A stretch of DNA of 64,000 nt from Aphrocallistes beatrix (Eukaryota; Porifera; Hexactinellida; Sceptrulophora; Aphrocallistidae): NCBI GenBank assembly GCA_963281255.1, contig OY725488.1, positions 9,335,524-9,399,523 on the forward strand, given 5' to 3'. Shown piece after piece: positions 1 to 64,000 of this stretch; the first letter of the stretch is position 1; every line of letters begins with the position of its first letter. The notes under the pieces are model-generated. The model was not told the origin of the DNA, did no database searches, and saw only the letters and a list, made by a program, of their open reading frames with translations. The translations under genes and the position numbers were made by a program.

Positions 1-687
1 AACTATATTAGTTCTATGGACGATTAGGTAGATGATCATGAGCCTTACACTTTTGATTAACATAGTGATAATGGTCTTACCACTTTCTATGAGCTTGACG
101 CGGCAATGAATTGTGGGTTTATACTATGCAGTGGTAAATTTAAATAGACTATTTTATTTCTCTCAATTAGTAATTGTTTGTTGTTCTACAATAAATCGCT
201 TTCTTCTGAATATGGTCAAGAATTTACCAATACTGATTGTGTCTTAAAATGTTCACTAATTTCAACCAACATATAGGATCTGCAGTAGACTAGAATACGA
301 AATTGAAAGTTTTTTTCTAATTTCAGGAATTTTATATACTAAATCCACAAAGAATTTTTTGAAGAATGTGCTTTTTCCAAAACATTGGAATCAGTTCTCT
401 TCACCAGTAAAGTCCATTTAAAGTAAATGGTAAGTGCAAAACAATTGAAATTTGTTTAAGAAAACGAAAAAGAGAGAAAAAGTACTGCTCCGACATTGAT
501 GAAAGCAACAATTTCTTATCTACAAGAAATACCACGTTTGTTCTTTTCTTGCAAGAGGCTTAAAACAATGAATTTGTCTGAATTGCCTGTAAATCACTTC
601 TACTAACAGACAAGTTTAGATCACATCACGCTCCACTATCTTTAATCGTTTAGGATAATTTTAATATGTAAATTGAAATGGACCCTA
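1..687. other. AT-rich stretch without recognisable gene
   Basis: No reading frame of interest and no clear repeat was recognised here. A short open frame on the plus strand at about 688-786 is the antisense of the gypsy integrase relict that begins there. The stretch could be intron of the GalNAc-transferase gene whose last exon lies at 8401, but that is inference. Confidence 0.4.
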
Positions 688-1198
688 GATGGCTAAGTGT
701 GCGATCAACACCCTGATGACCTGCATTATCATGGGCCTGACAGAGGAAATCCCGTTCATGGAATCAGGAGCGACGATGATACTTTGAAGGTTTGAAAACG
801 GTTGAATCTTAGTTTCGCACTAGAACTCCGCTTACTAATTGCAATTGTGTATCAATCTGTTTATAGCGCTTTAACCAAGGATTATCCCACTCAATCCCAG
901 AAAATTGTTGAGACGTTGGAATCATCTCAAGTTCATACCATTGTGTTATTAAACTGTTGACTTCTAATAGACAGCGCAGAGTTCATCGTTTGACGAACTC
1001 TGTCTTCCCTCGGTTTCTGTAAATTGTAAGGATCGAGATAGTAAATCTGCATTCCCATTGTCTGACCAATGTCGGTATCTTAATTCAAAGTCATACTCTT
1101 GTAGTATTACTGCCCAACGCCATAACCGACCACGATTTTCTGCTTTGCTAACCATTCTAATGGCTTGTGGTCTGTAAGAATCTCAAATGATTTGTCCA
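688..1198 (-). pseudogene. Ty3/gypsy pol relict, end of RNase H to start of integrase
   Basis: Read on the minus strand this encodes the C-terminal part of a retrotransposon RNase H (motif LTDHKPLEW near 1150-1185, then GRLWRWAVILQEYDF and NADLLSRS). It runs on into a spacer and the His-His part of an integrase zinc domain (AHDNAGHQGVDRTLSHL, about 690-740). The frame between these is broken by at least one stop (about 825) and indels. The missing upstream half of RNase H lies at 3985-4185, on the far side of an inserted 2.8-kb element. The family is close to the intact element at 42.5-47.6 kb, whose pol shows the same order of motifs. It is an old, dead copy. Confidence 0.8.
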
Positions 1199-3982
1199 CA
1201 GTTGAGCAAAACTTAATAGAGCGAAACCTAATTGAGCGAAGTATTAAATGGATTGATAGTCAGGATTAGACTTGAATTTTCTACTGCGTGTGGTGTGCCT
1301 GCATTTGTCCAACTCTGGATGCTGGCATTTGTCCGAAAACTTCTTAATTTCCTTTCTTATTATACATTCTGCCGATTCGATGGAATGAGGCCTAATTTGA
1401 AGTAGGAATAAGACCTAAGACCTGCAAATAAGAATAATAAAATGCCAATTTAATGCTCAGTTGGAAACTAGTTCAAACCTAAAATGCCCCCTTTCACTAA
1501 GTTCTTATACATATCACTCTTCAAAATGCTCACATTCGCTCTCCCTCCAATTTTAAGTTGTCGGATAAATATCATGGTTTTGAGTACAAGTGTTTTCGAA
1601 AAAACTGTCCGGGCGTAAAAATTGTCCAGCGGACAGATTTTTCGAAATATTATACTTCTTCGTAAAAACTGTCCGGATCCAAAAAACTGTCCGGCCTAAT
1701 AATAGAACTTGGGAAACCATATAATTAGTCGTCAAATCATCATATAATTTCCGTTTTCTCATCAAAGATGACAATTCTAATCCTAATATTATTAACCCGA
1801 TGAATTTCATAGATCTAATCACTAAATGACTAAATGATATTATAGTAAAGAATAATATTTTTGAATCTATCTAACTACTGAATATGTCAATTATTGATAA
1901 GATAGACCAGTGTTTCTCAACCTTTTTCTTCTCGCGGCACCCTTTCTAAACTTATACCTTTCAGCGGCACCCCTTAATTTGACTTGGGCAGGGCAATGAA
2001 CAAATGATAGTAAAAGTGGAGATTGATTTGAATTATTACGACTTTATTATTAGTGGTGCGGCATAGCATGAAATTTATAACAATTGTGCATTTTATGATA
2101 AAAGCACCAAAATTGGTACACATGTACTTTGATATACTATGAACATTTTTGGATATTGGGCCACCTGAAATGATGCCTATGTCAGCCATGACAGCTGGCC
2201 CCAAATTACCACGTCCGATAGTATTGCTGGAATGGTCCCCTATCAATAACTTCTTTTAATCACAACAGATCATATTTTGATTGTTAAATTCGTGTCCAGC
2301 ACGAAATTTCCAGCAATTTGATATGTATATTGACCATATTTGGAGAATTTCTTTGGTTGCCTGTCCCTAGCAATGGCCAGGAATGTTGAAAAATTCCGAT
2401 CTCCAAATTTTGGAGGAACCATATCGAGTGACCCCTTGTTCTTCTCGGCTAGGTTCAGCGAGTACGAATATGCTAATTAGAACGCTCTAATATATCATAT
2501 GTGGAATATATGAATGTTTTGTGGTATACCATAGTGGCAGGTATAGTTGAATGTGGTAAAACCTTAATATATTCCACATATGATATATCAGAGCGTTCTA
2601 ATTAGCAAATTTTTCAACATTCCTGGCCGTTGCGAGGAACGGGCAACAAAAAAATTCTCCAAATATGGTCAATATATATACAGTCGATTCCGCTTAATAG
2701 GGCCACATCGGTCAGAGGACATTTTGCCCCGATTAAGCGGAGGACCCTATTAACCGAAAATATTTTGTATTAGCTTCTATGTGTGAGAGCTATTCCGGTC
2801 CTGCCAAAAGTGACCCGATTAAGCGGCTGACCCGATTAAACAGTGGCCCTATTAAGCGGAGTCGACTGTATATCAAATTGCTGGAAATTTCGTGCTGGAC
2901 ACGAATTTAACAATCAAAATATGATATGGTGTGATTAAAAGAAGTTATTGATAGAGGACAATTCCGGCAATACTATCGGACGTGGTAATTTGGGGCCAGC
3001 TGTCATGGCTGACATAGGCATCGTTTCATGTGGCCAGTGTAAGTGTGGTATATATATGATGAAATTAGACGTCCGAAGATATGCAAAGAGAATCAACCCT
3101 TAATTAGGTCCAATGAAACCTTAAGTACGATCGTCTATCCTTATCAATAATTGACGTATTCAGTAGTTAGATACTTGTATAATTCACGGTAGTAGTTAGT
3201 TATTTTCAGCATTAGGTTAAACGAATTTAGTAGCCGATACGTATATTCAGTAGTTAGTAGTTAGTCATTTTCAGCAATTAGTAGTTATTAGAAGTATTTA
3301 GTTGTCAAATTTATTCAGTATAGTTAATAGCTAACTAAGTAGTTAGATTCGGTAGTTGTAAATAGTTACATCTGCATACAATGTTATTATTTAGTGTTTT
3401 AGTATATTACAATAATTATTTGATATATCTTGCGTTCATAATCATATCAAATGATAATGGTCAAGTTTGATGCAGGGGCGTAGGAAGGGGGGCAAGGGGG
3501 AAATTGCCCCCCCCCCCTATCTGGGGGAAAGAAGCGGGCAATGCGGGGTATTTTGGGTTTGGTGCAGAAATGAATGATGCAAAAGATTAATAATATCCTT
3601 CAATACTATAAAGTCATTTGACGATTAGATCTATGAAATTCATCGGTTAATATTTGGAAGGCATTGTAGACATGCTGCAAAATGCCTTGATAAGTCAGCT
3701 TTGATGAGAAAACGGAAATTATATGATGATTTGACGACTAATGATATGGTTTCCCAAGTTCTATTATTAGGCCGGACAATTTTTTGGATCCGGACAGTTT
3801 TTACGAAGAAGTATTATATTTCGAAAAATCTGTCCGGTCGGACAATTTTTACGCCCGGACAGATTTTTCGGAAACACAAGTAGTATTAAAAAAAACTTCA
3901 TTCAATTGAGTTTCGCTAAATTAGGTTTCGCTCAAATTAGTTCGCTCAAGTGGGTTTCGCTCGATTAAGTTTCGCTCAACTG
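1199..3982. mobile_element. 2.8-kb long inverted-repeat (foldback) DNA element inside gypsy pol
   Basis: The ends are inverted copies: CAGTTGAGCAAAACTTAAT at 1199 and its near-complement ending at 3982 (AAGTTTCGCTCAACTG), with further GAGCGAAACC subrepeats. Matching inverted blocks continue inward: 1590-1820 with 3620-3880, about 1870-1905 with 3140-3180, and about 2230-2515 with about 2560-2955, around a loop near 2515-2565. The outer blocks carry repeated CCGGACARTTTTT motifs. The CAGT start resembles pogo/Tc1-type nonautonomous elements, but no clean TA target duplication remains. No transposase is seen. The arms contain later insertions (2681-2868, and hAT-like starts near 1907 and 3476). 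Open frames at 1553-1822 and 3701-3883 are the two arms read as protein and are not genes. Confidence 0.7.
2681..2868. mobile_element. pogo-type MITE, TA target duplication
   Basis: This is a 188-bp element with terminal inverted repeats of about 26 bp (start CAGTCGATTCCGCTTAATAG; the other end is its complement with one change). TA dinucleotides flank it at 2679-2680 and 2869-2870. Several internal copies of GATTAAGCGG-like words repeat the terminal motif. It sits inside one arm of the larger inverted-repeat element, so it arrived later. Confidence 0.85.
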
Positions 3983-3984
3983 GG

Positions 3985-4185
3985 GAAGCCCCTATCAAAT
4001 TTCTTCCCTAATAAGTAATATCTGAAACGTTTTACGGATTCTACAATTGAAAGACACTCCAATTCGATAGAACTGTAATGCCTTTCTGCATTTCTTAAAC
4101 TTCGTCTGTAATAGGCTACACCAAGTCCCTCTTGTACCAGTACCACCCCCAACCCTATACCACTGGAATCTGTACACTATATGAA
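3985..4185 (-). pseudogene. Ty3/gypsy pol relict, N-terminal half of RNase H
   Basis: The minus strand reads CTDSSGIGLGVVL, then VAYYRRSLRNAERHYSS, LECLSIVESVKRF and YYLLGKKF. These are the RNase H catalytic Asp region, the central Glu region and the segment that should lead directly into LTDHKPLEW. That continuation is found only at about 1185, across the 1199-3982 insertion. A stop codon replaces a Leu codon just before the CTD motif. Homology stops near 4190, before any reverse-transcriptase core, so the copy is truncated. The residue match to the intact pol at 44.5-46.6 kb makes the call firm. Confidence 0.8.
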
Positions 4186-4232
4186 CTTATTCGTGAAATT
4201 TGGACATTTTAGAACAGGATTGGAAGCTAGCA

Positions 4233-4967
4233 GGGAGCACGACAACTCGCAACACGACAACTCGCATCACGACAACTCGCATCACGACAACTCGCAACAG
4301 ACAACTCGCAACACCGACAACTCGTAACAAATCTGATTGGTCAAATTATAAGGGAAGTAAATTTATTATTGCAAATCTATCATAAAACTGAAATACGTAA
4401 TAATGATAATAATAATAGCTAGTATTTATATACTAGCTTAGTTAGTCCCCATGCTGAAATGGTGTGCTACACCTCTTAAGAATTATAGTCTGGGGCGGTG
4501 TAGATAGCTCCCAACTAAATGACTCAAGGCATTTTCATTAGCTTGTGACGTTTGCCGTTTATATACCCGATCACCAGCTATATACTTGGCCTGCCTTATT
4601 TCAACGAGACCTTGCTCACGCTTCAGTGCAGTGATAAACTTCCAAAGGTTCGGATGTTGGTACCCAACTGTTGCTTTGAAGCTGCGGTGCCATGCTTCCA
4701 CCGCATTCGTTGTCCTCGGTAGACCCAATACCGTATCAAAGTGATGATTCCACATGTTGATAGGGAACAGCGCTGGTCGATATGCACCTCCTGGGAGCGT
4801 ACGACCGATATAGGTTCTCTCAAAATAACCAATCAGATCGTCTGTTTCAGGAGTAGGAAGCTGCCCAGCCACATCAGCGAATAAACTAGCTACTTCATGA
4901 GGAGCAGCAAATGCCAAAGCTGCAATCATTCTCATTCTGATAGCCAATTACGAGTTGTCGTGCTCCC
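4233..4967. mobile_element. Mutator-like (MULE) internally deleted element
   Basis: The ends are inverted: GGGAGCACGACAACTCGC at 4233, and the complementary CGAGTTGTCGTGCTCCC ending at 4967. Just inside the left end the motif CACGACAACTCGCA is repeated about five times to 4330, giving one long subterminal array, while the right end has one copy. The interior holds a transposase fragment of the MULE family (4483-4947). I could not find a clear 9-bp target duplication. Confidence 0.7.
4483..4947 (-). pseudogene. MULE transposase, C-terminal fragment
   Basis: The 154-residue frame contains the hallmark of animal MULE transposases downstream of the catalytic core: a PALFPINMWNHH segment followed by GLPRTTNAVEAWHRSFK and HPNLWKFITALKREQ. 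The N-terminal DDE core and any zinc finger are missing, and the terminal repeat begins immediately upstream of the Met. The fragment is therefore left over from an internal deletion and cannot encode an active transposase. Its reading frame is still open, which suggests a fairly recent deletion event. Confidence 0.75.
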
Positions 4968-5192
4968 GAGTAGATTTAAGTACTTATTACTGTCCGTAAC
5001 TTGGTGGTTGACAACTAAGAGGTTCTGTCAGGTCAAAATTGGTCCGGGGGACCAGTTTTTGCGGACCATTTTTGGCCACGGACAATTTTTTTCGCGACAG
5101 TGCCCGTAATCCAGAAACGAAATTGTTCAGAATGAATACGTAAAGAAATAATAAGGATAGCTCATTCTGAGAAAAGATTAATTCTTAATTGT

Positions 5193-5398
5193 ATGACAGA
5201 GACTGCACTACCAGTCAACTACGAATATAATACTCAAGCATGGATGACAGGAACTATATTTATGAATTTCCTGGATGAATTCAGTGCCAAGATGAGTAGA
5301 GAAAAACGAATGGTGTGTTTATTAATGGATAACGCGCCCGTACACAAACCTGACTTGTCCCGTTTGGCACATGTAGAGTGCATTATGTTGCCTGCAAT
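5193..5398 (+). pseudogene. pogo/Tigger-like transposase, first piece
   Basis: The frame includes LPVNYEYNTQAWMTGTIF and LLMDNAPVHK, the stretch around the second catalytic Asp of DDE_1 (pogo/Tigger/jerky-like) transposases. It runs to ECIMLPAI and then stops abruptly at a hAT insertion (5399). The continuation TTSVVQPCDCGI, with the third acidic position, resumes at 8270 on the other side. The N-terminal DNA-binding part is not seen, so the host copy was probably truncated before the insertion. Confidence 0.8.
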
Positions 5399-5409
5399 CA
5401 GTGCCGGAT

Positions 5410-6384
5410 TTAGGAATGTGGGGGCCCTGTGCGAGTGCGATTGTGGGGGCCCTGGCATCTAATAAAATAGTCATAAAATATATATATATTAAAAGGTACA
5501 TTTATTCCACTATAAATGCACTCTGCGTGCTTTTCTGCGTGCAAATTCATTAATAATGTAAAGTCAATTGAACGCATTATATCGCATTCGATACTCATCA
5601 AAGACAATGATACAAGTCGGTTCTGACCCATGGTTGATCGTAAGTTGTTCTTTATAAGTTTCAACTTGGAGAATGATCGTTCTCCAGTTGCGTTTGAAAT
5701 CATGAGGCTGAGATATATTCGTAGCATTATTTCAACATTAGGAAATGTACTTTTGAGACGCTTGTTTATTATAGCCTTGTACATATTGAGCTCATTACTG
5801 CATGCTTGATCATTATCAAACAATTCAACAGATGATATTAGAAGGGATCGAAATTGTATTAGTTCCTCAGCAAGACTATCTTCTAGATCATCAGCATATG
5901 CTCCTACTAGATTTAGTGAATGGCGGCGAATTTCTTTCTCATTCAAGGATTCTAATTTGCTGAGAAAGCCAAATTTTTTTGAGACTTCGCTGTATGCAGA
6001 CACTCGTGTTTGGAGAGCCGAGAGTAACATGTCAATCAGGGGAAAAAAGCTATCTAGTCTGAATTTATCCTTACCCATCACAGCATCCTCATCAATAAGA
6101 GTATCACCGAGTGGTGTCAATCGAACATTCTTTCGCCTTTTTCGACCTACTTCTTCATGATAGTGAAATATACCAGTCAGACACTTTCCTCCTTCCTCAA
6201 ATCTATCGAATTCGCTTCGCAGAGATTCAATAAATACTTTGAGAGATTTCAAAAGGTGCACTGAGGTATTCAAGTCCATTTTAGGATTTTGGAGCTGTAT
6301 GTTCGTAGCATTTAATCGCTCCAGGATAACATTCCAGCACTCGGTAAATATCCCTGTCTCTAGACGACACATTTGCTTGTGCAA
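5410..6384 (-). pseudogene. hAT transposase, C-terminal part with dimerisation domain
   Basis: This is the frame-shifted continuation of the transposase above. It contains the hAT C-terminal dimerisation motif, seen as LRIYLSLMISNATGERSFSK followed by LKLIKNNLRSTM and LSLMSIECD. The Met assigned as its start is internal to the original protein. The last residues run into the GTGGGGGCCC subterminal repeats, so the true stop is near the element end. A single frameshift (region 6360-6400) is the only clear lesion seen, suggesting a young element. Confidence 0.85.
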
Positions 6385-7964
6385 ACCAGTAGCAGTATTG
6401 CAAACGTTTCCCTTCTCATTCCTATCTTCTGCAATTCGTTCAGTACCTCCATTATCACTCTATACCCTTTGAATACTGCTTTGACAGCATCTACGTGGGC
6501 TGACCAACGGATGTTGATTAATCTTTTTGGTACTGGCAGTTTCTTCTCAGCTAACTTGGTGTTGAGAAGTTCATAACGCGAAGTGGATGCAGTGAAAAAT
6601 GTATAAAGCTCCTGTACAAAATCGAAAAATGCGACAGCAGATCTACAGGAATCCACTGCAGCCTGACCCACTAAATTCAGTGAGTGGCTGGAACATGGAA
6701 TAAAAACAGCTAGGCTATTTCTCTCTCGTAATATTGCTTGCATTCCGTTATATCTACCACTCATATTCGACGCATTATCGTAAGATTGACCACGACAATC
6801 ACCAAAATTTATTCCGTTTTCCGCCAGTACGTTCAGAAGCGAATCAGCCATTTTCTGCCCTGTGTGACCACGTTTATCAAGAAACGTTATGAATCGTTCA
6901 ACTGGCTCGTCGACTTCAATGTAACGCAATATGACTATCAGTTGATCAACATGAGCGATATCAGGTGTAGAATCTACTGAAACAGAATAATACTTGCTGC
7001 GTTTGACACAATCAACTATGACCTTCAATGTCGCTTTCCCCATGATTTCTATTAATTCTTCATATACAGTTGATGACAGATAGTTGGTGTGACCACTGCC
7101 TTTGTTCGCATGTAAACTGATATGCTCCGCTAAAAACTTGTCATACTCAGCGATCAGTTCTAAAATACCCAGGAAATTTCCGTTTTTTGACGATCCAACA
7201 ATTTCATCTGCTCCCCGAAATGCTAAGCCACGCTCAGCAATTAATCTTGTCACGCTGACACACCTCTTCAGGATATCCCGCCAGTAGTTGCACCTATCTT
7301 CTAGATGTTTCTGTTGTTCAACATCGATCCTATCTAGGACATTCCCCCTCTGAACCAGACTAATTGTGTTTGCAGTATGACGTAGTGACAGTTCGTGTTT
7401 AGCAAGACGTTCACCAGCATGACCCCAGTCACAGTACCCTTCTCCCGATAGTTGTTGCTCATCTCCAGCCATGAGCTTGCATATGTAACAGTATACACGA
7501 CCAACGGCAGGAGAATAGCACAGCCAAGAACGATGGATAATCTCACCATTCTGAGCTCGTCGACTAAAAATTGCCTTAGTACATCGTCTTATTTCGTTTT
7601 TAAGTCCTGATGTCAACTGAGTTTCTGACTTATCGAATTCACCCCCATAATTCTGTAATTTCAATATTTCTTCACTCGACCTGATTTCCCAATAGTCGAT
7701 CATCATTTTCGTTGCTTTACCTGGCCATAATCCAATATCATATCCAAATCCATCTAAAGGAGCGACTCCAATCACACCAACAGAATCTGCCGGATTGGCG
7801 ATATCATCAATACTTAGATCGTTCAGTGGTTTTTTGTGAAGAAAAAATTGATGTGATGCATTTATTTTTCTTCTGTTCAGCTTCCTGTCGAATCGATTTC
7901 TCCCTGGCGGCTTTCCGTTTTGATGCCCCACTACTGTATTTTCGCACGAATTTATGTCGATCAC
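6360..7964 (-). pseudogene. hAT transposase (ZMYM1-like), N-terminal 534 residues
   Basis: The frame starts with a basic stretch (residues about 15-35). A TTF-type zinc finger follows near residues 140-200 (RSWLCYSPAVGRVYCYICK, then GYCDWGHAGERLAKHE). After it comes the DUF4371/RNase-H-like region with DSTPDIAHVDQLI, ending in NIRWSAHVDAV. This order is typical of hAT transposases related to ZMYM1 and the 52-kDa repressor. The frame ends prematurely at 6360. The rest of the protein continues in another frame at 5410-6384, overlapping by 25 bases, so one small indel separates them. The gene is otherwise unbroken and fills its element. Confidence 0.85.
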
Positions 7965-8261
7965 TATGCAGCCTCATGTAGTAATGTAGTAATGAGTATA
8001 ATTCATTAAAAAAGTAATATACAAATTACGAATGATCTAATAATTCAACAGATAGCCTTTATATATTTATTTGTATCATTACGTTGGGTAAAATTTTGAA
8101 ATGAAAATGAAAAATGTGATTTGCTGCATACAATATTCATATTAGTGAGAGTATTTCATTAGAAAAACAAGTGCAAATAATTTATGTCAATTTGTGGGGG
8201 CCCCAAAAATGTGGGGGCCCTGTGCGGCCGCACACTCCGCACACTCCTAAATCCGCTACTG

Positions 8262-8377
8262 CCTGCAATCACAACTAGTGTAGTCCAACCTTGCGATTGT
8301 GGTATCTTAATGAATCTGAAGACATTGTACCGAAATATTGTAATGTCCTATATCTTGGATCAGGTGGAAGAGGGATA
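8262..8377 (+). pseudogene. pogo/Tigger-like transposase, second piece
   Basis: Beginning with the second copy of the hAT target duplication, the frame reads PAITTSVVQPCDCGILMNLK and MSYILDQVEEG. This is the region around the third acidic residue of DDE_1 transposases (compare QPxDQG in the family). It continues the frame that stops at 5398. The reading frame stays open through 8400 into an unrelated glycosyltransferase exon. That read-through is probably accidental. Confidence 0.75.
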
Positions 8378-8400
8378 TTTAAATGTCTTCACGTTTCAAG

Positions 8401-8684
8401 GTTATTCTGGATTTGCTCCAATTATATTCTATTTCGACCATGTTCTCTCATTCGATATATCATACAGGGGATTCTACACGATGGTTGGATTCGGGCTTGT
8501 CGGTTTATTCAAGTCAGATTGGGAGAAGTTAGGAGGTATGAACACAACCATGTTTAAGGAAAAGTGGGGATTTGAAGATAATGACCTTGCTAATCGTTTA
8601 CTAGAAAATGGCTATCATATTTTCAGACTTCCAACGCGAGATTTCTATCATCAGGATCACTCAACTGCACAATTATGGAGTTGA
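8401..8684 (+). CDS. last exon of a chondroitin-type beta-N-acetylgalactosaminyltransferase
   Basis: The translated exon begins GYSGFAPIIFYFD and contains VGFGLVGLFKSDWEKLGG followed by KWGFEDNDLANRLLENG and FYHQDHS, ending at TGA. This matches the C-terminal catalytic end of CSGALNACT/B4GALNT3-like enzymes, which add GalNAc in the Golgi. The family shows a GF.....YRSDF..IGG segment, then WGGED.DL, then a metal-binding His near the end. I place the 3' splice site at 8399-8400 (TTTCAAG) because similarity starts there and the upstream frame is transposase. Other exons must lie to the left of the window or further upstream. The nested transposons would then sit in an intron at least 7.7 kb long. 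It could instead be a stranded gene fragment. Confidence 0.6.
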
Positions 8685-9984
8685 TACATCTATTTCGGTA
8701 GAAGATAATATGTGGACAGTGTAGCTTATCAATCTGTAAATATTGGTGCTTATTTTTGTGATGTTTAAGTTTGTATAATTCACATCTCTATTCGTATCCT
8801 TAGAACCTCCTTTTACAATCACAGATTTGGAGGACCTTCCAAGGAGAATAATTTCAGGCAGTGTTTCCCCACAAAGCGCGTTAAGCGCTTTAAATAACAC
8901 ACTTAAGGTTTCTCCAAACCAAAATATTTCAAAAAACTTCAAGCTGCGTCAAAAACGCGTTAAAATCCGTTGGAGCGCGTCAAAGCACGTCAAAGTGCAT
9001 TAATTAATAATTTATCCCTCCATTTCCCCTGGAATGTGTCGCATAATTTCCGGTTTAAGCCATTTTGGGCGGGAAGACATACAATGGTGAAGAAATTTCT
9101 TTTAAGGAATTTATTCCCAGATTTTTGCAATATTCCTTGACTATATGTCCAGTCACTATTATACAATACTATAACAATCATAGCCTTCTATTAAAAATTC
9201 ACCCGCGCAGTTTTATAATTTAGGAGGCACCCGAATATTATCAGTGTTCGAATTCGATTAAGGAATTATTCATCAATACTAATTATGTTCAAACGGTTTA
9301 ACCTTGCTTTATATCCTCTCTAAACATGTACTTATTGAAACTCCAGAAATGAGGATGTGAATGCTGAGCTGAAAATTACGTGGAGCTCCGAGGATACAGT
9401 TGCAATTTTTTTCTATTATCATATCTATTAACATTTAGCAGTGACTGTCGTTTCAGTAGGTTAGGATGGCGGTCAGGTGTTGTGATAAGCGGTCAGAACA
9501 CCTCTGTTTATCTCAAGCGCTGCAATACTTAATACCAAGTGTCCAATAAGCTCGAGTATAAGGATATTTTCTCAATAAGGATCAAGTTCAAATTAAGTAT
9601 AACTGATAAGCTACCCCTTTTGAGATCTTTTCTTGATTTTTGAGACAAATAGTCCTTGTTTCTTGAGTCATACACCACAACACATTATTGTCTTTAGACA
9701 TAACGACACATTTTAAGTCATTTCCTATATAAAAATTGAATTTCATGCTACTTCACTAATATTAGATATCGAACTGATTTCTTGGGAATATTACACAAAC
9801 AATCACCCATACTTGCAATGTGGAAGGTTATTTTACATTTACTTATGTAAAAAACTTGCTCAATAAGCAAATATATAAATATCGTTTATTTCTAATCAAT
9901 GTGGTTGTATTGCCATAGCGGCTAATCATTAAAATGTCGTAGATGCGTATATCGTGCTACGAATCAATTGATGCTTACACCCAT
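8685..9984. other. intergenic, with dispersed repeat fragments
   Basis: No gene is visible. A hAT-like start (CAGTGTTTCCCC, about 8860) is followed by repeated GCGTCAAA/GCGTTAA words to 8995. The segment 9030-9085 carries TTCCGGTTTAAGCCATTTTG, which recurs at 21780-21820 (inverted) and 22130-22165, so it belongs to a dispersed family. Confidence 0.5.
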
Positions 9985-10184
9985 GGGTTTATCTAGGATT
10001 TTCCAATCCGGCACTTTTTTGGAGGTGATAAAAGTTATATGGCACCCAAACAGTGGTTTATCTTGTAATTCCAGGGGTGATAGCAACCCGGGACCAAAAT
10101 CGAATCACACTGCAAGCACCTTGGCTCCTTGGACGATACCAGGCTGGCACCTATAAGTGCCGACCGAGCACCTAGATAAACCCC
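9985..10184. mobile_element. 200-bp inverted-repeat element, second copy at 62568
   Basis: The element starts GGGTTTATCTAGG and ends with the complementary CCTAGATAAACCC. A second copy lies inverted at 62568-62767 and is nearly collinear through a TGCCGACCGAGC block and a GGTTGCTATCACCCC-type block. The left flank TGCTTACACCCAT is echoed on the right as TGCTTACACCAT, which may be an unusually long target duplication. No protein is encoded. The class is uncertain: a short TIR element or a SINE-like repeat. Confidence 0.65.
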
Positions 10185-10517
10185 TGCTTACACCATGTAA
10201 ATGAAAAAAAAAAAAAAAAATCACATACATGTATAAATAATTTGAACTTGATCTTTATTCAGGAAATATCCTTTTTTTTATTGAACACTCCCCATTATCA
10301 ATTACATTACGTAGTTGAAAAGTAACTAATAATGAAAACACACGAACCAGAGTACTTTTTAACATCAAACAAAACACATCTCCTAATGGATTCTGCAATG
10401 TAATATCCAAACTTATTAGTTTTGTACTCCTCGATAACATAACTAATTGGATAATTTAATGACTTATGGACTTAGTTATTGTAGTCTAAATAAACCATAA
10501 GATATCATATTAACTTC

Positions 10518-10524
10518 TATAAAA
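10518..10524 (+). promoter_or_regulatory. candidate TATA box of the Ig/TSP1 gene
   Basis: TATAAAA lies 92 bases before the chosen ATG (10616), leaving room for a short leader. It is the only good TATA word close upstream. No experimental start site is visible. Confidence 0.35.
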
Positions 10525-10615
10525 ATGAAATTTAATATCCATACAAAAATTTTGCGTTGTATTAAGCCAATTGAGAGTACTATGCACCATTTCTGCAATA
10601 CAGCGAAGGCTAACA

Positions 10616-13288
10616 ATGGATATTTTTACTAAGGTAACATGGTTGCTCCTTTTACTCCTCGTTATGAAGGGAAATGCACAAAACTTCATAATAAATGGGA
10701 CGGACAACCTCGTGGATACAGCAGTTGTTTCGCGTGTGTTTGAATTTGGGACAGATTGGCGCGGGCCAGCTAGAAGTTCTATCAGGATGAGATTCAATCT
10801 AAATAGGGAAGTTGTAGACCAGGACGGCGGAAGAATGGAAACATTTTCATTCAGACCAGAGGGATCAAGTACCCCTGTCGATGTCCTTTTTGATCGTTTT
10901 TATTATTATTTAGAACCACCGTTTTTTTTTCCTCTTGCTACTGAAACTTCAGCATTAGTTTGTCGAGCGATTTCAAAGGAACAAGGTCATGTCAATGAAA
11001 TCATAATTACATCAGGAACGCCAAGTTGCAATGGACAGTACACCTTCATTGTAACGATCGGACAAACTGTTGATACTGCCACGTCTACGATACATTTCAT
11101 CGGAGGTACCCCACCGAACTTCTTAGAACTTAATCAAGTAACGTCAACAAGCACTGACACGTTCTACGGACTGCTGGGAACAACGTTTCAAACAACGATA
11201 GATCGCACTCAAACTGTGCGTATCAATGCTACAGATATTATTGGGAATCCCGGGGGTAGCATACAATGGTTTCTCACGGCAGCAGGGTCCACGGGTCGGA
11301 TACCATTACCAGGTTCGCTGACAGGAATAACGATCGAAACTCCTCAGATCGGAACAAGCATTTTACAAATTGGAGAAATCAATGCCGCACATCTGGGAGA
11401 ATATGTAGCAGTAGCCACTAACAGTGAAGGAACGGACACTGCTTCTGCTTTCATTACTGAAGGCGTTGCACCCTTTATCATCCGAGGTAGCGGGCAATCC
11501 GGCATTTCTAACTTCAGTGTGGGAGCGAACAGAGCCATCACACCAGGAGATACTGTTAGTATTCGTGCAGAAGACCAGCAGTCCAACCCCAGCGCCGTTA
11601 CGACTTGGTCGTATTCAAGTTCCGCTTTGGGACCCTTTGCTCCCATCAGCAGTGGCGGGACCAACAGCATATCACAGACTGGTACTAGTAATATAGGAAT
11701 TGACTCGACACTCACTATTACCAATACTCAAGATGCACAGCTAGGGTACTATAGAGCTGAAGCTGTTAATGCATTCGGTACCTCAACGTCAACCACTCTA
11801 GTAGGCAGGAGTCCTGGCATTAGAAGAGGAAGTGGCGTAATTTCAGTAGGAGGTACTGAAGACATTGGAACCTCATTCACAGGTGCAATTGGATCCACTG
11901 TGGCCATAATCGCAGAAGATATGAATGGGTTTCCTCAGAGTAGTTACCGATGGCAGCGAATCGATATTAACGACGTCATAACTAACATCGGAAGTGGTGG
12001 GCAATTCAACATTGTTGAATCCATTTCAAATGGGCGATTGAGATCAACCCTAACTATCACAGGAGTGAGGCGAGAGAACCTTGGGATTTACTGGGTAACA
12101 GCGGATAATGGGCTAGCACCGGATGATCTCGTACAATCTCTTGTTGGGATGCCACCAACCATCCGCGTTTTAACTGGGGTTGGAACGGATGGAAGTGGAG
12201 AAATCGGACAAGATATCCAGATTCCAGACAGCAATCGACTAAGAATTACCGCTTGTCTAATCGGCGGGTTTCCACGGGCTAATTTCTTCCAGTTTCGAGA
12301 GGACAATACGAACTTGCATTATGTACAACAAGACCCTCCTAATGATAATTGCTATATCTACGATGAAGGAGAATTCGAACTAACATGTGGAACTACCATC
12401 AGTGCGAGAGCTTCAAATACCGAATTCGGATTTGGTAATGAGCCTATGTCGAGAATAACTTTTCCAGGGCCTAGAATAATACGAAGCAGTGGAAGGTGTG
12501 ATCAAGGGAGCACGAAGAGTTCTATTCAAATCGGAGATCAACTCTGTCTCTACGATCTGAGCTCCTTCGACATCACTTGCTCAGTGGAGAGAGTGAGCAT
12601 TCCAGAATTCGATTTCCAGTGGCAACACCAAGGGAATGACATAGATAACATGTCAGGTCGATACATCATTAATAGAGAGAACATGATGAGTTCTAAGCTA
12701 ACAGTTGTAAATGCGAGTATCAACGATGTTGGCCGATATACATGCAAAGTTACTAGTACATGTGGAGAAACAGATGCAAGCTATACCGATGCTAACCATT
12801 ACTCCTACCGTTACTTCTGCGATGAAAATAAAGCATCCATCTGCACACGGAGCATAAATGGAGGACCTGAAACGACTGTTGTCTCGAGCGTTTGTGATCA
12901 GTTCGGTTTGGAAAGGCCAACCTGCACTCACTGCGACTGGGAGATGAGTCCATGGAGTAGCTGCTCCTACCTAACCTGCCATCGAGGACGGAGAACACGC
13001 ACCGTCCAGTGTTCCTGCGATGGAGAAGATAGAGAGGACAGAAACTGTTCGAGACACTCTCCACGGCCAGAATCGGTAGATCAATGCGGCCCTAAGGTTA
13101 TATGCACACTTACCTTCGAGTGGAGAGCCTATAGCTTTGGGGCGTGTTCGGCTACATGTGGGGTTGCCTATCGACAAAGACGAGTGGAATGTGTATCAAG
13201 TATTACCAAAAACGTGGTGAGTGATCAACAATGTGTCGCACTTTTCAAGCTCAAGACTATCAAAAGGTGCGTAACACGCCCATGCTGA
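10616..13288 (+). CDS. secreted Ig-domain and thrombospondin type-1 repeat protein
   Basis: This is one 890-residue exon. The start at 10616 is preferred over an upstream in-frame ATG (10571) because it is followed at once by a signal peptide (MDIFTKVTWLLLLLLVMKGNAQ). Several Ig-like segments follow in the middle of the protein: blocks with AED/ATD...W and LGYYRAEAVN, LGIYWVTADN. A canonical C2 Ig domain is near the end, with ITCSVE, FQWQH and DVGRYTCKV. The last about 120 residues form two thrombospondin type-1 repeats (CDWEMSPWSSCSYLTC; WRAYSFGACSATCGVAYRQRR). There is no transmembrane segment after them, so it is probably an extracellular matrix or secreted adhesion protein. The absence of introns over 2.7 kb is unusual for a multidomain animal gene. 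The papilin/ADAMTSL group is related in architecture, but no orthologue is claimed. Confidence 0.85.
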   Translation: MDIFTKVTWLLLLLLVMKGNAQNFIINGTDNLVDTAVVSRVFEFGTDWRGPARSSIRMRFNLNREVVDQDGGRMETFSFRPEGSSTPVDVLFDRFYYYLEPPFFFPLATETSALVCRAISKEQGHVNEIIITSGTPSCNGQYTFIVTIGQTVDTATSTIHFIGGTPPNFLELNQVTSTSTDTFYGLLGTTFQTTIDRTQTVRINATDIIGNPGGSIQWFLTAAGSTGRIPLPGSLTGITIETPQIGTSILQIGEINAAHLGEYVAVATNSEGTDTASAFITEGVAPFIIRGSGQSGISNFSVGANRAITPGDTVSIRAEDQQSNPSAVTTWSYSSSALGPFAPISSGGTNSISQTGTSNIGIDSTLTITNTQDAQLGYYRAEAVNAFGTSTSTTLVGRSPGIRRGSGVISVGGTEDIGTSFTGAIGSTVAIIAEDMNGFPQSSYRWQRIDINDVITNIGSGGQFNIVESISNGRLRSTLTITGVRRENLGIYWVTADNGLAPDDLVQSLVGMPPTIRVLTGVGTDGSGEIGQDIQIPDSNRLRITACLIGGFPRANFFQFREDNTNLHYVQQDPPNDNCYIYDEGEFELTCGTTISARASNTEFGFGNEPMSRITFPGPRIIRSSGRCDQGSTKSSIQIGDQLCLYDLSSFDITCSVERVSIPEFDFQWQHQGNDIDNMSGRYIINRENMMSSKLTVVNASINDVGRYTCKVTSTCGETDASYTDANHYSYRYFCDENKASICTRSINGGPETTVVSSVCDQFGLERPTCTHCDWEMSPWSSCSYLTCHRGRRTRTVQCSCDGEDREDRNCSRHSPRPESVDQCGPKVICTLTFEWRAYSFGACSATCGVAYRQRRVECVSSITKNVVSDQQCVALFKLKTIKRCVTRPC

Positions 13289-14199
13289 TGTAACGACCAG
13301 TTGTCAGCAGAGGAATGTAGGGAGAGGCCAAAGCGGGAGGATTGTAGTCAATATTTCCTAAAGTTCGACTCCTGCGCAAATTGGTGACATCCGCTAGTAA
13401 TGAGGATGTAACAGTATAAGTATACTTTGTATTTGTGTTTATTACCTTTTTTTGATAATATTATTACTCAATTCTAAATATAATTTTGTCTTCTGTCTTA
13501 GTATCTACTGACAGGGGCGCCGAACATTTCGAAATCTAAGGGTAATTTTGGCGTTCTAGGGGGGATCAGCCCTAAAATTTGTATTGCGTCTATGGGCCAT
13601 CTTCGATTCCAGGGGCCTTGAGCCCTCCAGCCCCTCCGGGTTCGGCGCCTATGTTTACTGACTAAACTACTATTATGTCTCGTCTGTCCGACTGCTAGTA
13701 GAGAGTATTTGTCCGCTGTACACTCCGAAAAATCTAAGATTAGAAAGTTTTAGAAAAGTGTTAATGAGTGCTAAATAGGGCACTGTCCTCTGATGTTATC
13801 TCAAATGACTGATTGTAAATTTTTATGTTTTAAATGCCACAGCGTGTTTTAACCTTAATCTCAAATTACTACTGTTCTGTAGAGTAACAGAGACATTTCT
13901 AGTTTCAAATATCTCAAATGGTAACTAATATAATTCTATTAGAAACACTGAAGAAATAGTTGATTACTCAATTAGACGAAAATTACTTTAACGATTCTCT
14001 CCTTCCAAATATAAGTACGTGTATATATTTAACGAACTCTTCCAAATTCGACTTTTGTCTCTAATGACGCTTAACTCCCTCTATTGTACTTTTGGTTTCT
14101 GTTAGTCCTTTAGAAAGATAACTATTTACACAGTGATATAGCTTACTAAGTATAAGAAAGTTCGAGATTATTAAATATTTACTATTTTTCAAAAATAAT
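13289..14199. other. 3' flank and MITE
   Basis: Apart from the short inverted-repeat element at 13513-13654, no gene or RNA was recognised. The stretch becomes increasingly AT-rich towards the tandem repeats that begin near 14200. Confidence 0.4.
13513..13654. mobile_element. short hAT-like MITE
   Basis: Inverted ends AGGGGCGCCGAAC and GTTCGGCGCCTATGT enclose about 140 bp. The flanks CTACTGAC (13505-13512) and TTACTGAC (13655-13662) match at 7 of 8 positions, consistent with an 8-bp hAT-type target duplication. Internally it repeats AGGGG/CCCCT words. Confidence 0.6.
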
Positions 14200-14985
14200 A
14201 TTCATATCTACACCCCTGAAAAAGTCATGACAACTGTTGGAATCCAGCATCTATCATATTATTTAATTTGTTTACTTTGTGTATCTAATGTGAACAAACT
14301 TAAACAAATAATTATCATATCGATCTGAAAATATAAAATTCAAAGTTTACACCCCTAAAAACCCCACGTCATTCGTTGGAAGCTAGTCTCTAGCTTATTT
14401 TTGTTATTTGTTTATTATATGTATCTATTCTAAACAAAAGTACACAAATAATTTATCATATTAATCTGAAAATATGATATTTGAAATCTACACCACCAAA
14501 AACCCCATCTCAACCATTGAAAGCAAGTTTCTAGCATATTTTTGAGATCTATTTGCTTTATGTATCTATTGCAAACAAAAGTAAACAAATAACTTATCAT
14601 ACAGATCTGAAAATATGATATTTGAAATCTACACCACCAAAAACCCCATCTCAACCATTGAAAGCAAGTTTCTAGCATATTTTTGAGATCTGTTTGCTTT
14701 ATGTATCTATTGCAAACAAAAGTAAACAAATAACTTATCATACAGATCTGAAAATATGATATTTGAAATCTACACCACCAAAAACCCCATCTCAACCATT
14801 GAAAGCAAGTTTCTAGCATATTTTTGAGATCTGTTTGCTTTATGTATCTATTGCAAACAAAAGTAAACAAATAACTTATCATACAGATCTGAAAATACGA
14901 TATTCGAAATCTACACCCCCCAAAACCCCATTTCAACCGTTGGAAGCTAGTCTCTAACGATTTTTTAAAATCCATCAAATAGTGC
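14200..14985. repeat. tandem repeat, 141-bp unit, about 5-6 copies
   Basis: The word AGTAAACAAATAACTTATC recurs at about 14581, 14722 and 14863, exactly 141 bases apart. The central units are almost identical, while the outer units (from about 14200 and to 14985) are diverged. Because 141 is divisible by three, the minus strand carries a 182-codon repetitive open frame (14430-14978). I regard that frame as an artefact. A related two-unit array lies inverted at about 29840-30110. Confidence 0.85.
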
Positions 14986-15375
14986 TAAAATATATACTAT
15001 AAAGGTGCGAAAAATATACACAAAAATTTTTTATTGCTTTGCGCTATAATATAATTGAGACATCTATATATGTATGTTATTGCTTTGAAGTTTTGATAAT
15101 AATGACAGCCTGTAATAGTGTCTACAATGATTTCTATTGTGAGAGTGAAGCCGTACATAGTATTGTATAGAAAAGGTGTGAAAAAATTGTTTTCCATTTA
15201 TTTTGCAGAGGTGTGGAAATTCGCTTAGTTCTTCGAAAGTATTTGTAGATCATCATTTGACACATACATGCCAATTTTTGTATCTCTACGACATGCAAAT
15301 TCTTCAATCACTTCGGACAAACAAACAAACAAACAAAATCCTAGCGTTTTAATATATACTTGTAAGATATAAATC
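14200..15375 (-). mobile_element. composite Helitron-like repeat element
   Basis: Read on the minus strand the element begins near 15375 with TTTTGTTTGTTTGTTTG and a TCCGAA segment. It then has a unique part with repeated GGTGTGAAAA motifs and ends in the 141-bp tandem array. The same order recurs on the plus strand at 28945-30160. A short lead sequence, a GTTT microsatellite and internal minisatellite units resemble nonautonomous Helitron/Helentron elements. I did not identify definitive TC...CTRR ends, so the class is inferred. Confidence 0.5.
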
Positions 15376-17330
15376 TTCGCACTTTATAATGAAATACCTA
15401 TTAGCCTCATTAGTGACGAAAAGCAGCCATACATTGACTAGCACCAACATCTCACGTGTAAGATGTTGGCTATTCGACAACATCTTCCGATAGCACACAT
15501 CTTACGTAAATTATTAGAAATAGATTCATGGTCAAAACATATAAGTTATCATTGACTTAGTTTCTAAGCCACCCACAGTGTTTAATAATCATTTAAGCCA
15601 TATTATAGCTTAGTATTTATTTAGGTTCAATAAGTATTCTGTATTTCACTTATAGTCTAGATACTATCGAAGCAATACAGTCTTACATTCTCTCTAGGCA
15701 GCATGAAACCCTCAAATTTGTCGAAAAGTAAACTTGTTAAAGATTGAATGTTCTTCACGAAATGATTCAAGTACAGTTGACCTGTTTTAAGACTTACCAG
15801 CCGGAGAACCTGGAAAGAGTACGACTAATCGAGGTCAGGCTTATCTATATGCATAAACCACGAAACCGAATTTGTAATTGTATTCGCACCGTGGTGCTCA
15901 ACCTTTTTTGCTTAAAAGACCCCTACGGGTAAAATTGAAATTGAAATGAGTCTACCTTGATCACTTCAGTTTCGTGATTTATGATTCAAATTTTAATTGA
16001 TGAGCTATCGATTGTCAAGGTTCAGTATTTTCACGCGTGGAAGTATCTGTATCAGACACATTAGAGGATCACACGATGCAGAGGTGGGACAGCACTTTCC
16101 TATCCTCAACATCCTAATAGCTGGATGGTAGGCTAGACTATGGGACAGTATCAGCATTCCGGAGTCTTGTAAATAGAAATAGAGCGAACAAGGAAACCTC
16201 AGTTTGAAATAGGAAAAGTGCTCAGAATGGAATCTGAGTTTGTTTTAGTAATTATAGTGCAAAGAAAAGGAATGACTGAGTGAATTCCTTCCAATTTGAA
16301 ACTTTAAAAGTTCAATACAATGACTCAACTGATGAAGCATTGTCGCATCATGGAATGACAAAGGAACTGGGAGTGCATGGTGGTAGAGAACAGACGTGAT
16401 ATCGTCCTTCAATAAGATCCCATCAATGAAGCACAACCATTTTGTACATGGAAAGGTACTTAGCCGAAGTGGTGAATATCGAAAGATAAACACTGATTGG
16501 TTCATGAATGATCGCAGATGGAAACAGCCGCCATATATTCCTGAATCGCGAGGTGTTGGAACACCAAAACTCATAACTTTGATATGAGCTTCCATTAGAC
16601 CGAGATGCTAGCTACAATGCACTAACCTTTCGGAAATGAACACTGGATGAAATATTCCTTAATTGGCTTCCAGTCCGATGGCATGGATGGATTTCCTGAT
16701 GGCTGGATGGAAGTCGGACATATCGAGTACTTTGATTTACTTGTTAAGACCAATTCGAATTAACTATCGCCTAACCATGTACACGATCAGCTGGGTTTAT
16801 AGGTGTGAAAGGGTCAGGAAGGAATTCGATTGGTTGAAAAGCGACGTAAATAATCCACCATTAACGGGAATAAGTACAGCTGTTTTATCTCATCGTGGCG
16901 GTGAAACTTTTCGCGTACGGCCATTCAACTTTCCACACTCACAATTCGTTTGGCGAAATAAATGTCTCGTTTTTGAGTGAGATCCCAGGACTTGAAAATT
17001 TCCGTTAATCTTAAATTGAGACACGTAGCCGAGTTCTGTCCATGCACTGGTGTGGCTTGTTATAAGGATGATACTCAGAGAGAGGAAGCGTCTCTGTAGA
17101 AATTTGCATAGTAGAGTGGACTCGAACGGAATATCTGTAATGAATTCGTCAGCTCTGTTTATTATTGTTAAAAGTTCCTCCCGCCTGGATTAGCAAATGC
17201 TTAGAGAAGTATTTGTTCCATTTGGCGCCCAAAAACAGTAAAAGAGACGTCCAATTAATAATGATCTCTTCCTCAACAACACCACATCCTCATACTTCTT
17301 TTCCTCCAGTTTATGCCACTCTTTATTCTG
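15376..17330. other. gene-poor stretch with weak coding traces
   Basis: No confident gene is present. A hAT-like start (GTGGTGCTCAACC) lies near 15893. Between about 16400 and 16980 the plus strand has several short frames with ordinary-looking composition (for example FQSDGMDGFPDGWMEVGHIE near 16672-16731 and RCERVRKEFDWLKSDVNNPP after 16800). They are in different frames and I recognise no family. They may be remnants of a decayed multi-exon gene. Confidence 0.35.
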
Positions 17331-17334
17331 ACAC

Positions 17335-17541
17335 AATGGAAATGGTTATTTTAAGTTTGAGCATATTTATGCCATATAAGGAATCGAAGTGTTTACAGAG
17401 AAAACTTTTCCCGCTTCCAGGATCCCCGATAGGCACCAGACCAGACTCATATTCACAAGAACTGACAATCTCTTTAAAATCCAACACTTCACATGAATGT
17501 TGCTTACCTTTACATGGATGTTTCGCAGAAAATCACTCCAT
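17335..17541 (-). pseudogene. possible exon or remnant with a Walker A motif
   Basis: An open stretch on the minus strand lacking its own start reads HSCEVLDFKEIVSS, then GLVPIGDPGSGKSFLCKHF and DSLYG, and ends at a stop near 17335. GDPGSGKS is a textbook P-loop (Walker A) nucleotide-binding motif. The residues around it are hydrophobic, as expected for a beta strand and helix. No Walker B or neighbouring exon was found, so this could be one exon of a P-loop ATPase or a fragment. The frame also used on the opposite strand (17165-17560) looks like a shadow. Confidence 0.35.
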
Positions 17542-18635
17542 TTATCCCACTTTCCTCTAAGCTCTCTCTCCTGAGCTGGTTTCACTTTGATGACTATCAA
17601 CGGAGTGAACAGAGTCAATAGAGACGACAGTCTCTTCAAGAACGATGCTTACATTCCTATTATGTGTTTTCAAAAACTTTTTAGGTAAAATTTCTATTTT
17701 TCGTTTATGGATTCGTTATTACTTATTTATCAAAAAGTTTACTATTCTGCTCATAATTGTTAGTTTAGCGAAAACCTACTACGAGTGGGTATTAGTAACA
17801 AAAATGTTAATAGTCTTTTTCCTGATAAAGATATTTCCATTTAAACACCAGTAGAGTAGACGAGACTAAACTCTAAAGGTAAGAAAGATTATATTTCTGA
17901 ACACATCGTACGTAATCAGTTACATCATAATGTCTTGTAGTTCTTACTGTTACTGATACGCTGACTCCAATGAATAACACACATTTAGTTAAGCCCAATG
18001 CAGCTCCAATTACTGTCTGGTAATCTATTCTAAATTTGGTACAATGAGGACATGTTGAGAGTCCTACAAGTATGCGTACTATCTCTGTCATTTGTGAACA
18101 GTTTTATTGCTCTGAATTACATAGACACAACAACAAATATATTCTAGAAAGTAGCGCCTCTTCTTAAATCAGTTGAATAGCAAATTAAGAGTAACTCCAA
18201 ATTATTAATAATAGATTCAAACAAGTTGGGATGAAAGTTTGGATTAACCTAAAATAGAAACTGAATAGGAATGCATAAATAGAAGTAGGCTAGCTTTGAA
18301 TGGAAGGAAGATGTGGAGGGCATACAAATGGTGAACTAATTAGCATCTTATTAGTTCTAAATATAACCAGCTAGATATACCTACCAACTCTTTCTAAAGT
18401 GCTAAGTTTAAAAACTTTCAATTTTCAGAGTTCCTCCCATATAATTATATAGGACCTCTCCTGAATTGTGTCTTGATTGATTGCGCAATGAATTTAACTA
18501 ACATTCAAATATAATTATCCCTTAAATTTCATGAGTATATTCTCGATCAAAATGACTGCACTCCATCTTAATATAATCCAATTAGAATATTAATCATTTG
18601 ATTAATGATATTAAGACATGAATTGAGTGCTCTCC
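17542..18635. other. AT-rich intergenic, start of the duplicated NHL block
   Basis: No gene was seen to about 18430. From there the sequence matches 48850-49020 with many small differences, marking the left part of a duplicated segment that includes the NHL gene downstream. Confidence 0.5.
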
Positions 18636-18643
18636 AATAAATA
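18636..18643 (+). promoter_or_regulatory. candidate TATA box of NHL-propeller gene copy 1
   Basis: AATAAATA occurs 95 bases before the ATG. The paralogue at 49627 has TATAAATA (49531-49538) at the same distance, followed by a conserved leader (GACACAATCTCTAGCATT in this copy). Positional conservation between duplicates supports a core promoter role. Confidence 0.45.
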
Positions 18644-18730
18644 GACACGAGACACAATCTCTAGCATTATCTAAGTTAGCCACTCTCCTTTCTTACTAGC
18701 AATATATTGAGCTATATTAATAGAATCAGA

Positions 18731-19645
18731 ATGGCAGTTCGATTTCCTGACAGTCAAGCTGTAGACCCCGCAGAGACACACATTATTCATTCCTACGATC
18801 ACCTGATCGCTTGTGTCAATGGAGAACGAACCCCAGGAGAACTATGGTATCCTCATGGTGTCGCACTAGATTCCAACAAAAACCAAATTTATGTCGCTGA
18901 AAGACATTTTTTAGGAGATCCAAGCAACATCGCACGCGTGTCCCTCTTCTCAGAAACAGGAGAGTTCCTAAACATGTTCTCACATCCACTCATGAAGTGG
19001 CCCTGCGGTATAGCTATCCATGGTGACAATGTGTTTGTGACGGACAAGGAAGAACACTCGGTGTTCCATTTCAAAATGGGAGCAGATTTCGATCTCGTTT
19101 CTAGGCTAGGGAGCAGAGGGTCTGGTATTGGACAGTTCGATGTGCCTGGACCACTCGCTGTCTCTACCAACGGAGAAGTTTTTGTCACTGATTGTTACAA
19201 CGATCGAATCCAAATCTTAGTGTTGGATAGCAGACTCCACTACCAGCGACACATAGTGCACCACTCCTTGGTAAAACCATCTGACATTAAACTGACACCA
19301 GACGAAGTGTTTGTTCTCTGCGAAACCTCTCCCTGCATTAAAGTTTTCACAAACTCCGGATTCCTAATACGATCGCTAATTACATCTGGATGTGGTGGAT
19401 TTCAGGTTATTGATCCTTCGTTCTTTTGCTTGGATGCTAGAAGTAATATACTCCTCAGTGATAGTTCGGATCATCAGATTAAAATATTTTCAAAAGAAGG
19501 AACACTCCTCCACACTTTAGGGGAATTTGGTCATGAATTGGGGATGTTCTTTCTTCCACAGGGAATAGTTTTCACTAACAATCTCAAATTTGTTATTGTG
19601 TCTAGGAATAAGAACTATTGTTTGCAAATATTTTCTTTTGACTAG
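18731..19645 (+). CDS. NHL-repeat beta-propeller protein, copy 1
   Basis: An intronless 304-residue protein. The ATG at 18731 (MAVRFPDSQAVDP) is the first in frame. Repeated blades of NHL type are visible: LWYPHGVALDSNKNQIYVAE, MKWPCGIAIHGDNVFVTD, FDVPGPLAVSTNGEVFVTDCYNDRIQI, then PSFFCLDARSNILLSDSSDHQIKIF and LPQGIVFTNNLKFVIVS. That is about six blades covering the whole protein, with no RING, B-box, coiled coil or signal peptide. NHL propellers bind protein or RNA; the partner is unknown. A near-identical paralogue lies at 49627-50541, and a truncated third copy follows at 20115-20240. Confidence 0.85.
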   Translation: MAVRFPDSQAVDPAETHIIHSYDHLIACVNGERTPGELWYPHGVALDSNKNQIYVAERHFLGDPSNIARVSLFSETGEFLNMFSHPLMKWPCGIAIHGDNVFVTDKEEHSVFHFKMGADFDLVSRLGSRGSGIGQFDVPGPLAVSTNGEVFVTDCYNDRIQILVLDSRLHYQRHIVHHSLVKPSDIKLTPDEVFVLCETSPCIKVFTNSGFLIRSLITSGCGGFQVIDPSFFCLDARSNILLSDSSDHQIKIFSKEGTLLHTLGEFGHELGMFFLPQGIVFTNNLKFVIVSRNKNYCLQIFSFD

Positions 19646-20114
19646 CTGTTATTTTGGTTCATGTGCTCTATCTTAATTAATTAGATAATTATTTTCTCAT
19701 TCGCCATTTATCTCTGCCACTGGAACACTGGTCATAATACATAATTGTTGTTAATAAGACATAATTCATATTCAAAACATGTCATTTCACTAATTTCGTT
19801 TAGTTTCTTTAAATTGATATTCTTGCAATTTATGTCTGAAATTAGAAAATCATTGAAAATCTATTACTTTTCATTTTATCCTATTTATAGCTTTTATTCA
19901 AGTACGCACACGTAGAATAGAATTGGTGCATAAGTACCATTTTCAATCAGATTGAGCCTACATTCCTTGATTCGCTTTATATTCGATTCTTATCCTTCAG
20001 CCACTTCTCAATTAGCATTAAGGTGTCAATCCTTTTCGATCAGTTTAAAATGTCAATTCTCTCCAAAGTGCTTGGTTTAATTTTTAGTGTGCTTCCTCAA
20101 GCATTTAAGATCTT

Positions 20115-20240
20115 TTGAATTAGTCATGAATTGGAATTTTTGCTTACCCACATATAATAGCGCTTATTAGCAATCTAAGATTTGTCATTGTGTCTGAGAA
20201 TGAGAACTACAGTCTGCAAATATTTCTAGTGACTTGTTGG
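20115..20240 (+). pseudogene. degenerate 3' end of a third NHL-propeller copy
   Basis: The DNA aligns with the last 35 codons or so of the 18731 gene. The similarity begins at GAATTAGTCATGAATTGG (about 20115), passes NLRFVIVSENENYSLQIF and ends near a stop. The upstream four-fifths of the gene is absent and there are small indels. The preceding 200 bases also match the 3' flank of the full copies, suggesting unequal exchange followed by decay. Confidence 0.65.
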
Positions 20241-21408
20241 TTCAGTAAGTTATATCTTGACTAATTAAAATATGTTTCCTCTTCAATCACTTACGTCTGC
20301 CACTGAGACACAATTCTTGGACACATTTAGTGGTCATATTTTAATTCTGAATTTTGCTTTAATTTTTATTGTTTTATATTTTTTGTGTTAAAAATTGTCA
20401 AATCCTTTTCCTCGATTGCCTCAAAACAGAGTTAACTCTAAAATGTTTAAAATCAATGGCCTTATCTTTCATTCTATTGGTCAGAATCAAATGCAGGATT
20501 TGTACATTAATTTTGTTTTAAAATGTATGACTCCACAAATGATGACAGTTTTAATTTTAAAACCAACTTCCAAATGCAACCTTTGTCAAGTCTAACCTAC
20601 TGCGGTATTGAATAGTTTTGTTTGAACATCCTTTGTCATCCCTTTTATTCTAATTTGTCCATTGTAGTTTGTGCTGCATTCACCTTGAACTGATGCAATA
20701 CGGTATAGTATAGTATACTTACCATTTATCTTGATACTGGGAATATGATCCATTGGACTCGATTGGAGAATAGTTAAGTTTTAAGTTCAAATGGAGTATT
20801 AGCGATAACTCACTATAATTTTAAAGTTTAACATTAACCAAATTATAATTTTTGAATTGCTTTTATTAATAAATATCGAAATTGAGCGAATTGGTAGCAT
20901 ATTTTTAGAAAGAAAATATTTAAAAAAATTGTAAATCGAAATCCCAATAATATCACCGTATCATTGACAGACGTAAATTATTCATTTCACACCTTTAAAA
21001 TTAGTAAAATAGGTCTATGAGTCCCGAATACAATATGCACAATAACTTATTCTGAATTCCGCTCTATTTCACTCGAGCAACCGCTCGAAACCTAATAACA
21101 CCCCTTATAACATACAATCCAAGGTTTGTTACTTTATCTACGTAATCTTGTTTTATCTAACATGACTTCTTCCTGCTTTGATTTTGAATGGCTTTAGTTA
21201 GTTATTAGAATGACGAACATGTCTCAGTAGTTGGAGATTTAATATGGACAGATGCTGGAGAGGACTAACTATCTGGAAAAGTTAGTGCTGAATCAAACAG
21301 CATATGATTATTGAATCAAACGGGAAATAACTTAAGATATAGTAAAATGTGCGATGCTAAACCAGAAGGAATGGAAGATATGGTACTCACCTACATGAAG
21401 TCCTAGTG
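20241..21408. other. AT-rich intergenic
   Basis: No gene, RNA or clear repeat was recognised. A plus-strand open stretch around 20398-20595 has no start codon of standard type and no family resemblance. Confidence 0.4.
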
Positions 21409-21672
21409 CAGGTCCGACGGAAGCGGTCGGCCAATCGGGCCTGGGCCCGACCAAAAATTGAGCTCGAATATTTATGTCGATAACGATTTTTCTGTATCTA
21501 GCGCATGCTGTTTACATTGGAGCTCGGCGAATACAACACGAACACAACATCATACGTGTGTATAATATGCATTAGATATTCCCTATCTGAATCAGGAAAT
21601 ACTGTTGAAAAGCAAAAGATAATAATTTTAGCTTTGGACCCGACCAAATGAAAAGTGCTTCCGCCCGGTCTG
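21409..21672. mobile_element. inverted-repeat MITE with TAGTG target duplication
   Basis: Ends CAGGTCCGACGGAAGC (21409) and GCTTCCGCCCGGTCTG (to 21672) are inverted. TAGTG is present on both sides (21404-21408 and 21673-21677). Both ends carry GACCAAA/GGCCCGACC words. There is no coding capacity. Confidence 0.7.
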
Positions 21673-21954
21673 TAGTGATATAGTACAACTTGTAACTACA
21701 CTATGAGGATACTCGCTGTACTTCATTGCGGTTAAAGGCTTAGTGGTTTTTTCTATTCATAGTCAGACCCAAAACTTGTATGGCTTCCCCGCCCAAAATG
21801 GCTTAAACCGGAAATGACGCTACAAAACACCTCGCAAAATTAATTAAGCATCAAGTATTTCGAGCAATATCAGAATGATTCAGGCTAAAAGTTCCCCCTA
21901 TTGATTTGGAACGATCGTTCCTAATAGTCAGGTTAGTAATTAATCAATTTAGGG

Positions 21955-22302
21955 CAGCATTTCTTAAACTGTGGTAACGCGAGCTTCTAGTGGTGCGTGG
22001 ATTATCTCATTTAACTATTATTATAATACAAGTATACAATACAATTTGTACTTTAGTACGTTAAGATGTACTCTATAGTAAGCGAGATAGCAGCGTGTAT
22101 TTAACCCGAGTCGGACTAGCAATTTTGCTAACTCATTTCCGGTTAAGTCATTTTGTGCGGGGAAACCCTAAAAGTGTGGGGTATTTACTATAAATAGAAA
22201 TTACCCCAATTTGTCTCCTGGTTAAATATTGGTCGTTATGGTGGTACGCGGCGACCCTAATATTTGTTGATGTGGTATGTGGTGTAAAAGGTTTGAGTAC
22301 TG
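21955..22302. mobile_element. hAT-type MITE (CAG...CTG)
   Basis: The left end CAGCATTTCTTAAACTGTGG and right end AAAAGGTTTGAGTACTG are inverted. The flanks ATTTAGGG and ATGTAGGA agree at 6 of 8 positions, compatible with a decayed 8-bp duplication. It contains a copy of the GGTTAAGTCATTTTG dispersed repeat near 22135. Confidence 0.55.
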
Positions 22303-23613
22303 ATGTAGGATAGAGGAACTTCCTCAATAACTGGGTATTGAGATACCATTTTATAGATACTTAACTCAACACATCAAAATCTCAAATTTTAAGTCAAGAG
22401 TATAAATATTTCAATATATCGTGGATCAGGGGGTAAAATGTGTCCGAAAGTGTTAGCTTTCATCTTGCACTGTTCCATCTAATAACACATTCACACATAC
22501 GTACAATAAAACTTCTTAATATTTTAGTTTAGTAACATTTTTCTGGGCCCTAAATTAATAAGTTAGAGAGTTCAATTTTGACGTAAGATTGGTCAACTAA
22601 TTAGGGATGTAAATTCCTTCAATTCTATTTTTGATGGGTTAATAATATTAGGTTGGCTCGTATTTCCTTGTTAAGGAGGAGCAACAAGCAATTGATGGAT
22701 AATATTGAGTGTAGTTTTATCACCTACTCAGAGAAGATTGTGTTTCTTGTGTCTAGCACTAATGTTGCGAGACCACAAATTTAGCTTCAGGTAGCTTCAT
22801 ACGTAACTAATTGAATGCAATAATCAGTGTTTATCCCACCCTCTCAGTACTTTTGCCGTTGCAAATATTTATGATGATATACTCATACATATTTGCAATG
22901 GCATTTTTGAACCCCGTGCCTGTTAATATCTGGGGGTTTTTAAGATTTTTGGCAGTGATATGCTAATTGGGAGTAATTGGCTTACTATGCTCAGTCAATA
23001 GTGTAAATTGAGAAGTAGCAATTTGTTCTAATATTACCATGGGGAGTTTATGGATCTATAATATAGTGGATTAAGTTGAAAGCGGGAAGAGATAGAGATT
23101 AGGTTACTTGAGGCGAAATGTTTATTAAGCATCACAATACCCTTCTATATAAGTATTTTCATGATCAAGTAATAATGGCTCATCAATTGTTGCATCATAT
23201 TTAAGAAAGTATCAAAAAGATGCCCCAGTTTGCCTCCACCTTTATCATGCAGTCATCACCATCAGACATCCCACAAATGTGCCGCGATACCAAGTGAGTA
23301 TAGTCTGACACAGGCATTGCTCAAATAATTTCTGTCCTACTGTGCCAGACTATACAGGGTGATCCAAAAGTTCTGCAACTATAAATTCTACTTCATTGAT
23401 TTGACTAAGATAATTTAGTTTAACTTTAAATCGGTTTGCATCTATGGACTCTACCACCCTTCTAGTTCAGAAATGAACACTGTTCATTGCGCAAAATATT
23501 TTTTATACAATTTTTTGAAATATTATATACCCGGAACTTCAATAATCTGATCTCAAAAATTCTGGGATTCAAAAATGCCGAAAAAAACTTTTTTCTCCTG
23601 TTTAAATATAGTA

Positions 23614-23932
23614 CAGTAGTCAGTTATCCGAACTTCAGTTATCCGAACACTTCAGTTATCCGAACCCCTTGGCTGACCAAATAAAATATGCTAAATTTAT
23701 AAATGATGCATCCTTGAGTTGAGAATTGAAAGTACTACACTGCCATCATTTTATATACTATTGATGATACTTACATAGATCAATATGTATTTTATCCATA
23801 TTCATCATCATGACTACTTAGTACTACTGACCAACTTTCCTATATAATTACATAACAACTTCAGTTATCCGAACATTTCAGTTATCCGAACCCCCTCGGT
23901 CCCGACCCGTTCGGATAACTGACGTCCTACTG
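23614..23932. mobile_element. pogo-type MITE, TTATCCGAAC family
   Basis: CAGTAGTCAGTTATCCGAAC at 23614 is inverted at the right end (GTTCGGATAACTGACG... to 23932), with TA on both sides. The motif CAGTTATCCGAAC is repeated five times near the ends as subterminal copies. Confidence 0.85.
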
Positions 23933-23995
23933 TATTTATATCTTCCTATAGTCAGTTATTAATTCAAAATACTAATATATGACTACAGTCAGGGT

Positions 23996-24170
23996 CGCTT
24001 ATTGTGAACCACCAGGGGACCAAAAAATATGTTCATAATAGAGATGCTTCATATTAAGCGAACTTGATTCAATCCAAATCCTATCTAAAAACTGAAATTG
24101 GGACCAGGAGGTTAGTTCATAATAAACGAATGTTCATATTAAGCGGGTTCATAATAAGCGACCCTGACTG
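23996..24170. mobile_element. pogo-type MITE, CAGTCAGGGTCGC family
   Basis: Inverted ends of about 25 bp (CAGTCAGGGTCGCTTATT at 23996, complement to 24170, one mismatch) with TA on both sides. Internal copies of TTCATAATAA/TTCATATTAAGCG repeat the terminal motif. Confidence 0.88.
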
Positions 24171-25081
24171 TATTTCTTTTGGTTTATTGACCGGGAATCA
24201 CCAATAAGAACAACAATTGTTAAAGTATATTCATAGAATGTACCAAGCATTCGAGATTTTTCACAAACATTTATGATCCGCCTTAGCAAATATATTAGGA
24301 AATACAGGCAACTGGATTGCAAAATAATTGAAATAACCCTTATAATTTTCAAGTAAAACGAAATGTCGGATGTTAGATCCTCATGTGTAAGTGTGATACT
24401 CACCCTGTACTCACTTGGTATAGCGGCCCATTTGTGGGATGTCTGGATGGTGACTGCATGATAAAGGTGGAGGAAAACTGGGGTATCTTTTTGAAACTTT
24501 TTTTAATTGATGTCCTATATATACCGGTTTCTTGACTTGTGGTCTATTGACTTTGCTTTCGTGGGCCTCGATTGTCCCCCTTGACCTCCCAGGATCGATA
24601 CCCCCGTGCATAACCACCAGATACGATCTGGACTCTGTACCTTTCACTATATATCATCACTGGCCATGTGCATAGATAAATAATACTATTACAATTATTA
24701 TTATTCATTGCTTAAACTCGAGTTTAGTACCAACTTTTAAGATTATAAGTTACTCCCCCCTCTATTTATTTTCATACAAAAATTGCTAGCTAGCAATTAG
24801 TTAAGCCGACCTCCCACTCAGTTAATGAGACTGGTACTTCAACTCGCTATCCCAAACGAATGCTATAACATATCACAAGATATTTTCGATCAAAATACCT
24901 TTCGAAAACTGAACATAAAATTCATTTTTGAGATCGTTTAATTCTTCAGTTAGATATTTGTTGCCAACTATTTGCTCTAGATACTTGCATGTTATATTAC
25001 CAACTACATAAAAATACTCCTTATGCGTAGATTCATGGTACACACAGTAGTGATAATAAAATGAATAAGATATAACAAGTT

Positions 25082-25298
25082 CATACTTGCCAACTGTCCC
25101 GTTTTCGGCGGGACGTCCCGCTTATTTCACCCTTCTCTTGACCTAATTTTCTTGAGTGTCCCGCTTTTATATGAAATTTCCCCATTATGTCCCGCTTTTT
25201 TTGACTCTATGTATAATACTTTTATATTGTGTCCCGCCATGTCCCGCGAAATTCAACGCTGCGTCATGCTTTTATCATGGCTCAGGTTGGCATGTATG
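25082..25298. mobile_element. GTCCCGC-rich MITE with CAAGTT target duplication
   Basis: Ends CATACTTGCCAAC and GTTGGCATGTATG are inverted. CAAGTT flanks both sides (25076-25081, 25299-25304). The interior has six or seven copies of GTCCCGC on alternating context, again a subterminal repeat design. It lies exactly between the two copies of the tandem duplication. Confidence 0.7.
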
Positions 25299-25311
25299 CA
25301 AGTTATAAGTT

Positions 25312-26826
25312 TAATATATCGTAGCTCAGAGAGTAAAGTGTGTCTGAAAGTGTTAGCTCTCATCTTGCACTGTTCCATCTAATAATACATTCACACATAC
25401 GTACAATAAAATGTTGTGATAGTAATATTTAGTTTAGTAACATTATTCTGTACCCTAGACTGATAAGTTAGAGAGTTCAATTTTGACATAAGATTGGTTA
25501 ACTAATTAGGAATGTAAATTCATTCAATTCCATTTTAGATGAGGTTATTAGGTTGGCTCATATTTCCTTGTTAAGGAGGAGCAACAAGCAATTGATGGAT
25601 CATATTGAGTATAGTTTTATCACCTTCTCAGAGAAGATCGTGTGTTTCTTGTGTCTAGCACTAATGTTGCGAGACCGCAAATTTTGCTTAAAGTAGCTTC
25701 ATACGTAATTAAATGAATGCAATAATCTGTGTTTATCCCACCCTCAGTACTTGCTGACATGGACATAAATATTTGCAACGCCATTTTTGAATCCCAGTAT
25801 CTGTTAATATCTGGCGTTTTAAGATTTTTGAGCGAAATACTAATTGGGAGTAATTGACTGACTATATTCAGTCTGCATGCAAATTGAGAAGCGACAATTT
25901 GTTCTAATATTGCGATGGGGAGTTTATGCATCTATAAATGGGTGGATTAAGTTGAAAGTGAGTTGGATAGAGATTAGGCTACTTGAGACGAAATGTTTAT
26001 TAAGCATCACATTAACCTTAAGTATTTTCTTGATCAAATAATAATGGCTCATCAATTGTTGCATCAGATATAAGAATATATTTCAAAAAGATGCCCCAGT
26101 TTGCCTCCACCTTTATCATGCAGTCATCACCATCAGACTTCCCATAAATGCGCCGCGATACCAAGTGAGTATAGTTTGACACAGGCATTGCTCAAATAAT
26201 TTCTGTCCTGCTGTTCTATGTAGACTATATTCACTTGGTGTCACAGTGTATTTGTGAGATGTCTGGATGGTGACTACGTGATAAAGGTGGAGGAAAACTG
26301 GGGTATCTTTTTGAAACTTTTTTAAATTGATGTCCTCTATATACCGGTTTCTTGACCCGTGGTCTATTAACTTTGCTTTCGTGGGCCTCGATTGTCCCCC
26401 TTGACCTCCTAGGATCGATACCTTTGTACATAGCCACCAGATACGATCTGGACTCTGGACCTTTCAGTATATATCATCACTGGCCATGTGCATAGATAAA
26501 TAATACTATTACAATTATTATTATTCATTGCTTAAACTCGAGTTTAGAACCCCACTCCCCCACTCAGTTAATGAGACTGGTACTTCAACTCGCTATCCCA
26601 AATGAATGCTCTAACATATTACAGGATATTTTCGATCAAAATAGTTTAAAACTGAAAATAAAATGCGTCTTTTGAGATTGTTTAATTCCTCAGTTAGATA
26701 TTTGTTGCCAACTATTTATCTAGGTACGTACTTGCATGTTGTACTACCCAATTACACAAAAATACTCCTCATATATTCATGGCACACACAGTAATGATAG
26801 TAAAATGAATAAAATATAACAAGTTA
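25312..26826. repeat. tandem segmental duplication, right copy
   Basis: This is the shorter copy of the 22413-25081 unit. It keeps the ancestral uninterrupted site at about 26225 where the left copy has the 1.05-kb mariner-like element. Divergence is scattered substitutions and small indels, so the duplication is not recent. Confidence 0.8.
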
Positions 26827-26994
26827 ACTAAGAAATAGATATCAACTATTCACACTCTGAGCTATGTAGTTATCTAGAAACTACAGTTACAACCTAACTC
26901 TAATAAGGGGGGGTAATACTAAATTCACACTCTAAACCATACTTACTAACCATCCTAAATTACGAAGGCCTAGACACACATGACTGTAGAGTCC

Positions 26995-29900
26995 TTATTT
27001 CTTTTTCTTCGGGATTTCGAAAATGGACCTCCAGTAATCAGAAACGAACACTTGATCAGGATCCATCTGTTCACGAAGCACCAACCACTGCTCCAATTTC
27101 GGGTACGCATTTTTCAGAAAAGCGAGATTGAATGTGACATTATCGAAGGTTTGTCCATTTTCAGGCATCCATTTCCCCCAATGGAATCTCATCCCCTTCA
27201 CTCCCATCAATGCTTCCCAAAAGTACTTATAATAATCGCTTGGAGAGCCGCTGTCATATGCATATCTCAATTTATCAAGGCGAACAACATCCCTGCCGTA
27301 TGACATGCTTAACCAAAACGGAGATGCCTTCGATGCATATACTTCAGTTGTAATACTGCCGCATTTTTTGGGGTCTGTGAATACTTTTTCCTTTAGAGTT
27401 TTGATCAGGTCATTAGCAAATTCAATGGGGAACCACATCTCCATGAAATTCACTTTCAAGAGAGTATCGACTGGTGCTAGATCATCATTAGGCAGTGCGA
27501 TGTACCAGTAATCGCGAAATTTTTCACAAAATGGAATTGGTAGGAATTGTTTAAGAAGAAATGCGATTATTTTTTCTTCACATGGCGTAACTGGACAGCT
27601 CTTTTTAAGTATACAATCGATAAATTTAAGTGCAATGGCTGCTTCTACTGCAGTGATAAGATTCCCGACTTCATGGTGATACGGTATGATATCAGTATTT
27701 TGTGTTTTCTTAGCTCGAAATTGATCAACTCGATCTACTCCCTGTTGTGGCAACCATTGGGCATGATAATACTCCTCCTCCTTTAGAGTGACGGGAAATA
27801 CTTCAGGTCGCAATGTCGAGTCTTGTTCCATTACATTATTTTCTTCCCCTTCAACATTGAAATATGGAACTACCTCAATAGTGACAGAAATCACGATCCC
27901 GAACAACCCCATTGACACCCCGACTGCATAGAATAGGTCGCTCTCTACGGTTGGTGAAACCGTTTTTATTTCCCCTTTCCCATTAATGAATTGAATTTCC
28001 CGAACCGTTTCTGGAAATCCAAATTTAACGCTTCCTCCAGATGACCCAGTTAACATGAACCCTGCAACGGATTGATGGCTAATACCCCCGACAATTGACA
28101 TTGCATATCCAAGTTGTGAAATTTGATAGCTTAGTGAGTTCTCTCTCGTTGAATGAGGATCCATCGGGTTCACTCCAATGTAGCAACCTCCGCCAACCTT
28201 GAATACAGCTTTTCCATGCGGCAACTCTTCAACAAGCGATACAGCTCTTAGATCTCCTGACAAAACCATATCAATTCCTTTCGGTTCGTATATAGAAGCG
28301 CGGACAGAATGCCCAGCACCTCTGCATCGAGCGACTTTACCTTCTTTACGACTCTGCATGACAAGATCAACAACTTGATTAATGTCATCAGGGTAATAGG
28401 CTCCGCAGTGATGCTTTATATGTTTGAGATTTTCAACACTTGGCATTGCTTCTGCTTCTTGAGGCTTTTCTTCCTGAGGGATGATGTCTTCAAGCTTTAG
28501 ATGGGATCCGATGTAATGTACCATTTCTTCTACTTCATGGGTAGCCATTCCTTTTAGATTGTGTAGCTTCGTTCCAATTAATTGCTACAGAAGCAAATCT
28601 TATAATATACAACAAAATAATATATCAAAAGTAAGCGTGTCCAATTTCTGAATTGCTTAAATTGACTTCATATTCTACCCTTTTTCTGAAATTTGAGATT
28701 TTGTTTGTGCCACGACACAGAAGTTTGAATCGAATACAAAAAGAAATAACTTTAAGAGTTCATTCTTTGTAGATATATAGGGTGTCTCAAAAGTTCTGCA
28801 ACAACCAATTTTTCTTTGCTAATTTGACTAAGATCACTTGAATGTATTCCAAATTAGCCTGCATAAATGAAATCTAGCACCCTTCTAGCATAGAAATGAG
28901 CTCAAATCCTTGCGCAAAAAACATTTCTTATAAAATCTTATACTATATTAAAATGCCAGGATTATTTTGTTTGTTTGTCCGAATTGATTGAAAAATTGGC
29001 AAGTCGTAGAGATACGAAAATTGGCATGTAGGTGTCAAATGATGAATCTAGGATTAAGATCTAAGCGAAATGTTCACACTTCGCCGAGATAGGTGACAAA
29101 ATGTGCTGACCAATCAAATTCGATTATTTTATAATGCAAATACATTGGAATAAAATAGTAGTGACTTATGCATACAATCAAAAGAACTATTTGTGATTGA
29201 AATTCATTGTTTTATGTAAGAACCAATCAATTATCAGCCTTTTATAATGCCATTCTCACGATTCTATTTCATATAAATGATTGAATAATGCTATTTTGAG
29301 TCTATAATTTGATTGTTAACAACAATTAAAGTGTGTTATATGCTACGATCAATCAATTCGATCATAAAATAACTTTTAACGACATGGACTGGAATTGATT
29401 ATTTAATTATAATAATCTTTAGCAATGTGAACTTTGTGTATTCAAATTGAACTTACATTCAGGATTAGTTGACTTGATACGAATTAAATTATATTTATCA
29501 CGAAACAAAATTTCTGCTACAGTTCTGATTTCATTAATGTAACCATAGACGTTTTTGTTTGTTTGTTTGTTTGTTCGAAAATCTAAGCGAAATTTTCACA
29601 CCTCTGCAAAAAAATAGAAAACAATTTTCACACCTTTTCTATACAATACTTTGTACGGCTTCGCTCTCACAATAGAAATCATTATACGACACTATTGTAG
29701 GCTGTCATTGTTATTAATACTTCAATGCAATAACTTATATAAATGTCTCAAATATATATTATAGTGTATGGCAGTAAAAAGGTTATTTGTATATTTTCAC
29801 ACCTTTAATACATATTTTTTAAGATTTGACGAATTTTGAAAATTATGCTAGAGACTAACTTCCAACGGTTGACATGGGGTTTTTAGGGGTGTATATTTCG

Positions 29901-32900
29901 AATATCATATTTTCAGATCGATATGCAAATTATTTGTTTACATTTGTTTACAATAGATATATAAAGTAAACAAATTACAAAACTATGCAAGAGACTAGCT
30001 TCCAATGGTTAACATTAGGGGTGTAGAATTCGAATATTATATTTTCAGATCGATATAAGTAATTATTGGTTAACCTTTGTTTACAATATTTATATAAAGG
30101 AAAAAAATCCCAAAATTAGAGCCGCGCAGCGCATGCAAGCGAAGCGCGCTTGTATTAATTAATTACACACCAATTACTCCAAAATTTGGAGCTCAAAAGT
30201 GCTAAGTTTGAAGATCACTATTTGGGTGAAATATTACATCAATCACTTCTATGTATATTCTGTAATTGATTCATAATACTTAAATAATATTGTTACTTTT
30301 GAATTATGTTGCAGTGATCTTCGATAAGAACGAGTATTTTTAAATTATATCCATAAAATGTACCCCTGGGAAATGAAATTTTTTTATTGAGTTAAAAAAT
30401 ATTCTTTACGAGACAATGAAATATATGATCCATCATTGCAAATAAATTGAGAAATACAGGCTATTGGAATGCAAAATAATTAAGATAATCCTCTTTATTT
30501 CTAATTAAAATGAGGTATCGGATGTTGGATCTATTTATCTATGTATGATACATTAGCAAAATTCGTTGCAGAACTTTTGAGACACCCTTTATGTCAATTT
30601 CTAATACGTACAGTAATTTAAAGGGATCCTAAGGAATTACAATTTAATTTTACAGGATAGTACATACGGATGAGCGCAATTACCATCCATGCCTTATGGC
30701 ATCGCCCTATAAAATCAATGAAAATATTTCTAGTATCTAGAAGTTCAAGAATCTATTCTTCAAACTGATACTCAGTATATGAACTATCATCATTTGCATA
30801 CGTACCTTCATGCTTTGTAAAATCTTTGTAGGGTGCAATTCCATTCCCTTTCCTTCGAATTCTTGTAGCAAAAGCTGTGCACTTTTGAAATTTTCACTAA
30901 CCAACTTCTTCAATTCTTCATTTCTATCAGAGAATCCCAGTTCACACAATTTCTCAAAAACCTAAAATATAGATAAGTATTGAGAAAGTATAATTACAAA
31001 CTCGTTACACGAACATCCCTTGATGTTAATCTATATAATCAAACCTTTTTTATTTTGTTTGTTTGTACATATACGTATATTCCTAATTATTCCTATCTCT
31101 GTCCTTATTGATTGAAGGAACGGCCGACCCCAGAAAACTGATTATTGGCATATCGGAGTATTTTGTGAGTAGTTCGAGCAAGTTTGAATCTCATACGAAT
31201 ATGTCAACTCATCATGGAAATGTGACGTCATTGTACAATTTTCTTGAAATATCAATTCTAGTTTTAGATCATAACTGCCATTAAATATAATGATGGTTGA
31301 AATTTGAAACACCTGTGTATAACAACATCCTACACAAGATATTATCATTACATATCGAAACAGATGAGTCTTCATTAAATTATCATACCATCGTTATGCA
31401 ACAAAATAGAAAATGAAATTATTTGCCAATGATTCCAAGAACTCTAAGTGATACAAATTTCAAAATCGACACACAGACCAGTACTACTAATTATTTCCAT
31501 GAAAATTTGAAAATACTTACTAGTCATTAATGATGTTTTCATTGTTACCATTTAATTATTCTGAATTTTGCATATGCATTCCTATTTTAGGCAATACAAG
31601 TAATAATAGGTCCCTCATTGGGCGCCTATTATTACTCGGACGAAGCGGGTCGGAGAGTTGACACGAAGTGTTCACTATCCACGCAGCGCAAGCGTGCGTA
31701 GTGTGATTGTCCCTCTCGAAAATAGCATTTTGTTTGTATCATCAACATATTCATTTGTTTTGTTACATTCTATTTACAGAATGCAGGTCTATTATGTATC
31801 CGTAAGCTGTGCAACACATAAAAGAGAAGTGCAGTTTAATAACATACCTTTTCGGCTGTATTCAACCCTGGCAGTAGTTTTATCACTTTCTTCCCTGCTC
31901 TAAATGAAATATTAATGAATAGCATAACCCGAGTTTAATTTTTATGAAACATAAACCACTTTTGCTCGATTGAACGGAAGTTTTGTAAATTGACATTATT
32001 ATGCTACAAAAGTATAACTTTTCATGGCTCGAACTAAACAATTTTGGAAAAAATGATAGCATTTACATTTTCTCAAATTTGCTTATAATTAATTCTAACC
32101 TTTCTAAGACTTTGAATAATTCTTTGAGCAGATGAAGGCACAGTGCTTCTATTTCTTGTAGGAATGTCTTGTCCTTCGTAATATTATTTTCTGGGTCTTT
32201 AAAAGGTATTTTCGCTCGGTTCATAATTTCTTTGGCAGCATTCCACCCCGATTGAATCGCTCCGTCCATGTACCCTGACCAATCGGATGCTGTCTCAGTT
32301 CCGGCGAAAAATATTTTCTCATCATCAATTGGTGTACATATTGCTTGGCAAAATGTAGTTGTAGTGCCAGGCCCTGCAACCCCTCCCGTTCCCCCTATGT
32401 ATGACACATCCAACCAGTCGTAATCTGAAAACTTGGTGAACATAGGAATTGGTTTTCCGCCGCCAAGAATATTTGTATACTCTTTTTGGAGAGCTTTTTC
32501 TTTATCTTCTTTACTAAGTGTTTGCCATTCCCTCGCCTTGTCAGCAAGCACGAATCCCATTAGGCAAGGTGTTACAGTTTGCTGTGAAATGTCGAATGTT
32601 TGACCAACATAATTATCACTTCCAGTGATCGTCGCGATCCCGTTAAGTCCGTTTTGATCATTCCACCACCTCTTTTCATAATACATGAACGTCTTCAGTA
32701 TCGAACCCATTGGCATTCGTTGGGCATATTGCATGTAAACCCCGTTGTACTTGATATTCTTATATTGTATCTGATTCCGAACAGTTGGAGTTGTAGCGAC
32801 AATTGCGTAATCCCCACAGGTAGTTTCATTCGATTGTTGTGTGAAAGAGACTTGATTATTGTCAGCTTTGGAAATCGTCAAAATTGGACTGCTAGTTTGG

Positions 32901-33589
32901 ACTTTGTTAGCTTTATTTGCAGTTATAATTGCCTTAAGTTTCTCACTTAACTGTTGTGCTCCGCCGTCAAACACTGCATCCTGGGCATCCGTCAAAATGT
33001 CAATGATACCATGACCCGATTTAATGTACCAAAGGAAGTAGAGTAAGGACATTTCCCAAGGTTCCACTCCGACTAGTACTTCAACTATCATGCGAAACAA
33101 TTCGCTTCCAACCTCGGTGACTATTAAACTATCAAAGTAGTTCTGTACCGTCATTTTGTCCCATTCTGATGCATGTTTTGATTTCCAAGGTTCAAGTAAA
33201 TCTATTTGTTTAGTTTTGCACATTATATCCAGCATTCCCCAAACCAATGCCAAAAAATCTTCTAGCCCAAGTGCTCCAAAAGGGAGTGCCAACTTGCTTT
33301 GATATATCTTGTTATCGATAAAGAACGTATACAAACCCTCTTTATCCAATTTAATCTGCTTAACGCCCAATTCATTTGCTAAGTAAATCGTACGCTTTTT
33401 CTTTGGTCCAATGAACGCGCCTCCCATATCCACCCCGTTAATGGCATAAGTTCTGCCGCCAACTCTGTCTAACGCCTCATACACCTCTACATTTACCCCG
33501 CTTTGAGTAAGTAGATGAGCAGCACATAAGCCTGCTAAACCAGCTCCCACAATCAACACTTTAACTTGTTGGGCATCCTTGGCTGCCAT
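26995..33589 (-). CDS. predicted four-exon fusion: amine oxidase + aldonolactone-oxidase-type flavoenzyme
   Basis: Exons on the minus strand: 33589-32067, 31899-31848, 30961-30806, 28584-26995 (3321 nt, 1106 residues). Exon 1 is a monoamine-oxidase-family FAD enzyme: dinucleotide fold VLIVGAGLAGLCAAHLL (about residues 10-26), VGGRTY, and the C-terminal FAD motif FFAGTETASDWSGYMDGAIQSG (about 427-448). Exons 2 and 3 encode a charged helical linker (AGKKVIKLLPGLNTAEK; VFEKLCELGFSDRNEEL). Exon 4 is a PCMH/VAO-fold oxidase: CRGAGHS, with the His used for covalent FAD in this family at about residue 669, and the aldonolactone-oxidase C-terminal signature FHWGKW near 1045. All donors are GT (GTAAAT, GTATGT, GTACGT) and all acceptors AG. 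Phases agree: phase 2 for the first intron, 0 for the others. Without splicing, exon 1 would stop three codons later (508 residues) and exon 4 could start at an internal ATG (28548), so two separate genes or isoforms remain possible. No signal peptide is seen. Confidence 0.7.
28779..30588. mobile_element. Tc1/mariner-like element in intron 3 of the fusion gene
   Basis: The ends AGGGTGTCTCAAAAGTTC (28779) and GAACTTTTGAGACACCCT (to 30588) are inverted and match the element at 23355-24407, whose interior also aligns (for example ATAAAATGTACC near 30350 with ATAGAATGTACC near 24235). A Helitron-like repeat (28945-30160) has inserted inside it. No usable transposase frame remains. Confidence 0.75.
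28945..30160 (+). mobile_element. composite Helitron-like repeat element, second copy
   Basis: Starts near ATTAAAATGCCAGG with TTTTGTTTGTTTGTCCGAA, followed by GTAGAGATACGAAAATTGGC, also found inverted at 15275-15300. Two units of the 141-bp-type repeat are at about 29840-30110. It ends in a GC-rich hairpin-forming stretch (GCGCAGCGCATGCAAGCG, 30122-30150) and TTAATTAATT. A second GTTTGTTTGTTTG block and the AATTTTCACACC motif repeat inside, near 29555-29640, suggesting an internal duplication or nested copy. Confidence 0.5.
31030..31705 (+). repeat. possible third Helitron-like fragment in intron 2
   Basis: A TTTTGTTTGTTTGTACATA block at about 31052 is followed about 600 bases later by a GC-rich self-complementary stretch (ACGCAGCGCAAGCGTGCGT, 31681-31699). 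This is the same start/end pattern as 28945-30160, but without the minisatellite units. The whole lies in the second intron of the fusion gene. Boundaries are approximate. Confidence 0.35.
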
Positions 33590-34091
33590 GTTCCGAAATA
33601 CCTAAGCTAATTGTTTTCTGGATGTATATAAATATGTAACATCCTAGGTTGCTGTAGTGCGTATGGATATCCAGCAACCAAGGAACTTAAATGCGTCTTC
33701 CCCTATTTGCACGTCTAAACCTTAAAGGATCCTATGGTTTGCCATCACGTACGTATGTAGTGCACCCTGAGCAATATGGTACAACTCCCTATAAGAGCTG
33801 CACTAAAAACCATATAAGTTTGTAAATGTTCTAAACTGCTCATATAGAGTATTTCGCAATGTAGAATCCAATTTTCATACTTAAAAAATGTCGTATTGTG
33901 GATATCATCCCATGTGTTACTAAAATACTATGTATATATACATTTTTTCATACTTTTTATTGAATTTGTTTTTAAAGTAGAAACGAGATCTCACCGACTA
34001 ATATAGGATATTCCACTATGTAGAATCCAACATTCATGGAAGAGTATTAGAATGTTATAACCTGAATATTTCATGTTTACTAAAGTATGTA
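33590..34091. other. 5' flank of the fusion gene
   Basis: No further exon is seen. A conspicuous TATA box within 100 bases on the minus strand was not identified with confidence. A short duplicated phrase (ATTCCACTATGTAGAATCCAA near 34010 and TTCGCAATGTAGAATCCAA near 33850) indicates a small tandem repeat. Confidence 0.4.
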
Positions 34092-34320
34092 CAGTCCACT
34101 TCCGAAAACCGGGGCTCCCTTAAACCAGGGCAGACTGCAAACCGGGGCGCGCATCCGGAAAAAGATGGTCGTGTTCTATACAAATTACTCTCGGAAACCG
34201 GGGCGCTTGTTCGAAAACCGGGCCGAGTTTGGGTTATATTTTTCTTTGCAAAATTATGTTTTTACGAATTGCGAGCAGTTATGTATTATTTGTCGTATAG
34301 GGATTCAGAAAATTAGTTGA
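34092..34320. mobile_element. one end of a pogo-type MITE, AAACCGGGGC family
   Basis: After a TA (34090-34091) the sequence begins CAGTCCACTTCCGAAAAC and contains four AAACCGGG(G)C words in about 130 bp, the usual subterminal design. No complementary right end was found downstream, so the element is truncated or its partner end has decayed. The open frame across it is not considered a gene. Confidence 0.6.
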
Positions 34321-35892
34321 ATAACAATAAAACATTAGATCGTGGGAATTCTCTTAGCTGCATCTCACTGAAATATTTCTGTTTAAATTTATAAGAATCC
34401 TCGTGAAATTACATAACTTACTATAATTTCTTTATGAAAATATCAAAATTGGTTGTAGTATATACTAGCACTTAAAATTTACAAGTAGATTTGAATAAGA
34501 CTGCTATTAAACCAGCTCTATTTGTACTTGTAGATCAATACAACTGCAAGATATTGCTATTCTATGGAAATCCAATAAAAAGATAATCATCCAATTCATA
34601 CGTAGTAATTAGATATACTACAGGCTATTGCCATGCATGTAGGTTTAGTTGTTCTTCTCTGTACACTATGGAGGAGAAAGTCGATTGAGTCTGCATTTTG
34701 GAAAGCAATATTTATAACAATAGCTTGCAATCAGTTTCTCAATGGTATAATGATCACGAACATGTTGACATTTAGAATATTTCTGCGTATCATACTTTTT
34801 TTGTCCTGAAATGTTAATCCTGTGACAAAGAGTTACTGATTCTATGAAAAATATATTTAGCTACTAGTAATTACCATTATTATTGACTCTCAGGAAGTTT
34901 ATCAGGTTTCGAGTATAACAAGATATTATCGAGAATGAGTTCACCAATTATTTTGCAAATGTGAAGTTAGTACAGTATTCAACTGAACTTATTCGATATT
35001 GGGAGTCTTACAATAGCTTTGAAAAATTGATGTTGCGATGAAAAACAACCGTTAATTATCTTTTTCCTCTCTAGATGGTTAAATTCTATTTAACTGTAGA
35101 ATACCTAGCATTTATATGGCTTCGCACTTTTATGGTTTCGGTGCCAGAGAAAATGAATGGGAGACATCCGCGATAGACACTGTGTCCCCAGTGGGCATTC
35201 TACGTAAAACTAGAATGTTATAAAACGTCAATCGACAGAGTGCACAGTGCAACTCCATTAAGTAACTTGAATCGTAGGATATTTCAATTTTCTCCATGCT
35301 ACAGCCAATGAGATTTCAAGTTTAGAGAGCCATCGTGATTCTTTATAATCATTGAGTTAGATTTAATTCCCTATTCGCGCAATAAAATCAACGCCAACTG
35401 TAGTGGTAAATCGCTGGATTCTGATTGGCTAAGACATTTTGACACCGTTAGTCAAAAGGTGTGAAAATTATTGGAATTTGGACCCAGGTTCAAATCTCAA
35501 CCATATAAGGAATATATGTTGCAATTCTGGTCCAATTTGACCCAATAGAATTTCCAGGAACGTGCAGACGGATGGACGTCGCACACCGATCATGATATAA
35601 GGCATCTAAAGCATCTATACTACTAGGAACTGCACATTTAAATGCCCTGGGATTCCCTAGTTGAATCTTCACATTGATAAAGTACCAATTTGGGTTGTTC
35701 AAATACAATTTAAACAATTTTAAGCATAAAATATATCAGTGAAGATTTTTCTTTAAAATAGATCACAAAACATCCCTGAACGCTAAATCCCTAGACGGCT
35801 GGCACGTATGGGGTATCACATAATCAAACAATATCGAACCTCTTATCGATATTATCGAACCCTAAGCTATTTCAAGTTTGAATATAGTGCTT
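34321..35892. other. AT-rich intergenic
   Basis: No gene was recognised. Short frames (35490-35717, minus) have no family resemblance. Confidence 0.4.
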
Positions 35893-35899
35893 ATTATAA
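35893..35899 (+). promoter_or_regulatory. candidate TATA element of coiled-coil/NHL gene 1
   Basis: TTATAAATG lies about 55 bases before the ATG. The preceding CCCTAAGCTATTTCAAGT and the following TGTGATTGAT and TTGATATTAGTT blocks recur before the interrupted copy (38020-38110). The ATTAGTT block also recurs before the other two family members. Confidence 0.35.
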
Positions 35900-35948
35900 A
35901 TGTGATTGATTTTCACTTATTGATATTAGTTTGCATTTGGATCGAGTA

Positions 35949-37214
35949 ATGGCCACGCGTCTACCAGCAGAATCATTGCTGGGAGAGGAGAGGGTGGAGA
36001 TAGAGTTGGAGGAGTTGAGGAGTCAGGTGCAGAGAGAGAAAGAGAAAGTGAGAAAATATTTCCATCAGCTCCACCTGCTGCTAGCAGCTAGAGAGGAAAG
36101 TGTGTTGAGAGAGCTAGATGAGATTGTAGATCGAGTGAGAGCAGAGTTGACAGAGAAGAGAGCTCTCCTCCAACAGCTGAACACAGCTCGAGAGGGTCTG
36201 GAGAGAGATCTGACACAGAACAAGTTGAGAGAACTGCTTCAGAAGAATGTGCGTAGTCTGGAAGATGGTGTGGGAGAAGTGTTGGGTAGAGGAGTGAGAG
36301 TTGGGTGGTTAGAGGTGGAGTGGAATGTGGAGGGAGTAGAAGTGTCAGTGAGTGATGTGTGTAAGGTTGTGTGTCTGAAGGCGAAACCTGTGCAACGTGT
36401 GGACTATTCTGTGAAAGTACGTCCTGTCTGGTCTCGTGTCACTAGAGGGGGAGGTCCTGATCAGATTTCATATCCAAACCAGATAACTATTGACAATACA
36501 ACACAGAATATATTTGTAGCAGATATGTACTGTCCTAGAATTCAAGTGTTTAATTCAGAAGGTTACCATCTCTACACGACTACTGATGGGATAGTAGGAG
36601 GATCTAATGGAATAGCTCTAACCAATGAATTCCTTTTCGTGATAAATGATAAAAATTTGTTGAAACTGAACAAATCATCAAACAAATTAGTTGAGTCAGT
36701 GGAAACAGAGAATCCTATTTGCGGAATTGAAGTTGATGAACAGATAAACATTTATGGATGTGAGTATTACTACCAATCAATAGTTGTATTTGACATGAAT
36801 CTGAAATTTCTGAGAAGAATCAAACTGAAATCATCTCATTTACAATCAAATACTGAAACTCACTGTATGAAACTCTATCAGAACAACATGTATGTAATGT
36901 TTGGTCCCTGTCCTACTTTCCATCTCCAGATATTTTCTCTAGAAGGAGATCTGATAAGATGTTTGATACCCAAAGAAGAGATTGGATGGAGTTATTTCTT
37001 TACAATCGATCAAGTGGGGAATATCATAGTAGCTGATTGGTTAGGTAGTCAAATCAAGATATTCAGCAATGAAGGAGATACAATACACACCATTACCAAT
37101 GAAGACTTAGCTGAGAATGAAAGATTCTACTGTCCTACTAGATTAATACTAGATAATTCAAATAGGATTATTGTAGCACAGTTGAATTCTGAGAGTTGTC
37201 TACAAGCTTTCTGA
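35949..37214 (+). CDS. coiled-coil/NHL beta-propeller protein, family member 1
   Basis: An intronless 421-residue protein starting MATRLPAESLLGEERVEIEL. Residues about 10-115 are rich in Glu, Leu, Arg and Gln with heptad spacing (VQREKEKVRKYFHQLHLLLA; LLQQLNTAREGLERDL), a coiled coil like that after the B-box in TRIM proteins. RING and B-box are absent. Residues about 150-421 form an NHL propeller with blades such as SYPNQITIDNTTQNIFVAD, NGIALTNEFLFVI, FFTIDQVGNIIVADWLGSQIKIF and PTRLILDNSNRIIVAQ, ending in CLQAF. It is likely a cytosolic scaffold. Members 2-4 of the same family lie at 38123, 53918 and 63221. A poly(A) signal AATAAA lies at about 37280. Confidence 0.88.
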   Translation: MATRLPAESLLGEERVEIELEELRSQVQREKEKVRKYFHQLHLLLAAREESVLRELDEIVDRVRAELTEKRALLQQLNTAREGLERDLTQNKLRELLQKNVRSLEDGVGEVLGRGVRVGWLEVEWNVEGVEVSVSDVCKVVCLKAKPVQRVDYSVKVRPVWSRVTRGGGPDQISYPNQITIDNTTQNIFVADMYCPRIQVFNSEGYHLYTTTDGIVGGSNGIALTNEFLFVINDKNLLKLNKSSNKLVESVETENPICGIEVDEQINIYGCEYYYQSIVVFDMNLKFLRRIKLKSSHLQSNTETHCMKLYQNNMYVMFGPCPTFHLQIFSLEGDLIRCLIPKEEIGWSYFFTIDQVGNIIVADWLGSQIKIFSNEGDTIHTITNEDLAENERFYCPTRLILDNSNRIIVAQLNSESCLQAF

Positions 37215-38122
37215 TAGAATTAATTATTGTTCTGAAAGTAAAATATTGTTCATATTTTTTTCTATTTTATTTAATCTTAATAAATTTGTCCTATTGTCTC
37301 TCTAATCCTATTTTAAAAAAGGCATCTTCCTTAAAGTAAATGGGATAGTCCAGTCATGTTGGTGCTTGGACCTGGCAGAAGAAACAGAAGATCCACCATT
37401 GTAAAGTGATCTTCATCTAGTTCCATAGTTAATACTCCAAATCGTGTTATCTTTCTTTATCTTGGTACAATTAATTACTCAAACTCATGTATTCAAGAAA
37501 CATGAAAAGTATTTCAAATTTCCATCATATAGTCATATATATCATATATTCCATCATATAGGAGTGTTTCTTACTTTTTCAGACTTCCACACCCCATCAG
37601 CTTTCAAAGTAAACTCTCGCACCCCTAGTAAACCTAGCGACTAATAACATACTCATGGATATCTTGTATATAGTATTTAATAATATATTTAAGCTGTTTT
37701 TTTTACTAGATAATTTATCGAGTAAATGTCTTAGTACCCTTCGAGTAGGCAAAATTGAATAAATTTGTTATTACTTAGTAAATATTAAACATACTTTCTC
37801 GCACCCTCAGGGGTACGAGGGACGTAATTCAAATTTTCGTGAAATGTATTTCAGGTAGTTTCCCTGCACATTTACTTATATTCTTGGATGCAATTCGCGA
37901 TTTTGTTCATTTAAATACGTTATTATTATTTATTTCAAAATAGTTTACAAAGAATCCCTGAACACAGTTTCACACACAACTGGCAGGTGTCCATATATCC
38001 AAATAATATTTCTTGTTGAACCCTAAGCTATTTCAAGTCAATAGAGTTGTTATTCTGAATGTGATTGATCTATTCAGTTATCTTTTCTTATTGATATTAG
38101 TTCATATTTGCATCGAGTAGTA
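37215..38122. other. 3' flank of member 1 and promoter region of member 2
   Basis: Contains AATAAA near 37280 and, from about 37940, a segment homologous to the 35750-35940 region upstream of member 1. No other gene is visible. The frame 37444-37644 has no recognised family. Confidence 0.45.
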
Positions 38123-38159
38123 ATGGCCACCGTGCCACGGGCCTTATTCACTAAACTTA

Positions 38160-38425
38160 ACTTAAGTTTTGCTTAACTTAAAACTTAAGTATAACTTAAG
38201 CAAAAACTAAGTATTTGCTTAACTTTAAGCAAAACTTAAGCAAAACTTAAGTATTTGCTTAAACTTAAGCAAAACTTAAGCAAAACTTAAGTATTTGCTT
38301 AAACTTAAGCAAAACTTAAGTTAAACTTAAGTTTTGCTTAAGTTGGTATTCACTAAGCTAAACTTAAGCAAAATCTAAGTATTTGCTTAACTTTAAGCAA
38401 AATCTAAGTATTTGCTTAACTTGAG
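38160..38425. repeat. Harbinger left subterminal TTAAG array
   Basis: About fifteen overlapping copies of CTTAAG/AACTTAAGC-type words, many separated by TATTTG, occur just inside the left terminal repeat. Because CTTAAG is its own complement, the array can fold on itself. A similar array in opposite orientation lies at 41325-41565. Confidence 0.8.
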
Positions 38426-38588
38426 AAATAGCCAAGAATTTGCTTGCTTTACAAAAATGTCAAGAATTTAATACTTTTGAATTATCCAAATGCAATCACT
38501 ATCAAGTTCCATGGTTAAATTATATGAACAATAGTCCTATTAAATAGTTATAAATTTCTGAAGAAATATTCTAGTTTAGTTAGATTTC

Positions 38589-39644
38589 ATGGCTTCTGCA
38601 CTAATTTTATTTGAGATTGAAATTGAAATTATTGAAAACAGTTTACGTCGCCAAAGAGTTTTTAGGGATCGACTTAACCCAATGGAGGCATATTCTGACT
38701 TCGATTTTATCGCTAGATACAGAATAACGAAGTATATGTTTGTAAACCTCTTGAACAACATTTCCATCAAACTTCATCGATCTACTGCTCGTTCCCACTC
38801 AATCGCTCCAGCAACACAACTAGCTGTAGCTCTGCAGTTCTTAGCTACTGGAACTTTTCAGACAGTTATCGCATCCGCACATGGAATCTCGCAAACGTCT
38901 GTATCGAGATGCGTAACTGCTGTGACTAAAGCATTAACCAGCATAGCTCCAGCATATATCAAATTTCCGAATACAACTCGACAAAGGGTCATTCAAGAAT
39001 ATTTCTTAAAGAAATACAAGTTCCCACTAGTTCTTGGATGTATTGATGGCTCCCATGTTCCCATCCTTGCGCCATCAACGAATGAGGATCTCTATGTTAA
39101 CCGAAAGGGATTTCACTCTATAAACATCCAAGCAATTTGTGACCATGAATTTCGCTTCATCAATGCTGTTGTCAAATGGCCCGGCTGCACTCATGATGCT
39201 TTTATTTGGCGTCAATCAGGCATCAACCGGGAGATAACAAGTGGTGGGATTGAAACTGTCCATGGGTGGCTCTTAGGTGATAGTGCGTATGGATTACGTA
39301 CTAAGTTAATGACTCCTATAACTTCTCCAGCTACACCTGGGCAAAGAAGGTATAATCGGGCTTTCCTTAAAGTTCGTCAAACAATTGAGTGCACTTTCGG
39401 TATTTGGAAGAGCCGTTGGAGGTCCATGGATAGAACAGGAGGGACTCTCTGTTATAGTCCTGAAAAATGCTGTAAAATAATCATCGCTACTATGGTGCTG
39501 CATAACATGTGTATCGACCATGGCCTCCTGACCGAACTCGAAGCAACAATGGATGAACCCACTCCTGACATTGATTATCTGCAGGAACCTTCAGAAAATG
39601 GTATCATAATGGGGGAAGCTATAGTAACTGAATTTTTCCAGTAA
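38589..39644 (+). CDS. Harbinger DDE transposase
   Basis: A 351-residue protein of the DDE_Tnp_4/HARBI1 family. It starts MASALILFEIEIEIIENS. A helix-turn-helix-like region lies at about residues 60-130 (LAVALQFLATGTFQTVIASAHGISQTSVSRC). The catalytic residues appear in VLGCIDGSHVPI (first Asp), HGWLLGDSAYGL (second Asp) and RQTIECTFGIWKSRW (Glu). The length is usual for the family and no stop or frameshift is seen. It acts with the SANT protein encoded divergently at 39939-40754, which in characterised Harbinger systems binds the ends and helps nuclear import. Confidence 0.93.
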   Translation: MASALILFEIEIEIIENSLRRQRVFRDRLNPMEAYSDFDFIARYRITKYMFVNLLNNISIKLHRSTARSHSIAPATQLAVALQFLATGTFQTVIASAHGISQTSVSRCVTAVTKALTSIAPAYIKFPNTTRQRVIQEYFLKKYKFPLVLGCIDGSHVPILAPSTNEDLYVNRKGFHSINIQAICDHEFRFINAVVKWPGCTHDAFIWRQSGINREITSGGIETVHGWLLGDSAYGLRTKLMTPITSPATPGQRRYNRAFLKVRQTIECTFGIWKSRWRSMDRTGGTLCYSPEKCCKIIIATMVLHNMCIDHGLLTELEATMDEPTPDIDYLQEPSENGIIMGEAIVTEFFQ

Positions 39645-39938
39645 ATTATGCTTTATCATTGCATGTCAAATTTATTTAATTTTATTTGACTTTACATTGT
39701 ATTGAATTCCAATTACCCATTCTTAATACATTTTAATATACAGTTGAAACCGCTTCGTCGGAACACTTTCAGAGTACGGTGGCTCTCGATTATCCGATAT
39801 GATGTCCCGATTCATGATGATTTTTAGTTTAAAGAAATTATTTTCGACAATTCTATCCTGATTAAGCTGCTTCACTGTCTCGACATCATAACTAGTTATC
39901 TGAAATCATTAAGATTACAAAGTGAACAGAAATAGTAA

Positions 39939-40754
39939 TTAATAATCACTGGAACTTGGAGGATAGAAAGGTCCTGAAGGGAAACTCTTAGGATAGGATG
40001 GCGGAGCAAATGGTCCTGCGAATGGATGCATATGAGGCTGTGTCAAGGCAGATAACATCACTTTTTGGTTTGCGATCATCTCTGGTAGATTCTGCAACAT
40101 ATCTCCTATTCTCTGCATATGCGATTCAATTCTCTCTAAACTTGACTCTATTCTTTTGACTACAGCCAACTTCTCTTCTTCCTTCTCTAACAAAATCTGT
40201 TTAGTATTTGTCAGTTGCATATCTGCAGTTGCGCCAGATAGTGGGTACGAAAACTTTCTTTTTCGACTGGGTAGTCCCGCCAGGTTGGGTTGCTCATCAT
40301 CCGTTGAAAACAGAGGGCTTGTGACCATTTGATCAGAATCATAAGACACTTGGGAGTGAGTAGGTTCATTCGTGATGTCTACCCCAGAAGCGATGCCCTC
40401 AAATAATTGTTTCCCTTTGATGCTTTGGATTTTCTCCTCCAGTGGAGTTAGTTCACTTCCAGGGGGACCTCCGCCAGTTTTTTTCATCGAAGCAAGCTTA
40501 TCGGCAATTAGTGGTTTATGCTTGCTCAGGAGGTTGGACCACTTTTTGAGGACATCGTCTCGATTCCTTGATGTGCCATGAAGTGTTGACAATCCAGACG
40601 CGACTTCATCCCAAACTGTGTTCTTCTCTTCGAAATTGAAGGAAGCACTCAAACTGCCAAACAGTTGGGATTTTCTCTCCTGAATTAAATCCACTAAGGA
40701 GTTTATTTCTTCAGAGGAAAAGTTTTTCGCCCGGGGTTTGGATTTTTCTGCCAT
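39939..40754 (-). CDS. Harbinger Myb/SANT-like DNA-binding protein
   Basis: A 271-residue protein whose N-terminal 80 residues form a trihelical Myb/SANT-like domain (FSSEEINSLVDLIQERK, then TVWDEVASGLSTLHG and RDDVLKKWSNLLSKHK). It has a basic segment SRKRK near residue 165, a helical/coiled region with ERIESHMQRIGDML, and a Pro-rich C-terminus (FAGPFAPPSYPKSFPSGP). It is convergent with the transposase gene and inside the same terminal repeats, so it belongs to the element and not to the host. Confidence 0.88.
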   Translation of the reverse strand: MAEKSKPRAKNFSSEEINSLVDLIQERKSQLFGSLSASFNFEEKNTVWDEVASGLSTLHGTSRNRDDVLKKWSNLLSKHKPLIADKLASMKKTGGGPPGSELTPLEEKIQSIKGKQLFEGIASGVDITNEPTHSQVSYDSDQMVTSPLFSTDDEQPNLAGLPSRKRKFSYPLSGATADMQLTNTKQILLEKEEEKLAVVKRIESSLERIESHMQRIGDMLQNLPEMIANQKVMLSALTQPHMHPFAGPFAPPSYPKSFPSGPFYPPSSSDY

Positions 40755-40934
40755 TAGTTTCAGTATTTCTTATTCCGTGAGATGTTTCGAATTTATTTGT
40801 TCTTGTTTCCAGCAGTAGTTTATATAGTAGTTTGTTTTCAGATGTTTGTTCTGGAAAACGTTTGTAGAATAATTATTCATATTCTATAGTAGATATTCGC
40901 TAACTTCCATTTAGATCACATACTTAAGTATAAT

Positions 40935-41165
40935 CATTTTAATACGTCATGGATGTCATGGATATATTTAGACAATTAGATTCTTTACGCATCTCAATCA
41001 CTCTTCGAAAACATTTGTATTCTAATAATATTCAAGCAGTTATTCGCCAGCTTCCAATTAGATCATTTTAATACGTCATGGATGTCATGGATATATTTAG
41101 ACAATTAGATTCTTTACGCATCTCAATCACTCTTCGAAAACATTTGTATTCTAATAATATTCTAG
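40935..41165. repeat. 129-bp direct duplication in the Harbinger element
   Basis: AATACGTCATGGATGTCATGG occurs at 40941 and 41070, and the following about 95 bases are almost identical. A third, diverged start is seen near 40885. The duplication lies between the SANT gene promoter and the right subterminal array. Confidence 0.75.
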
Positions 41166-42485
41166 CAGTTTAATACCACAGATAGAACTGACAAAACACT
41201 CCTAGCGCGGCAATGATTCATACAACAGAAATAAAAACTGCCTACAAGCTTTTATATTAATTTATAGACCGACGAAACACGATTTACAAAATAATTTAAG
41301 AGTTAAATCAACCCCAGACATGACTTAAGTTTAAAACTAAATATTTGCTTAAGTTTAAGCAAATACTTAGTTTTTGCTTAAAGTTAAGCAAATACTTAGT
41401 TTTTGCTTAAGTTTAGCTTAGTGAATACCAACTTAAGCAAAACTTAAGTTTAACTTAAGTTTTGCTTAACTTTAAGCAAATACTTAAGTTTTGCTTAAGT
41501 TTTGCTTAAGTTTAAGCAAATACTTAGTTTTTGCTTAAAGTTAAGCAAAACTTAAGTTAAGAAGTTTAGTGAATAAGGGCCGTGCACGCCTCTATCAGCA
41601 GAATCATTGCTGGGAGAGGAGAGGGTGGGGAGAGAATTGGAGGAATTGAGGAGTCATGTACAGAGAGAGAAAGAGAAAGTGAGAAGTTATTTCCATCAGC
41701 TCCACCTGCTGCTAGCAGCTAGAGAGGAAAGTGTGTTACGAGATCTAGATGAAATTGTAGATCTAGTGAGAGCAGAGTTGACAGAGAAGAGAACTCTCCT
41801 TCAACAACTGAACACAGCTCGAGAGGATCTGGAGAGAGATCTGACAGAGAACAAGTTGAGAGAACTGCTTCAGAAGAATGTGCGTAGTCTGGAAGATGGT
41901 ATTGGAGAAGTGTTTGGAGAAGAAGGATTGACAGTTGGGTGGGTAGAGGTGGAGTGGAACGTGCAGGGAGTAGAAGTGTCAGTTTATGATTTGTGTATGG
42001 TTGTGTATCTGAATGAGAAACCTGTGCAACGTGTGGACTATTCTGTGAAAGTACGTCCTGTCTGGTCTCGTGGTCCTGAAGGAGAAGGAACTGATCGGAT
42101 TTCAACCCCAAGTCAGATAGCTATTGACAACACAACACATAATATTTTTGTGGCAGATAGCACATGTCCTGGGATTCAAGTGTTCAATTCGGATGGAAAC
42201 CATATCTACTCTATTACCGATGGGATAGGAGGAGGATCTACTGCTATTGCTCTAACCAAAGAATTCTTTTTCGTGAAGAGTGGACCCAATTTACTTAAAT
42301 TTAACAAATCTTCTAACACCGTAATTGAATCAGTGAAAACAGTGAATTTTAGATTTGGAATTGATGTGGATGAACTGATGAATATTTATGGATGTATTCA
42401 AGGCAATCAATCAATAGTTGTATTTGACATGGATCTGAAATTCCTGAGAAGAATCGACCTGAAATCATCTCATTTACAATCAAAT

Positions 42486-42645
42486 ATAATGTGGATCTAT
42501 AATCTATAGTTTTAATATCAATCAACAATGCAACCAATAATTACTACGATATATATATCATCAATTCTCAAATAATCTCCAGTAATCCTATCTACTTAAT
42601 AGTTAACTTTGGTTACTTAACAAGTTCTGAATTAACATTATTATA
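42486..42645 (-). repeat. gypsy 3' LTR
   Basis: The 160-bp repeat at the 3' end of the minus-strand element, identical by eye to the other LTR. A purine-rich tract (GAGGAAGGAGATA on the minus strand, about 42646-42660) lies immediately upstream, as expected for the plus-strand primer. Confidence 0.93.
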
Positions 42646-42660
42646 TATCTCCTTCCTCAA
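42646..42660 (-). other. gypsy polypurine tract
   Basis: Minus-strand GAGGAAGGAGATA directly abuts the 3' LTR, the expected place for priming plus-strand DNA synthesis. Confidence 0.6.
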
Positions 42661-42682
42661 GATTTACGAACTCGCCCTCGAG

Positions 42683-44389
42683 TTAATCTACAACATAATC
42701 TCCTAAGTATTTAGGTAACCTCCGAACACGTTGCGAACGGCGCACAGGGCTCTTCAATGGTGTGGACAATCCTCTGTTGAGTGAGTCGTTCCATTTCCCT
42801 GGGCTACTAATAATCTGATTCGGGGATTCCATAGAAAAGCTAGTATCTTCCCCCATACTATGAGACGAAATTTCAAATTCTCTGGAACTATCGACTGAAT
42901 TGTCCAGGACTTCTTCTATGCTCCCTTCGTATTCTCTTCCTTCCAAGGTGTTTTCATAACTTCCCTCAGTTACCCTGGGAATGCTTCCCCTGCTAACTTC
43001 TGGTGTGCACCTACTTGAATCTCGTACAGGAATTCTACCTATCACCCTTTCACTTCTCTCGAATGGTTCACTGGTCAATTTGTTATTTGAATCATCTAGC
43101 TGATCATGTACTATAGCCCTGCCTAGTAATCCATCGGACCGCAAATTACGATGCTGTAAGCGATTAATGTGAACTACGCGAGTTGAGCCGTCCCTATTTT
43201 GAATTTTTGCTGATACTGGACTCTTCATCTCTACAATTTCCCATCCACCCTCCCACTTGCTATCTAGTTTCCTAGATACCCCTCCATGAGGTATTGATAG
43301 CCAAACCGGATCTCCCCTTGTAAAAACAGTCAGCCTTGACAGGGAGTCGTAATATTTCTTCTGGCGTTTTTGGGCTTCGATTATGTTACCTTCTACGAAT
43401 CCACGAAGTTCTGCCAACTTTTTACGCAGAAACAATTCATATGAACTAGGATTATGCTCTGCAGGTTTTTCATGATGTATCACGTTAGGGGGATCTCGCC
43501 CATACATTAGTTCAAATGGTGTTATACCAGTTGAAGAATGTTTAGTCGTTCTGTAAGCGTAGAGCACTAATGGAAGAAATTCCTCCCACTCATGACTTTT
43601 ATCCACATAGCATCTTAACATCTGGAGAACTGTACGGTTCCCGCGCTCTACTAGAGCGTTCCCTTGTGGATGATATGCGGTGGTACGTGTTTTTTGGATT
43701 CCAAGTGTTTTACACGTTTCTTTTAGTAGCGAAGATTCAAAATTCCGGCCTTGGTCAGAATGCAGAAACTCTGGTGTTCCTAATCTGGCAAAGACCTCAA
43801 CCAACAAGTTAGTAATAGTTTCCGCCTTTTGGTCCTTCATAGGAAAACATTCTATCCATTTTGAAAATGCATCTTCTGCCACCAATAGGTATCTATTCCC
43901 TTTACTGCTGAGAGGAACTTCGAGTACATCAACCTGAAACAATTGCATCGTACGACCTATCGGTGTGTTTTGAAGTGGTGCTCTAGTAGGAAGAGGAAGC
44001 TTTGCCTTCTGACAAACTTCGCATGATGCAACATAATTTACTACATCTGATGCCATATTAACCCAATAACCAACTAATTTCAATCGACTCAATGTTCTCT
44101 CCATTCCTTGGTGCCCAGCTTCATCGTGAACTTGACTTAGTATCTCTCTTTTCATGGTGTCTGGAATGACAGTCACAGTGCTGGTATCGGAAAATGGTTC
44201 GATCTTGTAGCTGCGAACCAAAACACCGTTCATTAACTGTAATTGATGCTGAATTTGCTTGTACCTTTTAAACTCAGGCTGGTCCCATTCTAACCCAGAG
44301 AACCGTTTAGGTAACGGAACAATTTCAATTTCCTTCATTATTCTCGAAATGTTTTGATCTCGTAATTGTTCTGCCTGAACACGGGACAT
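42683..44389 (-). CDS. gypsy pol, integrase part
   Basis: The 568-codon frame includes the integrase zinc domain (HDEAGHQGMERTLSR ... CEVCQ) and the DDE core: VDVLEVP (first Asp), FLHSDQGRNFES (second Asp) and GNALVERGNRTV (Glu). After these comes a chromodomain-less C-terminal segment with GDPVWLSIP and VVHINRLQ. The apparent Met start is inside the polyprotein, because the RNase H frame upstream leads into this frame after a one-base shift near 44565. The last about 130 residues are Ser/Glu-rich. It inserts the cDNA into the host genome. Confidence 0.9.
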   Translation of the reverse strand: MSRVQAEQLRDQNISRIMKEIEIVPLPKRFSGLEWDQPEFKRYKQIQHQLQLMNGVLVRSYKIEPFSDTSTVTVIPDTMKREILSQVHDEAGHQGMERTLSRLKLVGYWVNMASDVVNYVASCEVCQKAKLPLPTRAPLQNTPIGRTMQLFQVDVLEVPLSSKGNRYLLVAEDAFSKWIECFPMKDQKAETITNLLVEVFARLGTPEFLHSDQGRNFESSLLKETCKTLGIQKTRTTAYHPQGNALVERGNRTVLQMLRCYVDKSHEWEEFLPLVLYAYRTTKHSSTGITPFELMYGRDPPNVIHHEKPAEHNPSSYELFLRKKLAELRGFVEGNIIEAQKRQKKYYDSLSRLTVFTRGDPVWLSIPHGGVSRKLDSKWEGGWEIVEMKSPVSAKIQNRDGSTRVVHINRLQHRNLRSDGLLGRAIVHDQLDDSNNKLTSEPFERSERVIGRIPVRDSSRCTPEVSRGSIPRVTEGSYENTLEGREYEGSIEEVLDNSVDSSREFEISSHSMGEDTSFSMESPNQIISSPGKWNDSLNRGLSTPLKSPVRRSQRVRRLPKYLGDYVVD

Positions 44390-44484
44390 AGATGGTATTC
44401 TAGTTAATTCAGTTACTGCCGTATGCTTCCAACTATTAATCTGGAAATTTGTTTCTCTGTTGCCGTTATCTGCTTGTATAGACT

Positions 44485-46563
44485 CTACAGGTTCGCCATC
44501 AATCGAAAGTATTCTTGACAGTGCGTCTGCATTATTGTTTTCCTTGCCTTGACGATATTTACTATAAAATCATATTCCTGTAGAATTACTGCCCACCTCC
44601 ATAGACGACCAATACTTTTTTGGTTAGCAAGCCACTCGAGTGGCTTGTGATCTGTAAGAATCTGAAACCTCCTCCCTAGCAAGTAATGTCGAAATCGTTT
44701 CAATGCTTCGACAATAGCAAGACATTCTTGCTCGACGACACTATAATTCTTTTCAGCACTCTTTAAAGAACGCGAATAATAAGCAACAGCATGTCCATTC
44801 TGCTCCAGTACTGCACCTAAACCTAGAGAACTTGCATCGGTGCACAGTGTAAATGGGCAGGTGAAATTCGGACAAACTAAAACAGGTCCTGAAGAGAGCT
44901 TGTTTTTAAGATCCAAAAATGCACTTTCTGTGTTTTTAGTCCATTCAAAATTTACTTCTTTTCTTAATAAATCATTCAATGGATTTGAAATTGAAGCGAA
45001 ATTATTTATGTATCTTCTATAATACCCTGCCAACCCCAAAAATTGTTTGAGTTCTTTTTGATTAGAAGGTCGTGGCCACTGAACAATAGACTCGATCTTA
45101 GACTGATCAGGAGACATTCCAGAACTTGAAAACGTGTGTCCGAGGTAATTAATCTTTCTCCTCCCTATCTCACACTTCTTTCCACGAAGAGTTAATTTCT
45201 TTATTCTGAGTCTTTGAAAAACATCTTGCAATATTTTCCGATGAGAGAATGCGTCCGGCGAAAAGATTAATATATCATCAATGAAATTGTCAGTATTTCG
45301 TTCGAGTCCATGCATGACTTGGTCCATGATGCGTTTACAGGCACTGGGCCCCCCCGTAAGTCCGAATGGGAGGACGTTAAATTCAAAGAGTCCCATACCA
45401 GGTCCCACTGAAAAAGCTGTTTTCTCACGGTCATCTTCTGATACCGGAATTTGCCAGTAACCCGAATTCAAATCCAACTTAGTAAAGTAACGCATACCAT
45501 TTAATTTATCTTGCACTTGATCGGGTAATGGTAGCGGGTAAGCATCTTTCTGTGTGATTTTATTAAGGTTTCGATAATCAATACAAAAGCGTATACCGCC
45601 ATCCTTCTTTCCGACAATCACTGGTGGTGAAAGGTAAGGGCTACTGGATATCCGTATAATATTTCGATCCAACATATCATTTATTTGTTTACCTACTTCT
45701 GATCTGTACGCTTGTGGAATCATTCTTGGAGGTGTTCTTACAGGAATGTTATTTGATGTATGAATTCGGAACTCCTCGACTTTAGCAATACTCGGAATTG
45801 AATTAAATAAGTCTCGAAACGTCTCCAAAATATCCGTAAATTCTTCACTACATACTGGTAATTCATATTTTGGATCATTTCCATATTTCGGAACAGCACA
45901 ACGACACTCCCAATCGTCTTCCACGTCTGCACTATCTACGATGGTAGAAACAGAGAAAAACTCAGATATTCCTTCTATATGGACAGGACATAGACTGTTA
46001 CTAGCTGTCTTTGGTTGTTTTTCAGCATGCAAATTACCTATAATCGGTCCCACCACCATTCGGTCCGCAAAGTTAAGATGTATTTCGTGACGAACCAAGA
46101 AATCAACCCCCAGGATACAGTCTGTGATTAAGGATGAAACAACGATGAATTTCTGCGTAGTTTGGAGACCACCTATATATATTTCTAATTCTGCTTCAGA
46201 GATAGTTTCCATCAAATTTCCAGATGCCATAGCCAAGGATTGCTTCGTAGGATAGGAATTAACAGACCGCATTTTCCTGAAACTATTTATTGATAGTAAA
46301 CTTACAGTGGAACCACTATCCATCATAGTATAACAATTGATTCCCCCAATTCTAGTCACAATGTGAAGAGACTCCATATCCTTGCATAGAGCTACATAAT
46401 CGTCGGAACTTGAAGTAAATTGAATTTCAGATCGAGCCATGTTTAATATTTCTGGGACCTCATCTCGGCTCTTCCGATAGGCCCCTTCTCGTTTAAAGTC
46501 TGCCCTATTGCTGATTCCGTACAGTTTCGCATTATGTGCCCCAAACGACCGCAATGGTAACAT
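44485..46563 (-). CDS. gypsy pol, protease-reverse transcriptase-RNase H part
   Basis: Motifs in order on the minus strand: protease YTMMDSGSTVSLLS near residue 80; reverse transcriptase PYLSPPVIVGKKDGGIRFCIDYR and the catalytic FIDDILIF; RNase H CTDASSLGLGAVL, EQECLAIVEAL and LTDHKPLEWL. The frame goes out of register after QEYDFIV and ends at 44485. A one-base indel near 44565 is the simplest cause and the only lesion I see in pol. The start overlaps gag by about 120 bases in another frame, so natural expression would need ribosomal frameshifting. Slippery sites were not determined. Confidence 0.9.
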   Translation of the reverse strand: MLPLRSFGAHNAKLYGISNRADFKREGAYRKSRDEVPEILNMARSEIQFTSSSDDYVALCKDMESLHIVTRIGGINCYTMMDSGSTVSLLSINSFRKMRSVNSYPTKQSLAMASGNLMETISEAELEIYIGGLQTTQKFIVVSSLITDCILGVDFLVRHEIHLNFADRMVVGPIIGNLHAEKQPKTASNSLCPVHIEGISEFFSVSTIVDSADVEDDWECRCAVPKYGNDPKYELPVCSEEFTDILETFRDLFNSIPSIAKVEEFRIHTSNNIPVRTPPRMIPQAYRSEVGKQINDMLDRNIIRISSSPYLSPPVIVGKKDGGIRFCIDYRNLNKITQKDAYPLPLPDQVQDKLNGMRYFTKLDLNSGYWQIPVSEDDREKTAFSVGPGMGLFEFNVLPFGLTGGPSACKRIMDQVMHGLERNTDNFIDDILIFSPDAFSHRKILQDVFQRLRIKKLTLRGKKCEIGRRKINYLGHTFSSSGMSPDQSKIESIVQWPRPSNQKELKQFLGLAGYYRRYINNFASISNPLNDLLRKEVNFEWTKNTESAFLDLKNKLSSGPVLVCPNFTCPFTLCTDASSLGLGAVLEQNGHAVAYYSRSLKSAEKNYSVVEQECLAIVEALKRFRHYLLGRRFQILTDHKPLEWLANQKSIGRLWRWAVILQEYDFIVNIVKARKTIMQTHCQEYFRLMANL

Positions 46564-47375
46564 CGAATTTTAGGTTTTCTTCTACTGGGACATTCTTCTG
46601 CGTAATGTCCTTCACCCTGGCATTCGTAACAAATTAATTTCCGCTGTTTCCCATCATAAGACCGACGACTTCCAAATCCTCGCCTTGTAGCACAAGTATA
46701 ATAATCTCTCTCCTTAATTTTGGACGACTTAAACTGTGCTGTGATCATGCTTACTGCCTCTTCAATAGCAGCATCTTTCGATATAGTACCACTACCCTCA
46801 TCCCTAGCTTGAACAACCCTGTGTGCTTCTTCCTTCATCTGTACGGACGCTACCAGCTCTGGTTGACTCTCTGGAATTTCGTTGTGCATTCGAATCAATA
46901 CCTGAGCTCTTTTTAAAGCATCCTGGCAAGTCTTTATATCCGGGGATATACGGATATTTTCATACACGGCTTTCGGAAGGCCTCGGATAAACTGTTCAAA
47001 AATCAATTGCTCTTTGGCCTGATCATCCATCTCTGGAAATGCTTTATTAAGCAAACGTTTCAATTGAAAAAGATACCTCTGTGGCGTCTCATTAGGAAAC
47101 ATAGATCTCTGATGGAATTCACTCAGAGCAGTGAATCTCTGATCCTCCGCTTTGAAAGCATTTTGAAGCGTCTCCTTTACTATTCCATAATCTTTCCTCC
47201 CCTCAGTATTCACAGTCTTGTATACCTCGAGTGCTTCTCCTTTCAAACAAGTAGCTATCATCAGTGCTTTTTTCTCCGTCTCCCAACCATTCGCAAGGGC
47301 ACAAATTTCGAAATGCTCAATGAATTCGTCAACATCGCCTCCCTCAAATTTGTCTACTTGTACTGGATTCGCCAT
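46443..47375 (-). CDS. gypsy gag with two zinc knuckles
   Basis: A 310-residue protein. The N-terminal two-thirds is a retrotransposon gag/capsid fold (FEGGDVDEFIEHFEICALANGW; LKGEALEVYKTV; FIRGLPKAVYENI). The C-terminus has two CCHC knuckles, CYECQGEGHYAEEC and CYHCGRLGHIMRNC, for RNA binding. It starts 29 bases after the primer-binding region and is intact. Confidence 0.92.
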   Translation of the reverse strand: MANPVQVDKFEGGDVDEFIEHFEICALANGWETEKKALMIATCLKGEALEVYKTVNTEGRKDYGIVKETLQNAFKAEDQRFTALSEFHQRSMFPNETPQRYLFQLKRLLNKAFPEMDDQAKEQLIFEQFIRGLPKAVYENIRISPDIKTCQDALKRAQVLIRMHNEIPESQPELVASVQMKEEAHRVVQARDEGSGTISKDAAIEEAVSMITAQFKSSKIKERDYYTCATRRGFGSRRSYDGKQRKLICYECQGEGHYAEECPSRRKPKIRCYHCGRLGHIMRNCTESAIGQTLNEKGPIGRAEMRSQKY

Positions 47376-47390
47376 GGCTCAGTAACCACT

Positions 47391-47401
47391 CTCTGCTACC
47401 A
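47391..47401 (-). other. gypsy primer-binding site, initiator Met tRNA type
   Basis: Immediately inside the 5' LTR the minus strand reads TGGTAGCAGAG. This is complementary to the CUCUGCUACCA 3' end shared by animal initiator methionine tRNAs. The tRNA assignment comes from known tRNA sequences, not from a tRNA gene in this window. Confidence 0.7.
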
Positions 47402-47403
47402 AT

Positions 47404-47563
47404 ATAATGTGGATCTATAATCTATAGTTTTAATATCAATCAACAATGCAACCAATAATTACTACGATATATATATCATCAATTCTCAAATAATCTCCAG
47501 TAATCCTATCTACTTAATAGTTAACTTTGGTTACTTAACAAGTTCTGAATTAACATTATTATA
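47404..47563 (-). repeat. gypsy 5' LTR
   Basis: The 160-bp copy at the 5' end of the minus-strand element, identical by eye to 42486-42645. It is short for a gypsy LTR and begins TATAATAATG. Confidence 0.93.
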
Positions 47564-48132
47564 CAAATACTAATACTCACAATATGAAAATCTATCAGAA
47601 CAACCTCTATGTAATGTTTGGTAAATGTCCTACTTTCCATCTCCAGATATTTTCTCTAGAAGGAGATCTGATAAGATGTTTGATACCAAAAGAAGAGATT
47701 AAATTGAGTCATTTCTTTACTATCGATCAAGTGGGAAATATCATAGTAGCTGATTGGTTAGGTAGTCAAATCAAGATATTCAGCAATGAAGGAGATACAA
47801 TACACACCATTACCAATGAAGCCTTAACTGAGAATGAGAAAATCTACTTTCCTCATGGAGTAGCACTAGATAATTCAAATAGGATTATTGTAGCACAAAG
47901 GAATTATAAGAGTTGTCTACAAGCTTTCTGATCTAACTCCTTGTGTTTTGAAACTAAACTATTGTTATCGTTGTTTATTCTTGATTTGATATTGAATTCT
48001 AATACATTTGTCTACTGTCTTTTCTAATGACTAATTATCTGATATCGAACATTTAGGTCTCGTCTTTTATAATGCTAATCAGAAACCTTTTGTTCTGCTG
48101 TACACTCTGAAAGATCTAAGATTAGAACTACA

Positions 48133-48428
48133 ATGTCCAGTGGTGGATTGAGCTACTTAGGCGGCTTTGGCAAATTTCTCGACAGTGGCCCACGGGACAG
48201 TTTGGTCGGACCACTGCCACTGCGCTTCTGCCCGGTGTCTCGATTGCCCAATCCTCCCTGACAAGATCCCGACTGTTCCTGAATCTTCAGACTGGAGCTG
48301 AGATGCCGCTAGTAGGACTGGGTATCTGGAAGTCAGAGCCAGGAAAGGTTTCGGACGCAGTCCGCATCGCTATTGACGCCGGATACAGACACATCGACTG
48401 CGCGGCTGCCTACGGAAATGAAAAGGAG
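48133..48428 (+). CDS. aldo-keto reductase, first recognised exon
   Basis: From about 48255 the frame reads [21 protein letters not shown] and continues [33 protein letters not shown], the N-terminal strand and the Asp and Tyr of the catalytic tetrad ([15 protein letters not shown]). The exon ends at GAG|GTCAGT (48428). The next exon is at 56057 and continues V-G with the correct phase. The start is unclear. ATG 48303 (MPLVGLG) lies inside the conserved N-terminus. An ATG at 48133 is in another frame, apparently because of a 25-bp deletion compared with the duplicate at 55345. The gene may therefore already be impaired. It would reduce carbonyl compounds with NADPH in the cytosol. Confidence 0.6.
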
Positions 48429-49018
48429 GTCAGTTCTAGATCCATCAGATTGTCTGCACTGAGAATTCCATCCACAACGGTAACTATGGAAACGAATATT
48501 TGGATTTCCTGGTTTTCAAAAATGTAAGTTCAACTCTTTATACTTATTAATGTTGGACTTTGAGGAAACATTCATTTCATCATCAATACAATACCACACT
48601 ATACTGCCAGGTCAAATGTATTCCCCAAAATGCGAATAGTTAAAATATTAAACTTTTAGTGAGTCAAGGGCATTTAATTTGTAAGAAATGCCCTTATTTT
48701 GTGAGTTTCTACTTTCTGTGATTTGATTAAAACTCGATTCTTATCTTTCAGCCACTTCCCAAATCAATACCATTAAGGGTTATTCATTTTGATCAGTTTG
48801 ATATGCCAATTATTTTCAAAGTGGTAAGTTTAAAAGTCTCCCACATACTTATATATGACCTCTCCTGAATTGTATCTTGATTGATTGCGTAGTGAGCTTC
48901 ACTAACATTCAATTATCACATCTCAACCCTTAAATGCTTTGAGTAGTCTCTGCATCAAAGAGCCTGCACTCCATCTTATTATAATCCGATTAGAGTATCA
49001 ATCCTTTAATTAATGGCA

Positions 49019-49512
49019 CTGTTGCGTAGATTCGTGAGATCGTAGATCCGTGAGATTCTTATACTATATAACCATGGATGATTTTCTAGCGTAGAATTCT
49101 GAGATTATCCGTAGAATCGTGAGAATTTGTTCCGTTTACTCAAATCACCCTATGGTTCAATCAGTTTCATCGTAACTTGATAACCACCACCACCAAATTG
49201 TGGCGCGCGACACAATTTACTATGGTAAAACCCCATATGGACCATAAATGCAAAATAAAATTCATCCATGGTCCATATGGGGTTTTACCAAGTAAATTGT
49301 GTCGAGTACCATAAATTGTGTCGCGTGACACTATTTAGTGGCGATAGTTATCAAGTTATGATGAAACCGGTTGAACCATAAGGTGATTTGAGTAAACGGA
49401 ACAAAATCTCACGATTCTACGGATAATCTCAGAATTCTACGCTAGAAAACCATCCATGGTTATATAGTATAAGAATCTCACGGATCTACGAGCTCACGAA
49501 TCTACGCAACAG
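49019..49512. mobile_element. foldback MITE just upstream of NHL-propeller copy 2
   Basis: Nearly the whole 494 bp is one palindrome. The left arm CTGTTGCGTAGATTCGTGAG pairs with the right end, through ATACTATATAACCATGG and TCCGTTTACTCAAATCACC, to a centre near 49245-49260 (CCATATGG...CCATATGG). GCAC on both sides may be the target duplication. The homologous upstream region of copy 1 (18590-18625) lacks it. It ends 19 bases before the TATA box of the gene. Confidence 0.85.
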
Positions 49513-49530
49513 CACTAAGAAGTGCTCTCC

Positions 49531-49538
49531 TATAAATA
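49531..49538 (+). promoter_or_regulatory. candidate TATA box of NHL-propeller gene copy 2
   Basis: TATAAATA lies 96 bases before the ATG, at the same position as AATAAATA in copy 1, with a conserved leader after it. Confidence 0.5.
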
Positions 49539-49626
49539 GACACGATACACAATCTCTAGCATTTATCTAAGCTAGCTACTATCCTTTCTTATTAACAATA
49601 GATTGAGCTATATTTATAGAATCAGA

Positions 49627-50541
49627 ATGGCAGTTCGATTTCCTGACACTCAAGCTGTAGACCCCGCAGAGACACACATTAATCATTCCTACGATCACCT
49701 GATCGCTTGTGTCAATGGAGAACGAACCCCAGGAGAACTATGGTATCCTCATGGTGTCGCACTAGATTCCAACAAAAACCAAATTTATGTCGCTGAAAGA
49801 CATTTTTTAGGAGATCCAAGCAACATCGCACGCGTGTCCCTCTTCTCAGAAACGGGAGAGTTCATAAACATGTTCTCACATCCACTCATGAAGTGGCCCT
49901 GCGGTATAGCTATCCATGGTGACAATGTGTTTGTGACGGACAAGGAAGAACACTCGGTATTCCATTTTAAAATGGGAGCAGATTTCCATCTCGTTTCTAG
50001 GCTAGGGAGCAGAGGGTCTGATATTGGACAGTTCGATGTGCCTGGACCACTCGCTGTCTCTACCAACGGAGAAGTCTTTGTCACTGATTGTTACAACGAT
50101 CGAATCCAAATCTTAATGTTTGATAGCAAACTCCACTACCAGCGACACATAGTGCACCGCTCCTTGGTGAAACCATCTGACATTAAACTGACACCAGACG
50201 AAGTCTTTGTTCTCTGCGAAACCTCTCCCTGCATTAAAGTTTTCACAAACTCCGGATTCCTAATACGATCGCTAATTACATCTGGATGTGATGGATTTCA
50301 TGTTATTGATCCTTCGTTCTTTTGCCTGGATGCTAGAAGTAATATACTCCTCAGTGATTGTTCGGATCATCAGATAAAAATATTTTCAAAAGAAGGAACA
50401 CTCCTCCACACTTTAGGGGAATTTGGTCATGAATTGGGGATGTTCTTTCTTCCACAGGGAATAGTTTTCACTAACAATCTGAAATTAGTTATTGTGTCTA
50501 GGAATAAGAACTATTGTTTGCAAATATTTTCTTTTGATTAG
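49627..50541 (+). CDS. NHL-repeat beta-propeller protein, copy 2
   Basis: A 304-residue paralogue of the 18731 gene, with about 15 amino-acid differences by eye (for example DTQ for DSQ, FHLVS for FDLVS, CDGFHVI for CGGFQVI). All six blades and the termini are conserved. It is intronless, with an intact frame and AATAAA at about 50574. Its 3' flank to about 51060 also matches that of copy 1. It lies between the two aldo-keto-reductase exons on the same strand, so it is either nested in that intron or placed there by duplication. The base differences are mostly conservative, suggesting both copies are under constraint. Confidence 0.88.
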   Translation: MAVRFPDTQAVDPAETHINHSYDHLIACVNGERTPGELWYPHGVALDSNKNQIYVAERHFLGDPSNIARVSLFSETGEFINMFSHPLMKWPCGIAIHGDNVFVTDKEEHSVFHFKMGADFHLVSRLGSRGSDIGQFDVPGPLAVSTNGEVFVTDCYNDRIQILMFDSKLHYQRHIVHRSLVKPSDIKLTPDEVFVLCETSPCIKVFTNSGFLIRSLITSGCDGFHVIDPSFFCLDARSNILLSDCSDHQIKIFSKEGTLLHTLGEFGHELGMFFLPQGIVFTNNLKLVIVSRNKNYCLQIFSFD

Positions 50542-51509
50542 CTCTTATTTCTGTTTGTGTATTCAATCATAATTAAATAAACATTTATTTTCTCATTCGT
50601 CATTTATCTCTGCCACTGGAACAGTCATAGTACATAATTGATGTTAATAAGACATAATCATTATTCAGAACATGTTACTTCACTAATTTCGTTTGGTATC
50701 GAATTATAGTTTAGTTTCAGTTCTAACAGTTGAAATATTAATTTTCTTTAAATTGCTACTCTAGCAATTTATGTCTGAATTTAGAAAATCATTGAAAATC
50801 TTTTATTTTACATTTTATCCTATTTTATGCTTTTATTCAAGAACGCACGCGTATAATAGAATTGGTGCAGAAGATTGATTTTCAATAAGAGTGAGCCAAC
50901 ATTCTTTGAGTTGCTTTATATTTGATTCTTATCCTTCAGCCACTTCCCAATTCAGACATTAAGGTGTCAATCCTTTCGAACAGTTTTGATATGTCAATTC
51001 TGTGCTTGATTTTAAAACTTTCAATTTTTAGTGTGCTTCCTATACAAGCATATAAGATCTTTTAAATTAGCATAAGTGTCCAATTCTAAGATGTGTGTGT
51101 TCGGCAGCCATAATGGCTCTCCTAGCAACAATTCTAAAGATAATGATGCGACGACAGTTTGTATAGATTGCATCCAACACTTCGACTTCCAAAGTACTTT
51201 AAATCATCATGATGACGTAGCATTATCTGTTTTCTTATTAAAACTTCCAATATATCGATTCCATATTGGAGCCCAACGTATAGTATGAGTGTATCTATCA
51301 AATGTGCATGCATGAAGATGACATCATAATGGCAAAGCAAAAATCTTGCTCCAAGCGTTTCATACTTAAGAGCTGCCTATCCCACGCTAACCTCAACATG
51401 AGAATGTCATGAGGGAGACAAAATCTAAATTCGGGGTAGAGTGACTTAATAACATAACATTTCACATGTGTATTCTCAGAATATGTTGGAAGCTCACGTC
51501 CATCTAGTC
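50542..51509. other. duplicated 3' flank, otherwise empty
   Basis: To about 51060 this matches the flank after 19645. Beyond, no gene was recognised; frames at 51076-51288 and 51298-51624 have no family resemblance. Confidence 0.4.
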
Positions 51510-51965
51510 CAGTGTTTCTCAAACTGGGGGTCGCGGAACAATTTCTAGGGGGTCGCGAGATACAATTCATCTTTGAAAGTACACCTCGATGTTTACTCAA
51601 ATTTATTATCAAGTTCTGATTCAAGTTTATTCTTCACTCCTTTTAGTTAAAAGTGTAAAAGATAAACTAGTTTATCTCATTTCAATAGATACGCCTTGAG
51701 TTTATTCTTTAAACCTACGTTGTAATTACCCGAATTCTTGGTCAATATGTGCATCTTGTATAAATACCTTCAGTATCATGTTTATATTTTAACTACATTC
51801 AATCTAAAATTCTAAATAGTCAAAAGTTATGGCCACAGAACCCAAAAAGCGAAAATATATGGACAGCTATATTGAATATGGGTTTACTGTGGTGAAAAAT
51901 TAGCGCCGTTAATTCATTTGACAATTGTTAGGGGGGTCGCCAGGGAAAAAGTTTGAGAACCACTG
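51510..51965 (+). mobile_element. hAT deletion derivative with perfect 8-bp target duplication
   Basis: The ends CAGTGTTTCTCAAACTGG (51510) and TTTGAGAACCACTG (to 51965) are inverted. ATCTAGTC is present at 51502-51509 and 51966-51973. A 24-codon frame (51829-51903) begins MATEPKKRKYMDSYIEYGFT and stops. It resembles the first residues of ZBED5/SCAND3-type hAT transposases with a basic nuclear signal. The element is therefore an internal deletion of an autonomous hAT. Confidence 0.9.
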
Positions 51966-51973
51966 ATCTAGTC

Positions 51974-52722
51974 TGTGAGGGTATATCATTGATCGAATCC
52001 TAAAACGATGGATTCCTAGGCAATTAAATACTAAATGTAATAAGAGAGTTACTTAAAGAGCGACAGGAACTACCACATTGTGTAGTATGTTGTATGGTGT
52101 TATCTGAGGGCTCGATAGAACCAAGTTTTCTAAAATGCCATTTAGCCTATTCTAAGAATTCGCAAAATATCTTAGAATTAAGAATTCTTGATGAATTCTA
52201 AGAATTTCTAGAGCATTTTGAAACCAGTCATATCGTCGAAAGGAAAATTCGACGTCGTTCAGAAAACAAAAATTAAATTTTTGCATTTATTTACGTAAAT
52301 GTATTACATACAGTCATTAAGGATACTGCCCTCGAGGTTATAACTGAGGTTATAACTTTTGGATGGAATGGATACTTTTTAATAATATTTTGAACCAAAT
52401 TTTGAACAATTAAGAGGATGCCAAGTTAGTAATCAAATGATTGGTCAGGTTATTCGTGAGATAGAAACAGTTCGAATAGATTTTCCATTTTAGGGAGTCA
52501 AATGGAAGGAAAATCCGATTCATTGGTAACAGGATTGAAAAATAGAAGATGTTGATACTGAATTTCGAAATGATCGAGGGTGAAAAACAATTCTTGATCT
52601 TCCATCTGATCATTTACGAAACAAAGGACGCTGATTCTCATTCGACCGTCAAAATACGATCTCGATCCTAATGTCCTAGATTTAGTTAATTCTAAGGTTT
52701 AATGTGTTGTATGGTGTTAGCA
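51974..52722. other. intergenic before the E2-like gene
   Basis: No gene recognised. The phrase TGTTGTATGGTGTTA occurs at about 52089 and again at 52704 just before the E2-like ATG, a small direct repeat. Confidence 0.4.
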
Positions 52723-53169
52723 ATGGCGGTAAGACGTATAAAAAAGGAGTTTGAAGATATTATAAAGGATCCTTATGAATTCTGCACAGCTCAGCCTTTG
52801 GAGGATGAGAATCTATTCAACTGGGTTGGTAGCGTAAGCGGACCTGAAGACTCTCCTTACGAGGGAGGCGTGTTCTTCCTCACGATAGCATTGCCACCCA
52901 CCTATCCATTCAAGCCCCCTAAGGTCAAGTTCTCGACACCTGTGTACCATCTTAACATCGATAAACACGGGAACACATCCATTGATATATTGGACAATAT
53001 GTGGTCCCCAGCAATCAAAATATCAAATGTGCTTTGCTCAATGTATTCATTGCTGGAAATGCCTTCTGCAGACCATCCAATGGAATCCCAGATTGCAGAA
53101 GTATATAGGACGAACCGTCTGATGTATGAAAAACGCGCGAAAGATTGGACTGGAAAGTATGCAATGTAA
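52723..53169 (+). CDS. UBE2D-like ubiquitin-conjugating-fold protein with Ser in place of catalytic Cys
   Basis: A 148-residue intronless gene, full length for the UBE2D family and matching it throughout: MAVRRIKKEFEDIIKDP, PYEGGVFFLTIALPPTYPFKPP, MWSPAIKISNVLCSMYSLL, and the terminal RAKDWTGKYAM. The start at 52723 matches the usual family start; an in-frame ATG seven codons earlier is less likely. The active site is altered. The HPN motif is HLN (residues 76-78) and the GSICLDIL segment reads GNTSIDIL, so the catalytic Cys position (residue 86) is Ser. The protein could bind E3s or ubiquitin without passing ubiquitin on, like a UEV. Alternatively it is a retrocopy drifting after loss of function; the open frame and conserved fold residues argue against long neutrality. 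AATAAA follows at about 53179. Confidence 0.85.
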   Translation: MAVRRIKKEFEDIIKDPYEFCTAQPLEDENLFNWVGSVSGPEDSPYEGGVFFLTIALPPTYPFKPPKVKFSTPVYHLNIDKHGNTSIDILDNMWSPAIKISNVLCSMYSLLEMPSADHPMESQIAEVYRTNRLMYEKRAKDWTGKYAM

Positions 53170-53838
53170 TTATACAAAATAAATTTTCAGTTTGCTTCCG
53201 ACCTATCAGATTAGATACACGTATTAGAATCTAATATAATTTTTTCATTTAAAGAATTTTTCAAATTTTGTAGTAGTTTAAGAGTGGAACAGAACATACA
53301 TATTTATAGGATTTAGATACACTTCATTCCGTATCTGTGCAGCAATGCATTAGCAGACTATTTTGCAATAAAAGTAAACCCTCCCACTCTTTAAAACTGA
53401 TAGGAAGCTCATCTCGATATATTCTTTCCAATAGATCTCTTAAATGAAAGAATCTTTTAGTTTGACAAAGCTTGGATATCAGTCCCTGCGTTGCTAGGCT
53501 AGTTGTTCTTCGCATACAAGACAAGCAAGCATGCAACAGTTGGTATATCACCGTATCAGCTAATGTATGGACGCGATCTTCCAGCATTAGTAGGGTAGCA
53601 CAAAGTCAACGAACTGTTCAAATAAACCTTAACTCGTTATGTTTTGCGCCAAATGATATATCAAGTTATCGCATAAAAATTGGATGATTCCACTTTATAG
53701 TATTTTGAGGGTTGTTCTATTGACTAATGAGATGAGCATTACACCGTTTAAACAAAATACAAGTATCTTAGTTCGATATGGTAACCTGAGTTCCATTAAA
53801 TATTACAAAATGTAATTTGATCCTGGAGATATAATTAG
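53170..53838. other. intergenic between E2-like and NHL genes
   Basis: No gene recognised. From about 53775 the sequence matches 63065 onward, the conserved promoter region of the coiled-coil/NHL family. Confidence 0.45.
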
Positions 53839-53845
53839 TATAAAG
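53839..53845 (+). promoter_or_regulatory. TATA box of coiled-coil/NHL member 3
   Basis: TATAAAG stands 79 bases before the ATG within about 140 bases that are conserved upstream of member 4 (TATAAAG at 63135-63141), including GATATGGTAACC and TTGATCCT blocks. Confidence 0.5.
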
Positions 53846-53917
53846 TTGTATGTTCAAACTGATTGATCTGTTCAGTTATCTTTTCTTATTGTTATTAGTT
53901 CATATTTGTATCAAGTA

Positions 53918-55186
53918 ATGGCCACGCGTCTGTCAGCAGAATCATTGCTGGGAGAGGAGAGGGTGGAGAGAGAGTTGGAGGAGTTGAGGAGTCAGGTTCA
54001 GAGAGAGAAAGAGAAAGTGAAAAGCTATTTCCATCAGCTCCACCTGCTGCTAGCAGCTAGAGAGGAAAGTGTGTTGAGACAACTAGATGAGATTGTAGAT
54101 CGAGTGAGAGCAGAGTTAACTGAGAAGATAGCTCTCCTCCAACAACTGAACACAGCTCGAGATGATCTGGAGAGAGATCTGACAGAGAACAAGTTGAGAG
54201 AGCTGCTTCAGAAACATATGCGTAGTCTGGAAGATGAAATGGGAGAAGTGTTAGGGGCAGAAGGAGTGACAGTTGGGTGGGTAGAGGTGGAGTGGAATGT
54301 GGAGGGAGTAGAAGTGTCAGTGAGTGATGTGTGTAAGGTTGTGTGTCTGAAAGAGAAACCTGTGCAACGTGTGGACTATTCTGTGAAAGTACGTCCTGTC
54401 TGGTCTCGTGCTGCTGGAGGGAAATGTCCTGATCAGATTTCGAGTCCAATGCAGATAGCAATTGACAATACAACACAGAATATATTTGTGACAGATCTGG
54501 ACAGTCCAAGAATCCAAGTGTTCGATTCAGAAGGAAACCATCTCTACTCCATTACTGATGAGATAGTCAGAGGATCTACTGGAATAGCTCTAACCAATGA
54601 ATTCCTTTTCGTAACAAGTGGAGGCAATTTAGTGGAATTTAACAAAACTTCTAACCACTTAATTGAGTCAGTGGAAACGGAGAATCGTATTTTGGGAATT
54701 GAGGTTGATAAACAGACAAACATTTATGGATGTGAACTTTACAACCAATCAATAGTTGTATTTGACATGAATCTGAAATTCCTGAGAAGAATCAAACTGA
54801 AATCATCTCATTTACAATCAAATACTCGAACTCACAGTATGAAACTCTATCAGAACAACATGTATGTAATGTTTGGTGACTGTCCTACTTTCCATCTCCA
54901 GATATTTTCTCTAGAAGGAGATCTGATAAGATGTTTGATACCAAAAGAAGAGATTGGATGGAGTTATTTCTTTACTATCGATCAAGTGGGGAATATCATT
55001 GTAGCTGATTGGTGGGGTAATCAAATCAAGATATTCAGCAATGAAGGAGAGACAACACACACCATTACCAATGAAGACTTAACTGAGAATGAAAAATTCT
55101 ACTTTCCTCATGGAATAGTACTAGATAATTCGAATAGGATTATTGTAGTACAGCAAAATCCTGAGAGTTGTCTACAAGCTTTCTGA
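53918..55186 (+). CDS. coiled-coil/NHL beta-propeller protein, family member 3
   Basis: An intronless 422-residue protein, collinear with member 1. It has an N-terminal coiled coil (residues about 10-120; VQREKEKVKSYFHQLHLLLA), a linker with VGWVEVEWNVEGVEVSVSDV, and an NHL propeller from about residue 165 (SPMQIAIDNTTQNIFVTD; TGIALTNEFLFVT; FFTIDQVGNIIVADWWGNQIKIF; PHGIVLDNSNRIIVV). Differences from member 1 concentrate in the propeller loops (for example FVTDLDSPR versus FVADMYCPR), while the coiled coil is nearly constant, as if the propeller surface is diversifying. It lies between the two aldo-keto-reductase exons on the same strand. Confidence 0.88.
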   Translation: MATRLSAESLLGEERVERELEELRSQVQREKEKVKSYFHQLHLLLAAREESVLRQLDEIVDRVRAELTEKIALLQQLNTARDDLERDLTENKLRELLQKHMRSLEDEMGEVLGAEGVTVGWVEVEWNVEGVEVSVSDVCKVVCLKEKPVQRVDYSVKVRPVWSRAAGGKCPDQISSPMQIAIDNTTQNIFVTDLDSPRIQVFDSEGNHLYSITDEIVRGSTGIALTNEFLFVTSGGNLVEFNKTSNHLIESVETENRILGIEVDKQTNIYGCELYNQSIVVFDMNLKFLRRIKLKSSHLQSNTRTHSMKLYQNNMYVMFGDCPTFHLQIFSLEGDLIRCLIPKEEIGWSYFFTIDQVGNIIVADWWGNQIKIFSNEGETTHTITNEDLTENEKFYFPHGIVLDNSNRIIVVQQNPESCLQAF

Positions 55187-55344
55187 TTGAACTAATTATT
55201 GTTTTGAAACTAAATTATTGTTATTGTTATTTATTCTTGATTTGATATTGAATTATAATACATTTGTCTACTGTCTTTTCTAATGACTAATTATAAACTT
55301 TTTGTTCTGCTGTACACTCTGAAAGATCTAAGATTAGAACTATA

Positions 55345-55520
55345 ATGTCTAGTGGTGGATTGAGCTACTTAGGTAGCTTTGGCAAATTTCTCGACATTGG
55401 CCCACGGGACGATTTGGTCGGACCACTGCCAACCAGTCCACCTGTCCATCGACCCACCGGGCTTCTGTCCGGTGTCCCGAATGCCCAATCCTCTCAGACA
55501 AGATCCCGACTGTTCCATTG
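55345..55520 (+). pseudogene. duplicated 5' fragment of the aldo-keto-reductase locus
   Basis: Matches 48133-48275 closely. It starts [10 protein letters not shown] and goes on to a segment translating as QSSQTRSRLF, where similarity ends just before the conserved [10 protein letters not shown]. This copy lacks the 25-bp deletion of the other. Together with the NHL gene immediately upstream it shows that an NHL-plus-reductase 5' block was duplicated. Confidence 0.6.
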
Positions 55521-55662
55521 TGATTAGATAGAAATTATTCCTCCCGTTGTACACTCCAGAATAATCTTAATTGAATACTGTAATGCGAGTCTTTAGTTCA
55601 GTGTTGATTGTATGGATTTGTGTCGGTTCAAGAACGATAAACGAGTTGACAGGCACTCTGCT

Positions 55663-56008
55663 CAGAGTTGCACGCGGGCCGAAATTTGTACCCGCGGCCC
55701 GCAATTTTACATTAACCCGCAACTAAATTGTTCGGCCCGCAAGAATTCCGCATAAATATTTTTGGCCCACGTTGTAAGTTACTAACTATAGAGAGACACA
55801 CAGGAATCCTTTTATGGGAGTGAGTCTCTGCAAACACAAATAAGTGGAAACTAACAAAGTCCCATTTACGTAAGTATTCCTTAATTGGTACCTCGTGACA
55901 ATTAAAACCATCGTCTCGGTTGTCATCCCCGGGAGTCCTGCCAAGATTTCCGCCCTGCGGATCCCACAAACTATTATATTCGGCCCTCACGGCCTGCGTG
56001 CAACTCTG
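55663..56008. mobile_element. hAT MITE with perfect 8-bp target duplication
   Basis: Inverted ends CAGAGTTGCACGCGGGCC (55663) and GGCCTGCGTGCAACTCTG (to 56008). ACTCTGCT is present at 55655-55662 and 56009-56016. GC-rich GGCCCGCAA repeats lie near the ends. It sits 48 bases before the splice acceptor of the second reductase exon. Confidence 0.9.
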
Positions 56009-56056
56009 ACTCTGCTAGCACTGAACCTTCCACCTATCTAAGCTGCATTGAAACAG

Positions 56057-56398
56057 GTGGGGATCTCACTGAAGGAGAAGCTAGGCTCTGTCTGTGAGAG
56101 GAAGGACGTCTGGGTAACCTCGAAGCTGTGGAACACGAAACACGCGCCAGAAGACGTCGTCCCCGCTCTGAAGCGCTCCCTCTCCGACCTCCAGCTGGAG
56201 CAGCTGGACCTCTTCCTGATGCACTGGCCCACCGGCTTCTCCAAGTCCGACGAGATGGTCCCCCGCAACGAGGACGGGACTGTGAAGTACTCTGGTGTCC
56301 ACTACCTGGACACTTGGAAGGCTATGGAGGAGTGTGTGAGTCTGGGACTGACTAGGCACATCGGAGTGTCCAACTTCAACCTGAAGCAGATAGAGGAG
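56057..56398 (+). CDS. aldo-keto reductase, second recognised exon
   Basis: The acceptor AAACAG (to 56056) is followed by VGISLKEKLGSVCERKDVWVTSKLWNTKH, then LDLFLMHWPTGF, VHYLDTWKAMEECV and RHIGVSNFNLKQIEE. The Lys (TSKLW) and His (LMHWP) of the catalytic tetrad are present, completing the Asp and Tyr of the first exon. The donor GAG|GTTTGT is at 56398. The downstream C-terminal exons were not found in the next 7 kb, although the family needs about 120 more residues. The exon is strongly GC-rich at third positions, unlike the NHL genes nearby. The gene may be incomplete or have very long introns. Confidence 0.75.
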
Positions 56399-56629
56399 GT
56401 TTGTGTTTCCATCAGATGAGTTGGGAGAAATGGAACTTTCGTTTCAATTTAAGATTTCCACAATTCTTAGTGCTAAAGTGCGATCATTTGTGTTGATTTT
56501 TAAAATTTTCAAAAAACCTTATTTTGGACAAAGTATTTATTAAACTTTTCTATTCTCCGCCTAAACTCCTCCAAAGGAGCTTTGGTGCTTTTAGTTGGAG
56601 AATTTAAAAGTTTTATATGTAATTTATCC
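56399..56629. other. intron or flank, empty
   Basis: No features recognised. Confidence 0.3.
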
Positions 56630-57040
56630 AAAATGGGGACGCAGATTTGTCCGAATTTCCGAATTGCGTTAATTGTCATTTGTCCGAATCGTAATTTGGA
56701 ATATTGTCACATATCTGAATTTGGACGCTTCATTTTTCAGAATCTTTTTTTTGAAGTAGTCATTATTCAGAATTTCCTCTGCTGGCGTTTGTCAGAATAA
56801 GTTTTATAGAGTTCTGACTATGTCAGGAAAATTGACATTTTAATTTCGTGACGAGGTAGGTTGAGTGCCATCTCCTAGAAATCCTATTCTGACAAACGCC
56901 AGCAAAGGAAATTCGGACTAATGACTACTTCAAGATTCTGAAAAATGCAGCGTCCCCATTTGGACAAGTCACATCAACCGAAATATTGATTCGGACAAGT
57001 GACAAATTGGAAATTCGGATAGATGCATGCGCCTCGTCAT
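56630..57040. repeat. inverted-repeat (foldback) element, TGTCCGAAT family
   Basis: Left-arm words (CGCAGATTTGTCCGAATTTC; GAATTTCCTCTGCTGGCGTT) recur inverted in the right arm (AACGCCAGCAAAGGAAATTC at about 56894; GGACAAGTGACAAATTGG at about 56993) around a unique centre of about 90 bp. Related words occur near 1290-1340. Ends and target duplication are unclear. Confidence 0.65.
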
Positions 57041-57107
57041 CGATAGAATTACATTGCGAAAATAATTAATTCCAATTCCATTAGCATTGAGACTCCTTTT
57101 CCATATA

Positions 57108-57394
57108 CAGTACACCCTCGCTAGTCCGAACCCTTCATTCTTGAAATCCGAACACCCGAAATATAATTTTATTCGCTTCTATGATTTGAATAAACGTTTA
57201 TAAACTAAAATTTATCATTAAGATTGAGAAACCTCGTTAAATATACGTACATTCATAGCGAAATAATATCCTTAATATTCTAACAATACAAATTTTTTAT
57301 AATGAATGCCCTATTGAATTAGTGTTATTTCACTAATCCGAACGATTTTTTCAAACATTGGAACAGAGCTGTTCGGATTAGCGAGGTTGTACTG
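57108..57394. mobile_element. pogo-type MITE, CTAATCCGAAC family
   Basis: Ends CAGTACACCCTCGCTAGTCC (57108) and the complement of CAGTACAACCTCGCTAATCC (to 57394), with TA on both sides. An internal subterminal ACTAATCCGAACG copy lies near 57332. Confidence 0.88.
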
Positions 57395-57977
57395 TACTTA
57401 CTTAGTTCTTGTTTTATTGAATTTTTATTCATAATGAAGCAATCCTATTACTCGTATTATATTTTGTACAGTAAGTGGAATTCATTCAAAACTGTGATAC
57501 CAGAGCTTCATGATTTAAATTATTACGTTTTTGCATTTCAGTACATGAGAAAACCTTAAAAAATTGTAAATTGCATGAATGTGATTATAATTAATTACAA
57601 TTACAAATTCCTATTATGTCAGGTCATTGATATATCTGACTTGTTATGACAAGTCTAATCACTCAGATAACTGAGTAATGTGATTCGCCAAATTTCATGA
57701 ATTGATCCTTAAATTCCAATCAAATTATCGTATTGAGTCATCATAATTATCTCTCTTTTCGTTGCATTCCTATTTGGTTGTTAATCGTACTGTGAATACA
57801 CCTCATTATCTATGTTCCATCTCAGCATACGTTCTTATTCTCCATGGTTGTTGCTATGCTACTCACCCTGGTTACAACATCACAGCTAAGCTATGCAGTG
57901 CACAGTGAAACAAGACACCATCCTGCATAGTAACTAGTTCATTATGAACAAGACTGAGATTCTATCTCTACGAGCTA
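57395..57977. other. 5' region of the sphingosine-kinase gene
   Basis: No other gene seen. An upstream ATG at 57943 opens a 13-codon frame that overlaps and ends at the ATGGCTAA around the kinase start, so it could act as a short upstream reading frame. Confidence 0.35.
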
Positions 57978-58797
57978 ATGGCTAACATCAGAGAATGCAC
58001 CAGTCCTTTCTTCGACTGTCACCGAATCCTGCACACTCAGCCCCTCCTCCGCTCTGAAGGCAGAGGTCCTGTCTCCTCCATTCTGTTCTCCTCGCGTCTC
58101 TCGCTATCCGAGGGGGGCGTGCAGAAAGAGAACATTCAGTTCGACGATTTGGTAGGTGTGAAATTGGTGAAGAGGCGTTTGAAAGGGGGACTGTCCCCCC
58201 TGACTGACTGTCTGCAGGTGGTGTGGTACCCCATGGTGTCCGGACTCCTGCAGTCCTCTCGCAGGAGACAGGAACTGATCCTGGTCCTGGAGGACAGCTC
58301 GAGAGCGGAGGTGGAGAGCTACAGAACTCGGATTCTCTCCACCCTGCAGACCTACCTCCTGGAGACGTACGAGTACTGCGACTGCACGGGGACCTGCAGC
58401 GGACTCTTCCTGGACCGGAGGAAGTTTCTGGTCATCATCAACCCGGCAACGGACAGCGGCTCCGCCCTCCGCGTGTTCCGCTCCGAGGTGTCGCCGGTCC
58501 TGGAGGACGCGGGGGTGCGGACGGAGTGCGTGGTCACTCAGTACCGCGGCCACGCGCGTGAGCTCCTGCAGCGCTACGACCTGTCCCAGCTGCAGGGGGT
58601 GCTCTGCGTGGGCGGGGACGGGACCGTCCACGAGGTGGTGAACGGACTCATGAACCGCGCGGACTGGGACGTAGCCACGCGCATGCCTCTCTCCCCCATC
58701 CCGTGCGGGGCTGGGAATGCCCTGTGCAAGAGCGAAATTGGGAATTCCACACCAGCTCTTCGCTGTTTCATCAACTCTCACCAAATTGTGTTAATTT
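57978..58797 (+). CDS. sphingosine kinase, 5' exon
   Basis: The exon starts MANIRECTSPFFDCHRIL. A PH-like N-terminal region follows (residues about 15-140, with RRRQELILVLEDSSR). Then the diacylglycerol-kinase-type catalytic domain: RRKFLVIINPATDSGSALRVF, TQYRGHARELLQ, LCVGGDGTVHEVVNGLMNRADWD and LSPIPCGAGNALCKSE. This matches SPHK1/2, which phosphorylate sphingosine with ATP. The nucleotide loop, usually NPxGGKGKA, is NPATDSGSA. The GGDGT motif is intact. The exon is GC-rich until about 58735 and then turns AT-rich. The donor is uncertain; TTG|GTGAAC at 58797 is my guess. The C-terminal half of the enzyme was not found. A mariner begins 16 bases later. Confidence 0.75.
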
Positions 58798-58812
58798 TGG
58801 TGAACTGTAATA

Positions 58813-60146
58813 CTAGGTCGTTCAATAAGTCTTGCGGGTCATGGTATATTTCGCAAACTATAATAGTAAACAAATCAGTTTTTATCTCTAAGACAACCTT
58901 ATATCTTAGCTTGATTTACTGAAAATCTTAGCTTGATTGAATGAAAATTACAAATTTCTGATCAATTTATTCACACATCATTTCAACATACTGGTAAAAT
59001 TATGGCTTCCAAGGATGACAATTTTAATCTGAAACGGAGAGCTTACATTGAGTTTCGCACAAAACTCCGCATCCAGCCGGTACTCATCTGCAACTAGTTG
59101 CAGGAGGTATTGTGCATGGACTGCCCTTCCAGATCAACGGTCGAGCGATGGGCTGCACGATTTCAGTCTGGAAATACAAACGTGTCAGATCTACCTCGAT
59201 CTGGGAGACCGGTGTCCGTCAGCACCCCAGAGAATGTTGCTCTAATCGAGAGCAAAGTCAGGGAAGATAAGTGTATAACAATCGAGCAGTTAGAGCAGGG
59301 TATGGAGATTTCATCGGGGGTCATTCATTCCATTCTGACTACTCAGCTTGGTTTCCGATCCATTTGCGGTAAGTGGGTCCCAAATAACCTCGGCGATCAA
59401 CAAAAGCTCGCACGTGTAAATACTGCCAAGAAACTCCTGGAAACCTATGACGGTTGTGATCCTAGACGCCTAGCTGAAGTTATAACCGGGGATGAGACTT
59501 GGGTATATTATTCAACCCCTTACAGCAAGTATAAAATGCGATCATGGGTGAGAGGCGACGAAAGACCGGCCCAAATTCCTAGGCCCGACTTCAGAAAACC
59601 GAAGGTCATGTACACGATCTTCTTCAATAGTAGTGGAATAGTCTTGCAAATACCTTCTGAAAGTGGTAAAACAGTAAACGCAACGTTTTTTACAGAGAAA
59701 GTACTTCCAAACCTAATAAAAAACGTGGAAGAGCTCCGTCCCAGGCTAAAATGAGGGACATAAAATTATTGATAGATAATGCTAGCTCCCATACAACCAA
59801 GCTCACTAAAAATTTCTTGGAATCAGAGGGGTTAGATTTACTTCCCCACCCACCCTACTCACCAGACCTAGCTCCCTGTGATTTTTGGCTATTCCCAAAG
59901 CTCAAAATCTACCTTCAAAGCAGGGAATTTTAGTCGAAACAAACCCTCGGGTCGGCCCTGTACCACTTCTTCAAATCCACCCCCGAAGAAGAGTACAGAA
60001 ATGCATTCATAAAGTGAGTGGAAAGATCGAAACGCTGTGTAGAAGTAGGAGGGGGGTATTTCGAATAAATAATACATTGAGACATATTCTATGACATTTA
60101 TTTATGATTTTATGGTATGACCCGCAAGACTTTTTGAATGCCCTAG
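58813..60146 (+). mobile_element. mariner transposon (1334 bp), degenerate
   Basis: Inverted ends CTAGGTCGTTCAATAAGTC (58813) and the complement of CTAGGGCATTCAAAAAGTC (to 60146), continuing with TTGCGGGTCAT. TA is on both sides (58811-58812, 60147-60148). The length is standard for mariner. The transposase inside is broken. Confidence 0.92.
59002..60064 (+). pseudogene. mariner transposase pseudogene
   Basis: The frame starts MASKDDNFNLKRRAYIEF at 59002 and is interrupted by TAG near 59095. It runs open from 59098 to 59754 with the helix-turn-helix region (STVERWAARFQSGNTNVSD; RSGRPVSV) and VITGDETWVYY (first Asp). A stop and frameshift near 59752 are followed by LLIDNASSH (second Asp) and SPDLAPCDFWLFP (third Asp). 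The spacing is exactly 34 residues, the DD34D signature of mariners. More stops follow before the natural C-terminal region (STPEEEYRNAFIK). At least three lesions make it inactive. Confidence 0.9.
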
Positions 60147-60341
60147 TATATGACTGGTCCTATAATTTTCAAATTTCAAATCTGTGAGCTGTTTCTAAAT
60201 TCTAGCATCACTAAACTTAAAATTGGTACCCCAAATCCCAAAATTTTCAAAATTTCAATTGACACTTCTACTTTAACTTTCATGAAATGCTCCATTTCCA
60301 TTTGATACTATTTGTAAAATCTCCATGTGACGATTGTTTAA
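60147..60341. other. AT-rich, empty
   Basis: No features recognised; likely intron of the sphingosine-kinase gene or intergenic. Confidence 0.3.
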
Positions 60342-60460
60342 CCCTCGCCTGGCTAGGTCTCAAAAGTATAAATAGAGAAAACCCCACTTTCATTTTCACT
60401 TTCAGTTCACTTTCAATGTACTTTCATTTTCACTTTCAACATTCCTAGCCAGCCGCGGGT
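60342..60460. mobile_element. piggyBac-like MITE flanked by TTAA
   Basis: A 119-bp element with inverted ends CCCTCGCCTGGCTAGG and CCTAGCCAGCCGCGGG. TTAA lies on both sides (60338-60341, 60461-60464), the piggyBac target. The interior is a tandem run of TTTCACTTTCA words plus TATAAATA. Confidence 0.85.
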
Positions 60461-60754
60461 TAATTGTAGGATCAAATGATGAAATCTAATTTCAATTTGA
60501 TTTGAATTCATTACAATTCCTCAAACTCTGAAAGTACAACTGGAACTGAGAACGGAACTATGACGAACTCAAATTGATATCTCATATTACACATCACTGC
60601 ACTCTAGGAAAGTGTGATAGCATATGAACATTTTTAAACTTGAAACACAATACCTTATTAGTTCTAAATATAGCCAGCAAGATGTACACTACCTTTTTTC
60701 TATTTTTAGATTTGATGATGAGTGAATCCTCCGTTCGGATACCTCCATAGATAA

Positions 60755-62338
60755 ATTAGATTCTCGAGCTCACCATGTGTCCAACTCCATTCTGTCTCCA
60801 GTCCACATTCCATTCTACCACGCCGCATCCAGTTCTTCGCAACGCAGACTGCCAATGGAATGAATTACCTCGCTTCGAAACATGTAAGGGACTATTTTGT
60901 TATCTCTTCTCCTATTTTTTGTTTGTTTGTTTGTTATACTTGATTGTTGGTGCTTGCGTTTGTTTACCTTTGTAGATTTTACTCATCAAATTATGCACTA
61001 AGAACGTAATGGTGGCAGAGAATAAAATTGTGTTTGGAACTTCGGACAGTACAGAAGAGTGACACCACTTAACTTAACACTCCATTCCGACACAATTCAG
61101 CTGACTGTGATGACGTCATTGTGAAGTCGTGTGTACCAAAGAGATATTTTGAGAAGATTTATTAACGCAAGAGTGGTGTGTAAGTGTGAATGTTTGCTAG
61201 TTTGTGTTTGCATATAATAACAAGCTGAACCAGGGATGAGTAGGAATATAATTTGGATAATTTATAACTTATACGAATCTCACTACGAAACATTCTACAT
61301 TAAACACAAATCAACTACAGTAGAACCTCTATAAGTGGGGTCTCTATATGTGGGGGGACCTCTATAAGTGGGGCAATTTTTTGACATCTTTGCTCATTTC
61401 CATACAGATAAACCTCCATAAGTGGGGAAGTGCCATTATGCGGGGAATGGGGGTGACTTTTAGGCTAATAATACCTCACGACACTAAGATTAACCTCTAT
61501 ATGTGGGGAATATGATAGGAGTTTTTCTATGCGAAATTGGATATTAATCAAAACAACCGTTCACAGATGAATCGGAACTTGGGATTGTGCTATACCATTT
61601 GCTGGAAATTTCGTGCCTCACAAATCAACCCTTTCTCATATCATTACACCCTTAATAAACCATTAAAACATCGTAAGAAAGTAATAATAAATTTTAGGGA
61701 AAGTAGAATAGAGAATTCTCATAGTAATACTAAGGCAAGCTTGTTTTATGGGAATATTACAATTGGAATCATAAGTGGGGAATGGGGGAGTATCATCATG
61801 CTAGCCGGCCCAACCTCCCCCACTTATAGAGGTTCTACTGTATTATCGCCTCTATCGGGAGAGGGTACAGTTACTATACGAGATATAGCACCAATAATAT
61901 CTACACTAAACACTCAAACTAACCAAGGATGTTACTAATAATAACTCATTCTATAATTAGGTGGTCGTTTAGAGTTCTGCTGTGTGAGATAGTGACAGTT
62001 CTACTGCTCCATATCCTGGCGTTAGACAACAGAGTTGTACTCCAGTCTCACCACAGACTACCACATGGAGAAACCACTCCAGTGTCCGCAGGAGTTGTGC
62101 AAGCTAATGCTGGACACTTTGTGACACACCCTGATCAGAGACCAGGTCCAGGAGATTCATGAGAGGATCAACAAGATTATCAGGCATTCCTCACTGGTAA
62201 GTTGTTGCTAGGGTAGCATATATATGTTTATTCAAATTTGAACTTTATTTCGAATCTATTTGTTTACTTTAGGGAGAAGAGTTACCATTATCCAACACTT
62301 CAATCACAGATGTTATAGATAAAAAGTTCAGATTGTAA
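60755..62338 (+). pseudogene. tyrosine-kinase domain pseudogene, four exons
   Basis: Pieces in order are: 60755-60883 (RRIQFFATQTANGMNYLASKH, subdomain VIa, donor GTAAGG); 60976-61059 (CTKNVMVAENKIV, catalytic-loop neighbourhood, then stop); 61961-62196 (WSFRVLLCEIVT, PYPGV, ELYSSLTTDYHMEKP and CPQELCKLMLDTL, subdomains IX-XI, donor GTAAGT); 62273-62338 (GEELPLSNTSITDVIDKKF, stop). The HRD motif is replaced (LIK where HRD is expected). The DFG region is shortened. Two frameshifts flank PYPGV, and TGA (62122-62124) stands where the conserved Trp of subdomain XI belongs. The activation-loop exon is missing; a MITE occupies 61318-61840 between exons 2 and 3. Splice sites remain good, so decay is fairly recent. 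Confidence 0.75.
61318..61840. mobile_element. pogo-type element, CTATAAGTGGGG family (523 bp)
   Basis: Ends CAGTAGAACCTCTATAAG (61318) and the complementary CTTATAGAGGTTCTACTG (to 61840), with TA on both sides. TAAGTGGGG/TATGTGGGG words repeat six times inside. The open frame 61537-61938 crosses the right boundary and is not a gene. Confidence 0.9.
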
Positions 62339-62567
62339 ACAGAACAACAAACAAGAAACAATCAACTCTCAGAGCCTCTCCATTTGAGTCACATTTGTAT
62401 GTGTTGTTTTATCTGATTTATATAATTGTTATAGTCTCTGTGTAATGCATTAACTCAACAGCTGTACTAGCTCTGTGTTATACATGTTGATACTTATGTA
62501 CTGTTCTAACGTTTGATTGATTTCAATTGGCAATCGTTTAAGTGTTTAGAAGTTTTATGGTATTTTA
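62339..62567. other. 3' flank of the kinase pseudogene
   Basis: No features recognised. Confidence 0.3.
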
Positions 62568-62767
62568 GGGGTTTATCTAGTTGCTCGGTCGGCACTTATA
62601 GGTGCCAGCCTGGAATCGTCTGAGGAGCCAAGGTGGTTGCAGTGTGATTCGATTTTGGTCCCGGGTTGCTATCACCCCTGGAATTACAAGATAAACCACT
62701 GTTTAGGTGCCATATAACTTTTATCACCTCCAAAAAAGTGCCCGATTGAAAAGTCCTATATAAACCC
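62568..62767. mobile_element. 200-bp inverted-repeat element, inverted copy of 9985-10184
   Basis: Starts GGGGTTTATCTAG and ends TATAAACCC, aligning in reverse with the other copy throughout with scattered changes and two small indels. No shared flanking duplication is evident here. Confidence 0.65.
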
Positions 62768-63134
62768 ATGACTATGGGTATGTATAGAGGGTAGTGTCGA
62801 AGATGTAAATGTTAGAATTAGAATAATCAAGTTTTCATTGTTAAAAGAGTAAACCGACAAAATCTTTGAGATAAATAAGTTGAAATTGCAAATAACACAA
62901 TTTGTAATTGACTATTCCAACTGCGATTAAATTGTAAATTATCTTCAGACGTTTTGAATGTAGTAAAATATTGCAAAAATTTGACACACATTATAAGATT
63001 TTGATAGTTTCTCCTATCCACTTGAGATATGAAGCATTGCACTATTTTAGCAAAAAAAAAATAACTTAGATATGGTAACCCGAGTTCCTATCTTAAATAT
63101 TCAAAATGTAACTTGATCCTAGAAATATAATTAG
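62768..63134. other. intergenic, upstream of coiled-coil/NHL member 4
   Basis: No gene recognised. From about 63068 the promoter-proximal block shared with member 3 begins (GATATGGTAACCCGAGTTCC). Confidence 0.4.
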
Positions 63135-63141
63135 TATAAAG
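63135..63141 (+). promoter_or_regulatory. TATA box of coiled-coil/NHL member 4
   Basis: TATAAAG lies 86 bases before the ATG in a block conserved with member 3. Confidence 0.5.
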
Positions 63142-63220
63142 CGCTTATACATATGTCCATGTATATTGATCTATTCAGTTATATTTTATTATTGATATTA
63201 GTTCGGATTTGTATCGAAGA

Positions 63221-64000
63221 ATGGCCACACGTCTATCAGCAGAATCATTGCTGGGAGAGGAGAGGGTGGAGAGAGAGTTGGAAGAGTTGAGGAGTCAGGT
63301 GCAGAGAGAGAAAGAGAAAGTGAGAAGCTATTTCCATCAGCTCCACCTGCTGCTAGCAGCTAGAGAGGAAAGTGTGTTGAGAGAGCTAGATGAGATTGTA
63401 GATCGAGTGAGAGCAGAGTTGACAGAGAAGAGAGCTCTCCTCCAACAGCTGAACACAGCTCGAGAGGGTCTGGAGAGAGATCTGACAGAGAACAAGTTGA
63501 GAGAGCTGCTTCAGAAGCATCAGCGTGATCTAGAAGATGAAATGGGAAAGGTGATAGGGGCAGAAGGAGTGACAGTTGGGTGGGTAGAGGTGGAGTGGAA
63601 TGTGGAGGGAGTAGAAGTGTCAGTGAGTGATGTGTGTAAGGTTGTGTGTCTGAAAGAGAAACCTGTGCAACGTGTGGACTATTCTGTGAAAGTACGTCCT
63701 GTCTGGTCTCGTGTTACTAGAGGGAAAGGTCCTGATCAGATTTCAAGGCCAATGCAGATAGCAATTGACAATACAACACAGAATATATTTGTGACAGATG
63801 GCGACTATCCAAGAATCCAAGTGTTCAATTCAGAAGGAAACCATCTCTACTCCATTACTGATGGGATAGTCAGAGGATCTACTGGAATAGCTCTAACCAA
63901 TGAATTCCTTTTTGTGAGTGAAAAGTATTTACTGAAATTTAACAAATCTTCTAACAACTTAATTGAGTCAGTAGAAACAGAGAATATTATTTGGGGAATT
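63221..64000 (+). CDS. coiled-coil/NHL beta-propeller protein, family member 4 (runs off window)
   Basis: The first 260 codons are in the window. They begin MATRLSAESLLGEERVEREL, followed by the coiled coil with VQREKEKVRSYFHQLHLLLA and ELLQKHQRDLEDEM. The VGWVEVEWNVEGVEVSVSDV linker and the first NHL blades follow (RPMQIAIDNTTQNIFVTD; STGIALTNEFLFVS). It is closest to member 3 in both protein and promoter. The reading frame is open to the window end; the C-terminal blades lie beyond it. Confidence 0.85.
   Translation, partial: MATRLSAESLLGEERVERELEELRSQVQREKEKVRSYFHQLHLLLAAREESVLRELDEIVDRVRAELTEKRALLQQLNTAREGLERDLTENKLRELLQKHQRDLEDEMGKVIGAEGVTVGWVEVEWNVEGVEVSVSDVCKVVCLKEKPVQRVDYSVKVRPVWSRVTRGKGPDQISRPMQIAIDNTTQNIFVTDGDYPRIQVFNSEGNHLYSITDGIVRGSTGIALTNEFLFVSEKYLLKFNKSSNNLIESVETENIIWGI

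Follow-up and report, generated by a model that had tools for sequence, protein, structure and literature searches.

A glass-sponge locus predicted to encode an MAO-like and an aldonolactone-oxidase-like flavin domain in one protein

Enzymes of the MAO family and of the VAO/PCMH family both make hydrogen peroxide but have unrelated folds. MAO-A and MAO-B proper end in a C-terminal mitochondrial outer membrane anchor; for their active site we assume the usual roles of a Lys near flavin N5 and of a Cys as the 8-alpha-S-cysteinyl FAD site, and the usual definition of the two-tyrosine aromatic cage. On the VAO/PCMH side, GULO, ALO and GalDH have a catalytic arginine (Arg388 in GalDH), and the alditol and xylitol oxidases (2vfr, 8ot8) a Glu-x-Arg (E-x-R) site. 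The roles of the covalent-FAD His and of the oxidase-enabling Gly follow the available part of one report (PMC11099136), and ALO active-site residue roles were also taken from the available part of another (PMC11505616). No description of two flavin oxidases of unrelated fold on one chain was found among the titles and abstracts listed by searches of the open-licence literature (for one of them, 10 of 495 papers), and the locus described here holds known domains in an unreported arrangement.

The window, that is, the whole stretch of 64,000 nt of Aphrocallistes beatrix DNA analyzed here, belongs to an assembly of 100.5 Mb in 28 contigs. On its minus strand an amine-oxidase open reading frame (33589-32063, 508 codons) is followed in tandem by an ALO-type frame (28548-26995, 517 codons), exactly as an earlier sequence-only reading had placed them. 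We put at about 0.8 the probability that both are parts of one four-exon gene, which would be transcribed and spliced to yield one protein chain about 1095 residues long, in which an N-terminal MAO-fold domain is connected through a linker of some 80 residues to a VAO/PCMH-fold domain at the C terminus. Exon 1 in its corrected form (32100..33589, minus strand, like all features of the gene) carries the MAO-like flavin amine oxidase domain and specifies residues 1-496 and two bases of codon 497. It is followed by intron 1 (31900..32099, 200 nt, GT-AG), exon 2 (31848..31899, residues 497-514), where the linker starts, intron 2 (30962..31847, 886 nt, GT-AG) and exon 3 (30806..30961, residues 515-566), which forms a charged linker segment. 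Beyond intron 3 (28585..30805, 2221 nt), exon 4 (26995..28584, residues 567-1095) contains a 12-residue leader and the aldonolactone/alditol-oxidase-like flavin domain. The AG/GT borders of both small exons, the phases 2, 0 and 0 and the acceptor 36 nt upstream of the ATG of the second frame were confirmed.

GC content is higher in the exons (0.414, 0.442, 0.353 and 0.415 for exons 1 to 4) than in the introns (0.26, 0.326 and 0.292 for introns 1 to 3). By codon score, exon 3 (15.6 bits) outranks every one of the 2795 overlapping windows taken from introns 2 and 3, among which the 48 free of stops reach 9.95 at most; the comparison somewhat favors exon 3, as these introns also served to train the background, and exons 1 and 4 contributed to the codon table. 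Intron 3 contains an inverted-repeat element (28772-30595) with arms of 31 nt that are 94% complementary. Its ends have 40 scored genome matches each, self included (among 316 and 319 candidates), and since in two copies elsewhere in the genome the ends are about 600 nt apart, the copy in intron 3 seems to contain an additional insert of some 1.2 kb.

The fusion is supported by a protein of another glass sponge. A search with residues 500-1106 of the joined protein as initially drawn, in which 7995 candidates of about 608-1935 aa sharing most words with the query were scored, gave three matches at E <= 1e-3. The best of them, LOD99_13999 of Oopsacas minuta (P0001, 1106 aa), carries both domains and the linker; the other two have no listed amine-oxidase domain. 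P0001 is named in its record only as hypothetical protein / Amine oxidase. End-to-end alignment gave 324 identities over 458 aligned residues for the MAO half and 353 over 480 for the ALO half, with 15 additional residues close to the N terminus of P0001. With both domains and the linker in common and nearly equal length, it is the likely ortholog. The O. minuta gene models were obtained with Braker/Augustus and mapped RNA-seq reads, according to the available part of the genome report (PMC10280926). The P0001 sequence is a gene prediction in its own right.

The exon structure was recovered from this protein by spliced alignment. A stretch of 160 P0001 residues across the linker was aligned with the window DNA by a protein-to-genome dynamic program that allowed only GT/AG introns, with the ends anchored by hand within the MAO and ALO frames. 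All three intron penalties used gave an exon ending at 32100, then 31899-31848 and 30961-30806 and an exon from 28584 onward, with zero gaps, so that exons 2-4 of the sequence-only reading returned unchanged. At the middle penalty the score was 330, compared with a mean of 262.4 (sd 7.7, maximum 284) for 150 shuffles of the linker. The shuffles gave the whole exon set in 0/150 cases, exact exon 2 in 3/150, exon 3 in 7/150 and the start of exon 4 in 64/150. Identity to Oopsacas is 7/18 in exon 2, 12/52 in exon 3 (26/52 positive, gapless) and 6/12 in the leader preceding the ATG.

The end of exon 1 is the point at which the initial gene model had to be changed. The donor GTAAAT proposed for it is present, but it overlaps the stop codon rather than lying three codons ahead of it, and would make 32067 the last exon base. 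A second donor, AAG/GTTAGA, is located 33 nt upstream, likewise in phase 2, and sets the exon end at 32100. By eye it looks weaker than GTAAAT; we moved the donor because the linker is then gapless relative to Oopsacas. Most likely, exon 1 ends at 32100, which would give a protein of 1095 residues, 11 fewer than the 1106 first proposed; the joined frame is free of stops, as claimed.

Both catalytic domains are recognizable in the joined protein by domain search. The match to PF01593 (E 1.1e-53, profile positions 1-443 of 443) shows that the MAO domain is complete, and the closest solved structure by sequence is MAO-A, 1o5w (E 1.5e-74). The Lys near flavin N5 is kept in 120 of 121 aligned rows, including all seven rows that we call glass-type, a label that for those beyond Oopsacas marks a presumed glass-sponge origin. 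At the covalent-FAD site, where 89 of the 120 rows with a letter have Cys, all seven glass-type rows have Thr, and seven other relatives checked (P0117-P0123) all have Ser. Because Thr replaces the covalent Cys, the FAD of this half is probably held non-covalently. The two-tyrosine cage is incomplete: the Tyr of SGYMDG is kept, and 7/7 glass-type rows have Gly directly behind the Cys site. Where MAO-A/B proper have their membrane anchor, the domain here leads into the linker and a further enzyme domain.

The ALO half matches PF04030 (E 7.9e-16, 59 bits at a cut-off of 23.1) and, by profile, 2vfr (E 4.8e-15). The HWGK motif and the covalent-FAD His, both noticed before, were upheld by row alignment: H, W and K are each present in 107/107 rows with a letter, the His in 103/105 and the oxygen-gate Gly in 95/106, the latter two in 7/7 glass-type rows. 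The conserved His suggests that FAD is bound covalently in this half. The Glu of the Glu-x-Arg site is invariant (107/107), whereas the place assigned to Arg388 is occupied by Tyr in 106/107 rows, an assignment based on the Glu-x-Arg spacing and a C-terminal 2vfr match of only 10.2 bits. The domain differs in this residue from GULO, ALO and GalDH, and its TIGR01678 score (129.1 bits) is below the cut-off of 396.8; from the alditol and xylitol oxidases it differs in having E-x-Y for E-x-R, with about 20% identity in structural alignments. The rows P0004-P0110, nearly all with E-x-Y, thus expose an ALO-like subfamily of both animals, corals among them, and bacteria, of which we met no characterized member.

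The model of P0001 agrees with this division, predicting an MAO fold and an alditol-oxidase/GalDH-type fold with a low-confidence linker between them. Among the 50 Foldseek matches listed for the model, all are MAO-fold flavin oxidases by title; for the ALO half, matches were found in the VIA-align list. The pLDDT is below 50 in the linker (511-608) and also at 405-436 of the MAO half, a stretch with the former Cys loop. With a pTM of 0.59, the mutual orientation of the halves is not fixed by the model.

The linker, about 80 residues long, is fast-evolving. In exon 3, no Pfam family reached its threshold (the best scored 12.9 bits where 27 is required and 15.1 where 27.9 is), and none of the PDB sequences matched better than E 0.99; a second copy of the linker in the A. 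beatrix genome was not found at better than E 2.5. A UBA-like fold, suggested for exon 3 by eye, was dropped, there being no Pfam or PDB match and a modeled pLDDT below 50. We also considered, and rejected, the idea that the linker descends from the tail found at the C terminus in other MAO relatives: in 12 comparisons (six tails with two linkers, the P0123 tail left out) shuffles reached the observed score in 12 to 494 of 500 cases, and the best pair, P0119 with the window (12/500), is a weak hint at best. Two MAO relatives outside the glass-type clade, P0117 and P0119, terminate in VSER followed by a stop, in a position resembling the end of glass-sponge exon 1. The intron position at this end is perhaps older than the fusion.

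Protein searches revealed four further ALO/MAO pairs, and the contigs of the two members are in each case equally long: 291502 for P0005/P0116, 86197 for P0006/P0113, 573107 for P0007/P0112 and 809918 for P0009/P0115. We infer that each pair shares one contig; two of the four pairs may come from one species. The P0113 frame reads through intron 1 into an exon-2-like stretch, which is identical to Oopsacas exon 2 at 14 of 18 positions (0/2000 shuffles) and to that of the window at 6 of 18 (5/2000 shuffles), and the frames of P0114 and P0116 end at the corrected end of exon 1. All seven glass-type rows fall into a single clade both in the ALO tree (106 rows, support 100 by a quick method) and in the MAO tree (76 rows, 100/100). 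In the latter, their sister (96/85) is a group of ten rows that includes P0118 (549 aa, Em0006g215a), presumably from Ephydatia muelleri. The fusion is present in at least Oopsacas and A. beatrix and probably in the species behind the four further contigs, and its recurrence across species suggests selection for holding the two activities together.

Outside these loci the halves occur as apparently separate proteins, namely P0118 for the MAO half and the coral proteins P0017, P0063 and P0067 for the ALO half; apparently single-domain ALO relatives come from corals (Pocillopora, Stylophora, Oculina) and Coxiellaceae. The searches that gave these relatives admitted proteins only to about 900 aa and so excluded fusions. 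The A. beatrix genome has at least four other ALO-domain and at least ten other amine-oxidase places, and those found do not adjoin each other. At five bacterial loci of ALO relatives, two of them short (L018 and L019), no MAO relative was found at E 0.01 (best E 0.39), with the ALO control positive in 5/5. Two of the five contain two ALO relatives side by side (L019:3495-6468 and L021:10001-13644).

Three alternatives to a single fused product were considered. In the glass sponge Aphrocallistes vastus, a trans-spliced leader of about 37 nt has been reported, carried by some 4% of the long reads (PMC10282587). The first alternative keeps the fusion as the main product and adds separate MAO or ALO proteins made by alternative ends or trans-splicing. 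Such a mixture would be compatible with the leader of A. vastus, the in-frame ATG at 28548 and the second possible exon-1 donor at the stop, but the start Met is not conserved, and we regard the mixture as unlikely. In the main rival, a spliced-leader operon, one pre-mRNA would be resolved into an MAO mRNA and an ALO mRNA, with the acceptor at 28585 as the trans-splice site, and two enzymes would be made. The A. vastus leader requires that this arrangement be considered, the distance between acceptor and ATG, 36 nt, is short, and some relatives (P0006, P0007, P0009) have a Met at the start of the leader. However, the window has no such upstream Met, and Ile stands in P0009 where the window has its ATG, so that neither candidate start is kept throughout and no separate ALO start codon is conserved throughout. 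Moreover, the leader residues encoded ahead of the ATG are conserved, and an operon leaves without a role exons 2 and 3, which are coding-like and gapless relative to Oopsacas. The operon is therefore disfavored, to a slightly greater degree than the mixture. Finally, gene finders commonly err by merging neighboring genes and relatives of each half do exist alone, but a mistaken merger of two adjacent independent genes, both in the Oopsacas prediction and in the sequence-only reading, is highly improbable given the exons recovered by spliced alignment and by none of the shuffles, the exon 2 carried at the P0113 locus and the four further contig pairs.

Our preferred reading is thus a fused gene. 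The sequence-only claim that MAO and VAO/PCMH oxidases are joined in one protein is well supported by the fused ortholog, the conserved linker, the recurrent pairs and both predicted folds, and had to be amended in its donor and length. From the residues retained, it is reasonable to expect, and in our view probable, that the product is a bifunctional enzyme with two FADs that produces H2O2: each half would bind its own FAD and oxidize a substrate, passing the electrons to O2. The two halves appear to be intact oxidases whose specificity has changed. Activity on classical substrates is doubtful because of the Tyr at the E-x-R site and the Thr at the Cys site. A possible substrate is a polyhydroxylated or acylated amine, which would be oxidized first to an aldehyde and in a second step to an acid. 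The earlier suggestion of a channeled amine-to-aldehyde-to-acid reaction is speculative and rather doubtful, because the model does not define how the halves are oriented and each half departs at a key residue. Equally tentative is a two-step dual oxidase specific to glass sponges, in which the MAO half makes the aldehyde and the tethered E-x-Y ALO half oxidizes its hydrate to the acid; if true, it would release two H2O2 and ammonia per turnover and might serve peroxide signaling, defense or matrix cross-linking. The arrangement raises a testable question, namely whether the halves share an intermediate or double a source of peroxide.

Elsewhere in the window, several similar NHL/TRIM-like frames occur at 18707-19645, 35931-37214, 41607-42509, 49603-50541 and 53906-55186; the one scanned gave NHL at E 0.00098, just below the cut-off. 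Adjoining frames at 42683-47375 are retroelement-like by eye, a DDE_Tnp_4 transposase frame is located at 38589-39644, and a partial mariner-like transposase frame (PF01359) at 59098-59754.
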